From: Acidobacteriota bacterium
GTDB lineage: Bacteria; Acidobacteriota; Terriglobia; Acidiferrales; UBA7541
Direction: 5' to 3'
NCBI GenBank assembly: GCA_013289825.1
Contig: JABCZF010000011.1
Location: 1-64,000 of the forward strand
DNA: 64,000 bases
This document shows positions 1-64,000 of this stretch, piece after piece; position 1 is the first letter of the stretch, and each line of letters opens with the position of its first letter. The translations under genes and the position numbers were made by a program. The notes beneath the pieces are model-generated. The model was not told the origin of the DNA. It worked only from the letters and a program-made list of their open reading frames with translations, and did not search any database.

Positions 1-1
1 C

Positions 2-1909
2 CAGATCAACGCTGCCAATTTCAGCGACTTGGAAATCGCGTGGCGCATCAAGACGGATAATTTTGGCAACCGGCCGGAATACAAGCTTGAGGGCACGCCG
101 CTGATGGTGAACAGCGTTTTGTACGCGACGGCGGGGTCGCGCCGCGCGGTGATCGCGCTGGATGCCGCGACGGGGGAATTGCTTTGGGTGCATGGCGAGC
201 ACGAAGGCGCGCGCGGCGGAGCTGCTCCAAGGCAGCTTTCCGGGCGTGGTTTGGCGTATTGGTCCGACGGAAAGGAAGAACGAATTCTCTATGTGACACC
301 GGGTTACCGGCTGGTCTGCTTGAATGCAAAAACCGGCGTGCCAGTGGCGTCCTTCGGCAACGGCGGCGTACTGGATTTGAAGCTTGATGACGATCAGACG
401 ATCTTTCCGGACTTGACTACGGGCGAAATCGGCATTCAATCGGCGCCGGTGGTGGCGAAGGACACCGTGATTGTGGGCGCGGCGTTCCGCGAAGGCATGA
501 CGCCGAAGAGCATGCGCAACAATAAGGGTTATGTGCGCGGATTTGACGTTCGCACGGGAAGGCGCCTCTGGATTTTTCACACCATTCCGAAGAAGGGTGA
601 GCTTGGCTACGACACTTGGCTGAACGATTCCGCGGAGTATACCGGCAATACGGGAGTGTGGACGCAAATCACGGTGGATGAACAGCTCGGATTGGTCTAT
701 CTTCCGGTCGAATCTCCCACGAGCGATTACTACGGTGGGCACAGGCCGGGGAACAATTTGTTTGGCGAGAGCTTGGTTTGCGTGGATTTGAAGACCGGCC
801 AAAGGAAGTGGCACTTCCAATTGGTTCACCACCCGCTGTGGGACATGGATATTTCTTCGGCGCCGATCCTAGGGAACATTGTGGTGGACGGCAAACCGGT
901 CAAGGCCGTGGCCCAGCCGTCGAAACAAGGTTTTCTTTATGTTTTTGATCGCGTTACGGGCAAACCGGTGTGGCCCATCGAAGAGCGCAAAGTGGAAGTG
1001 GGGAGCGTGCCCGGCGAGTGGTATTCGCCAACACAGCCCTTCCCGACCAAGCCGCCGGCGTATAGCCGAAATGGCGTGTCCATTGACGATCTGATTGACT
1101 TTGCTCCCGAACTTCGTGAGAAGGCCAGGGCCATTGTTTCCAAATACCACTTGGGTCCCGTGTTTACGCCGCCGGTGGCCAGCCAAGCGGATGGTCCGCT
1201 GGGAACGCTGACCCTGGGTACAGCTTCCGGCGGAACGAATTGGCCAGGCGGTTCCTACGATCCCGAAACGCACATCGTCTACGCGTATGCTTGCAACGCT
1301 TGCGTGGAGCCGATCGGATTGGTGCCTGCTCCCAGGGATGTTTCTGATTTGAAATACATCGCCGGAGTGGATGGGCAGGAAGTAGGCATCATGAGAGGAC
1401 CGGGAGAAAACGCGGGCGCGGATTCGCCGATGCCTCCGAAGAAGGCATCGGGCGGTGGATTTGTGCGGTTGAACGTGGATGACCTTCCATTGATCAAGCC
1501 GCCGTACGGAACGATCACCGCGATTAGTCTCGACGAAGGAAAAATCGTCTGGCAGATCGCGCACGGCGAGACTCCAGACGTGGTGAGAAATTACCCGGCC
1601 TTTAAGGGCATGAACATCGCGCGAACCGGTCAGCAGACCTACAACGTCGGCACGTTGATCACGAAGACGCTGGTGATAGCCGGCGAAGGACAGGTGACGA
1701 CGACGGCGGATCATCCGCGCGGCGCGATGCTGCGCGCGTATGACAAAGCTACTGGGAAAGAAGTTGGCGCCGTGTATATGCCTGCGCCGCAAAGCGGTTC
1801 GCCGATGACGTACATGGTGAATGGCAAGCAGTACATCGTAGTGGCAGTGAGCGGCGGGCCGTACTCCGGCGAATATATTGCGTACACGTTGCCGTCGGCG
1901 GGTGAATGA
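2..1909 (+). CDS. PQQ-dependent beta-propeller dehydrogenase, 5' truncated by window edge
   Basis: The track starts this ORF at an internal TTG, but the frame stays open to the window's first bases and reads QINAANFSDLEIAWR, a typical early segment of acidobacterial quinoproteins, so the true start lies outside the window. The repeated blades (LDAATGELLWVHG, FDVRTGRRLWIFH, YDKATGKEVG) are PQQ-type eight-bladed propeller repeats like those of membrane-bound quinoprotein glucose and alcohol dehydrogenases. Such enzymes oxidise a sugar or alcohol in the periplasm and pass electrons to a cytochrome or quinone. A CNAC motif sits near residue 430 and might be a redox Cys pair, though it is not the vicinal pair of methanol dehydrogenase. 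A c-type cytochrome gene starts 13 bp downstream and is the probable electron acceptor. The substrate cannot be read from the sequence. Confidence 0.85.
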   Translation, partial: QINAANFSDLEIAWRIKTDNFGNRPEYKLEGTPLMVNSVLYATAGSRRAVIALDAATGELLWVHGEHEGARGGAAPRQLSGRGLAYWSDGKEERILYVTPGYRLVCLNAKTGVPVASFGNGGVLDLKLDDDQTIFPDLTTGEIGIQSAPVVAKDTVIVGAAFREGMTPKSMRNNKGYVRGFDVRTGRRLWIFHTIPKKGELGYDTWLNDSAEYTGNTGVWTQITVDEQLGLVYLPVESPTSDYYGGHRPGNNLFGESLVCVDLKTGQRKWHFQLVHHPLWDMDISSAPILGNIVVDGKPVKAVAQPSKQGFLYVFDRVTGKPVWPIEERKVEVGSVPGEWYSPTQPFPTKPPAYSRNGVSIDDLIDFAPELREKARAIVSKYHLGPVFTPPVASQADGPLGTLTLGTASGGTNWPGGSYDPETHIVYAYACNACVEPIGLVPAPRDVSDLKYIAGVDGQEVGIMRGPGENAGADSPMPPKKASGGGFVRLNVDDLPLIKPPYGTITAISLDEGKIVWQIAHGETPDVVRNYPAFKGMNIARTGQQTYNVGTLITKTLVIAGEGQVTTTADHPRGAMLRAYDKATGKEVGAVYMPAPQSGSPMTYMVNGKQYIVVAVSGGPYSGEYIAYTLPSAGE

Positions 1910-1922
1910 GCGAGGCGGCGGC

Positions 1923-2384
1923 GTGAAACTCCGGAACACGTCGGCCGCATGCGCTTGTCTGCTGTCCATTGCGGCCGCACGCAATGTACTTCGCGCTCAA
2001 GAGTCAACGGCGACGGAAACGCGCTCGGTGTGGGACGGCGTGTACACGGAGGAGCAGGCCAAACGCGGCGAGGCGCTGTATCAAAAAGAATGCAAGGGCT
2101 GCCATGGCGTTGCGCTCGCAGGCGGCGAATCGTCGCCACCGCTGACGGGCGGAGCCTTTCTGTCTAATTGGAACGGATTGACGCTGGGAGACTTGTTCGA
2201 ACGAATTCGCAAAACGATGCCGCAAAACGCTCCGGGCAAATTGAACCGGCAGCAAAACGCGGAGGTTCTCGCGTTCGTGCTCAGCGCCAACAAATTCCCT
2301 GCTGGAAAGATGGAACTTTCACGGCAGACAGAGTTTCTGAAAGAGATTTGGTTTGAAGCAGTGAAACCGGATCAAAAAAAATAG
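1923..2384 (+). CDS. Exported c-type cytochrome
   Basis: This is a small single-haem cytochrome c. I start it at GTG 1923, preceded by a GAGGCGG ribosome site, rather than at the TTG inside the previous gene. From that start the protein opens with a basic residue, a hydrophobic stretch and an Ala-rich cleavage region (LRAQ), which is a Sec signal peptide. The haem motif CKGCH lies about 40 residues into the mature part, and LSRQTEF near the C-terminus follows the axial-ligand helix region. It sits 13 bp after the PQQ dehydrogenase on the same strand, so the two probably form a dehydrogenase-cytochrome pair in the periplasm. The axial methionine is not certain; the candidate is in RKTMPQNAPG. 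Confidence 0.85.
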   Translation: MKLRNTSAACACLLSIAAARNVLRAQESTATETRSVWDGVYTEEQAKRGEALYQKECKGCHGVALAGGESSPPLTGGAFLSNWNGLTLGDLFERIRKTMPQNAPGKLNRQQNAEVLAFVLSANKFPAGKMELSRQTEFLKEIWFEAVKPDQKK

Positions 2385-2445
2385 TCAGGCACTTGTCTTT
2401 CGAACCGTAACTGGCCGGCAAGATTCGTCAATGGAGGCTAGACCC

Positions 2446-3192
2446 ATGCAATCGAGACAAATAGTGATCCCCGTATTCGTGTTGGCGGCGGCGTTCGCCG
2501 GCTATGTCGCGGGATATGCGACAAAACCAACTCCACAGCAAGTTTTGAGCGGCCACTTCGACGGTCTTTCGATGGTTCCGAGCGCTGCGGCTCAGGAGAA
2601 TAAGCCGGAAAATAAAGAGGTGCTGCCGTTTGGCTACAACTCGCCGCGGCAGCCGGCGCTGGCCCCGGATGCGCCCCCGACTACCTACTGGAATATCGAC
2701 GACATAAAAAAGGCGCACGGAGAGCTCGCGGAAAAGGCGGCGAAATTGCTGGCCCAAGCCGGAAGCGGAGGATCGCAATCGATCGGAGGCGGGCCGGTGC
2801 ATATCCAGACGCGGAATTTTAGTATGTTCATGCTATACCGCATGCATCGCGAGCAGTCCGTGCCGAGCTTGACAAAAGTGAACAGCGTGTGGGACGACGC
2901 GGAAATGCATGCTGGGGCTTACGATTTTTATGTGATCACTGGCGGGACGGGCGAAATGATCGTGGGCGGGAAGATCGCCAACCGGCAGAATTTGGTGGAT
3001 AAGGATGGTCCTGTGCCTGGTGAGTATCGCGGGCAGCCGATCATCGGCGGACAAACATTTCGAGTCAAGGCGGGCGACTGGCTGCTCATACCGCCGGACA
3101 CACCGCATCAACCGAAGCCCGATGCTGGCGGGTTCAGCTACTTCATTATGAAGATCAATGTGGGGATTTACCCGTGGAGTTTGGTGCGCTAG
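2446..3192 (+). CDS. Membrane-anchored or exported cupin-domain protein
   Basis: The protein has an N-terminal hydrophobic segment (IVIPVFVLAAAFAGYVAGYA) that is a signal peptide or anchor, followed by a linker and a C-terminal single cupin fold. Cupin motif 1 lies around GGTGEMIVGGK and motif 2 is GDWLLIPPDTPHQPKP, with one clear metal-ligand His. The track begins at ATG 2431, but GGAGG at 2432-2436 is placed correctly for ATG 2446, so I use that start. It follows the PQQ dehydrogenase and cytochrome genes by 61 bp and may belong to the same transcript. The fold does not reveal the reaction; it could be an isomerase, a dioxygenase or a ligand-binding protein. Confidence 0.7.
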   Translation: MQSRQIVIPVFVLAAAFAGYVAGYATKPTPQQVLSGHFDGLSMVPSAAAQENKPENKEVLPFGYNSPRQPALAPDAPPTTYWNIDDIKKAHGELAEKAAKLLAQAGSGGSQSIGGGPVHIQTRNFSMFMLYRMHREQSVPSLTKVNSVWDDAEMHAGAYDFYVITGGTGEMIVGGKIANRQNLVDKDGPVPGEYRGQPIIGGQTFRVKAGDWLLIPPDTPHQPKPDAGGFSYFIMKINVGIYPWSLVR

Positions 3193-3215
3193 AGCGCCGT
3201 GTCCCGGCCACTTGG

Positions 3216-4466
3216 CTAGTGGGATTCCTGACGTTTCGCACCGGGTGCGAGATTCTCGTACACTTTGCCGGCTTTCATGACGAAAACGACGCGGCGAGCG
3301 GCGGTGGGGTCAAGGAGAGGATCGCCGCCCATGGCGATGATATCGGCGTCCATACCTCTAGCGATGGCGCCAACTCTGTCCTGGAGGCCCAAGGACTCGG
3401 CGGAGATGGAAGTTGCCGACATGATTGCGGCCATGGGGTCTTGGCCGCCGTCGCGCACGCGCACGATGAATTCTTCATAGTTACGTCCGTGGGCACCGGC
3501 GACGGCATCCGTGCCGTAGACAATCTTCAGATCTTTGTGTTTCAGCGCTTTCTTGAAAGTATCCAGGACGATGGCGATGCCTTTCTCCATGAAGGCGAAA
3601 CCTTGCTCGTTGTAGTTGCCGATACCCAGGAATTTTTCTTTGTTTTGGAGGTAATTCTGCAGGACCAGACCAATGTTCGGGTCGTAGTAGGTGCCATGCT
3701 GCGCCATGAGCGCGAACACGTCGTCGGTAACGTACGCGCCATGTTCGATCGCAGTGCAGCCCGCGAGCGTTGCGGCCTTAGCCGATTCCGCGGAATGCGC
3801 ATGAACAATCGTGCGCAAGCCGAGGGATTTGGCTTCACCGCAGGCTGCTGTAAGCTGCTCGTCGGTCATCGTCTGCGTGCCCCCTTCGCGGATGCTCTTG
3901 GAGGCGAAGAGTTTGATAAAGTCCGCGCCTTGTTGTTTTCTTTCGCGCACCAGTTCGCGTAGTTTTTCTGGCGGGCCGCTTTTTTCGTCGAGGGGTTCGA
4001 GCGAAGTCAGCATGCGCGGACCGGGGATGATTCCGCGAGCGATAGCGTCGCGCAAGTCTCGGTCTTCGGGCGAACCGGGACTTTGGATCGTGGTGAAGCC
4101 GGCATTGAGAGTGAGGATGGCGTTATCCGCGGCGTGGAGCATCGCGCGCACGGGAGGCTCGTCTTTCCCGGCGAGGCGGCCGTTATCAAAGTGCCAGACG
4201 ATGTGCGCGTGCGTGTCAATCCAGCCGGGAACGACGGTTAGGTCGGCGAGGTCGTAGGTGATCGCGCCAGCTGGCGGCGCACCGCCGACACGGGCGATTT
4301 TTCCGCCCTCGACGACGATAACCGTGTTGCGGAGCACATGACCTTTGCCGTCGAGAACAGTCGTGGCCCTCAAAACAATGGGGCCTTCCTGGCCCGCAGC
4401 GACCCTCGTAACCAGCGGTGTGGCTAAGAGAGAAACCGCGAGGACAAATCGCAAGTATCTTGGCAT
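3216..4466 (-). CDS. Exported amidohydrolase (imidazolonepropionase-like)
   Basis: This is a metal-dependent hydrolase of the amidohydrolase superfamily, subgroup of imidazolonepropionase and Xaa-Pro dipeptidase-like enzymes. The N-terminus is a signal peptide (FVLAVSLLATPLVTRVAAGQ), so it acts outside the cytoplasm. The motif HAHIVWH gives the first two metal histidines, DFIKLFA carries the bridging-lysine position, HAHS and IEHGAY supply further histidines, and YGTDAVAG contains the late catalytic aspartate. At 416 residues it is full length for the family. AGGAG lies just upstream of ATG. It is convergent with the cupin gene. The substrate is unknown; members act on cyclic imides, dipeptides or organophosphates. 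Confidence 0.85.
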   Translation of the reverse strand: MPRYLRFVLAVSLLATPLVTRVAAGQEGPIVLRATTVLDGKGHVLRNTVIVVEGGKIARVGGAPPAGAITYDLADLTVVPGWIDTHAHIVWHFDNGRLAGKDEPPVRAMLHAADNAILTLNAGFTTIQSPGSPEDRDLRDAIARGIIPGPRMLTSLEPLDEKSGPPEKLRELVRERKQQGADFIKLFASKSIREGGTQTMTDEQLTAACGEAKSLGLRTIVHAHSAESAKAATLAGCTAIEHGAYVTDDVFALMAQHGTYYDPNIGLVLQNYLQNKEKFLGIGNYNEQGFAFMEKGIAIVLDTFKKALKHKDLKIVYGTDAVAGAHGRNYEEFIVRVRDGGQDPMAAIMSATSISAESLGLQDRVGAIARGMDADIIAMGGDPLLDPTAARRVVFVMKAGKVYENLAPGAKRQESH

Positions 4467-4695
4467 GGAAGCTCCTAAGGAACTTATGGCTGCGTTCCTT
4501 GAATCGTCGCTTGAATGACTACGGCTCGATATGGGTGTACCGCGAAATCACAACTCATGCAAGCGTTGCGCGCGGGGGGTTCAGATCAGGATCGAGACGG
4601 AAACAGAGAGATTGAGCCCATTCCATTTATTTAAGGATGGGAGACCCCCGAGCTGGGCCTTTATGGGCTAAGATGGTTGAAGGAGAGGCTCCATC

Positions 4696-4872
4696 ATGTC
4701 ACCTCAAGACCTCCTCAACTTGATTTCCACGCTCTCCCGTGAGCAGCAGGATGCTGTGGAAGAGTTTGTCCGCATCCTCAAGAAAGAAAAAGCGCCCGGC
4801 GTGGCCTTCCGTGAAGCCTTGGATGAGTTTGTTGGTGAGCATCCCGAGTTGCTCCGCCGTTTGGCCCAGTGA
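4696..4872 (+). CDS. Probable antitoxin of the Doc toxin-antitoxin pair (58 aa)
   Basis: This ORF is too short for the track. It reads MSPQDLLNLISTLSREQQDA and continues through VEEFVRILKKEK to ELLRRLAQ, a 58-residue, charged, mostly helical protein. AAGGAG precedes ATG 4696 by 10 bases. Its stop TGA (4870-4872) overlaps the GTG start of the downstream Fic/Doc toxin by three bases, which implies translational coupling and is the classic antitoxin-first arrangement. The C-terminal half would be the toxin-neutralising part by analogy with Phd, but I see no recognisable Phd DNA-binding fold. It may be one of the unrelated small antitoxins that accompany Doc proteins. The assignment rests mainly on context. 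Confidence 0.7.
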   Translation: MSPQDLLNLISTLSREQQDAVEEFVRILKKEKAPGVAFREALDEFVGEHPELLRRLAQ

Positions 4873-5243
4873 GCCGCTACCTAGTTGTGAACGAAGTTCT
4901 CGAAATCAACGCCGAGGTGGTGCGCAAATTCGGCGGAATCCACGTACTTCGAGATAGCGGAGCCTTACAATCTGGGGTGGGGCGGCTCGAGAGCGGATAT
5001 TACGCCGATGCCATCGAAGAAGCTGCCGCTCTTTTCGAGAGCTTGTCACAAAACCATCCGTTTCTGGATGGGAACAAGCGGACGGCGATAACGGCCACCG
5101 GCGTTTTCCTTCTGCTGAATGGGTACAGGCTGCTTTTCGATGACCTGGAAGCGTACAACTGGCTGATTGGCCTGTACGAGTCCGGACGAGTGAGCAAATC
5201 AACCATAGAGCCGTGGCTGCGGCAGCACGCCGCGCCAATTTGA
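4869..5243 (+). CDS. doc: Death-on-curing (Doc/Fic) family toxin
   Basis: This 124-residue protein carries the Doc version of the Fic motif, HPFLDGNKRTA, around residues 60-70. Doc toxins use this motif to transfer phosphate from ATP to elongation factor Tu and so stop translation. The conserved early segment (VLEINAEVV, then GGIHVLRDSGALQSGVGR) and the following helix (ITATGVFLLLNGYRL) match the family, and the length is normal. It starts at GTG, overlapping the stop of the 58-residue upstream gene, so toxin output depends on translation of its partner. The module stands alone among metabolic genes with no mobile-element remnants nearby. Confidence 0.9.
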   Translation: MSRYLVVNEVLEINAEVVRKFGGIHVLRDSGALQSGVGRLESGYYADAIEEAAALFESLSQNHPFLDGNKRTAITATGVFLLLNGYRLLFDDLEAYNWLIGLYESGRVSKSTIEPWLRQHAAPI

Positions 5244-5292
5244 TCGCCTATCGCCTCTGTTCTGCCGAAATCCGCGTATCAAAAACAGGCCT

Positions 5293-6267
5293 TCACTTGC
5301 TCGCGGGAGTGATGACGATGTTGCGAAACATCACGCGCCCTTTTTCAGTGCCTTGGAGGTAGATGGGGCCAGGCAATTCTTCGTGGCTATCGAGGGCACC
5401 GCCAGTGATGCCGGGGATTTCCTTGTTGTCGATGATGGTTTTGCCGTTTAGGACGAGCGTAATCATGCGGCCGATAAGCGTGACGTCGTAGGTCTGCCAT
5501 TGGTCCGGCGTGCGCGCAGGCTCCGGCGAAGGAGCGAGAAAACCGTAGACTCCGCCCATGCGCTGACTCGCAGGATCCCCGGCGGAATCGGTTTCGATTT
5601 GCACTTCGTAGCGGCCGCGGAGATACACGCCGCTATTGGATTGGGGGCCGCAGTTGAACTCAACGTGGAGTTTGAAGTCTTCAAATTTGGAGCTGTTGAT
5701 CAACTCAGGGCCACGGTCGGGCCTCACCAGAATTCCATTTTCTACTTTCCACACAGGCGCTGCACCGGGCTTGTCTTCGTGCCACCCAGCCAGATCCTTT
5801 CCGTTGAAAAGCGGAATCGAGGAGGCCCAGTTTGGTGGGCTGGTCCTTTTCAGAACGGGTGCTCTGCGGCCGGTCCACTGCCACGTTTTACCGTCGGGGG
5901 CGTTGGTAGTGCCGGAGAGAATTTTCCCGGTCAGGGTGCCCTCGAACACCATGTCGGTTTTACTGTCTTCCTCTTCCTTGGGGGAGACGAACTTCAGGCG
6001 GCCGTTCGAGAGTTCGGCACTCGGGAGCGGCCGGGCGTTTCCCCAGCGGCCCACCATCTGGGCTGTGAGATGGCCATTTTCGTCGCGCAGTTCCAGCCAG
6101 GAAGGATACTCGCGGTCGGGGGCCTTCAGCGTCAAGTCCCAGCGGCCGAGAAAAGGTTTGGCGGAGTCTCTTGAGGAATTTGCTGCGGATTTATCGTTCT
6201 GGGAATGCGCTCGAGCGGCCAACAAAACGACCGTTAGGAACGCCAACAAGATTTTGCGAATCTTCAT
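5293..6267 (-). CDS. Exported DUF1080 (3-keto-disaccharide hydrolase-like) protein
   Basis: The C-terminal two thirds form the DUF1080 fold: LFNGKDLAGWHEDK, WKVENGILV, FEDFKLHVEFN, NSGVYLRGRYEVQI, DQWQTYDV and GPIYLQ are its recurring motifs. This is a concanavalin-like glycoside-binding or hydrolase domain, and some members hydrolyse 3-keto-glycosides. The N-terminal third (about residues 40-135) looks like a separate small beta domain (FLGRWDLTLKAPDREYPSWLEL). A signal peptide (ILLAFLTVVLLAARAHS) sends it to the periplasm. The gene is monocistronic, between the toxin gene and the lysine-rich protein gene. Confidence 0.85.
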   Translation of the reverse strand: MKIRKILLAFLTVVLLAARAHSQNDKSAANSSRDSAKPFLGRWDLTLKAPDREYPSWLELRDENGHLTAQMVGRWGNARPLPSAELSNGRLKFVSPKEEEDSKTDMVFEGTLTGKILSGTTNAPDGKTWQWTGRRAPVLKRTSPPNWASSIPLFNGKDLAGWHEDKPGAAPVWKVENGILVRPDRGPELINSSKFEDFKLHVEFNCGPQSNSGVYLRGRYEVQIETDSAGDPASQRMGGVYGFLAPSPEPARTPDQWQTYDVTLIGRMITLVLNGKTIIDNKEIPGITGGALDSHEELPGPIYLQGTEKGRVMFRNIVITPASK

Positions 6268-6325
6268 CGGGTGATGAATCCCTTCTCGCCAACGTCCGTT
6301 TATGGCTTGCGGTTTTGCTGCGCTC

Positions 6326-6766
6326 TCACTGATCTTTTTCCAGATACTCGTCCGGGACGTCGTCTTCCGGGACTTCGTGCGTCCTTACCTCGCCTTCATC
6401 AGCATCGGGAACGTCTTCGATGCCTTTAACGATTTCCGCCTCCAAGGCGTTTCCTTCTTCGAGCAATTCGTCCACGCTCTCTGAATCCGCGCCCGCGCGG
6501 TTTGACAAACCTTGCAGATCCCCGGACTGGCCGCCCGAGTTCGCGCCCAGACCCTTGGGCTCGAACACGATTGTGTCGCCACCCTCGCTCTTGCCGCGGG
6601 ATTTGGCTTTCTTGAGTGGTGCCTTCTTTTTTGCAGCAGCCTTTCTGACCGCGGCGGCTTTGTTGGCAGGCGCAGGTTTTTTCGCCGTCTTTCGCCGGGG
6701 CGCCGCTTTCCGACTCAGGGCTTTCTTGGGTTTGATCTGCTTTTTCTTTTTGTTCTTCGTGGCCAT
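6326..6766 (-). CDS. Bipartite lysine-rich / acidic protein of unknown function
   Basis: I do not recognise a named family. The first 60 residues are almost all Lys, Ala, Pro and Arg (KKKKQIKPKKALSRKAAP, KKAKSRGKSEGG), resembling histone H1-like tails of bacterial nucleoid proteins. The remainder is acidic (SVDELLEEGNALEAEIVKG, DEGEVRTHEVPEDDVPDEYL). The two halves are oppositely charged and could fold back on each other, or the tail could bind nucleic acid while the acidic part binds a partner. There is no signal peptide, so a cytoplasmic location is inferred. The DNA-binding suggestion comes from composition only. A frame on the other strand (6420-6785) is a shadow. Confidence 0.65.
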   Translation of the reverse strand: MATKNKKKKQIKPKKALSRKAAPRRKTAKKPAPANKAAAVRKAAAKKKAPLKKAKSRGKSEGGDTIVFEPKGLGANSGGQSGDLQGLSNRAGADSESVDELLEEGNALEAEIVKGIEDVPDADEGEVRTHEVPEDDVPDEYLEKDQ

Positions 6767-6898
6767 GCCTGGAGTCTATCACTGACGCCACCTAGCGCGC
6801 ATTTCTTCCCGCGGGCTGAGGTGGAAGTGGCGCAGCTTGCAAAGCAGGGTGACAACCTCTAGTCTGCTTGGGTTTGCGCTAAGGAAAGGGCCCATCAC

Positions 6899-7573
6899 TT
6901 GCCGGATCTCACTCCTGATGTTCTCGTTTTCGGATTCATTTGGTATATCGCTTTTCTGTTTTCGACGACGTGTCACGAAGCCGCGCACGCCTTGGTCGCC
7001 AAGATGGGCGGCGATGAAACGGCGGCGCAAGGCGGGCAGGTGTCGCTGAATCCTGTGCCGCACATGCGGCGCGAACCCTGGGGAATGGTGGTTATACCGA
7101 TTATTTCGTTCTTGTTCATGGGCCGAATGTTTGGATGGGCGAGCGCGCCGTACGACCCGCTTTGGGAGCGGCGGCATCCGCGGCGGTCCGGATGGATGGC
7201 ACTTGCCGGTCCAGCGGCAAATTTTTCGTTGATGCTCCTCGCAGTAGCTTGCCTACATGTGGGAGACGCGGCAGGCTGGTTTCATCCCAACCCCCTCACG
7301 GGCCATCGTGATTTCGCGGCCACCACGCTGCTGATCTTCTTCTCGCTGAACTTGCTGCTGGGGACGTTCAATCTGCTTCCGGTGGCACCGCTCGATGGCA
7401 GCACGGTGATCCTGCTCTTTATGAGTGAAAAGACGGCACAACGCTACCTGGACTGGCTGCGTGCGAACAGCCTGGCCATGGCCGGGCTGCTCGTGGGCAT
7501 TCTCGTGTTTCGCTACATCTACGATCCGATAAACACCTTCGTGGCCAGGCTGCTGCTTCCGGGAAACATTTAG
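6899..7573 (+). CDS. Site-2 protease family (M50) intramembrane metallopeptidase
   Basis: This is an integral membrane zinc protease. The zinc motif HEAAH (HExxH) lies in the first helix near residue 26 and the second motif NLLPVAPLDG (NxxPxxxLDG type) near residue 160, with about five hydrophobic helices in total. These two motifs define the compact SpoIVFB/S2P-like rhomboid-independent group that cleaves substrates within the membrane. There is no PDZ domain. The start is TTG 6899, supported by AGGAAAGGG eight bases upstream; no in-frame ATG is available before the catalytic helix. The substrate is unknown and no membrane-bound anti-sigma factor is adjacent. Confidence 0.85.
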   Translation: MPDLTPDVLVFGFIWYIAFLFSTTCHEAAHALVAKMGGDETAAQGGQVSLNPVPHMRREPWGMVVIPIISFLFMGRMFGWASAPYDPLWERRHPRRSGWMALAGPAANFSLMLLAVACLHVGDAAGWFHPNPLTGHRDFAATTLLIFFSLNLLLGTFNLLPVAPLDGSTVILLFMSEKTAQRYLDWLRANSLAMAGLLVGILVFRYIYDPINTFVARLLLPGNI

Positions 7574-7734
7574 TCAGTGAACCGAATCTGAACACTCCAG
7601 AGAGAACTGTCACTCCGGCGAACATCCGCGAAGACCTCCCGGACCCTACCTTTAGGGCAAGCGTTTCATTTTCAATCAGTTACAAGAATGGCGAGTGGGT
7701 CTCGGCCTGCATTTCCCTACTGCGGAGGCTCTAG

Positions 7735-8127
7735 ATGCTTCGCTACACCCATTTTCCTGTTACCCGCTGGTATGCCGTGGAAGTGTCTGGCTGGGATCGC
7801 ACGGAGAGCTTTTTTGTGGAGACGTGCGAACTCGAGTGGAAGGAGGAGTCCGATAAGCAGGTCACGCTAAAGCGGGTTATCAACGATAATGCCGTCCTGC
7901 TGGTGAGGCTTCTGCAATTCGACGAGTCCGACCGTTCCGACCCTGTTGTTTGTGAAGCAAAATGGGTTCGCAGAACAAAGGGTGGGCTGCACCAATTCCG
8001 CCTCAACACGGTGGTTCCCCGCCGGAGAGAACAAGAGAGCTCGGTAGCCTGGCCAGAGCCGGTGATGCAAGCAGGGGAAATGCCGTTTGCATGGGAAGTG
8101 GAACGGCGTAATTCCGCACCGAAATGA
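7735..8127 (+). CDS. Hypothetical protein, 130 aa
   Basis: I do not recognise this protein. GGAGG seven bases before ATG 7735 supports its being translated. It is soluble, with no signal peptide and no membrane helix. The middle part looks like alternating beta strands (FFVETCELEWKE, QVTLKRVIN, AVLLVRLLQF, VVCEAKWVRR), which would suit a small beta barrel. The neighbours on each side, a site-2 protease and a regulator remnant, give no clear functional hint. Confidence 0.55.
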   Translation: MLRYTHFPVTRWYAVEVSGWDRTESFFVETCELEWKEESDKQVTLKRVINDNAVLLVRLLQFDESDRSDPVVCEAKWVRRTKGGLHQFRLNTVVPRRREQESSVAWPEPVMQAGEMPFAWEVERRNSAPK

Positions 8128-8320
8128 CACTGTGGCCCCACACAAAAGTCGCTGGAGACGCTTCCTAGTGCGCCCACTCGGAAGAGCCGCCTGCCTACCA
8201 AGGGGATTTGCCCCCGGGGAGAGTCCGTAAATTACTGATTCTCTTGGATGTGGTGGGTTGTTCCTATGACAAGGACGGGGACGGTCCGGCCAATCGCAAG
8301 TTCAGGGAAAGGTCGAGGGA

Positions 8321-8336
8321 TTGGCACAAGCGTTGC
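8321..8336 (+). promoter_or_regulatory. Sigma-54 (RpoN) -24/-12 promoter
   Basis: The sequence TTGGCACAAGCGTTGC matches the sigma-54 consensus (TGGCAC, five bases, TTGC) with the GG and GC elements exactly 12 bases apart. Transcription would start near 8348, almost on the ATG at 8347. The transcript would therefore be essentially leaderless, or translation would begin at the next codon, GTG 8350. The downstream ORF is a remnant of a sigma-54-type regulator, so autoregulation by the ancestral intact gene is plausible. Confidence 0.65.
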
Positions 8337-8346
8337 GGTGGTAGTC

Positions 8347-8919
8347 ATGGTGGCACACGCACATAGCAAGTCTGTTGAAGTGGCGGCGCCCAAGACTTCC
8401 TTGACTCCGTGTCTTCCGGACCACGATCACGCCCAATTGGATTTGCTTTCCGCGGCTATGGAAGACATGGGCTACCAGGCCATCACCACCTCGGATCCAG
8501 AAGAGGCTTTGGGCTTGGTGCGTTCCGGGCAGTGCCGGCAGCACCGGGGTCTGCGCAGGCCAGAGGGTCGTGACTGGCGGCCGCTGGCGCTCGACCAAGT
8601 GCGCAAATTGCACATCCAGAGAGTGCTCGAGCTGTGCCTGGGGAATCGCCTGAGGGCCGCGCAGATTCTGGGAATCGGCCGAACGAGTCTCTATCGCTAT
8701 CGGAAGTGTGATGGGTATGCCACCGTTGGCTCTTACGTGCTGTTCCTCAAAGGCACAGTGTCCCGCGTTCGTGCCGCCATACTCCTCACGGGCATTCGTA
8801 AGACAAGGAAAATGCGGAGCTTGCGGCAGCAGCGTTTGGCAAGCGCCTTGCAGCTAGCAAGAGCGCTTACAAAAGCTAAATCGCAGAGCTTTCAGCCCTT
8901 AAACGGACGAGCTGGATGA
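8347..8919 (+). CDS. Internally deleted NtrC-like regulator (partial receiver + Fis HTH)
   Basis: The protein joins two ends of a sigma-54 response regulator. Residues 25-65 (AQLDLLSAAMEDMGYQAITT, then SDPEEALGLVRSG) match the first half of a CheY receiver. About 20 residues later comes a typical Fis-type helix-turn-helix (IQRVLELCLGNRLRAAQILG, then IGRTSLYRYRK). The phospho-acceptor aspartate, the rest of the receiver and the whole AAA+ ATPase are missing. After YRYRK, where such proteins normally end, a further 70 basic residues follow that look like read-through. It is either a decaying pseudogene with its frame preserved or a stand-alone Fis-like DNA-binding protein. The track's longer start (8248) lies upstream of the sigma-54 promoter, so I use ATG 8347. 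Confidence 0.55.
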   Translation: MVAHAHSKSVEVAAPKTSLTPCLPDHDHAQLDLLSAAMEDMGYQAITTSDPEEALGLVRSGQCRQHRGLRRPEGRDWRPLALDQVRKLHIQRVLELCLGNRLRAAQILGIGRTSLYRYRKCDGYATVGSYVLFLKGTVSRVRAAILLTGIRKTRKMRSLRQQRLASALQLARALTKAKSQSFQPLNGRAG

Positions 8920-9256
8920 ACGAACGATCTAGGATCGAAAAGATTTGCGCGGAAGTCCGTGGCCATGCCTGGCAACGGACCCGCGCGAAACGGTGCCCAC
9001 CTACGGTAGTTCCTCAGCATACGCCTCGAACTGCTAGCCAGAACCCCCAAAGAGCGCCGCTCTCCCTCCCCTGAGGGGGAGTGCGGCGCTCCTTTCCTTA
9101 GCAGCTGTTGTGCGACGCCGGGGCGGTTCCCGGTGTTGCGGTGATTCGGGACTCGCGCGAGATGTCTTAGCCAGATTTTGAAAAAAGAACGCCTGCAATC
9201 CGGTGAGATGATTTTCCCGCCCACAATCCGCAGGGACGGGTGAACGGGTGAACGAG
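8920..9256. other. Intergenic region with one hairpin, no gene
   Basis: These 337 bases lie between the convergent regulator remnant and the S53 peptidase gene. I see no ORF with a ribosome site. The only clear structure is the hairpin at 9052-9091, annotated separately. Confidence 0.6.
9052..9091 (+). terminator. Strong hairpin, probable transcription terminator
   Basis: GAGCGCCGC (9052-9060) pairs perfectly with GCGGCGCTC (9083-9091), and the inner CTCCC can pair with GGGAG. A pyrimidine-rich tract CTTTCCTT follows on the plus strand, so it most likely terminates transcription of the regulator remnant. It may also act on the convergent peptidase transcript. Confidence 0.55.
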
Positions 9257-12200
9257 CTATTGAACGGTGACCGCGAGCGTGACGGTGTGGCTGACAGCTA
9301 CCGCTCCCGCGCCTCCGCTGGCGGTCACTGTGGCAATGAAAGAATTCGTGGATGGCGCGCTGGGCGCGTTAGCCACGCTTTGGCCGCTGCTGCATCCGCT
9401 CATCGCGCTCGAGAACGCAACCATGACTAATAACGCGCCAGGTCGCCACGAACGCTTCTTCCGGGGCCAGGTGACAAGAAATATACAAGCCAGCAGCGCG
9501 CCCCGGAATGCGTTCGAGAGTCTCCGAGCGGGGTTGCCAAGAGCCATTCGAATTGCAGACGATGGAACTGGCGGTTTGCTGATGCTGAGGGCAACCTGTA
9601 AGGGAGTGAACCCATCGAGGCTGGGCTGCGCTGGCAGGAACGTACATGAGGAACCCAGAGGCAGTCCGGAGCAACTGAGCGACACGGCTCCAACGAAGCC
9701 CAGGCCGGGGCCGGGCGTGAACAGAAGGTTTGTGGTGCCGGGCCCGCTTCCAGAGATCGTCACGTTTCCTGGATTGGCTGAAAGCAGAAAATCGGGATTG
9801 CCGACGACGATCGTGGCTGCGCTGGAAGTCGAACCGACGAAGTTCGGATCGCCGGAATACACCCCGGTGATACTGTTCGAGCCGTTTGTCAGCTGGGTGG
9901 TCGTCAGCGTGGCGACCACATTGTTCACCTGGACAGGATTCCCCAATGCCGTTTTCCCTGTGAAAAACTGGACGGTCCCGGTGGGATCGATTGTGCCATT
10001 CGGAAGCACCAGGGCTTGGAGTACAACGGAAGCATTCGGCAGAGCTCCCGCAGGAATGAAGAGAATCGTCTGTGTCGGACCCTTGGCGACACTGACGCTG
10101 ATCGGACCTGCGCTGCTTGCGGAAAAACTCGCGTCACCGGAATAGCTGACGTTGAGGGTGTGGTTTCCGAGAGCGAGCTTGGTTTCCTGGACCTGGGCGT
10201 TGCCCTGGCTATTGAGAGAAACGCTTAGCAAGGTGCTTGTATTCCCGTTGAAGGTGTCCGAGAAAGTGAGCGTTCCCGTGGGTGTCCCGAGCTGCGAAGC
10301 TCCTGCAACGCTTACCTGAAGGTCGAGGAAGCCGCCATAAGTCGTGTTGACTGGGGAAGACTGCTTTCCCGTCTGACCAGCGAGGAATGCGGAGAATGCC
10401 GTGCTGCTGGCCTCCGGATTAATCGTCATGGGCACGCCCGAGGAGATGCTCCCACCAAACGTTGCGTCTCCGCCGTAGCTGGCGGTGACCGAGTACATTC
10501 CGCCGGGCAAGGTTCGGACACTTCCGGATACTGTCCCGTTGCTCAGATTGCCGAGATTCACTCCCTCGGAACCGGCGGCGAGAAGGGACACATCACCCGT
10601 CGGGGTTCCCGCGCCAATACCCGGAGCAACGGTCACAGAAGCTGTTACCGGCTGACCGTGTGTCAGGTTTGTGGACGAAAGCGCGAGCGTGGTTACTGTC
10701 GAACGGAAGGTTATGTTCTGCCAATTCGCGGCAAGATTCGCGGCATTGACGGAGCCCCAGCCGGTGGCCAAGTCATATCCGGCTATCGCGGAGTTGCCGA
10801 CTTGTCCGGGAACATTGTTATTTCCCACGGTGATGTCGTTAAAAATACATTGAGCTTGGGGAGAAGAGCTGGAGTTGCAGTTGGCGGCATTCTGTCCAGC
10901 GGCCAACGAATACAAAACAAAGTTCGCCTGACCTTGCCGGGAATTCGTCTTTTGCGCGATGAGTGCCATGATGGCGGCAAAAGTGGGAGCGCCGGCCGAT
11001 GTGCCGCCAACGAGATCGGCGTTGACGAGCTGTCCCGTGGCGTTGGTTGTGCAAATACCATCCTGGCATAACAAATAGCCGTCGTGGCCAGCGGCGGCGG
11101 CGAGCGAAACATCCGGCAGGTCGCGCTTGCCATCATTCGGTACGCCTGGTCCGACTTGCCAGAAAGGTTTGCTGTAGAGCGTGCTGGCGCCGCCGCTGCT
11201 GGCAAACAGCGAAACGGCGCCGCATACGTTGGGGTCGGCACAACTCTCGTTCCAGACATTTTCTGGAATATAGCCGAGCGCGGAAGACTGGTCGGGCCCG
11301 TTTGTTGCCGACCAGTAAGTGCTGTCAGCGCCGTTTTCGTTGAACTGCGTGCCGCCGACGGCAATGTTGAAGGGCGTGGAAGCAAGGCCGTTCACCCCGA
11401 GGCCATGGCTGGCAGGAGCGGATTGACTGGCGTTGTCGCATCCGGCGGCACCGTTATCGCCGCTTGAAATCACGGCGGTGATGCCCTGGGCGGCGGCCTG
11501 CTCCCAAAGATTGCTGAAAAAAGTGTTTTCTGTTTGGCCGAGAGTCTGTTCGCATTGGCCGAAGCTGGCGCTGAGAACGGGCGCAAGATTGTTGTCCACA
11601 ATGTAGAGGGAAGAGAGATCCACGCCGTCCGTCGAGTTGGTGCTGGCGGAAACAACCAATTTGATGGTGGCCTTGGGAGCCACGGCGCCCGACCATTCCA
11701 CATCCAGATCGGCTTCCGTCTCTTCGGGACCGGCTAAGTTTCCGGGATCCGGGCCGTCGAGAATGATCTGCGGGTCGTTTACGGGGAGTCCGAAGGCGAT
11801 GCGGAAAATTTGCACGTCGGAGAGATTGATGTTGTTCCGCGCCACGATGGCCACGCTTTGCCCGGTTCCGTCGATTCCATTCTGATAGAGCGTCGCCGTG
11901 TTGTAGATTTTGGCAAAGTCGCCGGGGGCGAGAAAATGTTCTACACCCGCCGCGCCGCTGAACGTGAAATCCGGTTGCCACATGCTGGTGTTGGCGATGC
12001 GGCGGGCCTTTCCTAAGACACGAATCGCCGGCTTCTTCCGGAAATCATGCAGTGTGTTTATTCCCGCGACGACGGGCGCGAGCGCTGCGGGGATTTGCGG
12101 ATCGGATGCGTTTCCGTAGTGCTTCTCCCCGTTTACAAAATAAGCGTGAATCGGGGTGTGAAAGGCTTCTTTCACCTGGCCTGCGGTGCCGCTGAACTCG

Positions 12201-12640
12201 ATGGTCATGGCGCCCTGCCCCACGCGGTTCACGCGAAAACCGTGAGACGCAAGCCACGCCGTCAGTTTGCTAAGATCGGCTCCTGAAGCGCCAAATCGCG
12301 CGCCGAACTGCGCGGGCGACAACCACGCGTGAAAATCCGGAGAGGATTTGTCCTGCTGCGCGGCGAGAAGATTTTCGAGCGCAGTTTCCGATGTGGCGTC
12401 GCGAGTCAAAACCAGCAGCATCCGTTCCATGGGGAGGTCGGGGGCAGCTTCTCCGCGATCATTGGCGGGAATCGCCAGTGGATGGCGATTGCCCGCCAAA
12501 ACCACGAGAGAAGACTCGTCAATCGCTGCGATGCGGCTGGTGGCCGATGGTGTAGTTTGCGCCCGCAACTCGCCCGGCGGATGGGTGAGGGTTACTGCGG
12601 AAAGCATAAAACCGGCCAGCAGGTATTTATGGAAAGGCAT
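9257..12640 (-). CDS. Secreted S53 (sedolisin/kumamolisin-type) peptidase with Ig-like repeats
   Basis: This is a large exported acid serine-carboxyl peptidase. A signal peptide (FHKYLLAGFMLSAVTLTHPP) is followed by a pro-kumamolisin activation domain (SPDFHAWLSPAQFGARFG). The S53 catalytic domain comes next, with the Glu/Asp pair in EETEADLDVEW, the oxyanion Asp in ISSGDNGAAGC and the nucleophile in GGTSAGAPTF. About three bacterial Ig-like repeats follow (TPTGDVSLLAAG, TPTGTLTFSDTFNG, DPTGTVQFFTGK). The C-terminus has two hydrophobic segments around a lipobox-like SGCSSG and a final beta-strand tail, an architecture frequent in acidobacteria. I start at ATG 12640 (CAAGGGA upstream) instead of the track's 12733, because this places the signal peptide at the N-terminus. 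Likely role: degradation of extracellular protein at low pH. Confidence 0.9.
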   Translation of the reverse strand: MPFHKYLLAGFMLSAVTLTHPPGELRAQTTPSATSRIAAIDESSLVVLAGNRHPLAIPANDRGEAAPDLPMERMLLVLTRDATSETALENLLAAQQDKSSPDFHAWLSPAQFGARFGASGADLSKLTAWLASHGFRVNRVGQGAMTIEFSGTAGQVKEAFHTPIHAYFVNGEKHYGNASDPQIPAALAPVVAGINTLHDFRKKPAIRVLGKARRIANTSMWQPDFTFSGAAGVEHFLAPGDFAKIYNTATLYQNGIDGTGQSVAIVARNNINLSDVQIFRIAFGLPVNDPQIILDGPDPGNLAGPEETEADLDVEWSGAVAPKATIKLVVSASTNSTDGVDLSSLYIVDNNLAPVLSASFGQCEQTLGQTENTFFSNLWEQAAAQGITAVISSGDNGAAGCDNASQSAPASHGLGVNGLASTPFNIAVGGTQFNENGADSTYWSATNGPDQSSALGYIPENVWNESCADPNVCGAVSLFASSGGASTLYSKPFWQVGPGVPNDGKRDLPDVSLAAAAGHDGYLLCQDGICTTNATGQLVNADLVGGTSAGAPTFAAIMALIAQKTNSRQGQANFVLYSLAAGQNAANCNSSSSPQAQCIFNDITVGNNNVPGQVGNSAIAGYDLATGWGSVNAANLAANWQNITFRSTVTTLALSSTNLTHGQPVTASVTVAPGIGAGTPTGDVSLLAAGSEGVNLGNLSNGTVSGSVRTLPGGMYSVTASYGGDATFGGSISSGVPMTINPEASSTAFSAFLAGQTGKQSSPVNTTYGGFLDLQVSVAGASQLGTPTGTLTFSDTFNGNTSTLLSVSLNSQGNAQVQETKLALGNHTLNVSYSGDASFSASSAGPISVSVAKGPTQTILFIPAGALPNASVVLQALVLPNGTIDPTGTVQFFTGKTALGNPVQVNNVVATLTTTQLTNGSNSITGVYSGDPNFVGSTSSAATIVVGNPDFLLSANPGNVTISGSGPGTTNLLFTPGPGLGFVGAVSLSCSGLPLGSSCTFLPAQPSLDGFTPLQVALSISKPPVPSSAIRMALGNPARRLSNAFRGALLACIFLVTWPRKKRSWRPGALLVMVAFSSAMSGCSSGQSVANAPSAPSTNSFIATVTASGGAGAVAVSHTVTLAVTVQ

Positions 12641-12836
12641 GGCGTCCCTTGACTCGCATGGATGGCTGGTGGAACGCTTTATAGCTGAAATCGCGTGCCG
12701 TGGAAAGCCCAATTTACCAGCGGATTGCTTCACACTCTTGTTACCGAATTGCGCACGGCATGATTCCTCTGCTGCTGTTCTTCGGGCCTCGTATCTTAGG
12801 CCCGGCCCTCTAAGCGCAACCTCTTGCGGTTATTAT

Positions 12837-12857
12837 GGTACTTTGGTACATTGGTAC
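12837..12857 (+). promoter_or_regulatory. Three GGTAC direct repeats with 8-bp period (putative operator)
   Basis: GGTAC occurs at 12837, 12845 and 12853, each within a TGGTAC context, exactly 8 bp apart. They end 20 bp before the start of a small DNA-binding-like gene. Short iterated sites of this kind are typical operators of ribbon-helix-helix repressors, and the first product of the operon has such a look. The last repeat forms the palindrome GGTACC. Confidence 0.45.
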
Positions 12858-12877
12858 CAATAAAGGACGAGGTCACA

Positions 12878-13174
12878 ATGGTCGATGACAAGAAGTTCAA
12901 CGTGGAACGCGTGCAAACGGGCGTTCGCATAGAAGAACGAATTCTAAAAGTGCTCAAGGCCTTCGCGGAATACCACGACATGACGCTCGGCGATCTCCTG
13001 GAAGGCATCGTGCTCCACGCCTTCGACGGCAAATGCCCCTTCGGCGCGGAAAGTCTGAAGCGCATCAAGGATTTGAAAAAATTCTACGGGCTCGACCTGG
13101 ATTCCCGCGCCAGCCACCGCCTTACCGAAGCCAAGGCCAGTCCTCCCCGGAGAAAGGGCCAGCGCGGAAAATGA
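12878..13174 (+). CDS. Small ribbon-helix-helix-like protein, 98 aa
   Basis: The start is ATG 12878, preceded by AGGACGAGG; the track's earlier start runs through the GGTAC repeats and is unlikely. The segment VQTGVRIEERILKVLKAFAE followed by YHDMTLGDLLEGIVLHAF has the strand-helix-helix layout of CopG/Arc-type DNA-binding proteins. The C-terminus is basic (SPPRRKGQRGK). I do not recognise a named family, and the RHH call comes from pattern, not from a match. The stop codon overlaps the start of the next gene (ATGA), so the two are translationally coupled. Confidence 0.6.
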   Translation: MVDDKKFNVERVQTGVRIEERILKVLKAFAEYHDMTLGDLLEGIVLHAFDGKCPFGAESLKRIKDLKKFYGLDLDSRASHRLTEAKASPPRRKGQRGK

Positions 13175-13533
13175 ACGCGGACCTCAACAGAATCTCTATA
13201 CCGCTGCTGCGCTGGACCCTCGGCTTGGTGGTCGTGCTCGAGTCTTTTGAATTTGTTTCTTCCACTTCAGCCGCCCATTTCCTCGCCAAGGCGGGCTGGC
13301 CCGCCTGGCTCCAGCCAGTTCTCGGCGGCTCAGAAATCGTCGCCGCGGTTTTGTTCTTAATGCCCTCGACCGCTGCGATCGGCGGCTACCTCTTGCTCGT
13401 CATTTTCGGACTGGCGGCTCTCCTGCATATCTTGCATGGCCAGTATGGGGTCGAAGGATTGCTGGTCTACGCCGTGGCCGTGCTCGTCTCCATGGCGCAC
13501 ATGAAAAACAGAACCGCCCCGGACAGGCCATGA
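13171..13533 (+). CDS. DoxX-like four-helix membrane protein
   Basis: The protein has about four transmembrane helices (LRWTLGLVVVLESFEF, PVLGGSEIVAAVLFLMP, AIGGYLLLVIFGLAALLHIL, GLLVYAVAVLVSMAHM) and 120 residues, the size of the DoxX/DoxD-like family. I start at ATG 13171, overlapping the previous stop; the track's 13033 start is an out-of-frame extension across the previous gene. DoxX-type proteins are linked with redox or thiol metabolism at the membrane, but the specific role is unknown. It is the middle gene of a tightly coupled three-gene operon, and its stop overlaps the next start as ATGA. Confidence 0.65.
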   Translation: MNADLNRISIPLLRWTLGLVVVLESFEFVSSTSAAHFLAKAGWPAWLQPVLGGSEIVAAVLFLMPSTAAIGGYLLLVIFGLAALLHILHGQYGVEGLLVYAVAVLVSMAHMKNRTAPDRP

Positions 13534-13919
13534 GGGACTCTCGGTGGATGGAAGCTTTTGAAAGCTGCACGTTGCCAAACGACTCTTTTCATCACCGAGA
13601 TCATGTGAAAATGGCTTTCTTGTATTTGCAGAAATACAAGCCGCTCGAAGCACTGTCCCATTTTTCTTCTGCTTTAGCACGCTTCGCCGCAGCGCACGGA
13701 AAGCCTAATGTTTACAACGAGACGATTACCTGGGCTTTCCTGCTGCTCATTCGAGAACGCATCGCGCGGACGAATTCTCAAGAAACCTGGTCGCAATTTT
13801 CCGCGACGAATACGGATCTTCTGCGCTGGGATGACAATATCCTCCTAAAATACTACCGCCCGGAAACGCTGACCTCTGAACTCGCGAAGAGCGTCTTTCT
13901 CTTTCCCGACAAGCTGTAG
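13530..13919 (+). CDS. Conserved hypothetical protein with FHHRDHV motif, 129 aa
   Basis: The gene begins at an ATGA overlap with the DoxX-like gene and closes the operon. The sequence FHHRDHVKMAFLYLQKY near the N-terminus contains three histidines and an aspartate that could bind metal, and the protein is otherwise helical (HFSSALARFAAAHG, ITWAFLLLIRERIA). There is no signal peptide or membrane helix. I recall similar short proteins in other proteobacterial and acidobacterial genomes, always of unknown function. Confidence 0.65.
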   Translation: MRDSRWMEAFESCTLPNDSFHHRDHVKMAFLYLQKYKPLEALSHFSSALARFAAAHGKPNVYNETITWAFLLLIRERIARTNSQETWSQFSATNTDLLRWDDNILLKYYRPETLTSELAKSVFLFPDKL

Positions 13920-14105
13920 CCCGGCCCCGGTTTAGGCATCGAACAATTCCACCGAAACTAGTTGTATCTTCTACACGTACCGATTTATTCTCAGACCACG
14001 TTAGAATACAAAGCGCTCACGTTTCTGCACTGGCAGGAGTCAGAGACGAGTTCCCGTCGAGGGTCGCAGTCCCCGGTCAGAGACATCCGCATCCAACCAG
14101 GGAAG

Positions 14106-16721
14106 ATGCGTGAAGGACGCCCGTGTGGGGCGAGCGACTCAACGAGTGGGTGGAACGATCTGTTGAAGAAATCTACCAGCGAACCTGTCGTGTCGGCGCG
14201 CAGTCAGCCCGATAATGCGCGCAATGCAAGTGGCCCCCCGTGGCTCCAGGCCGCGCTCGGAGATTTGCGGTTTGCATGGCGCACTTTGCGCAAGAGCCCG
14301 GCATTCACGGCAACCGCCATCCTCACCCTGGCGCTCGGCATAGGCGCGAACACCGCCATCTTTCAATTGCTGGATGCCGTCCGATTGCGAAGTCTGCCGG
14401 TAGCTGACCCGTCGTCCTTGGTCAGGGTGCAGATCAAGAGCGGAGTCCATGATTTCCTGTACCAGAATGAGACATCGCTTACCACCGCAATCTGGGAGCA
14501 AATCCGAAAGCAGCAAGGCGCATTTTCCGGAGTTTTCTCCTGGGCCAGCCTCCGGTATGCCATCGGACGGGGAGAGCAGGAGAGGCTGGCTGAGGGCCTT
14601 TGGGTTAGCGGAGAAATGTTTCCGGTGCTCGGCATCGTTCCTGTCAGAGGCCGGTTGTTCACACCGGAAGATGACCGGCCTGGCTGCGGAACATCCGGCG
14701 CAGTCATCAGCTATGCGCTTTGGCAGAGTGCGTTTGGCGGCAAAGACTCGGTTGTCGGAAGCACCATCGTCATCTATAACCATCCGACTCAAGTGATTGG
14801 AGTGACGCCGCCAACCTTCTTCGGTCTGGACGTTGGAAAACAATTTGAGGTCGCCCTTCCCATGTGCTCGCTCCCCGCGTTCATTGCCGGAAATGGCATT
14901 CTCGTGAGGCGCGACTATTTCTGGCTGCAGGTTATGGCGCGGCTGAAGCCGGGCAAGTCGCTCGAGCAGGCATCGGCACAATTGGATGCGGCCAGCCCGG
15001 GGATTTTCGAGACCACTGCGCCAAGCGGATACAGCGCTTCGATGGTAAATTCCTACAAGAACTACAGGCTCACGGCCTCTCCAGGCAAAAGCGGCGTGAG
15101 CGCGCCCGGCGAGGCTTACAACACGTCTCTCTGGTTGCTTCTTGGAACTACGGCATTGGTGTTGCTCATTGCGTGCGCAAATCTGGCAAACCTCATGCTC
15201 GTGAGGGCCAGTTCGCGCGAGAAAGAGATGGCCGTGCGCCTGGCGCTCGGGGCCAGTACTAGAAGGATTAGGCAGCAATTGCTTTTGGAGAGTTTGCTGC
15301 TGGCGGTCAGCGGTGCGATCCTGGGAACCGGATTGGCCTCGTTCTTCAGCCGGACCGTAGTCAGGCTTCTCAGCACAGAAAAAGACCCGATCTCTCTGGC
15401 CACGAATATCGACTGGCGAGTCCTGTCCTTTACTGCGATTACGGCGGTGACGACGTGCTTGCTGTTCGGGCTGGCCCCGGCGTTTCGCTCCTCCGGAACG
15501 CAACCAGGTGCCGTGCTGAAATCCGGCGGCCGCGGAATGACCGCCGGGCGCCAAAGGTTCTCGTTCCAGCAAACTCTGGTTGTTTCGCAAATCGCGTTTT
15601 CGCTGGTGCTCCTGGCAGGCGCGCTTCTTTTTGTGCGGAGCTTCTGGAACTTGAAAACGCTCGATCCAGGCTTCCGCGAGAGTGGTATTCTGCGGGCCTA
15701 TTTGTACTTCCGTCGGCTCGATCTGCCTCCCGAGCGCTACGAATCGTTCAAGCAAGAGCTACTCGAACACATACGATCCCTCCCGTTGGTGGAATCCGCG
15801 GCGACTTCGACGCACGTTCCCCTGGATGGCGGTTATTTTTCTCTCGCAGTTCGCTCCGCCAACGTGCAAGCCGACTCCATGTTCACGTGGGTAAGTCCCG
15901 CCTATTTCCGCACCATGCAAATCCCGTTTGTTACCGGGCGCGACTTCACCGATCAGGACACCACGCAATCGCCCCCGGTGGCCATCGTAAACCAGACCTT
16001 CGTCCGGCAGTTTTTGGGCGGAGGGAATCCGCTGGGAAAGACCATTCGCACACAGAGCCAGCCCCACTACCCGGAGACGGAATACCAAATTGTTGGGCTG
16101 GTGAAAGACACCAAGTATGGTGGACTGCGGGATGAAATCCAGGCGGAAGCGTTCGTGCCCGCGCAACAATATCCGGAAAAATACTACTTCACGAATGCGT
16201 TCATCCGGTTTAGGTCGCCACCCGCAGCGGCGATCTCTGCGGTGCGGGAAAAACTCGGCCCGCTCTATCCGGAAATGAAAATCGAGTATCACCTATTCCA
16301 GACGGAAATCGAGAACGGGCTTGTGCGCGAACGATTGATGGCCTTGCTTTCGGGATTCTTCGGCGTGCTGGCGGCGCTGCTGGCCATGATCGGCCTCTAC
16401 GGAGTGATCTCCTACATCATCGCCTTGCGCAGGAATGAGATTGGAATACGCATGGCGCTGGGGGCGACCCGGCGAGATGTTGTGGGAATTATTCTTCGCC
16501 AGACCTTGATTCTGCTGGCACTGGGCATTGGAATTGGCTTGCTGCTGACCGTTGCCGCAACCAGCGGCGCGCGATCACTTCTTTATGGACTGCGGCCGAC
16601 GGATCCCTTAAGCCTGATCGGAGCGGCGCTGTTCCTCGCAGTCGTGGCTCTGGCCGCAAGTTTTTGGCCTGCTTATCGAGCCACACGCTGCGACCCTATG
16701 AAGGCGCTTCGCTACGAGTGA
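14106..16721 (+). CDS. ADOP/MacB-type ABC permease, large two-FtsX form
   Basis: This is a permease of the acidobacterial ADOP type. It begins with a cytoplasmic segment, then the first helix (FTATAILTLALGIGANTAIF), a MacB-like periplasmic core and the first FtsX block (LWLLLGTTALVLLIACANLA). A second periplasmic core and a second FtsX block follow, ending in FWPAYRATRCDPMKALRYE. No ATPase domain is present and none is encoded nearby. The N-terminal helical domain often found in ADOP proteins is missing or divergent. The start is uncertain: the track uses 13962, I prefer ATG 14106, and later starts are possible. The last codons lie inside a perfect 50-bp palindrome shared with the convergent permease gene. 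Confidence 0.85.
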   Translation: MREGRPCGASDSTSGWNDLLKKSTSEPVVSARSQPDNARNASGPPWLQAALGDLRFAWRTLRKSPAFTATAILTLALGIGANTAIFQLLDAVRLRSLPVADPSSLVRVQIKSGVHDFLYQNETSLTTAIWEQIRKQQGAFSGVFSWASLRYAIGRGEQERLAEGLWVSGEMFPVLGIVPVRGRLFTPEDDRPGCGTSGAVISYALWQSAFGGKDSVVGSTIVIYNHPTQVIGVTPPTFFGLDVGKQFEVALPMCSLPAFIAGNGILVRRDYFWLQVMARLKPGKSLEQASAQLDAASPGIFETTAPSGYSASMVNSYKNYRLTASPGKSGVSAPGEAYNTSLWLLLGTTALVLLIACANLANLMLVRASSREKEMAVRLALGASTRRIRQQLLLESLLLAVSGAILGTGLASFFSRTVVRLLSTEKDPISLATNIDWRVLSFTAITAVTTCLLFGLAPAFRSSGTQPGAVLKSGGRGMTAGRQRFSFQQTLVVSQIAFSLVLLAGALLFVRSFWNLKTLDPGFRESGILRAYLYFRRLDLPPERYESFKQELLEHIRSLPLVESAATSTHVPLDGGYFSLAVRSANVQADSMFTWVSPAYFRTMQIPFVTGRDFTDQDTTQSPPVAIVNQTFVRQFLGGGNPLGKTIRTQSQPHYPETEYQIVGLVKDTKYGGLRDEIQAEAFVPAQQYPEKYYFTNAFIRFRSPPAAAISAVREKLGPLYPEMKIEYHLFQTEIENGLVRERLMALLSGFFGVLAALLAMIGLYGVISYIIALRRNEIGIRMALGATRRDVVGIILRQTLILLALGIGIGLLLTVAATSGARSLLYGLRPTDPLSLIGAALFLAVVALAASFWPAYRATRCDPMKALRYE

Positions 16722-16759
16722 GCCGTGGCTCTCTAGAGAGCCACGGCTCACTCGTAGCG
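16710..16759. terminator. Perfect 50-bp palindrome at the convergent ends of two permease genes
   Basis: The left arm CGCTACGAGTGAGCCGTGGC plus TCTCT is followed directly by its exact reverse complement, centred between 16734 and 16735. The arms contain the last codons and stop codons of both convergent genes, each ending in the residues RYE. RNA from either strand would fold into a 25-bp hairpin, suiting a bidirectional terminator or mRNA 3'-end protector. There is no U tract. Confidence 0.75.
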
Positions 16760-18016
16760 CAAAGCCTCGACGGGATCGAGCCGTGACGCTTTCACCGCAG
16801 GATACATCCCAAAAAATAAGCCGACGCTCATCGACACCGTCACTGCCAAGAGTATCGACCACAACGGGACAGCGGAGGGAAGACTCGGCACGAAAAGGTG
16901 AATGAGCAGGCTGATGCCCAAACCCAGCAACACGCCAATAACTCCTCCGGCCCCCGTCAAGACCACTGCCTCCGTCAAAAACTGCCAAATGACGTCGCGC
17001 CGCCGCGCTCCGATGGCTTTGCGTACTCCAATTTCGCGCGTTCGCTGCGTTACAGACATCAGCATGATATTCATCACACCGACTCCGCCCACAAGCAGTC
17101 CGATGGAGCTGACTACAGAAATCAGCAGGGCCACCGATGCCGTGATCTGACGAAACTGGTCGGCAATCTCCTTGGCGCTCGAAACGCCAAAATTGTCAGG
17201 CTTGTTGTAGGGAACGTTCCGGCGGCGCCGCAGCACGCCGCGAATCTCGTCTTCCGCCTCCGCCATTCGGCCCGGGAAGGCGGCGGCGCCAATCAAATTC
17301 TCGTCGTCCCCAGGCCGATGCTTCTGGTAGGTCCGGTAAGGAACAAGGATCGCTTTGTCGGCGGCCTGGTCTTTGACCAGTTGACCTTTGCGTGCGGCCA
17401 TCACGCCGATCACTTCGTACGACACCCCGTCAACAAGGATCGGCTTTCCCAGTGGATCTTCATCCGGATAGAGCGCCTTGGCGATATCTGGACCGATGAG
17501 CGCCACGTCCCTGCGGTGCAAATTCTCCGCCTCGCTTAAGTACCTTCCGCGTTCTGCCTTGGAATTGAACACCACTTCATCCGCCGGCAGTATGCCGTGG
17601 TAGTCCACTCCAGCTACTTCCTTGTTTTTGTAGCGCGCGCTCAGCAGCGGACGCCCGCCAGGCGAATCTTCTTGAATCCGGGGCATTATGGCCGCCGAGA
17701 CTGCTTTGACGTCTGGGCAGAGTTCCCCAATGGCCTCGGCATCCTCAAGAGTAAGCGGTTTGCGTGTGCGTTCTTCCGGAGTCAGTCGTCCCGAGGTGTG
17801 GATACCAGGATCAAACTTAAAAATGAACAGCGTTTCCGAGCCGAAGTCACTCAGAAAAGCGTTTACGTCGTTGTACACGCCCATCAATACCGCGACGACC
17901 GAGAGCAGCGCAGTGATCCCAATCACCACGCCGAGCACGGTCAGAAAAGATCGCATCTTGTTCTCCCGCAACGTCGTGAGAGCCATGTGAGCGTTTTCGC
18001 CGATTGCCATTCGCAT
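16748..18016 (-). CDS. MacB-like ABC transporter permease (second of pair)
   Basis: This 422-residue protein has the MacB permease layout: an N-terminal helix (MRSFLTVLGVVIGITALLSV), a periplasmic core of about 230 residues, and three C-terminal helices of the FtsX domain (VVSSIGLLVGGVGVMNIMLM, TREIGVRKAIGARRRDV, GVLLGLGISLLIHLFV). It ends DPVEALRYE like its neighbour. GGGAAAG lies nine bases before ATG. It starts 17 bp after the other MacB-like permease gene, so the two are co-transcribed and probably form a heterodimer. No ATPase or membrane-fusion partner is encoded in the window; these would have to come from elsewhere. Confidence 0.85.
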   Translation of the reverse strand: MRMAIGENAHMALTTLRENKMRSFLTVLGVVIGITALLSVVAVLMGVYNDVNAFLSDFGSETLFIFKFDPGIHTSGRLTPEERTRKPLTLEDAEAIGELCPDVKAVSAAIMPRIQEDSPGGRPLLSARYKNKEVAGVDYHGILPADEVVFNSKAERGRYLSEAENLHRRDVALIGPDIAKALYPDEDPLGKPILVDGVSYEVIGVMAARKGQLVKDQAADKAILVPYRTYQKHRPGDDENLIGAAAFPGRMAEAEDEIRGVLRRRRNVPYNKPDNFGVSSAKEIADQFRQITASVALLISVVSSIGLLVGGVGVMNIMLMSVTQRTREIGVRKAIGARRRDVIWQFLTEAVVLTGAGGVIGVLLGLGISLLIHLFVPSLPSAVPLWSILLAVTVSMSVGLFFGMYPAVKASRLDPVEALRYE

Positions 18017-18033
18017 GCTGATTTACTTTCCCG

Positions 18034-19269
18034 CTAAATCTCTGTCCGCAGCGCTTCGATGGGCTCCAACATCGCCGCTTTTCGCGCCGGATAAACGCCA
18101 AAGAAAATCCCCACTGCTGCCGAGATGAGTTCTGCGATGATCACCGCGGAAATGGGAACATTCATGGGAATGGAAGTGGTGGCATTTGCCAGCAGGCAAA
18201 TCCCATAGGCGATTAGCACGCCGATAGCACCGCCCATGGCCGACATCACACACGCCTCCACCAAAAACTGCAGCAGGATATCCCGGCGGCTCGCGCCGAG
18301 CGCCTTACGAATCCCGATCTCCCGCGTGCGCTCGGTGACCGTGGCCAGCATCACGTTCATGATCACCACTCCCCCGATCACCAAAAAAACCGAAACCACT
18401 CCGACCATGGCCATCGCGATTACGCCAGTAAGCTGATTCCACAGTTTCATCAGCGTGGCCGAATCGATAATCCCAAAGGAATCGGTTTCATTCGGCCCCA
18501 GGTGACGCCGGGCACGCATCAGTACACGCGCTTCGTCCTGTGTTCGTTCCATCCACTCTGCTCCGCGCGCCTGGATGTTGATCCAGATTCCTTGGTACGC
18601 TCCATAAATCTTGATATACGTCTCCACCGGAATATAGGCGAAGTTATCTTGCGATTGCCCAAGCACGGTGCCAATCGGTTTGGCGACGCCAACAACAATG
18701 AATGGCCGGCTATCAAGCATCACTTCATGTCCGACCGGGTCCAGGTTCGGAAAAAGTTTGTTGGCCAATTCGGACCCGATCATCGCCACCGTGGCCCGGC
18801 TGTTCTCATCCGCTTCGGTGATGTACCGGCCGTCGGTCATTTCCTGTGCTTCGATGTCGGCCATACTTGCCGACACGCCGCGGATGCTGGTGTCCTGGAC
18901 GGTAAGCGAACCGACGCGGGCCTTTCCTGAAGTCCATATCTCCGCCCCCACTTTCTGCGGCAACTTCAGGTTCTGGCGAAGTGCTTCATAGTCCTCCCAG
19001 GTAACCAGTTTGTTCCGGCGTAGGGCTTTGACCAGCTCTTCCACCTCCGTGATGATCGGAAAGCGCATCACCGTAAACGCATTCGAGCCCAGATTGGCGA
19101 CCTTATTGGCTATGTATTGATTCACGCCGGAGATCAATGCGATGACCACGATCAAGGTGGCCACGGAAAGAATGATTCCCAACAGCATCAGAAAGGAACG
19201 CATTTTGTGCGCGCGCAGAGTCTCGAGCGCGACGCCGACCGGTTCTCGCAAAGGCACTCGTCGCTTCAT
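18034..19269 (-). CDS. MacB-like ABC transporter permease (first of pair)
   Basis: The layout matches its downstream neighbour: helix MRSFLMLLGIILSVATLIVV, then a periplasmic core, then the FtsX block (GVVSVFLVIGGVVIMNVMLA, TREIGIRKALGASRRDI), ending in EPIEALRTEI. I start at ATG 19269, with AAGGAG eight bases upstream; the GTG at 19275 used by the track sits too close to that site. The gene lies 97 bp downstream of the Tricorn-like peptidase gene on the same strand and 17 bp upstream of the second permease. Such pairs usually export peptides, lipids or antibiotics using a separate ATPase. Confidence 0.85.
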   Translation of the reverse strand: MKRRVPLREPVGVALETLRAHKMRSFLMLLGIILSVATLIVVIALISGVNQYIANKVANLGSNAFTVMRFPIITEVEELVKALRRNKLVTWEDYEALRQNLKLPQKVGAEIWTSGKARVGSLTVQDTSIRGVSASMADIEAQEMTDGRYITEADENSRATVAMIGSELANKLFPNLDPVGHEVMLDSRPFIVVGVAKPIGTVLGQSQDNFAYIPVETYIKIYGAYQGIWINIQARGAEWMERTQDEARVLMRARRHLGPNETDSFGIIDSATLMKLWNQLTGVIAMAMVGVVSVFLVIGGVVIMNVMLATVTERTREIGIRKALGASRRDILLQFLVEACVMSAMGGAIGVLIAYGICLLANATTSIPMNVPISAVIIAELISAAVGIFFGVYPARKAAMLEPIEALRTEI

Positions 19270-19365
19270 CAACACTGCTCCTTGCTAGTTCCTACGCCCG
19301 AGATACGCAGAAAGTTTCAAATCCCCTGGTTAGCAATGAAAGCTCAGAGGCCGCAGCCGGCAGCA

Positions 19366-22300
19366 CTAGTTGCTGGGGTGGGGCGTCCGAGCTCCACTGT
19401 CGCTATGGTAGTTCGGATAGGGCGGCTTCTTGTGTTTCGGCAGCGGATTCTTTTCCAATTCCGCCAGCAGAAGCTGAACGGCTCTTTCAAGCTGGGGATC
19501 GCGTCCTTCGCGCACCGCTTTGGGATCTTGCTCCACTTCCACGTCGGGTGCAATGCCGTGGTTCTCCACTTCCCAATCGTTGTTCGGCGTCCAGAATCCT
19601 CGGCTCGGCGCGGTCACGGTCCCACCATCCATCAACGACTCGCCGGGACCAAAAAATCCCACGAGGCCGCCCCAGGTCCGCTTCCCCACCAAGACGCCGA
19701 CTTTTGCTTGCCGGAAATGCCACGGCATGGCGTCTCCGCCGGAACCCGCGTACTCATTGATGATCATCGCCTTGGGCCCTTGGATGAGGCTCACCGGCGT
19801 GGTCATGTCTTCGCCGTCTCGCGTGGTGCGGTAATTCATCAGCGTGCGCCGCAGATAATCGAGGATGTAGTCCGTATTGGTCCCGCCGCCATTAAAGCGT
19901 TCATCGACAACCGCTCCGTCCTTGCCCGCTTGCGAGAAAAAATAGCGGTTGAAATAGGTGTAGCCGCCGCTTGCCGTATCCGGCAGATAGATGTAGGCGA
20001 GTTTCCCTTTGCTGAGCTCATCTACCTTGCGGCGGTTGCCTTCGACCCAAGCGAGGTTGCGCAGTCCTTGTTCGTTCTCAATGGGAACTACGCTCACCTC
20101 GCGCGAGCCGGTGCCGTCCGGGTTTGGTCCGACGCGCAGTAATACGGATTTCCCGGCCGTGGCTTCGAAAAAACTGTATACGTTCTCAGCGCCCCGCACT
20201 TGTTTGCCATTCACGGCCAGCAGATATTCACCTTCGACGACATTCACGCCAGGCTGTGTCAGTGGTGCATGCAGTTGCGGATTCCAATTCTCGCCGTCGT
20301 AAACGCGTGAAAATCGATAACGTCCATTCTCGATTTTGTAATCCGCACCGAGGAGCCCAACGGGAATGCGCTTCACTTCCGGACCATCGCCACCCCGCAC
20401 AAACAGATGCCCTACGGTGAGATCTCCCATGGTCTCCTTAAAGATGTAGTTCAGGTCGTCGCGCGAAGCGATTCCCGGGAGGTACGCCGCGAATTTTTTC
20501 TCCGTGGCCGCCAGATCCAGACCGTGGAATCCCGGGTCATAAAAGAAATCGCGTTCCAGTCGAAATGCTTCGTGATACATCTCGCGCCACTCAACCGCCG
20601 GTTCAATTCGCACGTCCAAGCCCGCAAGATTCAGCGTCTTGGCACCCGGAGGTGTGCCGCCTCCCGCAGAAGAACCACCTGCGCCTGACGCTCCTGGCAA
20701 TGGCACAGGCGGAAGCGGCGCAATCGCCCATACCTGCGCCGCAGCTGTTCCTCCCGGCTGCAGGGCACTCGAGTGCCTGTAAAGAAGCTTCTCTCCGTCT
20801 GCGGAAACATAGAAAGCCAGGATGTTTTCGAGCAATTTGTCAGTCTTTCGGGTCTTCAGCTCAAAACGATGCGCCGTCAATGTACCCGGACCGCTTAGCG
20901 GCTCGACGAGCGGCCCTTCCACAAGAAACAGCACTCCTTCTTTCCCACTCTTCAATTCCGTGTAGTTTCTCGCCGGAATCGGCATCGCGAGAATCCGCTG
21001 TCCAATTTTTTCGAAATCCACTTTCACAACGGCGGGCGGCTTGCCCTTCTCTTTTTCCGCGCTTCCTGCTTTGGCTGCATCCGTCTTTACGGCATCAGAC
21101 GTGGCCTGGCCTTCTTCGTCGCTCAACGGCGCCAGCGGCGACGGCAGGTCCCTGGGCAGTACCACGAGGTAAACGTTCCTGGTCACCGGCCTGTCAAAGC
21201 TCAGCATGGACGTGTCCATCGTCGGCCCGGCGTCCGTGCTGGCCAAAAGATAAAGATACTTTCCGTCCTTATCGAAGACCGGCGAGGACGAATCGCTCAT
21301 GGCATCCGTCACACGATGGCTCTCGCCTGTTTCCAGCGAATAGAGAAACACCGAGCGCATGTGGCTCACTTCCTGCTGCGTGTACGCCATCCATTTGCTG
21401 TCCGGAGACCACGCCGCGTGGAAAATTTGCTCCGGGCCCGTGAACCGGTCGTGGAACACTTTCACCGGAGTTTTCTTCTCGAGGTCCACATACCAAAGGT
21501 TCAATCGTTTATCCGTGTACGCAATTTTCTTGCTGTCCGGCGACCAAGTCGGGAAAAAGAAAAACGAACCCGGCGTCCCGAGATCGAACTTTTGCGCTTC
21601 CCCCTGCCCATTCTGATTCTTGACATACAGGGCTTCCTCGCCCGACTCATCCGAAAAATACGCGATGTTCTTGCCATCCGGGGACCACGCCGGATAGCGC
21701 TCATCCGCGCCCGGCGTATTCGTCAAGTTGCGGATGTCGCCTTTCTCGGCAGGGTCCGTAAGTATTTCCCCCCGCGCCTCTAACACCGCTCTCAGCCCAG
21801 TCGGAGAAATATCTGCGTTGCGAATGCGATTCGCCACATTTTCGTAGCGAGGCCGCAACTGCGGCAGGTCTCCGGCGATGCGAATGTCCACTTTGTGGGC
21901 CGCGCCGGTCTTCAAGTCATAAAGCCAAATCGCGCCGAATTGTTCGATCACAATCGCATCCGGTCCCGCGCTCGCATACTTAAAATCAAGCCCGTCATTC
22001 TTGAGCGCAACCGTCACGCCCTTGGTCTTCGTGTCATAGCTGAACAGGGACATCGGCCCACTTCGATCCGAAAGAAAAAACAAGCGCTGATCCACCCACA
22101 TCGGATTGAAGTCGTTCGAATTCTCCCGCGGCACCGGCGTCACGCTCGAATCGGCCAGCCGGGCAATCCACACCGGCGAAGTGCGTCCGCCGCGATAGCG
22201 CTTCCAAATCTCAAACGCATGATCGAGCGGAACATACGCAAGTTCCCGGCCGTCCGGCGAGTACGAAGCCTCGGCTCCCATGGGCAGCGGCAGTTCCGTG

Positions 22301-22737
22301 GGAAAACCGCCTTCCCGCGAAATGGTAAAGAGCTGGCTGAAACGCGAGTAACTGTTCCGCCCCGAAGCAAACAGTACCGCCTGGCCGTCGTGCGTCCAGC
22401 CGATGACCGCATCCGCGTCCGGATGGTACGTGAGCCGCCGTGGCGTTCCCCCACTCGCCGGAATCACGTACACGTCCGCGTTTCCGTCGTAGTCCCCGGT
22501 AAACGCGATCTCGCGCCCATCCGGCGAAAAGATCGGAAGGGAGGCCGTCCCCGCCCCGGCCGTGAGCCGCTGCGCCACGCCGCCCGCTCGCGGCACGCTC
22601 CACAAATCTCCCGCATACGCGAACACAATCTGCGTAGCGCTGACCGTCGGGTGATGCAGCAGCAACGGCGGATTCTCATCCGCAAGACAGACACTCGCCA
22701 CCAACAACGCCAACACGCTCGCGACCGATCGTAGCAT
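19366..22737 (-). CDS. Tricorn protease homologue (S41 family), exported
   Basis: The 1123-residue protein has the Tricorn layout. An N-terminal propeller of TolB/WD-like repeats comes first (LPIFSPDGREIAFTGDYDG, PAWSPDGKNIAYFSDESG, PTWSPDSKKIAYTDKRLN), then a helical bundle (LERDFFYDPGFHGLD), a PDZ-like segment and a C-terminal S41 domain with the nucleophile in EYAGSGGDAMP. A clear signal peptide from ATG 22737 (MLRSVASVLALLVASVCLA) and GGGAGG upstream define the start; the track's 22815 start adds 26 unlikely residues. Tricorn cuts peptides produced by larger proteases, and the exported acidobacterial forms probably recycle periplasmic peptides. A Gly/Ser/Pro-rich insert lies around residues 710-740. 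The two MacB-like permeases follow downstream. Confidence 0.9.
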   Translation of the reverse strand: MLRSVASVLALLVASVCLADENPPLLLHHPTVSATQIVFAYAGDLWSVPRAGGVAQRLTAGAGTASLPIFSPDGREIAFTGDYDGNADVYVIPASGGTPRRLTYHPDADAVIGWTHDGQAVLFASGRNSYSRFSQLFTISREGGFPTELPLPMGAEASYSPDGRELAYVPLDHAFEIWKRYRGGRTSPVWIARLADSSVTPVPRENSNDFNPMWVDQRLFFLSDRSGPMSLFSYDTKTKGVTVALKNDGLDFKYASAGPDAIVIEQFGAIWLYDLKTGAAHKVDIRIAGDLPQLRPRYENVANRIRNADISPTGLRAVLEARGEILTDPAEKGDIRNLTNTPGADERYPAWSPDGKNIAYFSDESGEEALYVKNQNGQGEAQKFDLGTPGSFFFFPTWSPDSKKIAYTDKRLNLWYVDLEKKTPVKVFHDRFTGPEQIFHAAWSPDSKWMAYTQQEVSHMRSVFLYSLETGESHRVTDAMSDSSSPVFDKDGKYLYLLASTDAGPTMDTSMLSFDRPVTRNVYLVVLPRDLPSPLAPLSDEEGQATSDAVKTDAAKAGSAEKEKGKPPAVVKVDFEKIGQRILAMPIPARNYTELKSGKEGVLFLVEGPLVEPLSGPGTLTAHRFELKTRKTDKLLENILAFYVSADGEKLLYRHSSALQPGGTAAAQVWAIAPLPPVPLPGASGAGGSSAGGGTPPGAKTLNLAGLDVRIEPAVEWREMYHEAFRLERDFFYDPGFHGLDLAATEKKFAAYLPGIASRDDLNYIFKETMGDLTVGHLFVRGGDGPEVKRIPVGLLGADYKIENGRYRFSRVYDGENWNPQLHAPLTQPGVNVVEGEYLLAVNGKQVRGAENVYSFFEATAGKSVLLRVGPNPDGTGSREVSVVPIENEQGLRNLAWVEGNRRKVDELSKGKLAYIYLPDTASGGYTYFNRYFFSQAGKDGAVVDERFNGGGTNTDYILDYLRRTLMNYRTTRDGEDMTTPVSLIQGPKAMIINEYAGSGGDAMPWHFRQAKVGVLVGKRTWGGLVGFFGPGESLMDGGTVTAPSRGFWTPNNDWEVENHGIAPDVEVEQDPKAVREGRDPQLERAVQLLLAELEKNPLPKHKKPPYPNYHSDSGARTPHPSN

Positions 22738-23092
22738 TTCCGTATCCTCCCACCGAACCCGCCGAATGCGGCACAATCTTACAGCACCGCGGGCAGAACA
22801 AATCATTGCTGGCAAGCTGCAGCCGCTCGTCTACCTTCCTCTCGCCGGTTTTTCTAGCCAGAACAACGCCGTACGGGGTACAATGCGGCCATCGCGCAAC
22901 TGTCCACTGTGTTTAGGTGATCTGGCCGAGCCCTAGCGAAAAGGCAGCGCCAAGGACAATTCGATGTTCGACCTCCGAATCCCGCTGACCGTTTAATCTG
23001 CTCACGCGGACTCAGTTTTTTCTCGTTTCAACCACAAGAACTCCGAACCGGCGCAATCGCGTTCTTTTTCTTCGTTCGCGCCTGCCGAGAAC
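22738..23092. other. Divergent intergenic region, no gene seen
   Basis: These 355 bases separate the Tricorn-like gene from the MATE gene, so promoters for both must lie here. I see a possible -10 box TACAAT at 22879-22884 facing the MATE gene but no matching -35. I tried to fit the MATE leader to guanidine-type riboswitches and could not. Confidence 0.45.
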
Positions 23093-24523
23093 GTGAAGGT
23101 TTACGTGCCTTTAGAACAACTCACCGGCTCTTCTGTCCCGCCGTCTCTGTGGAGTTCCATCCGCGAGGCGCTTCGCGGCTCGCATCAGGATTTCACAACG
23201 GGCAGCCTCAATCGCGCCATCCTGCTTCTGGCCGTACCCATGGTCCTTGAAATGGTGCTGGAGTCTTTGTTTGCTGTTGTCGATGTTTTCTGGGTGAGTC
23301 GTCTTGGTGCCGATGCCGTCGCCACCGTCGGGCTCACAGAATCGCTGCTGAGCTTGGTCTTTGCCGTCGGTCTTGGCCTGAGCCTCTCCACCACCGCCAT
23401 GGTCGCGCGTCGCGTCGGCGAAAAAGATCCCGCTGGCGCAGCCGTGGCCGGTGTGCAAGCCATCGCCATCGGCCTGGCAGTGTCCGTTTTGGTCGGGCTG
23501 CCCTGCCTGTTCTTCGCGCCTGATCTTTTGCGCTTGATGGGCGCTTCGCCCGAAATCATCGCGGTGGGCTCTGGCTATGCACGCATCGCTCTTGGCGGCA
23601 GCGGCGCCATCATGCTGCTTTTTCTCAACAACGCCATCTTCCGTGGCGCCGGCGACGCCGCCATCGCCATGCGCTTGTTGTGGGTCTCCAACATCATCAA
23701 CCTGGTGCTCGACCCTTGCCTGATCTTCGGCTGGGGTCCATTTCCGAAGCTCGGTGTCACCGGCGCCGCGCTCGCCACATTCACCGGACGCAGCATCGGC
23801 GTGCTCTACCAGTTCTATCGCCTGCTCCGCGGCACGGAACGCATCCGCATCCTCCGTCAACAGATTCGTTTGAATTTTTCCATTCTGTGGCGTCTCCTGC
23901 GCGTCTCGTTCACCGGTATCCTCCAATTCGCCATCGCCCACACTAGCTGGATCGGCCTTGTGCGTATCGTGAGCATTTTCGGCTCCGCGGCCCTCGCGGG
24001 CTACACCATTGCCATTCGCATCGTGGTGTTCATCATTTTGCCTTCCTGGGGACTCAGCAACGCCGCCGCAACACTCGTCGGCCAGAATCTTGGTGCCAAG
24101 CAGCCCGAACGCGCCGAAAGGTCCGTTTGGCGCACCGGTTTTTACAATATGCTGTTCCTTGGCGTCATCGGCGTCTTCTTCATCTTCTTCGCCGAACCCG
24201 TCGTTCGCCTTTTCACCCACGATCCCGCGGTCGTCCCGCTCGCCGCTGCCTGCCTCCGCATCCTCAGCTACGGAAACATCGCCTATGCCTACGGCATGGT
24301 AATGTTGCAGGCGTTCAACGGCGCGGGAGACACCGTGACGCCAACACTCGTCAATCTCTTTGGCTTTTGGCTGCTGGAAATTCCGTTGGCATATTTCCTG
24401 GCGATCCCGGGAGGGATGCACTCGAACGGCGTTTTTCTCTCGATCGTCGCCTCCGAAGCCTTCATCGCCTGCGTCAGTGTTATCCTTTTCAAACGCGGCC
24501 GCTGGAAGCGCCAGCAGATTTAG
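23093..24523 (+). CDS. MATE family efflux transporter
   Basis: This 476-residue protein has twelve hydrophobic helices in two similar halves, as in the MATE family (the first half begins LNRAILLLAVPMVLEMVLES, the second LRVSFTGILQFAIAHTSW). Family-typical pieces include LFLNNAIFRGAGDA and MVMLQAFNGAGDTVTPT. MATE proteins export drugs or cationic compounds in exchange for sodium ions or protons. The start is GTG 23093; upstream codons offer no better choice. A small membrane-peptide gene and a sugar-type transporter gene follow on the same strand. The 510-codon frame on the opposite strand is a shadow. Confidence 0.9.
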   Translation: MKVYVPLEQLTGSSVPPSLWSSIREALRGSHQDFTTGSLNRAILLLAVPMVLEMVLESLFAVVDVFWVSRLGADAVATVGLTESLLSLVFAVGLGLSLSTTAMVARRVGEKDPAGAAVAGVQAIAIGLAVSVLVGLPCLFFAPDLLRLMGASPEIIAVGSGYARIALGGSGAIMLLFLNNAIFRGAGDAAIAMRLLWVSNIINLVLDPCLIFGWGPFPKLGVTGAALATFTGRSIGVLYQFYRLLRGTERIRILRQQIRLNFSILWRLLRVSFTGILQFAIAHTSWIGLVRIVSIFGSAALAGYTIAIRIVVFIILPSWGLSNAAATLVGQNLGAKQPERAERSVWRTGFYNMLFLGVIGVFFIFFAEPVVRLFTHDPAVVPLAAACLRILSYGNIAYAYGMVMLQAFNGAGDTVTPTLVNLFGFWLLEIPLAYFLAIPGGMHSNGVFLSIVASEAFIACVSVILFKRGRWKRQQI

Positions 24524-24557
24524 CCACAGCGTCGATCGCTGCGAATGGAGCGAAAGT

Positions 24558-24683
24558 ATGCTTGACGAAAACCCGGCGAAAAAACCCGGCGGCGTCTGGA
24601 TAATGATTTTGACCGATCTCCATTTCTGGGTCCCGGCGATCATCTTACTTGCTGGATTGGCCGTGCTTCATTGGATCCGCTGA
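24558..24683 (+). CDS. Small single-helix membrane peptide, 41 aa
   Basis: This ORF is hidden in the track inside a longer shadow frame. From ATG 24558, with GGAG eight bases upstream, it encodes MLDENPAKKPGGVWIMILTD followed by a hydrophobic helix (FWVPAIILLAGLAVLHWIR) and a stop. It has a charged N-terminus, one transmembrane helix and a terminal Arg. It lies 34 bp after the MATE gene and ends 7 bp before the sugar-transporter start, so co-expression is likely. It could be a small accessory subunit of either transporter. Conservation is untested. Confidence 0.5.
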   Translation: MLDENPAKKPGGVWIMILTDLHFWVPAIILLAGLAVLHWIR

Positions 24684-24690
24684 GCCTCTG

Positions 24691-26010
24691 ATGGAATCCT
24701 CCTCCACAAAAATTATCCCGCAATCCGTCGAGTCTCTGCGCCTTCGCAAGTTACAACTCGTCGGAATCCTATGTGGATTCGGCGCGGGAGCTTGGCTGGG
24801 CGCAGCCGAAGCTCCAACAAAATTGGTGAAACTCGGCGTCTCACCTCTCGTAGTTTCGCTCCTAATGGTTTTCGGCGTATTCCTGGCGCGCTGGAGCCTG
24901 CCCGCCCTCATCCGCGGCACCGGCCAAATGCGCGCGGACATCCGCCAAGCCCCTCACTTGATCGTCTGGGGCATCCTCGCCGGTTGCCTGTGGGCCGTTG
25001 CCAATACCCTGACCATTTTCGCCATTCGCGACATCGGCCTCAGCATCGCCTTTCCTCTCTGGAACATCAACAGCCTCCTCGGCATCTTCTGGGGCTATCT
25101 GCTCTTCAACGAATTGCGAGACGCCGGCAAACTCCGCTGGCTCACCGTCCTCGGTGGCGCGCTGCTGATGTTCCTAGGCGCAACACTCCTCGCCGTTGCC
25201 TCCTCTACCACGAGCCCCGCCGAACATCCTCTGCGCGGAATCCTAGCCGCTCTCGGAGCCGGCCTCCTCTGGGGCACCATGTACGTTCCCTATCGCAAGG
25301 CCTACTTGACCGGCATGAACCCCCTCTCCTTCATCGCTTTCTTCACCATCGGTGAACTCGGCATGATGTTAACGCTCGCGCTGCTCTACGGCGGCGGCCC
25401 TGTCGCTCTCTCTCATCAACTCGGCCTGGCCCGGCCCGTCCTTTTCTGGCTGATGCTCGGCGGCTTCGTGTGGGTCATCGGCGATCTATTTCAACAGTTC
25501 GCGGCAAAATACATCGGCATCAGCCGCGGCATTCCTCTCTCCAACACCAATCAATTGTGGGGCCTGCTCTGGGGTATCCTAGTCTTCGGAGAACTCCGCG
25601 GCCTCAGCACTTCGCTCTACGCGCAAGTAATTGGCGGCTCCCTGCTGATGGCCGCAGGCGCCGGAGCCATCGCTCTCTCCAGCGTCACCGGCAAAGAACA
25701 CGCCCGCTGGAAGCAAGCCGCCGATCGCGAAAGCCAACGCTACGGAGTTGATGCGGACTACGTCCAAGCCGCTCTCTCCGGCAACCAGGCGAGCAGCCCC
25801 AGCGGCCTGCCCGCACCTAAGTCCGCGAGAACGTGGCTCGACTATGTCCTGGTAATCGCCGCCACCACAATCTTCATCACGCTAGCGGTTCTGGCGCGTG
25901 CCCCTAACATGGCCCTGAACTGGCCCGCCCTAGCCGCGCTCGCCGCCGCCATGCTAATTTTCCTGCTAGCCTGCGGACTCGCTCTCGGGAGAACTACGCG
26001 CTTCAACTGA
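24691..26010 (+). CDS. GRP-family (glucose/ribose porter type) sugar transporter
   Basis: The protein has about ten transmembrane helices arranged as two five-helix halves, as in the DMT superfamily GRP/RhaT branch. Characteristic pieces are PLWNINSLLGIFWGYLLFNE in the first half and SNTNQLWGLLWGILVFGELR in the second. It would import a sugar with protons. I start at ATG 24691 (MESSSTKIIPQ), not the track's TTG inside the small upstream gene. A hydrophilic loop (ARWKQAADRESQRYGVDADY) precedes a final extra helix. Substrate specificity cannot be inferred. Confidence 0.8.
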   Translation: MESSSTKIIPQSVESLRLRKLQLVGILCGFGAGAWLGAAEAPTKLVKLGVSPLVVSLLMVFGVFLARWSLPALIRGTGQMRADIRQAPHLIVWGILAGCLWAVANTLTIFAIRDIGLSIAFPLWNINSLLGIFWGYLLFNELRDAGKLRWLTVLGGALLMFLGATLLAVASSTTSPAEHPLRGILAALGAGLLWGTMYVPYRKAYLTGMNPLSFIAFFTIGELGMMLTLALLYGGGPVALSHQLGLARPVLFWLMLGGFVWVIGDLFQQFAAKYIGISRGIPLSNTNQLWGLLWGILVFGELRGLSTSLYAQVIGGSLLMAAGAGAIALSSVTGKEHARWKQAADRESQRYGVDADYVQAALSGNQASSPSGLPAPKSARTWLDYVLVIAATTIFITLAVLARAPNMALNWPALAALAAAMLIFLLACGLALGRTTRFN

Positions 26011-26131
26011 CCCGCACTTAGCCATTCCCGTCGCCGCCCTCGCAATGTAAACTAAGAGCTGCAAACTCAAATCACGCGGGTCGCGGCAACACCAAATCCC
26101 GCTTCGACCAATCTCTTCGGAGCTCACCCAG

Positions 26132-27322
26132 ATGTCCGGCACCCTCCCTCTTCCCGCATCGCTCCAGTCCCGCGCCGCCGAGCGCGTCTCCGCCAAAACT
26201 CTGGCTATCCCCTGGTACATCTGGTGCAACGTCCTGGCCGTCGCCTCGAGCGTAGTCGGCGGCGTCTGGGACATTTCCTGGCACGAAAGCGTCGGCCGCG
26301 ACACGTTCTGGACCCCCGCACATCTGCTGATTCAACTTTGCGGCATACTCTCAGGCTTCGGTTGCGGCTATCTCATCCTTTCCACAACCTTGCGCAAAGC
26401 GGCGCCCCTCCGTGCCAATTCCGTTTCCGTCTGGGGATTCCGCGGCCCGCTCGGCGCCTTCATCTGCGCCTGGGGTGCTGTCGGCATGATCACTTCCGCC
26501 CCCTTCGACAATTGGTGGCACAACGCTTACGGCCTGGACGTAAAAATCCTCAGCCCTCCGCACATCCTCCTGGCCCTGGGCATGACCGGCATCCGCTTCG
26601 GCACCCTGGTCCTGGTCCTAGCCGAGGTCAACCGTGCCGCAGGCGAATACCGTGTCCGTCTAGAGCGCGTCCTCTTCTTCTGCTTCATGTTCCTGCTAGG
26701 CATGACGGTCGGCATCATGCAAGAAGACACCTTCCGCATGTACATGCACGGCGCAAAATTCTACGTTGTCATTATGTTTGTCATGCCTATGTGGTTCGCG
26801 GCCGCATCGCGCGCCTCCGAAAACCGCTGGGCCGCGACCATCGTCACGGGCTTCTACACCGCCATGCACCTGGCCTTCATGTGGATCCTCGAACTAATCC
26901 CCGCCGAACCCAAACTAGGCCCCGTGTACCAGAAAATCACGCACCTGGTTCCCCCGGATTTTCCCCTGCTCATGATCGTTCCCGCTATCGTCTTCGACGT
27001 CGTCCGCCGCCAGATCACCACGCTGAACCGCTGGACGCAAGCGGCCATCCTAGGCGCAGCATCGCTCGCCAGCTTCATGGCCGTCCAATGGCCCTTTGCC
27101 AGTTTCCTAATGTCTCCTGCCTCGCGCAACTGGTTCTTCGCCACCAACAACTTCCCCTACTTCGTTCCACCCACAACGCCCTGGGGAAGTTACGCGTGGC
27201 TCCCCACCGAATCCACCCCGCTTCAATTTGCCGCCCGCATGGTGTTGGCCCTGGCCGCCGGCGTACTGATGACCCGCGTCGGCCTAAGCTGGGGCGACTG
27301 GATGCGCCGCATCCGCCGCTAG
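26132..27322 (+). CDS. Polytopic membrane protein of unknown function
   Basis: I do not recognise a named family. The 396 residues contain about nine or ten hydrophobic helices. The conserved-looking pieces are DISWHESVGRDTFWTPAHLL, APFDNWWHNAYGLDVKILSP PHI and GIMQEDTFRMYMHG. The histidines and acidic residues near membrane faces would suit metal or haem binding, but this is speculation. It lies 121 bp after the sugar transporter on the same strand. The long frame 26224-27360 in another phase is a shadow rich in Arg, Pro and His. Confidence 0.7.
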   Translation: MSGTLPLPASLQSRAAERVSAKTLAIPWYIWCNVLAVASSVVGGVWDISWHESVGRDTFWTPAHLLIQLCGILSGFGCGYLILSTTLRKAAPLRANSVSVWGFRGPLGAFICAWGAVGMITSAPFDNWWHNAYGLDVKILSPPHILLALGMTGIRFGTLVLVLAEVNRAAGEYRVRLERVLFFCFMFLLGMTVGIMQEDTFRMYMHGAKFYVVIMFVMPMWFAAASRASENRWAATIVTGFYTAMHLAFMWILELIPAEPKLGPVYQKITHLVPPDFPLLMIVPAIVFDVVRRQITTLNRWTQAAILGAASLASFMAVQWPFASFLMSPASRNWFFATNNFPYFVPPTTPWGSYAWLPTESTPLQFAARMVLALAAGVLMTRVGLSWGDWMRRIRR

Positions 27323-27616
27323 CGTCTGTCCGGACCTCTGGCGGCGTTGGGACAGACTGAATTTCCCCAAGCCCGTTACTTTGTCCACGGTGCGCCCGTA
27401 CTCCCTACGGAGGGGCGACCAACAAGTCATTCAGCGAAGCTTTCTGGCCGGGGCGGAGGCATTGGACCCGGCAAGAAATCGCTGGTACATTGCTTGTCAC
27501 ACGGAGGTTCTCACCTCGAGCATATCCGCCGACCCCGGCCGTCCGGGCGGGCTCACGCTGAGGCCCCCAAGGTTTCCGTTTCTCTCACCAATCACAAAAC
27601 GAAAGCGAGCCAAAAC

Positions 27617-28231
27617 ATGATCAAGCAACTGAGGGCAGCAGCAGCCATCGCTATACTGGCATGCGCGGGCGCGGCAACTGCTCGAGCACAAGAGGTCACC
27701 CAAGCGGAAAAAGAGCGGGCCATGCAGTATCTCGAAAGCACCAAGAAAGGCGTCCTCGAAGCTACCAAGGGGCTCTCGGATGCCCAGTGGAACTTCAAAG
27801 CCGGCCCGGATCGCTGGTCCATCGCGCAAGTGATGGAGCATATCGCCGCTGCGGAAGACTTCATCCGTCAGATGGACGCCGAAAAAGTGATGATGGCACC
27901 CGCAGTTCCCGGCCGTGACGTGAAAAAGACAGATGACGCTGTAATCGCCATGGTTCCGGACCGCTCGCAAAAAGTGCAGGCTCCAGAGCCGCTAGTCCCC
28001 ACGAACCGTTTCGGCTCGCCGGACGGCTCCGTGAAGCACTTCGTCGAGAGCCGCGCCAAAACCGAAGACTTCCTGAAGACCACTCCCGGATTGCGCGATC
28101 ACGCCGTCGACAGTCCGATGGGATCGAAGCTCGACGGATACGAGTTTGTGTTGCTCATAGCGGCACACAGCGAACGCCACACGAAACAGATTCTGGAAGT
28201 AAAAGCCGACCCCAGCTACCCGAAGAACTAG
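27617..28231 (+). CDS. Exported DinB-family protein
   Basis: The track's start (27347) is far upstream. ATG 27617 gives a clean signal peptide (IKQLRAAAAIAILACAGAAT ARAQ), so I use that. The mature part is a four-helix DinB fold: DAQWNFKAGPDRWSIAQVMEHIA supplies the first metal histidine, and IAAHSERHTKQILEV supplies two more in the last helix. Cytoplasmic DinB proteins include metal-dependent thiol transferases; this one is exported and its reaction is unknown. A cupin protein gene follows 96 bp downstream. Confidence 0.8.
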   Translation: MIKQLRAAAAIAILACAGAATARAQEVTQAEKERAMQYLESTKKGVLEATKGLSDAQWNFKAGPDRWSIAQVMEHIAAAEDFIRQMDAEKVMMAPAVPGRDVKKTDDAVIAMVPDRSQKVQAPEPLVPTNRFGSPDGSVKHFVESRAKTEDFLKTTPGLRDHAVDSPMGSKLDGYEFVLLIAAHSERHTKQILEVKADPSYPKN

Positions 28232-28327
28232 CGGCATAAGAGCGGCTTAACGGAAAAACGGAGAGGGCCCGGCACCGCACGAGAAACGGTTACTGACCCT
28301 CTCGATTCTTCCGACGGAGGAAGGAAA

Positions 28328-28837
28328 ATGAACAAGAACTTTTTGAAGAGTTTTTGTGCGCTGGCATCGGCGTTGGCTGTTTTCGCGGTGGCCAGTCACA
28401 GCCAAGAGAAGAAAGACGGCGACTCGGCACACAAGATTGTGCGTTTCGGAGATCTAAAATGGACTCCGATCATCAAGGGCTGCGACCTCGCAACGGTTTC
28501 CGGTGATCCGAACGCCGATGCAGCGCCGTTTGTTCTGCGCCTTCGGTGCGCGGACGGAGCCAAGATTCCGGCGCACTGGCATCCCACGGATGAAAATGTG
28601 ACGGTGTTGAAGGGAACTTTCCTCGTAGGAATGGGAGAAACATTCGACGAGAGCAAACTGCAACCCATGAACGTCGGCAACTTCGTGGCGATGCCCAAAG
28701 AGGTGCGCCATTTCGCACTGGCGAAGGGCGAAACGATCGTGCAGGTCCATGGCGCGGGACCCTTCAAAGTGAACTGGGTGAATCCATCCGAAGTACAAGC
28801 GCCAGATGCGCCGGCTGCAGCCGCTCCAAAACCGTAG
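28328..28837 (+). CDS. Exported cupin-domain protein
   Basis: A signal peptide (FLKSFCALASALAVFAVASHS) is followed by a small beta-barrel cupin. Motif 1 is HWHPTDENVTVLKGTF, with two His and a Glu as metal ligands, and motif 2 includes AMPKEVRHFALAKGET, with the last His. GGAGGAAGG directly upstream supports ATG 28328. The C-terminal Ala/Pro tail is low complexity. It follows the DinB-family gene and probably shares its transcript. Function is unknown; it resembles cupins of the DUF4437/ChrR type only in general layout. Confidence 0.8.
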   Translation: MNKNFLKSFCALASALAVFAVASHSQEKKDGDSAHKIVRFGDLKWTPIIKGCDLATVSGDPNADAAPFVLRLRCADGAKIPAHWHPTDENVTVLKGTFLVGMGETFDESKLQPMNVGNFVAMPKEVRHFALAKGETIVQVHGAGPFKVNWVNPSEVQAPDAPAAAAPKP

Positions 28838-28978
28838 TTCTGTTTCGAGGTCGCGACCGCGCCGAAAATTTAGTTTGGAAAAACCGATTGGCGGCGCGGA
28901 AACCTTCCGGCGTGGCGCGACTTAAACTTCTGTGTGTTAAACTCAAACCCGCAGCGGCGCGATGAGCGTAGCTGCCGG

Positions 28979-29092
28979 AGCGTGGAACTTCGGGCTCTGT
29001 GCAACGAGGTCCCGCGAACCCCGCCAGGCCCGGAAGGGAGCAACGGTATCGGGATCGCCTCGGGTGCCGCAGATCACCCGAAGTTCCTCGCA
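28979..29092 (+). ncRNA. ffs: Signal recognition particle RNA, bacterial small type (4.5S)
   Basis: The sequence GCCAGGCCCGGAAGGGAGCA at 29023-29042 is the conserved domain IV tip bound by Ffh. The flanks form the long hairpin of this RNA: GGAACTTCGGG (28984-28994) pairs with CCCGAAGTTCC (29077-29087), and GCG/CGC extends the stem after one mismatch. Inner segments CGAGG and CCTCG also pair. Length is about 114 nt, usual for the small SRP RNA without an Alu domain. Ends are estimated from the pairing. It lies just upstream of dnaX, a location seen in many bacteria. Confidence 0.92.
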
Positions 29093-29156
29093 CTGAAAAG
29101 CAGTTTGCAGTCGAGCGTTCGAGGTCGCAAGCCGAGCTCTAGGGAGTGTATTTGTG

Positions 29157-29261
29157 ATGTTAGCTGGAGCCAACGCGCTTACGTTTTTTATGGCTTGCGC
29201 TGCGCTGGTGTTTTTTGTGTTTGGGCTTGAGAAACAGAGCGGGGAGTTCGAAATAGCCTGA
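29157..29261 (+). CDS. Possible small membrane peptide between ffs and dnaX, 34 aa
   Basis: From ATG 29157 the frame reads MLAGANALTFFMACAALVFF, then VFGLEKQSGEFEIA and a stop. This is one hydrophobic helix with a short charged tail. AGGGAG lies ten bases upstream, and the stop is six bases before the dnaX start. It is below the track's size limit. Nothing beyond the ribosome site and the hydrophobic pattern supports it, so it may be only a leader peptide or chance. Confidence 0.3.
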   Translation: MLAGANALTFFMACAALVFFVFGLEKQSGEFEIA

Positions 29262-29267
29262 CGAGAT

Positions 29268-31073
29268 ATGAGCTATCAAGTTATAGCCCGGAAGTGGCGC
29301 CCGCAAACATTCAGCGACCTAGTCGGACAATCCCACGTCACGTCGACGCTGGCAAACGCGATCAAAAACGACCGCGTGGCGCATGCGTATATTTTTTCGG
29401 GCGCGCGGGGCGTAGGAAAAACTACGGCGGCGCGGATTCTTGCGAAAGCACTGAATTGTGCGAAGGGGCCGACCGCGCAGCCTTGCGGCGAGTGTGATTC
29501 GTGCAAGGAGATTGCCGCGGGCACTTCGCTCGACGTGATCGAGATCGATGCCGCTTCGAACCGGGGCATCGACCAGATTCGCGAACTGCGGGAGATGGTG
29601 CGGTATGCGCCGGCTGCTTCCCGGAGCAAGGTTGTGCTCCTCGATGAAGCGCACATGCTCACGAGCGAGGCTTCGAATGCGCTGCTGAAAACCCTGGAAG
29701 AGCCGCCGGACCGGGTGATTTTCGTGATGGCCACGACGCAGCCGGAAGATCTGGCGGACACCATACGTTCTCGCTCGCAGCATTTTCATTTTCGAGCCCT
29801 GACGTTCTCGGAAATCACAGGTCGGCTCGAAGAGATCGCAACAAAAGAGGATTTGAAAATCGAGCCGGGCGCACTGGCCGTGATTGCGCGAATGGCGGAA
29901 GGAAGTTTGCGCGATGCTCTTTCTCTGCTGGAGCAGGCGAGAGCCTATTGCGGCGAGGTCATTCCGGACAAAGAAGTGCGCGAACTGCTGGGCGTCGTGC
30001 CGGAAGACTCGCTCAACGAACTGGTCGCGGCGATTGCGGAAGGATCGGCGGACCGCGCTCTCGGACTGGTTCACACTTTTCAGAAGGAAGGCCGCAACCT
30101 TCAGCATTTTTGCCGTGAAGCGATCCGGCACATGCGCAACCTGTTGATCGCGCGAGTGTGCGGCGCGGATTCGGATTTGATGGCGGCCACAGCGGATCAG
30201 CGTCCGGCGCTTGCCAAAGCGGCGGCGCAATTCACCGAAGAGGACCTTACGCGATTCTTTCAGATTCTTTTAGAGACGGATGGTGATTTGCGGCACAAGC
30301 CAGATCCTCGCGTGCATCTGGAAATGGGCCTGCTCAGGCTGATCAACGCACAGCGGCTCGCGCCGATGGAAGAGTTGCTGGCGGAGCTTCGCAGCGGAAC
30401 TTCGTCCGGCACTGCCGCCGGTGCAGCCAGATCAGGCGCTATGCGCAGCAGTCGAGTCCCGGCCGCCGCCGAGGCGGTGCCGCCCGCAACACCGGCGCGG
30501 AGTTTTTCGACCGTACCCGAAACCTCATTTGCTCCGCCATCACGCACTTCTACGCCGAGTTTTGCCGCTGCCGCAGCAGCGCCGGCGCGCGCGGAAACAA
30601 AGATTGCTCCCGCAACGGAGCCTCCCGCGACAGCCGCGCCCGAACCGGAACCAGAGATCGAGGCCACTGCCGAGACGCGAGCGGACGGAATCACACAGGA
30701 ACAAGTTGCTGAAATCAAAACGGCGATTCAAGCGCAGCAGAAGTTTCTCGGCGAGATCGTGCAGCAAGGCAGCCGCTGGGAACTGGAAGGCGCGGAACTG
30801 AGAATCTATTTTTCGGCGGACAAGCGCGCCTTCGCGGAGATGATGGAAGGACGCGACTCGCTCGAGAAGGTCCGTACCTCTTCGAGCAAAGTGCTGGGCC
30901 GTCCGGTGCGCGTGTGTGCTAGAGTAGAAGCAGTTGCAGCCGCGGCGCCGCGCGAAACATCCGACACGCAGGAGTTGCGCGAACAGTTCGAACGAGATCC
31001 GATGGTGCGGTCGATGCTGCAACGCTTCGGAGGAAAAATCTCCGAGGTAAAATGGCGCCAAGAGGAATCCTGA
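29268..31073 (+). CDS. dnaX: DNA polymerase III subunit gamma/tau
   Basis: This is the clamp-loader ATPase of the replicative polymerase. It starts with the typical RKWRPQTFSDLVGQ. Walker A is GARGVGKTT, the zinc-binding cysteines lie in CAKGPTAQPCGECDSC, Walker B is VVLLDEAHML, and the sensor region is ATTQPEDL. Residues 375-465 are an Ala/Pro-rich linker before a tau-like C-terminal domain that contacts the polymerase. I saw no obvious A-rich slippery site that would produce the short gamma form. The stop overlaps the ybaB start (TGATG), so the two genes are coupled. Confidence 0.97.
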   Translation: MSYQVIARKWRPQTFSDLVGQSHVTSTLANAIKNDRVAHAYIFSGARGVGKTTAARILAKALNCAKGPTAQPCGECDSCKEIAAGTSLDVIEIDAASNRGIDQIRELREMVRYAPAASRSKVVLLDEAHMLTSEASNALLKTLEEPPDRVIFVMATTQPEDLADTIRSRSQHFHFRALTFSEITGRLEEIATKEDLKIEPGALAVIARMAEGSLRDALSLLEQARAYCGEVIPDKEVRELLGVVPEDSLNELVAAIAEGSADRALGLVHTFQKEGRNLQHFCREAIRHMRNLLIARVCGADSDLMAATADQRPALAKAAAQFTEEDLTRFFQILLETDGDLRHKPDPRVHLEMGLLRLINAQRLAPMEELLAELRSGTSSGTAAGAARSGAMRSSRVPAAAEAVPPATPARSFSTVPETSFAPPSRTSTPSFAAAAAAPARAETKIAPATEPPATAAPEPEPEIEATAETRADGITQEQVAEIKTAIQAQQKFLGEIVQQGSRWELEGAELRIYFSADKRAFAEMMEGRDSLEKVRTSSSKVLGRPVRVCARVEAVAAAAPRETSDTQELREQFERDPMVRSMLQRFGGKISEVKWRQEES

Positions 31074-31399
31074 TGGAAGTGAACGCTATCCAGCAGATGC
31101 TCTCGAGGTTGCGGCAGGTTCAGGAAGATCTGCAGCAGCAAGTAAACGCTGTGGCCGTTGAAACTTCGGCCGGCGGCGGCATGGTCACGGTAAAGATGAA
31201 CGGCCAGAAGCAAATCGTGGACCTGCGGATCGAGCCGGAAGTTTTTGCCAGCAAGGACCAGGAAATGTTGCAGGATCTGGTGCGCGCCGCAGTTAACGAA
31301 GCTTCACGGCGCGTCGATGAAGAACTCGCCAGCCAGATGAAGAATCTCGCCGGCGGCATTCCCGGAATTGCGGGAATGAAAATCCCCGGTTTGTTTTAA
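31073..31399 (+). CDS. ybaB: YbaB/EbfC family nucleoid-associated protein
   Basis: This 108-residue protein has the YbaB layout: a helical N-terminus (IQQMLSRLRQVQEDLQQQ), a central sheet (AGGGMVTVKMNGQKQIVDLRI) and a C-terminal helix with the glycine-rich end (MKNLAGGIPGIAGMKIPGLF). Family members bind DNA as dimers. I start at ATG 31073, which overlaps the dnaX stop and has GAGGA upstream. The track's ATG 31052 lies inside dnaX and is less likely. In many bacteria recR comes next; here it is displaced about 6 kb by two genes on the other strand. Confidence 0.93.
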   Translation: MEVNAIQQMLSRLRQVQEDLQQQVNAVAVETSAGGGMVTVKMNGQKQIVDLRIEPEVFASKDQEMLQDLVRAAVNEASRRVDEELASQMKNLAGGIPGIAGMKIPGLF

Positions 31400-31481
31400 G
31401 TCTTAAGCCCGCCAAGCGATTTGAAGTCTAGGATCGCTGCGCTTCCCACGACTGCCTTCCACTCTACCGATCCACAATCTC

Positions 31482-32393
31482 TCATTTTACGAATTTGCCG
31501 TCGTGAACTTCGTATTCCAAATGAAACTGTTTCTGCGCTTTGCGATCTTCCCAATGCTCCTCGGCGATAAGGCCATTGACTCGGTCGACACGCTCGGAAG
31601 GGAGCGGGTGTGAGCGAAAATATCCGGCGAGACTTTCGATCGCGAGTTCGGACAATTCTTCTTCGGGACTTGCGGCGTGAATGACGAATTCATTCGAGAG
31701 CTCGGCTAGCCGGGTAAAAATGCTGACTGCTCCATACGGGGAGTAACCCGCTTCGACGGCCAGGCGCACGCCTTCGCGGTCGGCTTCGAATTCCTCGTCT
31801 TTGTGATAGCCGGCCTGCCACAATTCCAGCGGGATTTCGAGCAACTTTCCCACCACGTCCAGATTCAAGTTTTTGAGCTTGGCTTCAATCTGCACGCGCT
31901 CAATGCAGTGATAGTGATCGATGTGCTCGACTTCGTGCGCAAGAATGCTGGCCAGTTCGTCTTCCGTTTCCATCAGATCGAGCATCCCCTCTCCAATATA
32001 GACAGGACCGCCCGGCAACGAAAAGGCGTTGATCATGTTGTGATTGGGAATCACCTGAAAGTTGTAGTCAAGATGCCGGTGGGCGTGCGCAGAAACAGTG
32101 CCTCCCACCCGGCGGACATATTTTTCCAGCGCTTCTTCTTCAGGGGTCAGCTTCATCACTTGACCCGAGTAGTTGGCCGCTAACTGGCGGCCGATGGCGA
32201 TCTCCTGGTCGTCAGAGAGCCGCGTGAAATGCATGGGGACGCGGGCGAGGTCGCGCTGAGCGTCGGCCGCGATATTGAGTATGGCGTTGGCAGAGACGGG
32301 CGGGGATTTGGCGCGACGCTGACTCCAATAGAGACCCGCAAGGGAGATTCCTAGAATCGCAAAGAAAATGACGAATACGACGGCGCGCTTCAT
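31482..32393 (-). CDS. M48 family zinc metallopeptidase, membrane-anchored
   Basis: An N-terminal hydrophobic segment (VVFVIFFAILGISLAGLYW) anchors or exports the protein. The M48 catalytic motif HEVEH appears near residue 150 (ILAHEVEHIDHYH), with the third zinc ligand in EEFEADREGVRLA. SLPGGPVYIGEGMLDL is the usual strand before the helix. These features match periplasmic BepA/LoiP-like proteases involved in envelope quality control. The start codon overlaps the end of the giant DUF2339 gene by four bases, so the two are translationally coupled. Confidence 0.9.
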   Translation of the reverse strand: MKRAVVFVIFFAILGISLAGLYWSQRRAKSPPVSANAILNIAADAQRDLARVPMHFTRLSDDQEIAIGRQLAANYSGQVMKLTPEEEALEKYVRRVGGTVSAHAHRHLDYNFQVIPNHNMINAFSLPGGPVYIGEGMLDLMETEDELASILAHEVEHIDHYHCIERVQIEAKLKNLNLDVVGKLLEIPLELWQAGYHKDEEFEADREGVRLAVEAGYSPYGAVSIFTRLAELSNEFVIHAASPEEELSELAIESLAGYFRSHPLPSERVDRVNGLIAEEHWEDRKAQKQFHLEYEVHDGKFVK

Positions 32394-35300
32394 AGGTATT
32401 GGCGAATCGTTTCTTTGTGCCTGGCGTAGAGAACGGAAACAATGCCCAGCGCGACACCGACAATGATAACGGTGCGCCAGCGATCGTCCACCTGGAGACT
32501 CCAGATATCCATGGCAAACACTTTGCCCACGCAGAGCAGTAGCATGCCAAGGCCAGTGAGGCGGAAGCTGCGTTCCTTGACGAGGAGAGCGAGGACGATG
32601 ATGAAGACGCCCTCAATTCCCCAGGACACGGTAACCATGCCCTCGTGCATTTTGCGAGCGAGCATGGTGGTCAGCAATAGGAAAGGGGTGAAGAACTGCA
32701 ATTGCTCGGGACGCGTCACAAGCGCCGACACGACTTTCCTCCAGCGGCTGGCGTTCGGCGGAGCCGCATAGCGCCCCCGCAGAGGAAACGCAAACGAGAG
32801 CGTGGCCAGCAAGATCGCCACGGCAGAGCCAACCACGAGAAAACGGCCGTTCCAAGTGCCACCGGTAAAATAGCCTGAGCCGAAAAGATTGTGGGCCATG
32901 CCGCGGGCCAATGTTCCCAGAGTGAGAAGAATCGCCTGGTGCAGGAAAATGGCGCGATCGAGCAACAACGCGGCGGCAAACAGAGCAAACGCGATGGCGG
33001 CGTAAGCGGTGACAACCCATTCGGGCTCGAACTGGAAATAGAAGAGGGCGGCAAGAGTGGCTGTTCCGAGATAGGCCACGAACGCGTCGAAGCGCAAGCG
33101 CCGGTCTCGCGCGGTGTTTTCTTCCTTGTCGGGAAGCTGCGCATAGACGAAGAAAAAAATCAGCACAAGCGGAGCGACGGTGATCATGCGGTCGTTCCAA
33201 AAAACGCCGGGATCACCCGCGGCGAGGTTGGCAAAGAAGATGCGGACGAAGGCGGCAGTGAAGGCGACGTAAGACTGGTACCGGAATTGCGCGATCTTGC
33301 GCAGCAGACCGTACTCGAAAAGGACCAAGCCAAAAGCGGCAATGCCAACGGCGATGCTGAGGGGCCTCAGCTCGTGCCATAGAAGCAGAGAGACGATCAA
33401 GGACGCCGACCAGGAATAGATGTGATGGAAGTCGCGGGCGCGCCACTTTTCGGGCATGCGGACCAAACGCGACATCGCATAGAAAACGACGGCTACCATG
33501 GAAAGCGAGAGGAGGCGAACGCTGAGGCCGTGCCAGGTATCCTCGACGTACATGTTGATGCTGACGCTGCGGATCATCGTAAGAGCGCCGAGAGCGTGAG
33601 CCTGCCAGCGCAGATCGTCAAGCTTGAAGCGGCGATCGACGGCCGCCAGCGCGAACGCGAAAAGCGCCCAGAAAGCGGCGAGCCAGCCAGGAGGGGAGGC
33701 TTCGTACCACATCAAAAGGGCGAGGAGCGATGTGGCCGCGGTGGTGTGCAGATACGCCGACGGGAGAGAGTACGGCGCGTCCGGAGCGGTCGCTTTGCGT
33801 GAAATCGCGTAAAGGCCTGCGGCGACAATCGAGACCGTGAGTATGCGCACGCTGAAATTTCCATAGTAGGTGGTCAGGTGATAGTTGTAGTCGAATGTGC
33901 GCGCTACGGCGGCGATGGCCAGGAGATGTTCCTGGAAACCGAGATGCGGAAGACTCCAGCGGTGGCCGACCAGCGCGAGAATGATTCCGGCGGCGAGGAA
34001 GAAGACGGCCATCCAGTCAGGCGGCGCTTCGCCGAAAATGAGAAGACCCACGAAAAGCACGGCGGACCAGGTGTAGGCATTGCGGACGACGTATGCGAAT
34101 TCTTCTATAGCTTCGGCGGCGATTTTCGCGAGGATGTAGGCGCCGGCGATAACCAGACCGACCGTGAAGAGACGTAAAGAAACGTGGCGCCACAGTGGCT
34201 GGTGCAGATTGAGATTGAAAGTGTAGGTACGCAGGAAAGCGGCAAACGCGACGACGTTCGCCTGCCAAGCCAGCTGGCGGTAGCGAATCCAGCGAGTTGC
34301 GAGCGCGAGGGCCACAGCGAAGGCCATCCATCCGACGGCCATCCACGGAGCGCGCAGCGCTTCTTCGAGGATCCAAACCATTACACCCGCGGCAATCCAG
34401 GTGTAAGCGACGCGGGCGATCTCCAGATGGCGCGAATTTTCCACCCCGAGGCGTTTGGAAATCCAATAGCAGCCGGCCACAACGGGCAGCGCGCCGATTG
34501 CGTGCAATGGGATGGTGTGCCAGAGGTGGACGTTGTACGGATCTGCCGTCAGAGCGGTGAAGACGGCGAGGAGCGTGATTCCGTGCGCGTGAACGGCAAG
34601 AACGGGGTAGCGCAGCACACGCGCGTTTTCCGAAAGCGCTACGGCGAAGGCGATGAAGAGGAGCGGCTGCCAAAGCTCGGGCACTTCGAACCAGATGAGA
34701 GCTGCGAAGAGAGCAGTGCCCGCGAACGCCAAGAGGCTGCGGAAGGTGCGTTGCTCCTGGTCGTCGCCGAGGGCGGCGAGTTTGGCGGTGAGATAAAAGA
34801 TGGCGCCAAGGATGGGAAGAGTGATCAGGCGCGTCGTGATGTGCGTATGCGCGGGGCTGTCGATATGCAGATTGAAGACGAACGCGCGATAAAGAGTGAG
34901 CGCACCGAGCAGAGCGTATTGGATCTGAAGATGGCGCGTCTCGAGGCGGCGTCCTAGAAACGCCAGGGCGAGCATGATGGCCGCGAAAGCAAGAGCAGTC
35001 CAATCATTTGCGAAAAGGGCCCAAGCCGCCGTTGCGCTAGCGAGCGCGCCGAAATACGAGTGAACGTCAAGCAACCTGCGATCGAGAGCGGCGCGGAAGG
35101 ATTCTTTCCATCGCGCGCCGACGTACAAGGCGTTGAGATAAAGCGCAACGCCGCAAACCGCGAAGAGGATGCCGGACTCCGAGGCGAGGTCTTCTGTCTT
35201 GGCCCTCAACATCACCAGCGGACGTAAGTTGAAGGCCATGAGATCAATGCCGGCAAGCAATCCCGTGAACAAGCCGACGCGGAGGAAGACAACTTCCTTG

Positions 35301-37096
35301 AAAATAATTCCGGCGAATAGAAAAACTTCGGCGCCTACGAGCCAGAGGTAAGCGACGGGATTGCCGGAAAAGTGGGATGGAATGGACACGATCATAAGAG
35401 CCGCGCCCATTAGGCTGAGGATGATGAACGCGCGGCGGCGGCGCCTCGTAACGGGAAGCTGGGCGAAAATGAATTCCAGCGCGCCGATAGTGAGCAATGC
35501 GATGTAAGCAAGATCGGGCTGAACGGATTGAAACCTCAATACGCCAAGAAGGAGAAGGGTGCTGAGTAGCGCGGAAACGGTCGACACTTGCTCCTCGAAG
35601 TCAGTCTTGATGCCACGAAGGACGTAGGAAATGCGAAACGTCAACCAGTAGAAGAACAGCATGGCCAGGCTGGCGTGATATTCGGGAAACGCGCGGCCGT
35701 GGGCGCCGTTGGGACCGAGGAGGCGGTAGAGCCAATAGAGATGATTGAGGTAGCTGGAGAGAATGCCGAAAACTTCCAGTTCGAACCAGCCCATTTTCAA
35801 GACGATGGTGACTAGCCCGATCGCGAGAATCACACCCGCGAGTAATCCGTAGACCGTGCTTTCATTGGTCCCTGTCGCAGATAGCGGCTGAACATCGCTG
35901 AAGCTCAGGGCCACCGTGGTATAGCCGAGCAGAAACGAGAAGCCGGTGACGAATTGGGATTTGTAGCGTAGCGTGTGCGCGCCCATGGCCAGAGCAACGG
36001 CAAGCATGAGAATACTGTCCAGAACCAGCGAATCGAGGATGTGCATTGCAGCGATATGCTGAATGCCGTAGGCGGTGAAGAAGAGCAGCCCCCAGCCCCC
36101 GCCAATGCCGGCGCGGCCTAATAGCTGGTAGCGTTCGCGCTTTTCGATCAGCATGCCGCCCAGGAGGAGCAGCATCGCTGTGGCGAAGCAGATGAGCGCC
36201 TTGCCAGCTCCTCCCAGGTTGCGGAGCTGCTGGATAGCGAAGTAGGCGACGCCAAGCCCGATCATCGCGACGGCGAGCTTGGGGAACCAGTTGGTGCCGA
36301 GGGTTTCCTCCAGCGCAGAGACTTTTTTCATGCGCTGCTGAAGAGTTGGCTTTGCAGCGGGAACGCGCAGCGGTGAGGTGGGGGGCGGAGTTGCGACGCG
36401 CGCGGCCACGGCAGGAGGAATCGTAGCCGGCGCAGGCGGCGGCATCGCTGGCGGGTGCGGAACTGCCGGCGCCGGAACAAGTTTTGGAGGCACGAGCGGC
36501 GGAGCACTTGGCTTGGCCTCGGGAGGCACCTGCGTTGCGGGCGCTACGGGCCTAGGTTCAGCCGGTTTGGTTTCGGAGGGTGCGGCGGGTGCTGGCGACT
36601 TGTGTGGTGACGCTGTAACTGGCGGTGCAGCGGGAATGACCGGCGCCGTGACCATTACAGGCGGAACGGACGCAGCCGGTGTCGGTGCGAGCGGCTTTTG
36701 CTCCGCAGCAGGCTCGGGCCTTTTCTCTGTGACGGGAATCGGCAGCGTTGCCTGCGGCTTGCTAGACGGCGGCACTTCGACGCGCGGGGAGACCACGACC
36801 GGGAGAGGAATCTGGAGGTGTGGGAAGGATCGCGGAACGGGCACGGGCTGGCGTGCTTCGGGGCTGGACGCCCTGTCGGGGGCTGGCGTAGCAGGCGGAA
36901 CTGTTGCAGTGAGCTTAGTTTGGAGTTCGCCGACGGCACGCTGGAGTCGCGAGAGCTGTTTCGCGTTTTCTTCAGCGAGTTCGTTCAGTTGTTTCCGAAG
37001 TCTGGCCTGCCGGACATAAAGGCCAATGACCAAAAAGGGCGTGGCCAGCAGTAGCAACCCGTAAAGACCCAGCAAGAGGTAGAGAAGAAGGGGCAT
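32390..37096 (-). CDS. Giant DUF2339 polytopic membrane protein, 1568 aa
   Basis: The protein begins with one transmembrane helix (LLLYLLLGLYGLLLLATPFL), then a coiled coil (RLRKQLNELAEENAKQLSRL), then about 180 residues rich in Pro and Ala. More than thirty membrane helices follow to the C-terminus. The motif ETLGTNWFPKLAVAMIGLGV at the start of the membrane part is characteristic of DUF2339. Repeating blocks such as LRWQAHALGALTMIRSVSIN recur, suggesting internal duplication. Function is unknown for the family. Translation is coupled to the downstream M48 peptidase, which hints at a shared role in the cell envelope. The pair is inserted in opposite orientation between ybaB and recR. Confidence 0.88.
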   Translation of the reverse strand: MPLLLYLLLGLYGLLLLATPFLVIGLYVRQARLRKQLNELAEENAKQLSRLQRAVGELQTKLTATVPPATPAPDRASSPEARQPVPVPRSFPHLQIPLPVVVSPRVEVPPSSKPQATLPIPVTEKRPEPAAEQKPLAPTPAASVPPVMVTAPVIPAAPPVTASPHKSPAPAAPSETKPAEPRPVAPATQVPPEAKPSAPPLVPPKLVPAPAVPHPPAMPPPAPATIPPAVAARVATPPPTSPLRVPAAKPTLQQRMKKVSALEETLGTNWFPKLAVAMIGLGVAYFAIQQLRNLGGAGKALICFATAMLLLLGGMLIEKRERYQLLGRAGIGGGWGLLFFTAYGIQHIAAMHILDSLVLDSILMLAVALAMGAHTLRYKSQFVTGFSFLLGYTTVALSFSDVQPLSATGTNESTVYGLLAGVILAIGLVTIVLKMGWFELEVFGILSSYLNHLYWLYRLLGPNGAHGRAFPEYHASLAMLFFYWLTFRISYVLRGIKTDFEEQVSTVSALLSTLLLLGVLRFQSVQPDLAYIALLTIGALEFIFAQLPVTRRRRRAFIILSLMGAALMIVSIPSHFSGNPVAYLWLVGAEVFLFAGIIFKEVVFLRVGLFTGLLAGIDLMAFNLRPLVMLRAKTEDLASESGILFAVCGVALYLNALYVGARWKESFRAALDRRLLDVHSYFGALASATAAWALFANDWTALAFAAIMLALAFLGRRLETRHLQIQYALLGALTLYRAFVFNLHIDSPAHTHITTRLITLPILGAIFYLTAKLAALGDDQEQRTFRSLLAFAGTALFAALIWFEVPELWQPLLFIAFAVALSENARVLRYPVLAVHAHGITLLAVFTALTADPYNVHLWHTIPLHAIGALPVVAGCYWISKRLGVENSRHLEIARVAYTWIAAGVMVWILEEALRAPWMAVGWMAFAVALALATRWIRYRQLAWQANVVAFAAFLRTYTFNLNLHQPLWRHVSLRLFTVGLVIAGAYILAKIAAEAIEEFAYVVRNAYTWSAVLFVGLLIFGEAPPDWMAVFFLAAGIILALVGHRWSLPHLGFQEHLLAIAAVARTFDYNYHLTTYYGNFSVRILTVSIVAAGLYAISRKATAPDAPYSLPSAYLHTTAATSLLALLMWYEASPPGWLAAFWALFAFALAAVDRRFKLDDLRWQAHALGALTMIRSVSINMYVEDTWHGLSVRLLSLSMVAVVFYAMSRLVRMPEKWRARDFHHIYSWSASLIVSLLLWHELRPLSIAVGIAAFGLVLFEYGLLRKIAQFRYQSYVAFTAAFVRIFFANLAAGDPGVFWNDRMITVAPLVLIFFFVYAQLPDKEENTARDRRLRFDAFVAYLGTATLAALFYFQFEPEWVVTAYAAIAFALFAAALLLDRAIFLHQAILLTLGTLARGMAHNLFGSGYFTGGTWNGRFLVVGSAVAILLATLSFAFPLRGRYAAPPNASRWRKVVSALVTRPEQLQFFTPFLLLTTMLARKMHEGMVTVSWGIEGVFIIVLALLVKERSFRLTGLGMLLLCVGKVFAMDIWSLQVDDRWRTVIIVGVALGIVSVLYARHKETIRQYL

Positions 37097-37378
37097 GGGT
37101 GTTCCTCTGGTGTACCGCTCGGTTAGTTCTGATGGTAGAACGGGCCTGCGCAGGTATCTTGCATTATGTTCGGGCAGGCCTCCGAGGTAGTAACGATCGA
37201 TCTGTTAAGCGGTTTATTTTTATAGAGTTAGACAGGTCTCCGGAAAGGTGCCGGTGGGAAGGAGGCGCGCATTGAGTAGCGGCGAAAAGCGCTGTATAAA
37301 CTCTATTCAAGCTGTCCCGGCGGGCGAGTTTCTAGCGGTGGTTTGCGCAGAGACGCGCGGCTGTGCTACACATCATGC

Positions 37379-37978
37379 ATGCCTGATTTTGCAGCTCCTG
37401 TCGAAAGACTTATCGATGAACTGAAACACCTCCCCGGGATTGGACAGAAAACCGCTCAGCGGCTAGCATTTTTTCTGCTGCGGTGTCCGCCGGAAGACGC
37501 GCTGGGGCTGGCCGACGCCATTCGCGACGCCAAAGAAAAGATCCGCGAGTGCTCGGTGTGCAGCAATATTACGGACGCTGACCCGTGTCACTTCTGCACT
37601 GGTGCGAATCGCGACAAGAAGATGATTTGCGTGGTGGAAGAAGCGCACAACATTATGGCCATTGAAAAGACCCGCACCTATAGCGGCATGTATCACGTGT
37701 TGGGTGGATCTCTTTCGCCGCTGTCCGGACGGGGCCCGGAGCAACTGCGGATTAAATCTCTCATTGAGAGGCTTAAGGGCGGGACCGTGGAGGAAATCAT
37801 CATCGCCACGAATCCGACAGCAGAAGGCGAAGCTACGGCTGTTTATCTCTCGAAATTGCTGAAACCGCTCGGAGTGCGCGTGACGCGCATCGGCGTAGGA
37901 ATTCCTGTTGGCGCGGATTTGGAATATGCCGATGAAATAACCATGCTCAAGGCGCTCGAGGGTCGTCGCGACCTCTAA
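37379..37978 (+). CDS. recR: Recombination mediator protein RecR
   Basis: RecR loads RecA during recombinational repair with RecF and RecO. The 199 residues show the helix-hairpin-helix ([20 protein letters not shown]), the four-cysteine zinc finger ([16 protein letters not shown]), a Toprim domain ([31 protein letters not shown]) and the end [21 protein letters not shown] start at ATG 37379, which gives the usual length and N-terminus; the track's 37343 adds twelve extra residues. It is transcribed apart from dnaX and ybaB. Confidence 0.96.
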
Positions 37979-38155
37979 ACTCCCGCCCGTCCTGCCTTAC
38001 TTTAAGGGTTCAAAGCTAAATCGAAAAAAGAGATGGGGTGGAAGTCGACTCCCTGCCTGGCGTCCTAGTACGTATGGAGGCCTCTAGCCAACGGACCATT
38101 TTGGGTATAGAGTTTGATTCCCGCGGAGTTGTCCCCCACCGCAAGGAGGTGCGCT

Positions 38156-38497
38156 ATGCCAGGCTTGGCGCACTACATGGCGCAGTACGATCACGAGCAC
38201 TCTTCCGGCTGGAATAAGCTTCTCCATGGCCTTGGAATCCCCATGATTTTTCTGGGGTTAATTCTTTTGGTGCTCATGAAGTGGATTTGGGGAGCGGGTT
38301 TCTTTGTCGGCGGCTGGATTTTTCTCTTGCTGGGACACAAGATCGAGGGAAACCATCCGGCGTTTTTTCAGGGTCCAGTTTATTTACTCGTAGGACCGAT
38401 CTGGGTCGCCAAGGAAGCGTGGGAGTTGCTCACGGGAAAGCACCGCGCGCAGACCTCGGAAGGTAGCTCAGAAGGTACAACAACGAAGCAGTCTTAA
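38156..38497 (+). CDS. DUF962 / Mpo1-like membrane protein
   Basis: The protein has 113 residues and two or three hydrophobic helices. The family signature YDHEHSSGWNKLLHGLGIPM, with spaced His, Asn and His residues, is followed by GHKIEGNHPAFF. Yeast Mpo1 is an iron-dependent dioxygenase acting on 2-hydroxy fatty acids, and the same histidines are present here; activity is inferred. A perfect Shine-Dalgarno AAGGAGGT (38143-38150) fixes the start at ATG 38156 rather than the track's 38114. Confidence 0.85.
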   Translation: MPGLAHYMAQYDHEHSSGWNKLLHGLGIPMIFLGLILLVLMKWIWGAGFFVGGWIFLLLGHKIEGNHPAFFQGPVYLLVGPIWVAKEAWELLTGKHRAQTSEGSSEGTTTKQS

Positions 38498-38537
38498 GCG
38501 ATCTAGTAGTTCGGCCCAAACTCTAGGAACGGCGACA

Positions 38538-41500
38538 GTGTCCATGGACGAGCAGAGTGGCAGTCTTGCCGACGAAACGACGGAAATGATGTCCGAAACG
38601 GTTGCCCACCAAAACGAGGAATTGCGGAAGCGTCGCAGCACGCGAATCATGCAGGCGGTGCCGCTGGCGGTGTCTGGTGTGGACGCGCTGGGACGCCCCT
38701 TCACGGAGCGCACGTCGACCCTGATTATCAACTGCCATGGTTGCAGGTTCCAATCGAAGCACTACGTTTTGAAGAACATGTGGGTGACTCTCGAAGTGGC
38801 GCACCCGGAAGCTGGGCAAGCTCCCAGTACGGTGCGTGGGCGCGTAGCTTGGATCCAACGGCCGCGCACGGTGCGGCAGCTTTTCCAGGTGGCGCTAGAA
38901 TTGGAAACTCCCGGTAACACCTGGGGCATCGCATTCCCCCCGCCGGATTGGTTCTCGCCTTCGGAGTCCGTACGGGTTTCCGGTGCTTACCCAGGCAGTG
39001 CCGACGCCACTCCGGAAGCCTCCGACACAGCGGAAATTCACTTGCCGTTGACGGAACCGGAACCCGCGGCCATTCCCGCCCAGGATAATCTGCGCGTCTT
39101 CCCTGCTCCAGCAAGCGCCACCGACGCTTCGCTGCAACTGGCGCGGCACATGGCCCGCCTGATGGCCGACGCGAAACAGCAAATCCAAACCGCCGCGCGC
39201 GAGGCGGCCGCACAGGCCGTGGCCGCTGAGCGCCGCGTATCGATGGAGGAGTGGGAAAAGAAAATCTCCATTGCAGGGGAACAGCTGGCGCAACAAGTTT
39301 CAGGAGCCGTCGCAAAAATTCAGGAAGAATCCGATACTCGCTCGCTCGTTGCGCACGCCGCGGCTGCGGAAGCCTTACAAAGAGAGCTCCCACAGTGGAT
39401 CGCGCCGCAACTCGAAGAGCTCACGCGCGAGCTCACCCAACAGATTTCCAACCGGGGCACCGCCGAGCGCACCGAGCAAACGAAACATCTCGCGAACGCC
39501 GTGGAATCGCTCGGCACGCTTTGTCGACAAGCGGAGGAATCAGCCGCTCGGCTCCGCGCTGAAGCCCAACAAGCAGAATCCCAAATCGCAAATCGCGCTT
39601 CCGAAGCGATGCGCGAAATGGACGATGTGGCGCGGCAGCGCGAAGTAGCCGCCAACGCGCACCGCGAAGCCATGAGCGCGGCGGCTAGCGAGATTCGTCA
39701 GCAGGCCGCGGCGTCACTTTCCGCTGCGCAGTTCTCCTGGCAGACCCATCTCGATAACGAAGTGAAGGCGGCGCACGAGCGCTGGCATTCGACACTGGAA
39801 AGCACGCTGGCCGCAGCGCAGGAAAAGGCCGCAGCCGGGCTCGACGAACATATCCGATCCCTCGTGTCCCGGCTGCAGGAAGAAACCGGCCGGCAAATTG
39901 CTGCGTCTCGTGAATCCATGAGTAGCGGCGCAGCCGAAACCGAAAAACGCATCGCGGAGTTACGCAACTCTTTCGAGGAGGAAGCCGCCCGGCGCACTTC
40001 AGCGGTTGATGATTTCATGACGAGAGCCTCGGCCGAGGGCGAGCAGCGCATCGCCGGGCTGCACAACTCTTTCGAAGAGCAAGCCGAACGGCAGACAGCG
40101 GCAGTTCATGAATCCCTGCGCAGAGCCGCAGCCGAGGGCGAGCAGCGCATCGCCGGATTGCGCAACTCTTTCGAAGAGCAGTCGCAGTGGCTGGAAGCCG
40201 CCCTGGGGCGGGCCGCCGAATCCAGCGAGCGCTTGGGACACTTTTCCACGCATGTCGCAACGGCGCAAAGCCAAGCTCTTCTGAGCTTTGCGTCACAGAT
40301 AGACGATATGCGCAGCCTGCATCGCAATGAATTGCACCGCCAGTCGGAGACCCTCCTCGAAGAACTCAACGCGCGCATTCGCGCCACGTTTGAAGAGCGT
40401 TCCCAGCTCGCGATATCACGGTTTGATCAGCAGATTGACTCCATGGTCCAGCCGCACATCTCCAGAACGGAAGAAGCGATTCACCGTCTTGCCGGTGGCC
40501 GCTCTCTCCTCGACGCTGCACTGACTTTGCAGCAGGACCGCATTCGCAATTCGGCAAGTGAAGCGTTCGCGGAGTCTCTCGCGCGTTTCCGCGAAAATCT
40601 GGGCGGCGTGGAACAGATTCTCGAGGAGGCCGCGCAAGGGGTCGCGGCGCGCAATCTCACCGAAATCGAAACCAAAGCGTGCGACCTGAAGCACCAAACG
40701 GTCGACGACCTGATGAAGTCCGCCGAGTGGTATGAGAAAAAAGCACAGACCCAGATCCAGAGCTTCACCGAAAAGACCGTCGAGCAGGCAGAGAACCAAT
40801 TCCGAGAAAAGGCCGGTGAAGTTTCCAGCGTCTTCGCCAGCCAACTCGACCACTCAAGCCGCAGCTTCATCGGTCATACGCAGACGCAGGTGGAAGAGGT
40901 CATGCGGGACGCCTTCGAAAACGCGCGCGCCCTGTTTGCCGAAGCCGCGGAAACTACAACGGCGGCCTTCACCGATGAAATCCAACGTCAGGCGCGCCAG
41001 GAGCTCGATGGTTTTGGCCAAGAGACGCAGCGCTCCGTGGGCGAAACGCGCACGCAACTCGACGCCGCCCGCGCGGAGTTGTCGTTGAAAGTCACCGCCG
41101 AGCAGGAGGCCTTTTTGCGACAGTTCCAGACCAGCATGAGCAGCGCCGTGGAACGGGGCGTTGCCGATGCAAACGAAAGAGTGAAAGCCGAAGCGTCGCC
41201 GTTGCTCGAGTCCTGGCAGTCGACCGTGGAAGCGCATCGAACGGAAATGTGCGGCATTTACGCCCAACTTAGCAATCAGGCTGCCGAGGTGCATCGCAGC
41301 CGGTTGGAAAATGCTTCGAATCAGTGGATGCTCGTCACTATAGCAAGCTTGGACTATCAATCGCGTGAAGCCGTCGCAGGCATCGCCGCCAAAGCCGAGG
41401 AAACACTCCGCGAGGCCTGCGCGCAAGTTTTTGCAGGTATTGGCGACACGCTGCGCGATCGGTTGCAGCAGATTGCAGCGAATTTGACGATTCCAGAGCC

Positions 41501-41543
41501 GTCCATGAGCCGCTCAGAGACCGCTGGCGGCAGCGAACGTTAG
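38538..41543 (+). CDS. PilZ-like domain plus long coiled-coil protein, 1001 aa
   Basis: Residues 30-130 resemble a PilZ domain: the RxxxR element is RRSTR, but the second motif (NxSxxG) reads NCHGCR, so cyclic-di-GMP binding is doubtful. The rest, to residue 990, is almost continuous helix rich in Ala, Glu, Gln and Arg, as in coiled coils or apolipoprotein-like bundles. Three 33-residue repeats lie around residues 466-550. There is no signal peptide or membrane helix. Translation starts at GTG 38538 or ATG 38544. A role as a cytoplasmic scaffold or chemoreceptor-like rod is possible but unproven. Confidence 0.75.
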   Translation: MSMDEQSGSLADETTEMMSETVAHQNEELRKRRSTRIMQAVPLAVSGVDALGRPFTERTSTLIINCHGCRFQSKHYVLKNMWVTLEVAHPEAGQAPSTVRGRVAWIQRPRTVRQLFQVALELETPGNTWGIAFPPPDWFSPSESVRVSGAYPGSADATPEASDTAEIHLPLTEPEPAAIPAQDNLRVFPAPASATDASLQLARHMARLMADAKQQIQTAAREAAAQAVAAERRVSMEEWEKKISIAGEQLAQQVSGAVAKIQEESDTRSLVAHAAAAEALQRELPQWIAPQLEELTRELTQQISNRGTAERTEQTKHLANAVESLGTLCRQAEESAARLRAEAQQAESQIANRASEAMREMDDVARQREVAANAHREAMSAAASEIRQQAAASLSAAQFSWQTHLDNEVKAAHERWHSTLESTLAAAQEKAAAGLDEHIRSLVSRLQEETGRQIAASRESMSSGAAETEKRIAELRNSFEEEAARRTSAVDDFMTRASAEGEQRIAGLHNSFEEQAERQTAAVHESLRRAAAEGEQRIAGLRNSFEEQSQWLEAALGRAAESSERLGHFSTHVATAQSQALLSFASQIDDMRSLHRNELHRQSETLLEELNARIRATFEERSQLAISRFDQQIDSMVQPHISRTEEAIHRLAGGRSLLDAALTLQQDRIRNSASEAFAESLARFRENLGGVEQILEEAAQGVAARNLTEIETKACDLKHQTVDDLMKSAEWYEKKAQTQIQSFTEKTVEQAENQFREKAGEVSSVFASQLDHSSRSFIGHTQTQVEEVMRDAFENARALFAEAAETTTAAFTDEIQRQARQELDGFGQETQRSVGETRTQLDAARAELSLKVTAEQEAFLRQFQTSMSSAVERGVADANERVKAEASPLLESWQSTVEAHRTEMCGIYAQLSNQAAEVHRSRLENASNQWMLVTIASLDYQSREAVAGIAAKAEETLREACAQVFAGIGDTLRDRLQQIAANLTIPEPSMSRSETAGGSER
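39933..40190 (+). repeat. 99-bp in-frame tandem repeats (2.6 copies)
   Basis: Units start at 39933, 40032 and 40131, exactly 99 bp apart, each beginning with GCCGA and encoding versions of AEGEQRIAGLRNSFEEQ. The period of 33 residues equals three 11-residue turns, compatible with a right-handed or straight coiled coil. The last two copies are nearly identical over their first 50 bases, suggesting recent duplication. Confidence 0.8.
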
Positions 41544-41706
41544 CTCCTTCACCGATCCTGGCTCTTCGAAAATATAAGCTAGCGCCCACCTTCTGAAGCG
41601 GCCCGCTGAGACTCCCGCGCGACCGGCGCATACCGCAAAATTTCAGTGAACTCCACGATTCGCCTCTAGCCCCGCACACCCGTATAATCAGAGAGCTAGA
41701 CCGACT

Positions 41707-42387
41707 ATGGCGAACCGAGCTTATCTGCGCGTGTGGACGCGCGACTTCTCCCAAACCACCTTGATTGCCCAGTTCGCGAGATTTCTCGCGACCGCGCCTC
41801 TGTCCGCTTCGGAAAACACCTTCAAGGAACTCGTCGTCCAGCCCATCGATGCCACCGAACTCTCACTGGCCGAGTGGGACCTGAAGGACCTGGGATATGG
41901 CGCGGCGGAAGTCGCGGCCCTGGCCGTCCAGCACCTTCATCCTGATAGCGCCTACATCGCCACTGCCAAATGGGATCTCTGGAGCTTTGACGTCGAGAGT
42001 CTTAAATGGATGCATAGGCCTGAGCCGCTGATGCTCACCTGCCACGGCCCCGAATATGACGGCGGAATCGCCGCTTCCGAAGGACATTTCACAGCGGATC
42101 TGGGATTCGAACACTTTTTCACCGGACACAGCGGGCTGCTTGCTCCCGGCGCGGCTTCGAATCCCTTTGAATCGTCCGACCATCCGCTGGAACACACATT
42201 CCGACAATGGATGTCGGTCCCCGGCAACTTGAAGGAATATCACGCAAAGACTCGGGCCAACATCCAACAATTATTCAGCTGGGTCGAGTCGATCGAGCAG
42301 GCTCTGCCGGTCGAGCGCAGCCAGCTGTGGTCGGAAGGCGAACAAAATTTTGAGGCGCGGCTGGACGCGATTCTGGTAAAGCATTAG
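41707..42387 (+). CDS. Conserved hypothetical protein, 226 aa
   Basis: I do not recognise a domain. The protein is soluble with no signal peptide, mixed helix and strand, and is rich in Trp, His and Asp in the middle (IATAKWDLWSFDVESLKWMH, LTCHGPEYDGG, HFTADLGFEHFFTGHSGLL). The ORF is clean, begins at ATG after a GAGAG sequence, and is followed by a structured region. Its composition resembles small cytoplasmic proteins of unknown function in acidobacteria. Confidence 0.65.
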   Translation: MANRAYLRVWTRDFSQTTLIAQFARFLATAPLSASENTFKELVVQPIDATELSLAEWDLKDLGYGAAEVAALAVQHLHPDSAYIATAKWDLWSFDVESLKWMHRPEPLMLTCHGPEYDGGIAASEGHFTADLGFEHFFTGHSGLLAPGAASNPFESSDHPLEHTFRQWMSVPGNLKEYHAKTRANIQQLFSWVESIEQALPVERSQLWSEGEQNFEARLDAILVKH

Positions 42388-42391
42388 ATAC

Positions 42392-42452
42392 AACTGTGAC
42401 TCCGAAGGAAAGCCCTTCCGTTGCATGCTTCCACGAAGGGCTGGCAACAGTT
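42392..42452 (+). terminator. Two-part stem-loop after the 41707 gene
   Basis: AGCCCTTC (42411-42418) pairs with GAAGGGCT (42435-42442), and the outer AACTGT (42392-42397) pairs with ACAGTT (42447-42452). A further small hairpin GAATC/GATTC follows. There is no U tract, so it may be a terminator or a structured leader of the next operon. Confidence 0.35.
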
Positions 42453-42585
42453 AGAATCGTTAGATTCGAGGTCGGGCTAGCAGGCCGAGAGCGTTCCGCA
42501 CGGAATGAAGCTGCTGAACACGCCGGAAAAGGATGGCACGCCGGGTGCGTATAGTGGGTATCGCACACACGGCGGCAAGTCACTG

Positions 42586-43290
42586 ATGCACGAATCACAA
42601 ACAATCTCGGATCGTTCGGCTGAAGCGCGCTGCTCTCCGGCGTCCATCGAGACCAAGAAACGGCTGGCCGATGTCTCCCGAAATCGGCGAAGTTTTCTGA
42701 CCATGGCAGGAGGCTCTCTCGCTTTTGCCGCGTTGCTCCTGCCCGGCTGTGGCGAAGAGCCCGCACCAAAGCCCGCCGCAGAAACGCCGGCTAAACCGGC
42801 GGAGCCCGCCGTGCCCGAAGACGTGCAGGCCGCCGCGCAAAATCTGCTTGGAAAAGAGACGCAAGTCCTCATATTCGGAGATCTGGCAAAAACCGGCAAG
42901 CAACAGTTTCTCGCAGCGAACGTCGTCCCCAAGACGCCAAAAAATGACATACCCGGAACCATCGTGACGCGCGCTGTACTTGCCGAGGAAACAGACGGAA
43001 AATGGTCGGAGTTGCTGCGCTGCGATGAATACCTGAAGAATGCCAAAGGCTATCTTGCACTGACGCCTTTAGCGGCCGTGGCAGGCTGGAAAGTTCAGTA
43101 CGATCAGGACCCCGTCAAGGGAATCCAATTGTACTTCACGCCGATTAAGGGTCCCGCCGATCCGCATGTTTTGCCCATTGGCATCGCTTGGAATCCTACG
43201 ACAAAACGATACCAATCGTTGGACCTTAGCTATCAGCATTTCCTGATGGAGAAGCCAACTTTGGATACCGCCAGATCGGTGCTCCGATGA
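42586..43290 (+). CDS. Tat-exported lipoprotein of unknown function
   Basis: The N-terminus carries a twin-arginine signal (NRRSFLTMAGGSLAFAALLL) followed at once by a lipobox (LLPGCGEE), so the mature protein is a lipid-anchored, Tat-exported protein. A Pro/Ala-rich spacer precedes a domain of about 150 residues without a match I recognise (LLGKETQVLIFGDLAKTGKQ, GIQLYFTPIKGPADPHVLPI). The track begins at 42505; I prefer ATG 42586 because it gives a more normal signal length, though 42505 is possible. The stop overlaps the start of the first ABC exporter gene (ATGA), so this lipoprotein probably works with the exporter. Confidence 0.7.
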   Translation: MHESQTISDRSAEARCSPASIETKKRLADVSRNRRSFLTMAGGSLAFAALLLPGCGEEPAPKPAAETPAKPAEPAVPEDVQAAAQNLLGKETQVLIFGDLAKTGKQQFLAANVVPKTPKNDIPGTIVTRAVLAEETDGKWSELLRCDEYLKNAKGYLALTPLAAVAGWKVQYDQDPVKGIQLYFTPIKGPADPHVLPIGIAWNPTTKRYQSLDLSYQHFLMEKPTLDTARSVLR

Positions 43291-45227
43291 GCGCGGCGGC
43301 AGCCACGGTTGGCACGACCACGGCGGCGAAAAAACCGCCGAAATCATCCTCATGGAAAAATCTCGTCGGTTTGCTTCCGTATCTCTCGCGATATCGTGGC
43401 GCGACGGCGCTCGGCATGTTTGCGCTTGTCGTCGCGAGCGTGGCGCAAAACGTGATCCCGCTGGCCACCGGCGTGCTCACGGACATTCTCGCAGGGAGCG
43501 CCCGTCCGTTTGAAAGAAGCGCCCAAGGCCAGTTGCTGGCCAGCTCCTGGCTGAGCCGCATGATTCCATACTATTCGCCACACAGCCGTCGCACGTTGGG
43601 CATCTATTGCCTGCTACTGATTGCTCTTGTCACGCTTCGTGCGGTGCTTTCTTTCATGACGCGCTGGGTGCTCATCGGCGTTTCGCGCGACATTGAGTTT
43701 GACATCCGTAGCGATTTGCTGAACCGCTTGCTGCTCATGGAGCCGGAATTCTACGTGCGTAACCGCACCGGCGAGCTGATGTCCCGCGCCACCAACGACC
43801 TCAACGCCGTGCGCATGGTTTTGGGTCCCGGGATCATGTACAGCGGGCAAACCATCATCGGCATGGCGCTTGCGATCATGGTTATGTCCCAACTCTCCGG
43901 CTCACTTACGCTTTGGGTTCTTCTCCCGGTGCCCATCGTCGCCGTCGTCGTGCAACATTTCGGCAAGGTGATCCACGAGCTTTACGAAAAAATTCAAGCC
44001 TCCCTTGCGACTCTTTCCGCAAGAGTGCAGGAAAATCTTGCCGGAGTGCGCGTGGTGCGCGCCTACGCGCAGGAAGAAGCCGAAATTCGCGGCTTTGACG
44101 AGCCCAACCGCGAGTACGTCTCGCGCAACGTCAAACTCATTCGCACTTGGAGCATGTTCATGCCGTCGCTCCAGGCTCTCATCGGCATCACGTTTTTGAT
44201 CGTCCTGTGTGTGGGCGGACACTTGGTTCTTCGCGGAAGGATTTCTTTGGGCGCTTTAATCGCCTTCTACAGCTATCTCGGCATTCTTGTCTGGCCCATG
44301 ATTGCGCTCGGCTGGGTCACAAATATTTTCCAGCGCGGCGCGGCCTCCATGGGCAGGCTCAACTACATTCTCGCCGCGCAACCGCAGATCGATGATCGCG
44401 CCGCGTCGGCGTCCGCGGAACAAAAGGTCGTAGGCGAAATCGAATTTCGCAATCTCACGTTTGCTTACCCGACGACGATGGCCGGAGGCAGTGCCAACGC
44501 CGGCGGAAATGGCAGCGGCCCCGCCGCTGAGGGAGTCTTGCGCGACATCAACCTGCGAATTCCTGCGGGATCGACGCTCGCGATTGTGGGGCCCACGGGT
44601 AGCGGCAAGACCACTTTGGCCGCGCTCGTCGCACGCCTCTGGGAGGCGCCCGAGGGCGCGGTGCTCATCGACGGCCGCTCCATTCGCGAATGGCCGCTCG
44701 ATACGTTGCGCCGCGCCATCGGCTACGTACCGCAAGACACTTATCTCTTCAGCGAAACCGTCGGCGAGAACATTGCCTTTGGTCTCCCCAAATTTGACCT
44801 CGAGCGTGTGCGCGAAGCCGCCGAGGTTGCCAGCGTCGACGGCGATATCCAGGAGTTTCCGGCGAAGTACGACACCATGGTCGGCGAGCGAGGCATCACG
44901 CTTTCCGGCGGGCAAAAACAGCGCACCGCTCTGGCGCGCGCGATTGTGAGAGATCCGCGCATCCTGATCCTTGACGATTCGCTTTCGAGCGTCGATACGC
45001 AGACCGAAGAGCGCATTCTCAGCCGCCTGCGCGGCATCATGCGCGACCGCACAACGATTCTGATCGCGCACCGCACTTCGACGGTTCGCGACGCGGATCA
45101 AATCGTCGTGCTGCGCGACGGCCGCATCAACGAGCGCGGCACGCACGACGAACTTCTCGCGCGCGGCGGTTATTACGCCGACCTGTATCAAAAACAGTTG
45201 CTGGAAGAAGAACTCGAACGGGCATGA
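43287..45227 (+). CDS. Heterodimeric ABC exporter, subunit with degenerate ATPase site
   Basis: The protein is a six-helix exporter domain fused to an ATPase. Walker A is GPTGSGKTT, the signature is LSGGQKQRTALARA and Walker B is ILILDDSLSSVD. An Asp replaces the catalytic Glu after Walker B, as in the degenerate subunit of heterodimeric exporters such as TM287/288 and BmrCD. The partner encoded next has the normal Glu but an altered signature, so together they form one active and one inactive ATP site. The genes overlap by four bases on both sides. Related exporters move lipids, lipid A core or drugs. Confidence 0.9.
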   Translation: MSAAAATVGTTTAAKKPPKSSSWKNLVGLLPYLSRYRGATALGMFALVVASVAQNVIPLATGVLTDILAGSARPFERSAQGQLLASSWLSRMIPYYSPHSRRTLGIYCLLLIALVTLRAVLSFMTRWVLIGVSRDIEFDIRSDLLNRLLLMEPEFYVRNRTGELMSRATNDLNAVRMVLGPGIMYSGQTIIGMALAIMVMSQLSGSLTLWVLLPVPIVAVVVQHFGKVIHELYEKIQASLATLSARVQENLAGVRVVRAYAQEEAEIRGFDEPNREYVSRNVKLIRTWSMFMPSLQALIGITFLIVLCVGGHLVLRGRISLGALIAFYSYLGILVWPMIALGWVTNIFQRGAASMGRLNYILAAQPQIDDRAASASAEQKVVGEIEFRNLTFAYPTTMAGGSANAGGNGSGPAAEGVLRDINLRIPAGSTLAIVGPTGSGKTTLAALVARLWEAPEGAVLIDGRSIREWPLDTLRRAIGYVPQDTYLFSETVGENIAFGLPKFDLERVREAAEVASVDGDIQEFPAKYDTMVGERGITLSGGQKQRTALARAIVRDPRILILDDSLSSVDTQTEERILSRLRGIMRDRTTILIAHRTSTVRDADQIVVLRDGRINERGTHDELLARGGYYADLYQKQLLEEELERA

Positions 45228-47131
45228 GCAATATCCACGAAGAAGAGAAACTAGGAAAAGCTTACGACGCGCGGCTGATGCGGCGGCTGCTGCAGTATCT
45301 GCGCCCGTACAAGTGGCGGGTAGTTCTGGCGATGACGCTCGTCGCGGTCGTCACTCCTCTCGAGCTCGCGCCTCCCTGGCTTTTCTGGAGGGCCATCGAC
45401 GGCTACTTCACTCCTGCGCTAAAACATCTCATTCCGGAGACCCAGGCCTGGCGCGGCATCGAGTGGATCAGCCTGGTGTTCCTCGTCGTGCTGGTCTCCA
45501 ATTTCCTGGCGCAATACGCGCAGATTCGCATCATGCAGCGCGTGGGCCAGCAAACCATGTACGACATGCGCCGGGAAATCTTCGCGTATATCCAGCGCAT
45601 GCCCATGAGCTATTTCGACCGCAACCCGGTCGGACGCCTGGTCACGCGCGTGACCACCGACGTGGACGCTCTGAACGATCTCTTCGCCGCCGGCGTCGTA
45701 ACCATGATCAACGATTTCTTCCTTCTCGCCGTCATGGCCGCTTATCTTTTCTCCGTGGACAAGCGTCTTGCGCTCGACGCCTTCGCCGTGTTGCCTTTCA
45801 TTTTCGTGGTCACCTATTTCTTCCGCAAGTTCGTTCGCGATGCCAACCGCCGCATCCGTACCGCGATCGCCCGCATCAACGCGTTCCTTCAGGAATATAT
45901 TTCGGGCATGAGCGTGGTGCAGATATTCAACCGCGATCGCAAAGCTCGCATCGAATTCGCGACTCGCAATCGCGACAACATGCTCGCCTGGCGCGATGCC
46001 ATCCTGGCGTTCGCGCTCTTCTATCCCGCGGTCGAGTTTCTCAGCGTCGCGACGATTACCTTGATCTACTGGTCCGGCGGCAACCGCGTGCTCTCCGGCG
46101 GCCTCAGTCTGGGCGTGCTCACGGCCTTCACCATGTATGCCACCCGCTTTTTCCGGCCCATTCAGGACCTAAGCGAAAAATTTAACATCCTGCAGTCGGC
46201 CATGGCCGCCTCCGAGCGCATCTTCAAGCTGCTCGACGAGCCCATCACCGTGGGTTCTTCCGCTCAAGCGGTGCGCCTCGATTGCCCCCGCGGCGAAATC
46301 GAATTCCGCAACGTGTGGTTCAGCTACCGCGATGTTCCAGAGCCTGCTGAGGAGGATTGGGTTCTTCGCGACGTCTCTTTCCGCGTCGAACCAGGCCAGA
46401 CACTCGCCATCGTCGGCCACACCGGCGCCGGCAAGACCACGCTTATCTCCCTGCTGCTGCGTTTTTACGACGTGCAGCGGGGCCAGATTCTCCTCGACGG
46501 GATCGACATACGCACCATCAACATCCAGAATCTGCGCCAGCAATTTGGCATCGTCTTGCAAGACTCTTTTCTTTTTACCGGAACAATCGAATCCAACGTC
46601 CGCCTCGGATCACCTGGCATCGACCGCTCGACCGTAGAAAACGCCATTGACGAAATTGGCCTGGGCGAATTTGTCCGCGCACTGCCCGAAGGGGTCGACA
46701 CCTCCGTTAACGAGCGCGGTTCCACGCTCTCCGTCGGCCAGCGCCAGCTCATTTGCTTCGCCCGCGCTCTTGCGCACAATCCTCGCTTCCTCATCCTTGA
46801 CGAAGCAACTTCTAGCGTTGACACCAAGACCGAGCTGCAAATCCGCGAAGCTCTCGACCGCCTCCTTTCCGGACGCACCTCGCTGGTGATCGCTCATCGC
46901 CTGAGCACCATTCAATACGCCTCTCGCATCCTCGTTTTTCACAAAGGCCGCCTCCGCGAACAAGGCGCCCACCAGGAACTCCTCGCGCAGCGCGGCATTT
47001 ACTACCGCCTCTATCAGCTCCAATACAAGGAACAAGAACTCGGCCTCCCAGAAGATACGCGCGACGCGACCGGCCGTCCGCGAGAGCAACCTAGCGGTGC
47101 GCTCCCCGCTCCTCAGCCCGCCTCGGATTGA
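45224..47131 (+). CDS. Heterodimeric ABC exporter, subunit with catalytic ATPase site
   Basis: The layout matches its partner: transmembrane domain (about residues 20-330), then Walker A GHTGAGKTT, signature LSVGQRQLICFARAL and Walker B FLILDEATSSVD with the catalytic Glu. The signature glycine is replaced by Val (LSVGQ), which complements the partner's degenerate Walker B. The start overlaps the partner's stop (ATGA). lpxB follows after 18 bp, which suggests a link to lipid A or outer-membrane lipid export; MsbA has the same domain layout but is a homodimer. Confidence 0.9.
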   Translation: MSNIHEEEKLGKAYDARLMRRLLQYLRPYKWRVVLAMTLVAVVTPLELAPPWLFWRAIDGYFTPALKHLIPETQAWRGIEWISLVFLVVLVSNFLAQYAQIRIMQRVGQQTMYDMRREIFAYIQRMPMSYFDRNPVGRLVTRVTTDVDALNDLFAAGVVTMINDFFLLAVMAAYLFSVDKRLALDAFAVLPFIFVVTYFFRKFVRDANRRIRTAIARINAFLQEYISGMSVVQIFNRDRKARIEFATRNRDNMLAWRDAILAFALFYPAVEFLSVATITLIYWSGGNRVLSGGLSLGVLTAFTMYATRFFRPIQDLSEKFNILQSAMAASERIFKLLDEPITVGSSAQAVRLDCPRGEIEFRNVWFSYRDVPEPAEEDWVLRDVSFRVEPGQTLAIVGHTGAGKTTLISLLLRFYDVQRGQILLDGIDIRTINIQNLRQQFGIVLQDSFLFTGTIESNVRLGSPGIDRSTVENAIDEIGLGEFVRALPEGVDTSVNERGSTLSVGQRQLICFARALAHNPRFLILDEATSSVDTKTELQIREALDRLLSGRTSLVIAHRLSTIQYASRILVFHKGRLREQGAHQELLAQRGIYYRLYQLQYKEQELGLPEDTRDATGRPREQPSGALPAPQPASD

Positions 47132-47149
47132 GCAGCCGACCGACCGCGC

Positions 47150-48295
47150 ATGCCTCCGATTCCGCTCTTGATCTCCGCAGGCGAAGCATCCGGAGATATG
47201 TATGCCGCCCGCCTGGCCATCGCGCTCGAAAAACGAATGGACCTGGCTCTCTTTGGCATGGGCGGCCCGCAGATGCGCGCCGCCGGCGTTCGCGTCATTA
47301 CCGATTACTCCGAGGTTTCCGTCGTCGGCATTACCGAAATTCTTAGCCACCTTCCTTCGCTCATGCGCGCCATGCGGCGCCTAGTTCGAGAAGCGGAACG
47401 TCAGAAACCGCCCTTCGCGATCCTCACTGACTTTCCCGGATTTCATCTCCGCCTTGCGCGCAAGCTGCGCCCACACGGAGTCCGCAACATCTATTACATC
47501 TGCCCACAATTCTGGGCGTGGAGACCCTGGCGAGTGCGCGTGGTCCGCCGGCGTTTCGCGCAAGCGCTCTGCATTTTTCCATTCGAAGAAGCGTTCTTCG
47601 GCGGCGCGGGCGTTCCCACAAAATTCATCGGCCATCCGCTGGTCGGAGCCGTGGAGGCCACTGAAAACCGCGAGGAATTTTGCCGCCAGCAGGGTCTCGA
47701 TCCCAGCCAGCCGATTGTTGCGATCTTGCCGGGAAGCAGGCACGCCGAATTGACTCAGCACATGCCCGTGATCCGGGACGCTTGCGTGCGCATCCACCAC
47801 GAGCGCCCCGCCCAGTTTGTCATCGCCGCAGCCGCTCAAAGCAACGTGAGCGACCTCGAAACAGGCTGGGACGCCGCCCTCAAAATACGCGTAGTGGAAG
47901 GCCAGACCTACAATGCGCTGGCCGCCGCTGATGCCGCCATCGTCTCCAGCGGCACCGCCACAGTCGAAGCCGCGCTCCTCGACGCCCCCATGGTGGTCGT
48001 CTATCGCGTGACTGCGCTCACAGCACTGCTCGCCAAACCGCTCGTGCGCACGTCTTATTTCAGTATGGTCAACCTCATCGCCGAGCGCGGCGTCGTTCCC
48101 GAGCTGATTCAAAAGGACTTCACGCCGGCCAAAGTCGCCCAAGAGGTCCTCCGCCTCCTTAACGACCCCCGCGCCCGCGAGGATCTCCGCGCGGGCCTCG
48201 CCGAAGTCCGCAAGCGTCTTGGCCCTCCAGGAGCCGTCGACCGAGCCGCCGATGTAATTGCGGAGCTTCTCGCAACCGTCGCTGGCAACACTTAG
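47150..48295 (+). CDS. lpxB: Lipid-A-disaccharide synthase
   Basis: LpxB joins UDP-diacylglucosamine and lipid X at the inner membrane to make the lipid A disaccharide. The 381 residues carry the family's pieces: ISAGEASGDMYAARL at the start, FGMGGPQMRAAG, ILTDFPGFHLRLARKLR, YYICPQFWAWRPWR, FIGHPLVG, LPGSRHAEL and the GTATVEAAL site. It is co-directional with the ABC exporter genes, 18 bp downstream, so the organism makes lipid A. There is no clear Shine-Dalgarno, consistent with translational coupling. Confidence 0.96.
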   Translation: MPPIPLLISAGEASGDMYAARLAIALEKRMDLALFGMGGPQMRAAGVRVITDYSEVSVVGITEILSHLPSLMRAMRRLVREAERQKPPFAILTDFPGFHLRLARKLRPHGVRNIYYICPQFWAWRPWRVRVVRRRFAQALCIFPFEEAFFGGAGVPTKFIGHPLVGAVEATENREEFCRQQGLDPSQPIVAILPGSRHAELTQHMPVIRDACVRIHHERPAQFVIAAAAQSNVSDLETGWDAALKIRVVEGQTYNALAAADAAIVSSGTATVEAALLDAPMVVVYRVTALTALLAKPLVRTSYFSMVNLIAERGVVPELIQKDFTPAKVAQEVLRLLNDPRAREDLRAGLAEVRKRLGPPGAVDRAADVIAELLATVAGNT

Positions 48296-48397
48296 GCGGG
48301 TCTCTGCTATCCTATATAGGCAGGATGGTGTCGGTCTGCACCCCGTCTAGAGGTGCCCGCTGAAAGATACCAATGGAACCAATGGAAAGGTAGTTTG

Positions 48398-50539
48398 ATG
48401 CCCCTTCGCCCTAGAATCTGTCTCGAGTTTGGCGCGCTACTGGTCGCGGCGCTCATCAGCACCGCTTCTCCGCTCCGCGCCCAGGCGCCCCGCCCTGTCG
48501 GCTTTCTTGCCGACAGCTACGATATCTCCGCCACGCTTGACTCCACGCACCAATCCATTAGCGCCACCGCCAAAATCGACTTCCGAGCCACGGACGTTTC
48601 CGCCAACATCCGCGTCGAACTGCATCCAAATCTCATCGTCAGCGAGGTAAAAACCGCCGAAGGCAAATCGCTGGGTTTTGGCCGCGACTCGATGAATCCT
48701 CTCTACGTCCTCGTGACCCTGCCGACACCCGTCGCTACGGGCGGCCACGTCATCCTGACCTTCACCTACGCCGGCTTGCTCGCCAACGAAGAAAACAGCC
48801 CCGTCCCAGGCGTCCGCGCCGCGGTCATTGGCCACGAAAACGCGTATCTGCTCCTCCCCTCCAGATGGTTCCCGCTCACAAACTATCCCTCCAACCGGTA
48901 CACCGCGACGTTCCGCCTAAACGTGCCAGACTCGTTTGCCGTAGCCGGCTCGGGCAAGAGTTCTTCTCCAACGCCCCTGGCAGGAAAAACCGGCGCCGAT
49001 AGTGGACGACTGCTCTATACCTTTGAGTGCAAGACCCCCGGCCCGCACGGCACCTTCGTCGCAGGAAATCTTCAACTGAATCCCAAGCAGGCGGAAGGAG
49101 TCGACGTAGCGGTCTACGCTCCCCGCTCCGATTCCGGCAACGCGCAAGGCTTTGCCGACGACGTAGCGCGCTCCGTAACGGTTTTTTCCGACCTCTTTGG
49201 CGGCCTCGAAGACACGGGGTTTACAGTGATCCAATTGCCCGACGGCACAGTGCGCGACTTCGCCGCACCGGGCGTCCTGCTGCTCAGCCGGCACCTCTGG
49301 GAGCCGAAAACCGCCGAGCGCACCATCGCGCGCCTGGTTGCCGCTCAGTGGTTTGGTAATTCTGTACTACCCGCCACGTCAGCCGATGTTTGGGTCACCG
49401 ACGGCCTGGCGCGCTACTGCGAAGAGCTCTACGCCGAGCAAAGCGCCGGCAGAGAAGCCGGCCTGCGCGCCGTCGACGAATTTGCAGTAGGCGCGCTCAT
49501 GTATGACGACGCCGCGCCCATCGCCCAAGCGGTACGCCTGGCACCCTATTCCAGCGATTACCGTTCGGTCGTGCTAAACAAAGGCGCGATGGTTTTCCAC
49601 ATGCTTCGCGGACTAATGGGCGATGTGGCCTTCAAGACGCTCCTGCATGATTTTGCCACCAAGTACGCGGGAAAGACGGCCACCATCGACGACCTCGTTA
49701 ACTTAGCCGATAAGGACGTTCAAGCGGCCGCCAAACCAGGCCAAATCGCGCCGAATCTCCGCGGCTTTTTCGTGCAATGGCTGAATTCCACGGGCGTCCC
49801 CGATTTCACGACCGAGTTCGTCGTCTACCGCACGCCCAAAGGCTTCCGCATCGTGGGCAAAATCAAGCAGCCCATCGACACCTTCAGCATGCCCGTAGAG
49901 CTGCGCATCGATACGGAAGGCAACCCCGAAACAAAATGGGTCGATGTTCTGGGAATGGAATCGCCATTCACAGTCGAGACCTTCGGCCGCCCCAAGCCGG
50001 GCGGCATCAAGGTTGACCCAAATAATCTCGTCCTTAAAGGAAGCGTGGCCCTCCGCGCCCGCGCAGCCATCGCACGCGGAGAAGAGCTAGCCGAACAAGG
50101 CCGCTACTACGACGCCATCGGCCAATATCAACGCGCCCTCTCCATCCAACCAGGCCGCCCCTTAGCCAACTTCCGTATGGGCGAGGCCTTCTTCTATCAG
50201 AAGAATTATCAAGCCGCCGCCAACGCCTTCCGCGAATCGCTTCAGGCCGTTCCCGAACCCTCCGAAAAATGGACGGAAGTCTGGGGCCACATCTACCTCG
50301 GCAAAGTTTTCGATCTACTGGGTCAGCGCGAGCGCGCCGTCAACGAATACAGCAAAGCCAAGCAAACCAACGACGATACCGGCGGCGCCCAACTCGAAGC
50401 CGAGCGCTGGCTCAAAAAAGCCTATTCCGAGGGCGGCGTTCTGATGGCAACACCCGCCACCGGCACGGCACCAACATCGGCCACACCAGCAGCGCCCCCC
50501 GCCGGCGACCGCCCAGTCCTGAAAAAGCCCAGCCAGTAA
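48398..50539 (+). CDS. M1-peptidase-like pseudoenzyme with C-terminal TPR repeats
   Basis: The protein starts with a signal peptide (FGALLVAALISTASPLRAQ), then an N-terminal beta domain typical of aminopeptidase N (YDISATLDSTHQSISATAKI). The catalytic domain aligns clearly with M1 at AAQWFGNSVLP and WVTDGLARYCEELY. The zinc motif HExxH directly before QWFGN reads RLVAA, and the third ligand Glu (NEG) is Asp (TDG), so all three zinc ligands are gone. It is probably an inactive scaffold. About three TPR-like helices follow (YYDAIGQYQRALSIQPG, NYQAAANAFRESLQAVPE). I start at ATG 48398 with GGAAAGG upstream. The stop codon lies within a terminator hairpin. Confidence 0.8.
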   Translation: MPLRPRICLEFGALLVAALISTASPLRAQAPRPVGFLADSYDISATLDSTHQSISATAKIDFRATDVSANIRVELHPNLIVSEVKTAEGKSLGFGRDSMNPLYVLVTLPTPVATGGHVILTFTYAGLLANEENSPVPGVRAAVIGHENAYLLLPSRWFPLTNYPSNRYTATFRLNVPDSFAVAGSGKSSSPTPLAGKTGADSGRLLYTFECKTPGPHGTFVAGNLQLNPKQAEGVDVAVYAPRSDSGNAQGFADDVARSVTVFSDLFGGLEDTGFTVIQLPDGTVRDFAAPGVLLLSRHLWEPKTAERTIARLVAAQWFGNSVLPATSADVWVTDGLARYCEELYAEQSAGREAGLRAVDEFAVGALMYDDAAPIAQAVRLAPYSSDYRSVVLNKGAMVFHMLRGLMGDVAFKTLLHDFATKYAGKTATIDDLVNLADKDVQAAAKPGQIAPNLRGFFVQWLNSTGVPDFTTEFVVYRTPKGFRIVGKIKQPIDTFSMPVELRIDTEGNPETKWVDVLGMESPFTVETFGRPKPGGIKVDPNNLVLKGSVALRARAAIARGEELAEQGRYYDAIGQYQRALSIQPGRPLANFRMGEAFFYQKNYQAAANAFRESLQAVPEPSEKWTEVWGHIYLGKVFDLLGQRERAVNEYSKAKQTNDDTGGAQLEAERWLKKAYSEGGVLMATPATGTAPTSATPAAPPAGDRPVLKKPSQ

Positions 50540-50561
50540 ACGCGGCACGCTTACTGGCTGG
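50529..50561 (+). terminator. 11-bp perfect hairpin overlapping the stop codon
   Basis: CCAGCCAGTAA (50529-50539) pairs with TTACTGGCTGG (50551-50561), and GCG/CGC in the loop can extend it. The TAA stop of the M1-like gene is the last part of the left arm. A T-rich TTATTTTG lies about 17 bases later. It probably ends the lpxB-M1-like transcript. Confidence 0.55.
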
Positions 50562-50646
50562 CGGAAGGCGCTTGGTAGGCTTATTTTGCCGCTTGGATAA
50601 ATACTCGTCAGATAGACCCGCGTCGAAGCTACGGAAAAATCCCTGC

Positions 50647-51177
50647 TCAGTGGTCTTGCCTTAGCCTCTTCCAGGCACGCGTGAACACGTCCGAGGCGCG
50701 GTCGTCGAAGAGCACGAAGTAGATTTTCTCGAGCGAGGTTTCGCTCTTCAGATGCTGGGCGGCCTCTTCTAGCATAATGGACGCACATTCCTCGATGGGG
50801 AATCCGGCGATTCCAGTCCCGACGGCTGGAAAGGCGATAGTCTTCAGGCCGCGTTCGGCGGCGATGCGCAAAGAGTGAGCGACTGAGTTGCGCAGATTGG
50901 CCGCTGTGGTTCGTCCGCCGAGCTGCATGCTGGCCGCGTGGATGACGTGGCGCGCTCGGAGTTTGCCGCCACCGGTGATGGCCGCGTAACCGACCGGGAT
51001 GCTTCCGACGGCATCGCATTCGCGCTGAATCTCGTCTCCGCCCTTGCGCCGGATCGCTCCCGCCACGCCCGCGCCCAGCTGCAGGTCGTTGTTCGCGGCG
51101 TTGACGATGGCATCCGTATCCATGTCCGTCAGGTCGCCCTGCTGGATCACGATCGCTTCTGCGAGTGTTTTATTCAC
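50647..51177 (-). CDS. Macro domain protein (ADP-ribosyl hydrolase type)
   Basis: The 176 residues form a complete macro domain. The ADP-ribose site is visible as DAIVNAANNDLQLGAGVAGA and AFPAVGTGIAGFP. Members of this family remove O-acetyl-ADP-ribose or ADP-ribose from proteins or nucleic acids. There is no extra domain. It is convergent with the M1-like gene. The substrate is not evident. Confidence 0.92.
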   Translation of the reverse strand: MNKTLAEAIVIQQGDLTDMDTDAIVNAANNDLQLGAGVAGAIRRKGGDEIQRECDAVGSIPVGYAAITGGGKLRARHVIHAASMQLGGRTTAANLRNSVAHSLRIAAERGLKTIAFPAVGTGIAGFPIEECASIMLEEAAQHLKSETSLEKIYFVLFDDRASDVFTRAWKRLRQDH

Positions 51178-51238
51178 GTTCTCGTTTACGCTTTTTGAAA
51201 GCTGCCATCGGTTGCGAACTCTTTGCGATGCACGGCTC

Positions 51239-51823
51239 TCACTCGCCGCTGCGGGCTGTCATGGTCTGTTCGTCGGTCGCCAGGGAAACTTTCAGGCCCA
51301 TGCGGCGGCCAACCTCGCGGCAAGCCGCGACGGTTTCCTCGGAAGTCTCGCGCCCTTTGACCAATTCCAGACGCCCGGTCGTCTTTCGGTCCGTGAAAAA
51401 GCGCATCCCAATGCATCGCTCGGGGCGAAACGTGACGGCAGCCAGATCCGTGATGCGAAGCGAAGTCGTCGTGCTAGCAAAAATCGCGCCGGGCTTGGCG
51501 AATTTGTCGAAAATCGTAAAAAGCTCGATCTTCATCTCCATTTCCTCAGAAACGGTTTCAATGATCAAGTCCGCCTCGCGCGAGGCGTCCTCGGCCGAGT
51601 TCGCTGTGTTGAGATTCCGTAGCGCGGCGTCGCGATCCGAGGTGCTAATTCCTCCGCGGGAAATATCCTCGCCGAGCGCCTGTCCAATCCACACAATTCC
51701 CTGCTCCAGCGCCGAAGGCGAGATGTTCTCGAGAATGGTCCGAAACCCGGCGAGGCACGATGTATAGGCGATTCTACGGCCCGGGTCTCCCGAGCCCACC
51801 ACAGCGATAGTTTTCATTTCCAT
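51239..51823 (-). CDS. Truncated 3-hydroxyacyl-CoA dehydrogenase-like NAD-binding protein
   Basis: Only the NAD-binding domain of the 3-hydroxyacyl-CoA dehydrogenase family is present (about 195 residues); the usual C-terminal dimerisation domain is absent. The dinucleotide motif is VVGSGDPGRR. The family's catalytic segment, which normally reads GMHFF, reads GMRFFTDR here, so the catalytic His is Arg; the ASNTSSL segment reads ASTTTSL. The protein is therefore probably not a dehydrogenase and may bind NAD or act as a regulator. I start at ATG 51823, with GGGAAG upstream, though ATG 51817 or the track's 51847 are possible. Confidence 0.7.
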   Translation of the reverse strand: MEMKTIAVVGSGDPGRRIAYTSCLAGFRTILENISPSALEQGIVWIGQALGEDISRGGISTSDRDAALRNLNTANSAEDASREADLIIETVSEEMEMKIELFTIFDKFAKPGAIFASTTTSLRITDLAAVTFRPERCIGMRFFTDRKTTGRLELVKGRETSEETVAACREVGRRMGLKVSLATDEQTMTARSGE

Positions 51824-51899
51824 CATATCTTCCCGGAATTGGAGCATGGAATCGTCCGAGAGACCGGCAGCATGGTTATGGTGATGCAGCAGACCAGTG

Positions 51900-52253
51900 C
51901 TAGCTCAGCAACTTCCTGAAAGCCTCTTCGTCGTAGCCAAGAACAATTTGGTCGCCACGAATGACAACCGGCCGACGGATCAGATTGGGCACTTTCGCCA
52001 TCAACTTGATGGCTTCCGGCCTCGTCGGCGGCTTCTCTTTCATATTTCTCGCTCTGTACAGTTCATTGCGTGGGTTTAGAAAATGTTCGTAGTCGCGAGA
52101 GGCGATTAGCTTGTCGAGTTCGGCTTCGCTCAAGCGTTCTTTGTCCAAGTCGCGAGTGTCAAGTTCGGCGCCATGCTCGAGCAAGAAACTTCTTGCTTTG
52201 CGGCAAGTCGTTCAAGTTGGTTTCTCAAGAAACCGCAATTTCACTTTCTTCAT
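51900..52253 (-). CDS. ArsC/Spx-like thioredoxin-fold protein with in-frame TGA (candidate selenoprotein)
   Basis: From ATG 52253 (GAGAG upstream) the frame reads MKKVKLRFLEKPT, then TGA, then TTCRKARSFLLEHG and on without interruption to TAG at 51900. The length is 117 residues if TGA is decoded, the normal size of ArsC/Spx/YffB proteins. The family has Cys at this position (PSCTSCRKA in Spx), so TGA replaces the catalytic Cys and would give a UxxC motif with Cys17. RRPVVIRGDQIVLGYDEEAF is the conserved C-terminal part with the cis-Pro. A candidate SECIS hairpin follows at 52180-52197. The track sees only a headless fragment from a TTG at 52184. It lies 8 bp after the rhodanese gene. The alternative is a Cys-to-stop nonsense mutation or a sequencing error. 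Confidence 0.7.
52180..52197 (-). promoter_or_regulatory. Candidate bacterial SECIS element
   Basis: The RNA AGCAAGAAGUUUCUUGCU is a perfect inverted repeat whose tip is A-G-U-U when seven pairs form. It begins 14 nt after the TGA, with the loop about 22-25 nt from it. The consensus for bacterial SECIS elements asks for a short stem, a small loop with G near its start, and a loop 16-37 nt from UGA; this hairpin fits. Confidence 0.5.
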
Positions 52254-52261
52254 TTGCTCTC

Positions 52262-52585
52262 TCAATACCGCGGTACCTGCGGATCGACCTCCACCGACCA
52301 GCGTTCGATGCCGCCGGCCATGGATTTTGCACTCTCGACGCCTTGCTGCCGCAGCCACACCGCGGCATCTAGGCTGCGCATCCCGTGATGGCAATAGCAA
52401 ATCACTTCGTCAGCTTCGAGCAACGTATTCAGGTTCGCCGGCAGCGTGCCGAGAGGGATCAACTTTGCGCCTGGAATCTTCGCAAGGTCATACTCCCACT
52501 GCTCACGCACATCGATCAGCAACAGTTTGTCGCCGCGCCCGACGCGTTCGTTTACTTCCTTCGCCGAGATCTGCATATCATCCAT
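52262..52585 (-). CDS. Rhodanese-like sulfurtransferase
   Basis: This 107-residue single-domain rhodanese has the typical start ISAKEVNERVGRGDKLLLID and the active-site loop CYCHHGMRSLDAAVWL, in which the Cys of YCHHGMRS carries the persulfide. The C-terminal MAGGIERW is also standard. The family moves sulfur, and some members can handle selenium, as persulfide or perselenide. It is encoded eight bases ahead of the ArsC-like gene, in the same operon. Confidence 0.92.
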   Translation of the reverse strand: MDDMQISAKEVNERVGRGDKLLLIDVREQWEYDLAKIPGAKLIPLGTLPANLNTLLEADEVICYCHHGMRSLDAAVWLRQQGVESAKSMAGGIERWSVEVDPQVPRY

Positions 52586-52631
52586 TTAGGGTCCTGCCAG
52601 CGAGGAGCACACTCCCCTGGAAACGCGAGCG

Positions 52632-53447
52632 CTACTTGCCCTGGAATTTCGGATGCCTTTTTTCGAAAAAGGCGCGGATCCCCTCGCTGCAATCTTCTGA
52701 ATGGAAGCATTTCATTTGCAGCTCGACTTCGTGATCCAGGGCTTTCACCAGCGCATCCTTGTGGCTTCCAAATAGAATTTTCTTCACCGCGCGGATAGCG
52801 ATCGGCGGGCCCGCGGCGATTTTCTGCGCCAAGAGCTTCGCTTCGGATTCCAATTGCGCAGCCGGCACAACCCGGCTGACGATCCCCAGCCGCAGGGCGG
52901 TCTGGGCGTCGATCATATCGCCGGTGTAAAACATTTCGGCCGCCACCGAAGGTCCAACCAGCTGCGGAAGAAAAAAGGTTCCTCCATAATCGGGGAACAG
53001 TCCTACGCGCGAGAAATTCTGGCCAAAGGTTGCGGTATCCGCGGCGATGCGGATGTCCGCCGCGAGCGCGATATTCATGCCCGCCCCCGCTGCCGCGCCG
53101 TTAACGGCTGCTATCACCGGTTGCGGCATCAGTCGCATTTTCAGAACGGCCTGCATCCCCGAGCGTAGAATCGGACCAAGCTCGGCGGTCTCATTGCGCT
53201 CGCGTCCCTTGCCGATGGCTCCCAGGTCACCCCCTGCGCAGAAGGCACGGCCCGCGCCGCACAGAACAACGACGTGGATGGAATCATCCTCTGCAATCCG
53301 CGCTAGGGCTTCGTTCAAGGCGGTCGAGAGCTCGCTGTTCAGGGCGTTCAGTTTGTCGGGCCGGTTCATCACCAGCACGGCAATGCTGTCATGTTTGCTT
53401 TCCAAAATGACCGGACCCGTCGGCGCCGCTTGAGCTGCGTTACTCAT
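52632..53447 (-). CDS. Enoyl-CoA hydratase/isomerase family protein
   Basis: The 271 residues show the crotonase fold: VLVMNRPDKLNALN, CGAGRAFCAGGDLGAIG (first oxyanion Gly), IAAVNGAAAGAGMNIALAAD (second oxyanion) and FGQNFSRVGLFPDYGGTFFL. The Glu positions typical of hydratases lie in segment NFSRVGLFPDYGG, where the second Glu is Asp, so the exact reaction is uncertain (hydratase, isomerase or thioesterase-like). I start at ATG 53447 with GGAG eight bases upstream, not the track's 53519. It follows the DNA glycosylase gene directly. Confidence 0.9.
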   Translation of the reverse strand: MSNAAQAAPTGPVILESKHDSIAVLVMNRPDKLNALNSELSTALNEALARIAEDDSIHVVVLCGAGRAFCAGGDLGAIGKGRERNETAELGPILRSGMQAVLKMRLMPQPVIAAVNGAAAGAGMNIALAADIRIAADTATFGQNFSRVGLFPDYGGTFFLPQLVGPSVAAEMFYTGDMIDAQTALRLGIVSRVVPAAQLESEAKLLAQKIAAGPPIAIRAVKKILFGSHKDALVKALDHEVELQMKCFHSEDCSEGIRAFFEKRHPKFQGK

Positions 53448-53448
53448 A

Positions 53449-53997
53449 CTATTTCTCCGTATTAACTCCCGGCCCTTTGGTGTCGCGTTCTTTCTCCGTC
53501 CGCGCCACGACCTGCGCAAGTTTGCGAAAATGCCTTAGTTTCTCGCTCTTTCCCTGGGCGTTCTGGCCGCTGGTGGAAGGCAACACGTACACGCGCGCGC
53601 CATAAAGCTGTTCCTTCTGCAGACCAAACTTGCATTTGCGCTGCGAAAACTGCTCGTAAACAATTTTCCCGTTGAAGGCGACCACGTGCGGAGAGAATTC
53701 CTCCAGCTTCTGCGACAGCACGATACGGCCTTCCGCGAAATCTCCGCGCGTCAACTCCTCGGCGCCCTTGGTAGGCCGCTTGACCAGGTCGGTGAGTCCA
53801 ATCCCAAATTCGATTACGCGCTTGTCGTCGTGATAGTCAAACGGTTCCGGCACGACGCCGCTTTCATAGAGGATTGGCCAGAACTGATTCGTGCGTCCCG
53901 CATAGTAGTGGCCCACGCGCACGGACGATTCGCTCGGATTGCAGCCGACAATGACCAGTTTCATGCCTTTTCGCAGATGGTCTGGGAGTGTTCGCAT
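53449..53997 (-). CDS. Mismatch-specific uracil/thymine DNA glycosylase (TDG/MUG type)
   Basis: This family removes uracil or thymine opposite guanine. The catalytic region reads IVGCNPSESSVRVGHYYAGR, matching the GxNPS motif of the MUG/TDG branch, followed by NQFWPILYESGVV. The second motif is VLPSTSGQNAQG. At about 182 residues it is the usual size. I start at ATG 53997 (MRTLPDHLRKG); the track uses TTG 54027. Its stop is one base before the start of the enoyl-CoA hydratase gene, so the two are probably co-transcribed. Confidence 0.88.
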   Translation of the reverse strand: MRTLPDHLRKGMKLVIVGCNPSESSVRVGHYYAGRTNQFWPILYESGVVPEPFDYHDDKRVIEFGIGLTDLVKRPTKGAEELTRGDFAEGRIVLSQKLEEFSPHVVAFNGKIVYEQFSQRKCKFGLQKEQLYGARVYVLPSTSGQNAQGKSEKLRHFRKLAQVVARTEKERDTKGPGVNTEK

Positions 53998-54411
53998 CTT
54001 CTTAGTGTTGCCTATTTTGCCTTCCAAACGTCAGGGATTCGCCTGCTGCGGTCCCAACGGTCAAGGTCTCTTGCCGATAACCGCAGCGTGCGAAAATCCA
54101 GGCCTGGTGTCAACGCCGGGCAAGGCACGCAATGCCATGAAAGTGAATAAGATAGAGGACTTCCCGGCGGCCGGGGAAGGAAAGATAGGGGAAAAAGAAC
54201 CGGGTCTAGTTTGCCCATCGTGCGTTTGACGTTTGCTCTACCAAAACTTTAGACAGCCCGGCTCCGGCTGTCAAGCTCTCTCGAGCGCTCTAACCCGACG
54301 GGGAACACCACCCGGCAAAACATTCTGAATCCTGCCCTCACCCTAGCTCATCCAAACAGGGGAGTGCGTGAGTGTGCTTTCGTGCTTTGTGCTAACGTAA
54401 AGGCCGCGACC
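53998..54411. other. Divergent intergenic region, promoter of sigma factor gene
   Basis: These 414 bases separate the DNA glycosylase gene from the sigma factor gene. No ORF with a ribosome site stands out. They contain a hairpin GACAGCC/GGCTGTC at 54252-54272 and the ECF-type promoter at 54302-54329, annotated separately. Confidence 0.5.
54302..54329 (+). promoter_or_regulatory. Candidate ECF-type promoter (GGAAC / TCTGAA)
   Basis: GGAACAC (54302-54308) and TCTGAA (54324-54329) are 15 bp apart, the arrangement recognised by sigma-E-type ECF factors. It lies about 80 bp before the start of an ECF sigma gene, so it may be the gene's own autoregulated promoter. Confidence 0.45.
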
Positions 54412-55071
54412 ATGGGAGCCGGGTTGATCTTCAGCCCGCGAGATTTCTTGAGCACACCAAATCCACACCGGCTTCGCTCGAAAATCGCTCGCGAAGACGA
54501 GCATCAGCTAGTTGCGGCGGCCAAGTCCGGCGACACGGCGGCCTTCGAGGAATTGGTCAGCCGCTACGAGCGCAAGATTTTCCGCTTGACGATGAACATC
54601 ACTCGCAACCGCGAAGATGCCGAAGATGCCATGCAAGACGCTTTCCTCAAATCCTATTCCCACTTGAAAACTTTTCAGGGCGATTCGCGATTTTATACCT
54701 GGCTGGTTCGCATTGCAGCGAATGAAGCATTGATGCGCCTGCGGAAGCGCCGGCCGAATCAGTTTTCTCTGGATGAGCCCATTGAAGGCGACGAGGACCT
54801 GATGCCTCGGGAGTTGCAGGACTGGGGGCCGGGGCCGGAACAGCGTTTTGCGCAAACCGAGATGCGGGAAATCTTGTCTGGTGTGATCGAGGAACTGGCA
54901 CCAGACTATCGGATTGTTTTTGTCTTACGCGACATTGAAGAGCTCTCGACGGAGGAGACGGCCGCCTCGCTGGGGATCTCCATTGCAGCGGTGAAATCGA
55001 GGCTGCTTCGCGCTAGGCTCAAGCTCAGGGAGAAACTAAATCGCTACTTCCAGCAAGGCCGGGCAAATTGA
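54412..55071 (+). CDS. ECF RNA polymerase sigma factor
   Basis: The protein has the two ECF regions: region 2 (AAFEELVSRYERKIFRLTMN, DAEDAMQDAFLKSYSHLKTF, FYTWLVRIAANEALMRLRKR) and region 4 (YRIVFVLRDIEELSTEETA ASLGISIAAVKSRLLRARLK). It resembles the SigW/RpoE group. I start at ATG 54412, because the track's GTG 54364 gives an extra tail without a ribosome site. The stop overlaps the TTG start of the zinc-finger anti-sigma gene, so the two proteins are made together. The stimulus is unknown. Confidence 0.93.
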   Translation: MGAGLIFSPRDFLSTPNPHRLRSKIAREDEHQLVAAAKSGDTAAFEELVSRYERKIFRLTMNITRNREDAEDAMQDAFLKSYSHLKTFQGDSRFYTWLVRIAANEALMRLRKRRPNQFSLDEPIEGDEDLMPRELQDWGPGPEQRFAQTEMREILSGVIEELAPDYRIVFVLRDIEELSTEETAASLGISIAAVKSRLLRARLKLREKLNRYFQQGRAN

Positions 55072-55307
55072 ACTGCGAAGACGTTATTCACGAACTTTCG
55101 GACTTCATCGACGGCGAACTCGATGCGGCATCCAGGCAGGAACTCGAGAGCCATCTTAATGAGTGCTCCGACTGCAAGCTGGTCGTCGATCAAACGAAGA
55201 AAACCATCGAAATTTTCTGTGACTCCGAACCCATCGAACTGCCAAGCGAAGTGCGCAACCGCCTTCACGAAACATTACGCCGCAGACTGAAGGAGGCGAC
55301 GCCATAG
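55068..55307 (+). CDS. Zinc-finger (zf-HC2) anti-sigma factor, soluble
   Basis: This 79-residue protein contains the anti-sigma zinc motif HLNECSDCKLVVD (H-x3-C-x2-C), preceded by the helix IHELSDFIDGELDAASRQ. There is no membrane helix, so it is a cytoplasmic, redox- or ligand-sensing type such as RsrA or ChrR-like forms. It starts at TTG overlapping the sigma factor's stop (TTGA), the usual tight coupling of sigma and anti-sigma genes. Confidence 0.88.
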   Translation: MNCEDVIHELSDFIDGELDAASRQELESHLNECSDCKLVVDQTKKTIEIFCDSEPIELPSEVRNRLHETLRRRLKEATP

Positions 55308-55316
55308 TCGGCTCAT

Positions 55317-56294
55317 CTAAGTCGGCACGCCACCAGCCCAGAGGGGCAATTCCCTTCCGAGACTTTTACCTTTCGCCAGCGCATAGACTCTCATGGCCAC
55401 CGCCAAATCCCAGGATGCAATGCCATTGGATTTGAAAAGCGTGACTTCCGTGTCGCTCGTCCGCCCGGGCGTTTTTTTCGCGACGACGTCCGACAGTTTC
55501 TTTACACCAGTCCAGCAGACCTCGTCGCCGCGAAACGCGAGGATGAGATCGCCGGCTTCCTGGCGCGATTGCTCGATGGAATCCACGATGATGACATCGG
55601 CCGAGGCCACGGCTTCATCATCCAGCTCGCGCTTGTGCGCGTGATTCGCGCCGATGGCGTTCATGTGCACGCCAGGCGCAAGGTCCGCGCCGCTCACTAC
55701 AGGATTGGCCGCGGTGGTGGCGGTGCATAGAATATCCGCGCCGCGCACGGCTTCTCTCGAGGAAGGTGCGCTTTGGACAGGAAACCCGAGCCGCTCGGTC
55801 ATCTCCAGGGAGAGTTTCTCACGCTTGGCGACATCGCGGCCATAGACTTTGGCGGACTCTAGCCTTCGCACCCGAGCGATCGCTTCCAGCTGCGTACGGG
55901 CCTGGCCTCCCGTGCCGATAATGGCGGCCACGCGGCTATTCTGCCGCGAGAGATATTTGGTGGCCACGCCGGAAGCGGCACCCGTGCGCAACTGGCCCAT
56001 GTAATCGGCCTCGATCAAAGCAGCCAGATCGCCCGTCCGCATTTCATAGAGGGGCACCAAAAATCTGATCTTTCCCTGAACATAGGTGTACTGCTTCATG
56101 GCTACATAGCCTGCCGAGAAATCCGCCGCGGCCATGTAGTGAAAAAATCCTCCACCAGGCAATTCAAAGCGACGGCGAGGGTGCACCACGACTTCTCCGT
56201 TGGCCTGCTTTCGCGAAATATCTTCGACGGCCTCGATAGCCATGGACATCGTGAGCACGGCTCGCACTTCGGATTCACTGATATGCAGCGCCAT
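55317..56294 (-). CDS. Ornithine cyclodeaminase / mu-crystallin family protein
   Basis: The 325 residues match this NAD-dependent family. The N-terminal domain contains MKQYTYVQGKIRFLVPLYE, and the Rossmann motif is AIIGTGGQARTQLEAI, with further conserved pieces CTATTAANPVVSG and HMNAIGANHAHKRELDD. Members convert ornithine to proline, reduce ketimines or dehydrogenate alanine; which reaction occurs here is not readable. AGGGA lies upstream of ATG. It is convergent with the anti-sigma gene. Confidence 0.92.
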   Translation of the reverse strand: MALHISESEVRAVLTMSMAIEAVEDISRKQANGEVVVHPRRRFELPGGGFFHYMAAADFSAGYVAMKQYTYVQGKIRFLVPLYEMRTGDLAALIEADYMGQLRTGAASGVATKYLSRQNSRVAAIIGTGGQARTQLEAIARVRRLESAKVYGRDVAKREKLSLEMTERLGFPVQSAPSSREAVRGADILCTATTAANPVVSGADLAPGVHMNAIGANHAHKRELDDEAVASADVIIVDSIEQSRQEAGDLILAFRGDEVCWTGVKKLSDVVAKKTPGRTSDTEVTLFKSNGIASWDLAVAMRVYALAKGKSLGRELPLWAGGVPT

Positions 56295-56364
56295 TCTTTT
56301 TCCCTTTCGCGGGGTTGCACAATTCCAATCGCAAAAGCGTTGTGTGCGTGCTCCTCACCACCAA

Positions 56365-57429
56365 TTACTTTGCAGTTGGTTTGCGGGCACCGGCTCGCCC
56401 GGTTTTTTTTGCGCTTTCGGGGCCTGCGTGGATACGGCGGACAACCGTCTGCATCAGACGATAGACGCGCTCTTCCTTGTTGCCGTCCATTTCCTGGAAG
56501 CGAAATTCCGGATCGCCCTTGGGGCTCTTGCCGACGCGTATGGGCAATTGACCGCAAAGATCGTTTTCGATGAAGGCGGTCTCGTAGCGCTCTTTCTTCA
56601 AGTTCCAAGTGTAAACGCGAAGCGTCGTGAAATCGCAGGGCTGGCCTTCGGATCCGCGGGCCGCCGCAACGAGATATTGAGTTCTGTCGCCTGCGGGATC
56701 GCTGATGCGATTCAGTTCGAACCAGGCAATCGGACGGATGTTGGCAGAGGCCGCCCCATCACGCACGGCGTCGGGCAGATCGAGCTCGATAAAACGTGCG
56801 ATCACCCACCCGGCGATGGGCAGCGTTTGGTCGCCAGGCGCTGTCGTTGTCGTTTCGGCAGCGCGCGCCGTAGAGTCGCCCGGCGGACGCGTGGCCAGTC
56901 CGCGAATTAGAAACCAATCTTCTTTTTTTGCGCCCTGCGGCTCGTTCGAGGATTCCTTTTCATCCGTGACCTGGGCCCAGTCCGCAACCGCTCGACCGAC
57001 GATCTCGACGGGCACGCCGCGTCCGAATTGATAGAGACGCGCTTGCGAGCGCCCCGGCTCGACGCGAAGATTGGTGGCGACTTTGGTGCGGCCACGAGCT
57101 TCGATGGGCATTGGCAGGACCTGCTTGAGTAGTTTTGTGCTGCGCTGCCAGAGAGCCGTGTCCATCAAATAGCGCCCTTCTACCCAGCCTAGCTCGCCAG
57201 TGGCAGTGCGCACCTTGATGCTGTCATTGCGGCGGGCGACCACGTCGACGCGGTCCCCGTAATGAAGCGTGTCCAGCGGCTCGCGAACCTGCGCCACGCT
57301 GCTCCACAGGGTGGCAGTGCGCTCGCCGACGTAAGCCTCTCCCAGCGTTTCATGCTTTGGCCTGAAGAACCATGCAGCCACAGCGACGATTAGGAGCAGG
57401 GGGACGGCAATCAGGAGTTTGCGCTTCAT
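56365..57429 (-). CDS. Exported or anchored protein with SH3-like domains
   Basis: One N-terminal hydrophobic segment (KLLIAVPLLLIVAVAAWFF) anchors the protein. Two bacterial SH3-like stretches follow: GERTATLWSSVAQVREPLDT then LHYGDRVDVVARRNDSIKVR, ending GWVEGRYL; and KVATNLRVEPGRSQARLYQF with VPVEIVGRAVADWAQV. A third region has no match I recognise. The C-terminus is basic. It may bind peptidoglycan, as SH3 domains of this sort do; this is inference. Confidence 0.7.
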   Translation of the reverse strand: MKRKLLIAVPLLLIVAVAAWFFRPKHETLGEAYVGERTATLWSSVAQVREPLDTLHYGDRVDVVARRNDSIKVRTATGELGWVEGRYLMDTALWQRSTKLLKQVLPMPIEARGRTKVATNLRVEPGRSQARLYQFGRGVPVEIVGRAVADWAQVTDEKESSNEPQGAKKEDWFLIRGLATRPPGDSTARAAETTTTAPGDQTLPIAGWVIARFIELDLPDAVRDGAASANIRPIAWFELNRISDPAGDRTQYLVAAARGSEGQPCDFTTLRVYTWNLKKERYETAFIENDLCGQLPIRVGKSPKGDPEFRFQEMDGNKEERVYRLMQTVVRRIHAGPESAKKTGRAGARKPTAK

Positions 57430-57678
57430 GCGGGACTTCCGAGGGCCGGAAAAAAAGATGCAAGTGTGACGGCTTCCTGGGCACTCACGAGGCCCGGCAC
57501 GTCATTCATCTCTCTGAACACGCGATCTCTGGGCATTGGGTTTGGGGTCCGCTTGTTCTTCTCTAAAGATTGTACCTGATTCCTGGCTGCGTCCGGGCTT
57601 GGCCGTGCTCGGTTTGTTTTTCTGCTAAAATGCCGCTGCGCGTGAGCTGTTTTTACAACTTCGATTTGAAGGATCTCG

Positions 57679-58134
57679 ATGAAATCTCTCAATGCTTTGC
57701 AGCCGCTCGCTTTGCTGATGATGCGCGCGGCTTTTGGCATCATTTTCATGTCCCATGGTTACCCGATGCTGGCTCGCCGGACGAGTGCAACGCAGGCGCT
57801 CTTCGCGCAGCACGGCATACCTGGCTACTTCGTTTACATTTCGGGGGTGCTCGAGCTGTTTGGCGGAGGGTTGATGCTGGTGGGGCTGTTCACACGGGGA
57901 GCGGCGTTTTTGCTGGCTGTCGAAATGGTCTTGTTGATGTGGAAGGTCAGTACCCCGCATAGCTATCTGGCTGTGAATGAATACGCCTATCCCTTGGTGC
58001 TCGCTGTGGGATGCTTGGCGCTAGCGACTACGGGCGCGGGCCCTGTTTCGCTGGACTACCCTTTGTTTGAGAGTGGTGGGGGAAAGTCGCGCGCGCCGCG
58101 GAATTCAAAACCGAATAAATATTATAATGGATAG
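57679..58134 (+). CDS. DoxX family membrane protein
   Basis: The protein has four transmembrane helices and the DoxX family pieces MRAAFGIIFMSHGYPMLARR, YFVYISGVLELFGGGLMLVG LFTRGAA and PLVLAVGCLALATTG. The family is linked to oxidoreductase complexes at the membrane, often for thiosulfate or oxidative stress. The last 25 residues are a charged tail. It is the second DoxX-like protein of the window. Confidence 0.88.
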   Translation: MKSLNALQPLALLMMRAAFGIIFMSHGYPMLARRTSATQALFAQHGIPGYFVYISGVLELFGGGLMLVGLFTRGAAFLLAVEMVLLMWKVSTPHSYLAVNEYAYPLVLAVGCLALATTGAGPVSLDYPLFESGGGKSRAPRNSKPNKYYNG

Positions 58135-58235
58135 GCGACGCTGCTTGGGCGTTCGAGAAAGACGGTTTCTTCACAGCAGGGTCCGGAGACAGAAACACTC
58201 CCAAGCCGGGCTCAGCGCCTTTCACTCGGCAGAGG

Positions 58236-58571
58236 CTAGGTGGTGGTGACGGTGGCCGAAGTGGGCACGACTCCGCCGGGAGCGATGGGCAGTACGATCC
58301 AGAGGATCACGTAGGCCAGAAGGCCCGTGCCTCCGCAGATCAGGAGCAACAGCCAGAGTACGCGGATGATGGTTGGGTCCATGTCGAAATAGTCGGCTAG
58401 GCCGGCGCATACCCCCGCGATTTTCTTGTCGGTGCTGGAGCGCATGAGTCTTTTGTTAGCACCGGTAGCTGGAGATAGACCCGGCGCGCCCGATTCGGGC
58501 TGTTTGGCGCCGCAGTTGTAACAGAACTTGGAACCGACGGCGATGTCTTTGCTGCAGCTTGTACAGGTCAT
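58236..58571 (-). CDS. PspC-domain protein with N-terminal zinc ribbon
   Basis: The first 25 residues form a zinc ribbon with two CxxC pairs (MTCTSCSKDIAVGSKFCYNC). A PspC domain follows (STDKKIAGVCAGLADYFDMD PTIIRVLWLLLLI) with two hydrophobic helices. PspC senses envelope stress in the phage-shock response. I start at ATG 58571, preceded by GGAGGG; the track's 58628 adds an unlikely Cys-rich leader. No other psp genes are nearby. Confidence 0.88.
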   Translation of the reverse strand: MTCTSCSKDIAVGSKFCYNCGAKQPESGAPGLSPATGANKRLMRSSTDKKIAGVCAGLADYFDMDPTIIRVLWLLLLICGGTGLLAYVILWIVLPIAPGGVVPTSATVTTT

Positions 58572-58672
58572 TGGCGTACCCTCCAAAAAGACGTGTTTCG
58601 GGCATTCCCTACAATAGAATACGCCCAAAAGGGTCGAAAAGTTTCCTCGACCTTGGGTAGAGAGCTGGGCGC

Positions 58673-60829
58673 TCAGTATTCGAGGAGTTGTTTCACGGTG
58701 GCCGTTATATGGCTGGTTTGCGGCAGGATCACGTCTTCCAGTTTGGGCTGGTAGGCGCAGAAGGTGTCCATGGCTGCGACGCGCTTGACGGGGGCGTCGA
58801 GCTCGTCGAAGAGCTCATCGGCTATTCGCGAGGCGATTTCGGCGCCGTAGCCCCAGCTCCGCATGTCTTCGTAGGCGACGATGACGCGGTGGGTTTTCCG
58901 GACCGTTTTGGCGATGGCTTCCCAGTCGTAGGGCGAAAGTGAGCGCAGGTCCACGATTTCGACGGAGATGCCTTCGCGGAGCAATTCCGCGGCAGCTACC
59001 TCTGCGCGATGGACCAGGGCCCCATAGGTGATGATGCTGACCTCGGTGCCTTCTGTGACCATGCGGGCTTTGCCGAACGGCACGGTGTAATCGGGGCCGG
59101 GGTATTCGGAACGATTGTAGGGCTGACGGTAGAGATGTTTGTGCTCGAGAAACATGACCGGATCGTCCGAGCGAATGGCGGTGCGAAGGAGTCCAGCAAC
59201 ATCAAGGGCCGTTGAGGGCATTACCACACGGAGGCCGGGGCAATGCGTGAACATCGATTCGCCGCTTTGGCTGTGATAGATGGCGCCGCCGGTCAGGTAG
59301 CCACCAATCGCCACGCGAATTACGACCGGGCACTTAAAGACCCCGTTCGAGCGCCAGCGCATGACGCACAACTCGTCGCGAATCTGCATCATGGCGGGCC
59401 AGATGTAGTCGAAGAACTGAATTTCCGCGACGGGCTTGAGGCCGCGGGTGGCCATGCCGATGCCGCGGCCGACTATGCCGGCTTCCGCCAATGGAGTGTT
59501 GAACACCCGATCGTGTCCATACTTGCGCTGGAGGCCGGAAGTGGCTTTGAAGACGCCGCCCTTCCCTTTCACTTGCGTCAAATTCTCTTCGCGGCTGGCG
59601 TCGGCCACGTCTTCGCCGAAAACAGTGATTCGGTCGTCGCGGGCCATTTCGTCGGAGAGTGTGGCGGCGATCATTTCGACCATGGTTTTCGGAGCGCCGT
59701 GCAGTTGCGGCTGCGCTTCGAAGGCCGCCGATGTCGGATCAACGTCAGGTGAATAGATGTTTACGTGAATTGAGTCAATTTGCGGTTCTTCGGCAGCCAG
59801 CGCTTCGTCAGCCGCGTTGCGGACTTCCTGGTCGACTTCAGATTCGAGGGCTTCGATCTCTTTTTGGTCCAGGATGCCTTCACGAACGAGGAAGAGCGAG
59901 AACTTTGAAATTGGATCGCGGTGGGCTTCGTCTTCGCGCTCTTCAGGGGTCTTATAAAGTTTTTCGTCGTCGGAAAGAGAATGGGAGTAGGGGCGCGTTA
60001 CGTGCGCGTGAACGAGAGATGGCCCGCGACGCTCCCGGCAGTATTGAACGGCGGTTTTGCAGATTGCATAGCTTTCAAGAGGGTCGGTGCCATCGCATTC
60101 CGCGACGTGCAGACCTGGGAAACTGCGAATGAGTTTTGAGATGCTGCCGCCCGCGGTCTGGACTTCGACCGGAACGGAAATGGCGTAGCCGTTGTCTTCA
60201 ATGAGGTAGATCAGCGGGAGTTTTTTGGCGCACGCGGCGTTTAAGGATTCCCAGAATTCGCCTTCGCTGGTGGCGCCGTCGCCGGCCGAGACGAATACTA
60301 TTTCCCCGGGTTCGTGGCGCACGTGCTCGCCGAGGGGCGCTTTTTGGGCCTGCGCCAAAGCCTTCGGATGATTCTCGTAGTACAGCGTGGCTTCGGCGGC
60401 GCCGACCGCCTGCACAAATTGCGTGCCGGTGCAGGACGACTTGTTGACGATGTTCAAATTGGGGAGGCCCCAGTGCGATGGCATCTGGCGGCCGCCGGAG
60501 CTGGGATCGTCCTTGGCGCCGACCGCTTGCAGGAGCATATCGAGCGGCTTGACGCCAAGCATCAGGCAGAGGGCGCGGTCGCGATAGTAGGAATAGAGCC
60601 AATCTGTGCCCGGACGAAGAAGAAGCCCCATAACCGCGGTCACCGCCTCGTGGCCCGCAGCGGAGATTTGAAAGTAAATCTTGTTTTGGCGTTTTAGCTG
60701 GATCTCGCGGTCGTCCAACCTGCGGGAAAGATACATGGTGCGGTAAATGCGGATGAGGGTGTCGTGATCGAGGCCGTGCAACTTGGGAGCGTCAAGCTTG
60801 GTGAGTTTGACGCGCGTTTGTAACGCCAT
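58673..60829 (-). CDS. Fused alpha-beta E1 component of a 2-oxo acid dehydrogenase
   Basis: This 718-residue protein joins the E1 alpha and beta subunits of a branched-chain or pyruvate-type dehydrogenase. The alpha half carries the thiamine diphosphate motif [20 protein letters not shown], ending in IEDNGYAIS; the beta half begins near residue 380 ([20 protein letters not shown]) and contains GEDVADA and [18 protein letters not shown]. The fusion is common in acidobacteria and Bacteroidetes. It decarboxylates a 2-oxo acid and passes the acyl group to E2 lipoate. No E2 or E3 gene is in the window. Confidence 0.92.
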
Positions 60830-60918
60830 TCGTTCTGCCCTCGTTGTGAAACGGGGTTTTGTCTCTGCGGGGATGTATTATACCCGAAGTCTGGCCGGGG
60901 CCGGATAATTTGGCAAAG

Positions 60919-61365
60919 TTAACCCAGAGAATCGAACTGTTTCACGATTTCGTCGAACTGGTCTTCACCCTGGCGTACAACACGCGGTGAAGCTTCCTTG
61001 AACGGCTCCTCGGATGGAATGCGATCGAGCCAGCGCTGCTCGGTGAGTTTTTCGTGGCCGGAAAAATAGAGCCGGACGAGCAAATTTACTTTGCCATTGG
61101 CGAGCGGAGCTGGTTCGGGAGCTTCGGCTTCCTTGGACTTGTGTTTGGCCTTGGTCTTGGCCTTTGGTTTTTCGGCTTTCGGCGGCTCGGCGGCCTTGGG
61201 GACTTCGTCCGGCTTGGCGTCCACCTGGTCCTCGGCGCGTTCGAGCTTGTATTGCAGCTTCTTGTCCAGGCGGAAGGCCTGCTTCCAGCCCTCGAGTTTG
61301 TGGCGGGCCAGCTGGGCTTTCTCTTCGTCCGTGCCGAAATCAAAGAGTAGATACGTGTGGGCCAT
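60919..61365 (-). CDS. Hypothetical protein with Lys/Ala/Pro-rich linker, 148 aa
   Basis: I do not recognise a family. The N-terminus (AHTYLLFDFGTDEEKAQLAR HKLEGWKQAFRLDKKLQYK) appears folded. A central stretch of about 40 residues is Lys, Ala, Glu and Pro (AEPPKAEKPKAKTKAKHK), and a second folded-looking part follows (VNLLVRLYFSGHEKLTEQRW). I start at ATG 61365; the track's TTG adds ten residues. No clear ribosome site is visible. Nucleic-acid binding is a guess from the basic linker. Confidence 0.6.
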   Translation of the reverse strand: MAHTYLLFDFGTDEEKAQLARHKLEGWKQAFRLDKKLQYKLERAEDQVDAKPDEVPKAAEPPKAEKPKAKTKAKHKSKEAEAPEPAPLANGKVNLLVRLYFSGHEKLTEQRWLDRIPSEEPFKEASPRVVRQGEDQFDEIVKQFDSLG

Positions 61366-61527
61366 AAAATTAGTTTGCGATGCAGGCGCGGGCAAGTCAA
61401 GTTGGCCGGGGCGGCCTCGTTCCTGGGGAGTTAGCGGGGAGGGGGCACCGGCTTCTGGCGGTTAGCGCCGCCCCGTGTAACTGGCTACCCAAGGACTCGA
61501 CGAAACGTCTATCTGGAGTATCATGGA

Positions 61528-61971
61528 GTGTGGTATCGAATTCCTGTGAGTAGCCTGAAACAAAAACGTCCTCGGACGGCTGCAGCATGCTTTTGCCTGC
61601 TGGCAGTTGCGCTGTTGCACGCTCCGCTAGCTGGGGCGGCGTTGTTGGCGTATGGCGTGGACTGTTGCGTGGGAGGTTTTTGCAACGTGCCGGAGCATCA
61701 TCACCACAAGCAGCCGCCGGCTGCATCGCAACATTCTGCTCCAATGGATTGCGGGCACGACATGAGCGGGATGACCTCGTGCTCGATGTCTTGTTGCAAA
61801 GACCCGGCGCGACCGGCGCTGATACCGGGCGCTTTCCTGCTGCCTTCGCTGAGTTTTGCTCCTGCGGAGGGTGAAGTATTGCGTTCTGCCCGGCTGACCA
61901 AGCCTTTAGAAATCTCTCGATTCGTCAAACCGCTTTCTCCCCCTCCTCGCCTCGTCGTTGCGGTCCTCTAA
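61528..61971 (+). CDS. Exported Cys/His/Met-rich protein
   Basis: A GTG start at 61528 gives a signal-like helix (TAAACFCLLAVALLHAPLAG). The mature part is rich in possible metal ligands: VDCCVGGFCNVPEHHHHKQP and MDCGHDMSGMTSCSMSCC. Such clusters resemble copper-binding proteins, but no named family is recognised. It lies 89 bp before a TonB-dependent receptor gene on the same strand, so the pair may handle a metal. Metal identity is inferred. The start could also be GTG 61546. Confidence 0.6.
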   Translation: MWYRIPVSSLKQKRPRTAAACFCLLAVALLHAPLAGAALLAYGVDCCVGGFCNVPEHHHHKQPPAASQHSAPMDCGHDMSGMTSCSMSCCKDPARPALIPGAFLLPSLSFAPAEGEVLRSARLTKPLEISRFVKPLSPPPRLVVAVL

Positions 61972-62060
61972 AGGACTGCTCGCCCTCCACGCACGCCTAC
62001 TTACCAGCGCCGCGGCTTCCGAGCCGCGCTAGGACTATTCCACGAGGAGAGAAAAAGTTT

Positions 62061-64000
62061 ATGCGTAGAGTTTTCGAGGCATTCGCAGCATTACTGTTGT
62101 TGGGAACCGCGGCTTTTGCGACGGTGTTCGGCACCGTGCGCGGGATCGTCCACGATCCGCAGCACCGGCCCGTTCCAGGCAGTGCAGTTGTTCTAAAGGC
62201 GAAGTCGTCTGATTACACGGAAAAAACGCAAACCGACGCGAACGGGGAATTCCACTTTGACGCGGTGCCCCTTGGTGCGTACTCAGTGACCGTGACGGAC
62301 CCCGCTTTTGCTTACCAAGAGCAGGGCGTGACGGTGCTTTCGGGAACCGCGCCGATTCTGCATTTCGAGCTGCATCTCGCGGCGCAAAACCAGTCCGTCA
62401 CGGTGTCGGCGGAAGCGGCTCCGGGACAGACCGAGTCGGTAACGCCAACGACACTGGTGAACCGGGAGGAAATTCAAGAGACGCCGGGCGCGGCGCGGAC
62501 CAATAGCCTGGCGATGATCACCGACTACCTGCCCGGTTCCTACTTCACCCACGATCAACTTCACGTCCGGGGCGGACATCAGGTGAGCTGGTTGATTGAC
62601 GGCGTGCCGATTCCGAACACCAATATCGCCAGCAATTTGGGGCCACAAATCGATCCCAATGATATCGATACGCTCGAAATGCAGCGGGGGAGCTACTCCG
62701 CAGATTTTGGGGATCGTACTTATGGCGTGTTCGATGTTGCGCCTCGCACGGGGTTCGAACGGAACAACGAAGCCGAACTTGTAGTGAGTGCGGGAAATTT
62801 CTATCAGACGGACGACCAGTTGAATTTCGGAGGGCACACCAATCGGTTTGCCTACTACGCGAGCGTCAACGGCAACCGCACTAATCTCGGTTTGCAAACC
62901 CCGACTTCAGCGGTCCTTCACGATGCCGCGAACGGTTTCGGGGCATTTACTTCGTTGATGTACAACGTGGATTCCCAGGACCAGTTGCGGCTCGTCGCGC
63001 AAGTGCGACGCGATTTTTACCAGGTCCCCTTCGATCCTCGCGATCCCAACACACAGGGCCAGTTTCTGGGGGATGCTAACCGCGAGCGAGATTCCTTCAT
63101 TGCATTGACTTGGGTACGCACCTTCAGCACGGGATTGGTCTTCACGGTTTCGCCGTTCTTGCACTTCAACAGTGCGAACTACGAAAGCAGCCAGCTGGAC
63201 ATGCCGAGTTCGGCGAACCAAAACCGTTCCTCGAAGTATGAAGGCGGGCAGACCACCCTCACGTGGGTGGAGAAGCGCAATAACTTGCGCGCTGGTCTTT
63301 ACGCTTTTGCCCAGCAGGACAGTCAACTTTTCAGCTTGATCTTCAACTGTCCGACGCCTCCTACAGCCAGTTGTCCGGAAACTAGTGCGTCGAGTCTGAC
63401 CCCCACGCAGGTGAACCCACAGGGCAGCCTGACGGCGTTGTACGCCGAAGATCAGTTCAAGGTGACCTCCTGGCTTACGCTGAACGGCGGTCTGCGGCAA
63501 ACGCACTTTTCCGGGAACGTGGTGGAAAACGCGACCAGTCCTCGCGTCGGGGCGTCCATACGCATTCCGAAACTGAACTGGGTTTTCCGCGGCTTTTATG
63601 GCCACTTTTATCAAGCGCCACCACTCCTGGCGCTTTCCGGCCCACTTTTGCAGGCGGCAACCAACCAGAATCTTGGTTTCGTACCGCTTCATGGGGAGCG
63701 CGATGAAGAGCACCAATTCGGCGTGACCATTCCCTTCCGCGGGTGGACCATTGACGCCGACAACTTCCTCACTCGCGCGACAAACTTTTTCGATCACAAC
63801 AATTTCAACGATTCTGACCTGTTCTTCCCAATCACTATCCAGGGCGCGCGGATCAACGGATGGGAGCTCACTGTGCGTTCTCCGCGTATCCGCAATCGCG
63901 CGCTAGTCTATCTGACCTATTCAAATCAACTCGCCCTCGGTTTTGGCGATATCAACGGCGGGCTGACGAATTTTTCCTTTGGCGACGGATTTAAATTTTT
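62061..64000 (+). CDS. TonB-dependent receptor with N-terminal carboxypeptidase-like domain, 3' cut by window
   Basis: The frame is absent from the track because it has no stop before the window ends. From ATG 62061 (GAGGAGA upstream) it encodes a signal peptide (FEAFAALLLLGTAAFATV). A carboxypeptidase-regulatory beta domain follows (GIVHDPQHRPVPGSAVVLKA, ANGEFHFDAVPLGAYSVTV). A plug with HVRGGHQVSWLIDGVPIPNT and DTLEMQRGSYSADFGDRTYG then leads into beta strands of the barrel. Oar-like receptors of this kind import or bind large substrates at the outer membrane. The preceding Cys/His-rich protein suggests metals, but this is only context. Confidence 0.85.
   Translation, partial: MRRVFEAFAALLLLGTAAFATVFGTVRGIVHDPQHRPVPGSAVVLKAKSSDYTEKTQTDANGEFHFDAVPLGAYSVTVTDPAFAYQEQGVTVLSGTAPILHFELHLAAQNQSVTVSAEAAPGQTESVTPTTLVNREEIQETPGAARTNSLAMITDYLPGSYFTHDQLHVRGGHQVSWLIDGVPIPNTNIASNLGPQIDPNDIDTLEMQRGSYSADFGDRTYGVFDVAPRTGFERNNEAELVVSAGNFYQTDDQLNFGGHTNRFAYYASVNGNRTNLGLQTPTSAVLHDAANGFGAFTSLMYNVDSQDQLRLVAQVRRDFYQVPFDPRDPNTQGQFLGDANRERDSFIALTWVRTFSTGLVFTVSPFLHFNSANYESSQLDMPSSANQNRSSKYEGGQTTLTWVEKRNNLRAGLYAFAQQDSQLFSLIFNCPTPPTASCPETSASSLTPTQVNPQGSLTALYAEDQFKVTSWLTLNGGLRQTHFSGNVVENATSPRVGASIRIPKLNWVFRGFYGHFYQAPPLLALSGPLLQAATNQNLGFVPLHGERDEEHQFGVTIPFRGWTIDADNFLTRATNFFDHNNFNDSDLFFPITIQGARINGWELTVRSPRIRNRALVYLTYSNQLALGFGDINGGLTNFSFGDGFKF

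Follow-up and report, generated by a model that had tools for sequence, protein, structure and literature searches.

A very probable bacterial SECIS hairpin in an ArsC/Spx-fold selenoprotein gene of an Acidobacteriota bacterium

A short hairpin (52180–52197, minus strand) that follows an in-frame UGA codon in the genome of an Acidobacteriota bacterium is very probably (a probability of approx. 0.96) a bacterial selenocysteine insertion sequence (SECIS), which would be bound by SelB and would direct the insertion of selenocysteine (Sec) at codon 14 of a small gene. The support for it is good, and the mechanism that it exemplifies is a known one, not a new one. In the minus-strand transcript, SelB with Sec-tRNA-Sec would bind the A-G-U-U tip of the hairpin, which starts 21 nt past the UGA, and would deliver Sec at codon 14 in place of termination, the predicted product being a 117-residue ArsC/Spx-fold protein with a UxxC motif.

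Standard annotation would truncate the gene at 13 residues or start it downstream of the active site, and this family of small proteins of soil Acidobacteriota falls under the nearest curated NCBIfam cut-offs. The many Sec and Cys orthologues, often found at one syntenic position, form a natural data set on the constraint that a SECIS places upon protein sequence, and also inform on the decay of a SECIS after a Sec-to-Cys change and on the tip bases needed by SelB.

The gene and its predicted product

The gene (51900–52253, minus strand) starts with the ATG at 52253 and ends with the stop codon at 51900–51902. The frame that opens at 52253 reads MKKVKLRFLEKPT-UGA-TTCRKARSFLLEHGAELD... and comprises 117 residues if the UGA (codon 14; 52212–52214, minus strand) is read through. 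The motif encoded is KPT-Sec-TTC-RKAR, in which the predicted Sec14 occupies the position that the first Cys has in the CxxC motif of the homologues. The protein scores above the gathering score of the Pfam ArsC model PF03960 (63.3 versus 24 bits), marginally below the cut-off of the TIGR01617 (Spx/MgsR) model (74.1 versus 75.05 bits), and below those of the TIGR00014-type arsenate reductase model (36.9 versus 106.05 bits) and of the named ArsC selenoprotein model NF041106 (35.9 bits versus a curated cut-off of 85 bits). The closest solved structures, by comparison with the sequences of the PDB, are those of Spx (E about 1e-12). On these sequence comparisons the assignment of an ArsC/Spx fold is clear and, since the scores fall under the cut-offs of NF041106 and TIGR01617, the protein appears to be an unnamed member, and a new subgroup, of the known ArsC/Spx-like selenoprotein kind. 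The UxxC motif would probably act as a selenol/thiol redox pair. The coding sequence downstream of the UGA appears to be under purifying selection (dN 0.20 and dS 1.26 between the gene and its Cys homologue L019).

With NF041106 (ArsC family (seleno)protein, ArsC_rel_Se_1) the protein has in common the ArsC-like fold, the UxxC motif and the Sec/Cys exchange, but it differs by its score, which is far under the cut-off. The selenoprotein arsenate reductase from the Sargasso Sea set (TIGR00014 type) likewise belongs to the COG1393/ArsC superfamily and has a SECIS (PMC1088965, PMC13188914), but it contains UxxS rather than UxxC. Spx/MgsR is the best sequence match (B. subtilis Spx structures 1z3e and 7f75), with a near-identical CTxCRKAR motif and a conserved RRP segment, the first Cys taking the position of the predicted Sec. 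The Spx loop with Gly52 is important for the contact with RNA polymerase, and in the alignment this loop seems not to be conserved in the protein under study.

The hairpin and its fit to the SECIS model

The window (the whole stretch of 64,000 nt that was analysed) contains a single copy of the 18-mer AGCAAGAAGTTTCTTGCT, from 52197 to 52180 on the minus strand, a strand that the original prediction had not specified. As the original prediction had it, this is a GU-tipped perfect inverted repeat, with arms complementary across 8 bp, and it begins exactly 14 nt after the in-frame UGA (52214–52212). The predicted fold consists of a 7-bp stem, AGCAAGA/UCUUGCU, and a tetraloop, AGUU, rather than of 8 bp, since a 2-nt loop would be too tight, the eighth, innermost pair being A-U. 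The apical loop A-G-U-U (52187–52190, minus strand) is separated from the UGA by 21 nt and corresponds to nt 22–25 after it, where it had been placed; in the alignment of 45 same-register UGA homologues, its G and its U never vary. The bSECIS model allows a loop of 3–9 nt, a stem of 4–16 bp, G in loop position 1 or 2 and a spacing of 16–37 nt (PMC13188914), and the values found here (4 nt, 7 bp, position 2 and 21 nt, respectively) all fit it, confirming the proposed match to the bacterial SECIS consensus. A scan against Rfam gave nothing above the threshold of any family. In E. coli fdhF, the SECIS tip is GGUC, which is also the consensus of the acidobacterial clade, whereas the window has AGUU. 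In the SECIS of E. coli, a bulged U17 is of importance (PMC8659212); the hairpin of the window has no bulged U in its stem, a difference that counts against the SECIS reading.

The stability of the hairpin is only moderate. The energy of the 18-mer alone is −7.4 kcal/mol (z = −2.9 with respect to dinucleotide shuffles, none of 200 being equally stable), that of nt 11–36 after the UGA is −8.1 kcal/mol and that of the 40 nt after it is −9.5 kcal/mol, so that the element lies only narrowly within the bSECIS energy limit (≤ −7.5 kcal/mol), given the −7.4 kcal/mol of the 18-mer by itself. In wider contexts of 40–76 nt the energy is ordinary (z about −0.6 to 0), and such folding is uninformative as a test.

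It had also been argued that a perfect 8-bp repeat at this place is unlikely to be due to chance. For the repeat itself the argument does not hold, as the window contains 13 perfect 8-bp inverted repeats with spacers of 2–6 nt, five of which have a spacer of 2 nt. For its position it does, as the same peptide, recoded at random with synonymous codons 20,000 times, gave a perfect repeat in only 6 cases; synonymous recodings that fold as stably were 103 of 4000. With 8-bp repeats being common and the energy in the wider context ordinary, the case rests mainly on comparative evidence.

UGA and Cys homologues

Among 89 genomes belonging to the same GTDB family, 68 have a homologue, with UGA at codon 14 in 41 and a Cys codon in 27. 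Further UGA and Cys forms are found elsewhere in the phylum, and MAGs that are titled Deltaproteobacteria but placed in Myxococcota provide another two with UGA. The residue at codon 14 of the non-UGA homologues is Cys, never Trp, Arg or Ser.

A hairpin in the same register, counted when the stem is of at least 4 bp and GU is at the tip, is found in 46 of the 76 distinct UGA sequences across the phylum, whereas a GU-tipped hairpin is found in none of the 42 Cys sequences. A second register, GCCAGGA-GUU-UCCUGGC with its variants, accounts for 13 more of the UGA sequences, and six have hairpins like GCAAGGC-GGUC-GCCUUGC, whose loop is nearer to the UGA by 4 nt, a placement seen in other acidobacterial families. 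The latter six are more distant UGA homologues (L141, L163, L170, L171, L173 and L176), with the GGUC tip in five of them. A different, shifted hairpin is found in three UGA forms of one genus, and L148, L158, L168, L172 and L177 are among the UGA forms with weaker or less certain hairpins. When any hairpin with G in the loop and an energy of −5 kcal/mol or lower is considered, the figures are 66 of 76 UGA versus 9 of 42 Cys sequences and, within the family, the mean hairpin energy is −8.4 for the Sec forms and −2.0 for the Cys forms. UGA homologues without any hairpin, or the same hairpin kept in Cys homologues, had been named as the observations that would speak against the original prediction; what is found instead is another G-in-loop hairpin in most of the UGA forms outside the common register, and absence of the GU-tipped one from the Cys forms.

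A search for the UGA-plus-hairpin pattern across the family returned zero-mismatch matches that are nearly all in homologues of the window gene, and the one-mismatch matches outside the gene look like noise-level hits. The sole other zero-mismatch match in the family (G020:C12:30046-30079) starts with TGATAA and is probably a chance occurrence. Two UGA homologues, L142 (G363) and L164 (G365), contain a second in-frame stop (TAA and TAG, respectively), and are probable decaying copies or assembly errors.

Covariation and codon choice in the stem

In the 45 same-register sequences, 98.3% of the cells are paired versus 41–58% when the partner is slid by 1–3 columns, and covariation as high was reached by 1 of 500 shuffles, with the caveat that covariation counts are inflated by the relatedness of the sequences and provide support, not proof. 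Compensatory changes, for which a comparison of homologues had been suggested, are present, with three pairs changed on both sides, namely at the base (A-U/G-U/C-G), in the middle (G-C/A-U) and at the tip (G-C/G-U/A-U) of the stem. For the innermost (tip) pair, 42 rows have G-C, two have G-U and one has A-U, which is the window, where the change from GGT CTC to AGT TTC involves two substitutions that replace Gly with Ser and Leu with Phe while pairing is kept. Two-sided changes are found in three pairs (nine cells) of the second register as well. The published bacterial model includes such a tip pair around the loop G (PMC13188914). As the literature search turned up no open paper on this base pair in a SelB–SECIS structure, the support for the pair comes from the published loop rule and from covariation.

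The codons used almost exclusively in the stem of the UGA set are ones that are rare elsewhere in these genes (observed versus expected: AGA, 44/45 versus 0.04; GCA, 39/49 versus 0.06; GGT, 45/45 versus 0.14; TTG, 46/50 versus 0.17), and in the Cys homologues AGA is found in 0/18 and GCA in 3/28 cases. An ARGLL-type imprint is observed in the protein sequence of the Sec forms, and most Cys forms are without it.

The selenocysteine machinery

The genome itself encodes a full-length SelB (354 bits), SelA (554 bits) and SelD (350 bits), each scoring above cut-off. The gene for tRNA-Sec (selC) was not found with RF01852 in its assembly, and neither was the DNA that flanks selC in relatives nor the 828-residue protein whose gene adjoins selC in relatives of the genus. 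Since the neighbour gene and the surrounding DNA are missing too, and the assembly is 86.6% complete, it is likely that selC is missing through an assembly gap, and tRNA-Sec would then be encoded in the unassembled part. Most genomes of the family have a tRNA-Sec over cut-off, and ARAGORN identified a tRNA-SeC with a TCA anticodon at 10 of 10 loci tested. Two tRNA-Sec genes close together are observed at L125 (4065–4163 and 7714–7812; G027) and in G009 (G009:C465:6472-6566 and 6731-6825).

A SelA match is found in all 41 UGA-carrying genomes of the family, and the seven homologue-carrying genomes without such a match (G057, G068, G081–G084 and G086) all have Cys. This is a consistent pattern and not a strong independent test of co-occurrence, since five of the seven belong to one genus.

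Alternative explanations

The 13 perfect 8-bp repeats of the window and the absence of selC from the assembly could be taken to indicate that the UGA is an ordinary stop codon or a sequencing error, that the gene is a pseudogene and that the hairpin is a chance repeat. However, such an explanation is extremely unlikely when faced with a UGA that 41 genomes of the family, and further ones in the phylum, have at this very codon, with conservation of the UGA together with the hairpin across many species, and with covariation in the stem and purifying selection past the UGA. A constraint of codons or of protein sequence in the active-site helix of ArsC, with the hairpin as its by-product, is just as hard to credit: Cys orthologues have the same helix without the hairpin, rare codons are almost exclusive in the stem, the change in the innermost pair of the window alters two amino acids yet keeps pairing, and the ARGLL-type imprint of the Sec forms is missing from most Cys forms, although the region does encode the conserved CRKAR helix and the fraction of synonymous recodings that fold as stably (103/4000) is in favour of such a constraint.

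Recoding hairpins other than SECIS exist, and a TTG-started open reading frame (52184–51900) opens inside the hairpin, two considerations in favour of a role in reading through the UGA by another route, be it near-cognate suppression, frameshifting or re-initiation from the TTG (52184). This is nevertheless very improbable, as the homologues carry Cys at the codon, and not Trp, Arg or Ser, no UGA genome of the family is without a SelA match whereas seven Cys genomes are, the tip of the hairpin obeys the SECIS rule, and re-initiation would drop the active-site residue.

Sec/Cys exchange within the gene family

The gene of a rhodanese-like single-domain protein (52262–52585, minus strand) lies 8 nt upstream of the start codon of the selenoprotein gene, and most close relatives, Sec or Cys alike, have the two genes in the same order; the rhodanese-like protein might be a functional partner that takes part in the transfer of sulfur or selenium. 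The full order in close relatives is enoyl-CoA hydratase, rhodanese, selenoprotein gene, 3-hydroxyacyl-CoA dehydrogenase and macro-domain protein, the names of the neighbours being assigned by sequence recognition. Conservation of the gene order for both the Sec and the Cys forms indicates that Sec and Cys are exchanged at one locus.

A tree calculated without the hairpin columns implies at least seven Sec/Cys changes, and groups the window sequence with two Cys sequences (98/91). A scenario in which the window lineage regained Sec de novo, which would agree with the Cys of its nearest relatives, was considered and rejected. Retention of Sec in the window lineage, with loss in its Cys relatives, is preferred because the hairpin is in the common register, it has 16 of the 18 bases of the common form, and an S-F-L-L imprint is present in L019 (G032). 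In the latter, which has the same synteny, S-F-L-L, the residues of the SECIS region of the window gene, is kept in nt 15–32 after the Cys codon and the stem is lost, so that S-F-L-L can be read as what a lost SECIS has left behind in the protein.

The Sec forms of genus g11 (L069, L091 and L096 of G074, G078 and G079, respectively) are nested in a 19-row Cys clade (100/95), and their hairpin is of the GCUCGRC-RGUYC type and shifted by 1 nt. In these forms, Sec has likely been regained from Cys and a SECIS built anew. A Cys-to-Sec change has been proposed earlier for thiol oxidoreductases, with ArsC-like proteins among the families examined (PMC1794560). For the more general proposal that the SECIS has been lost and rebuilt within the gene family, and that an R-Y pair across the two-nucleotide GU tip is read by SelB, the odds are about even. 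The R-G-U-Y tip recurs in several alternative hairpins, and its R and Y change in concert (G...C or A...U), which would favour such a pair; in the shifted hairpins of genus g11, these tip positions are A...U in L069 and L091, and G...C in L096.
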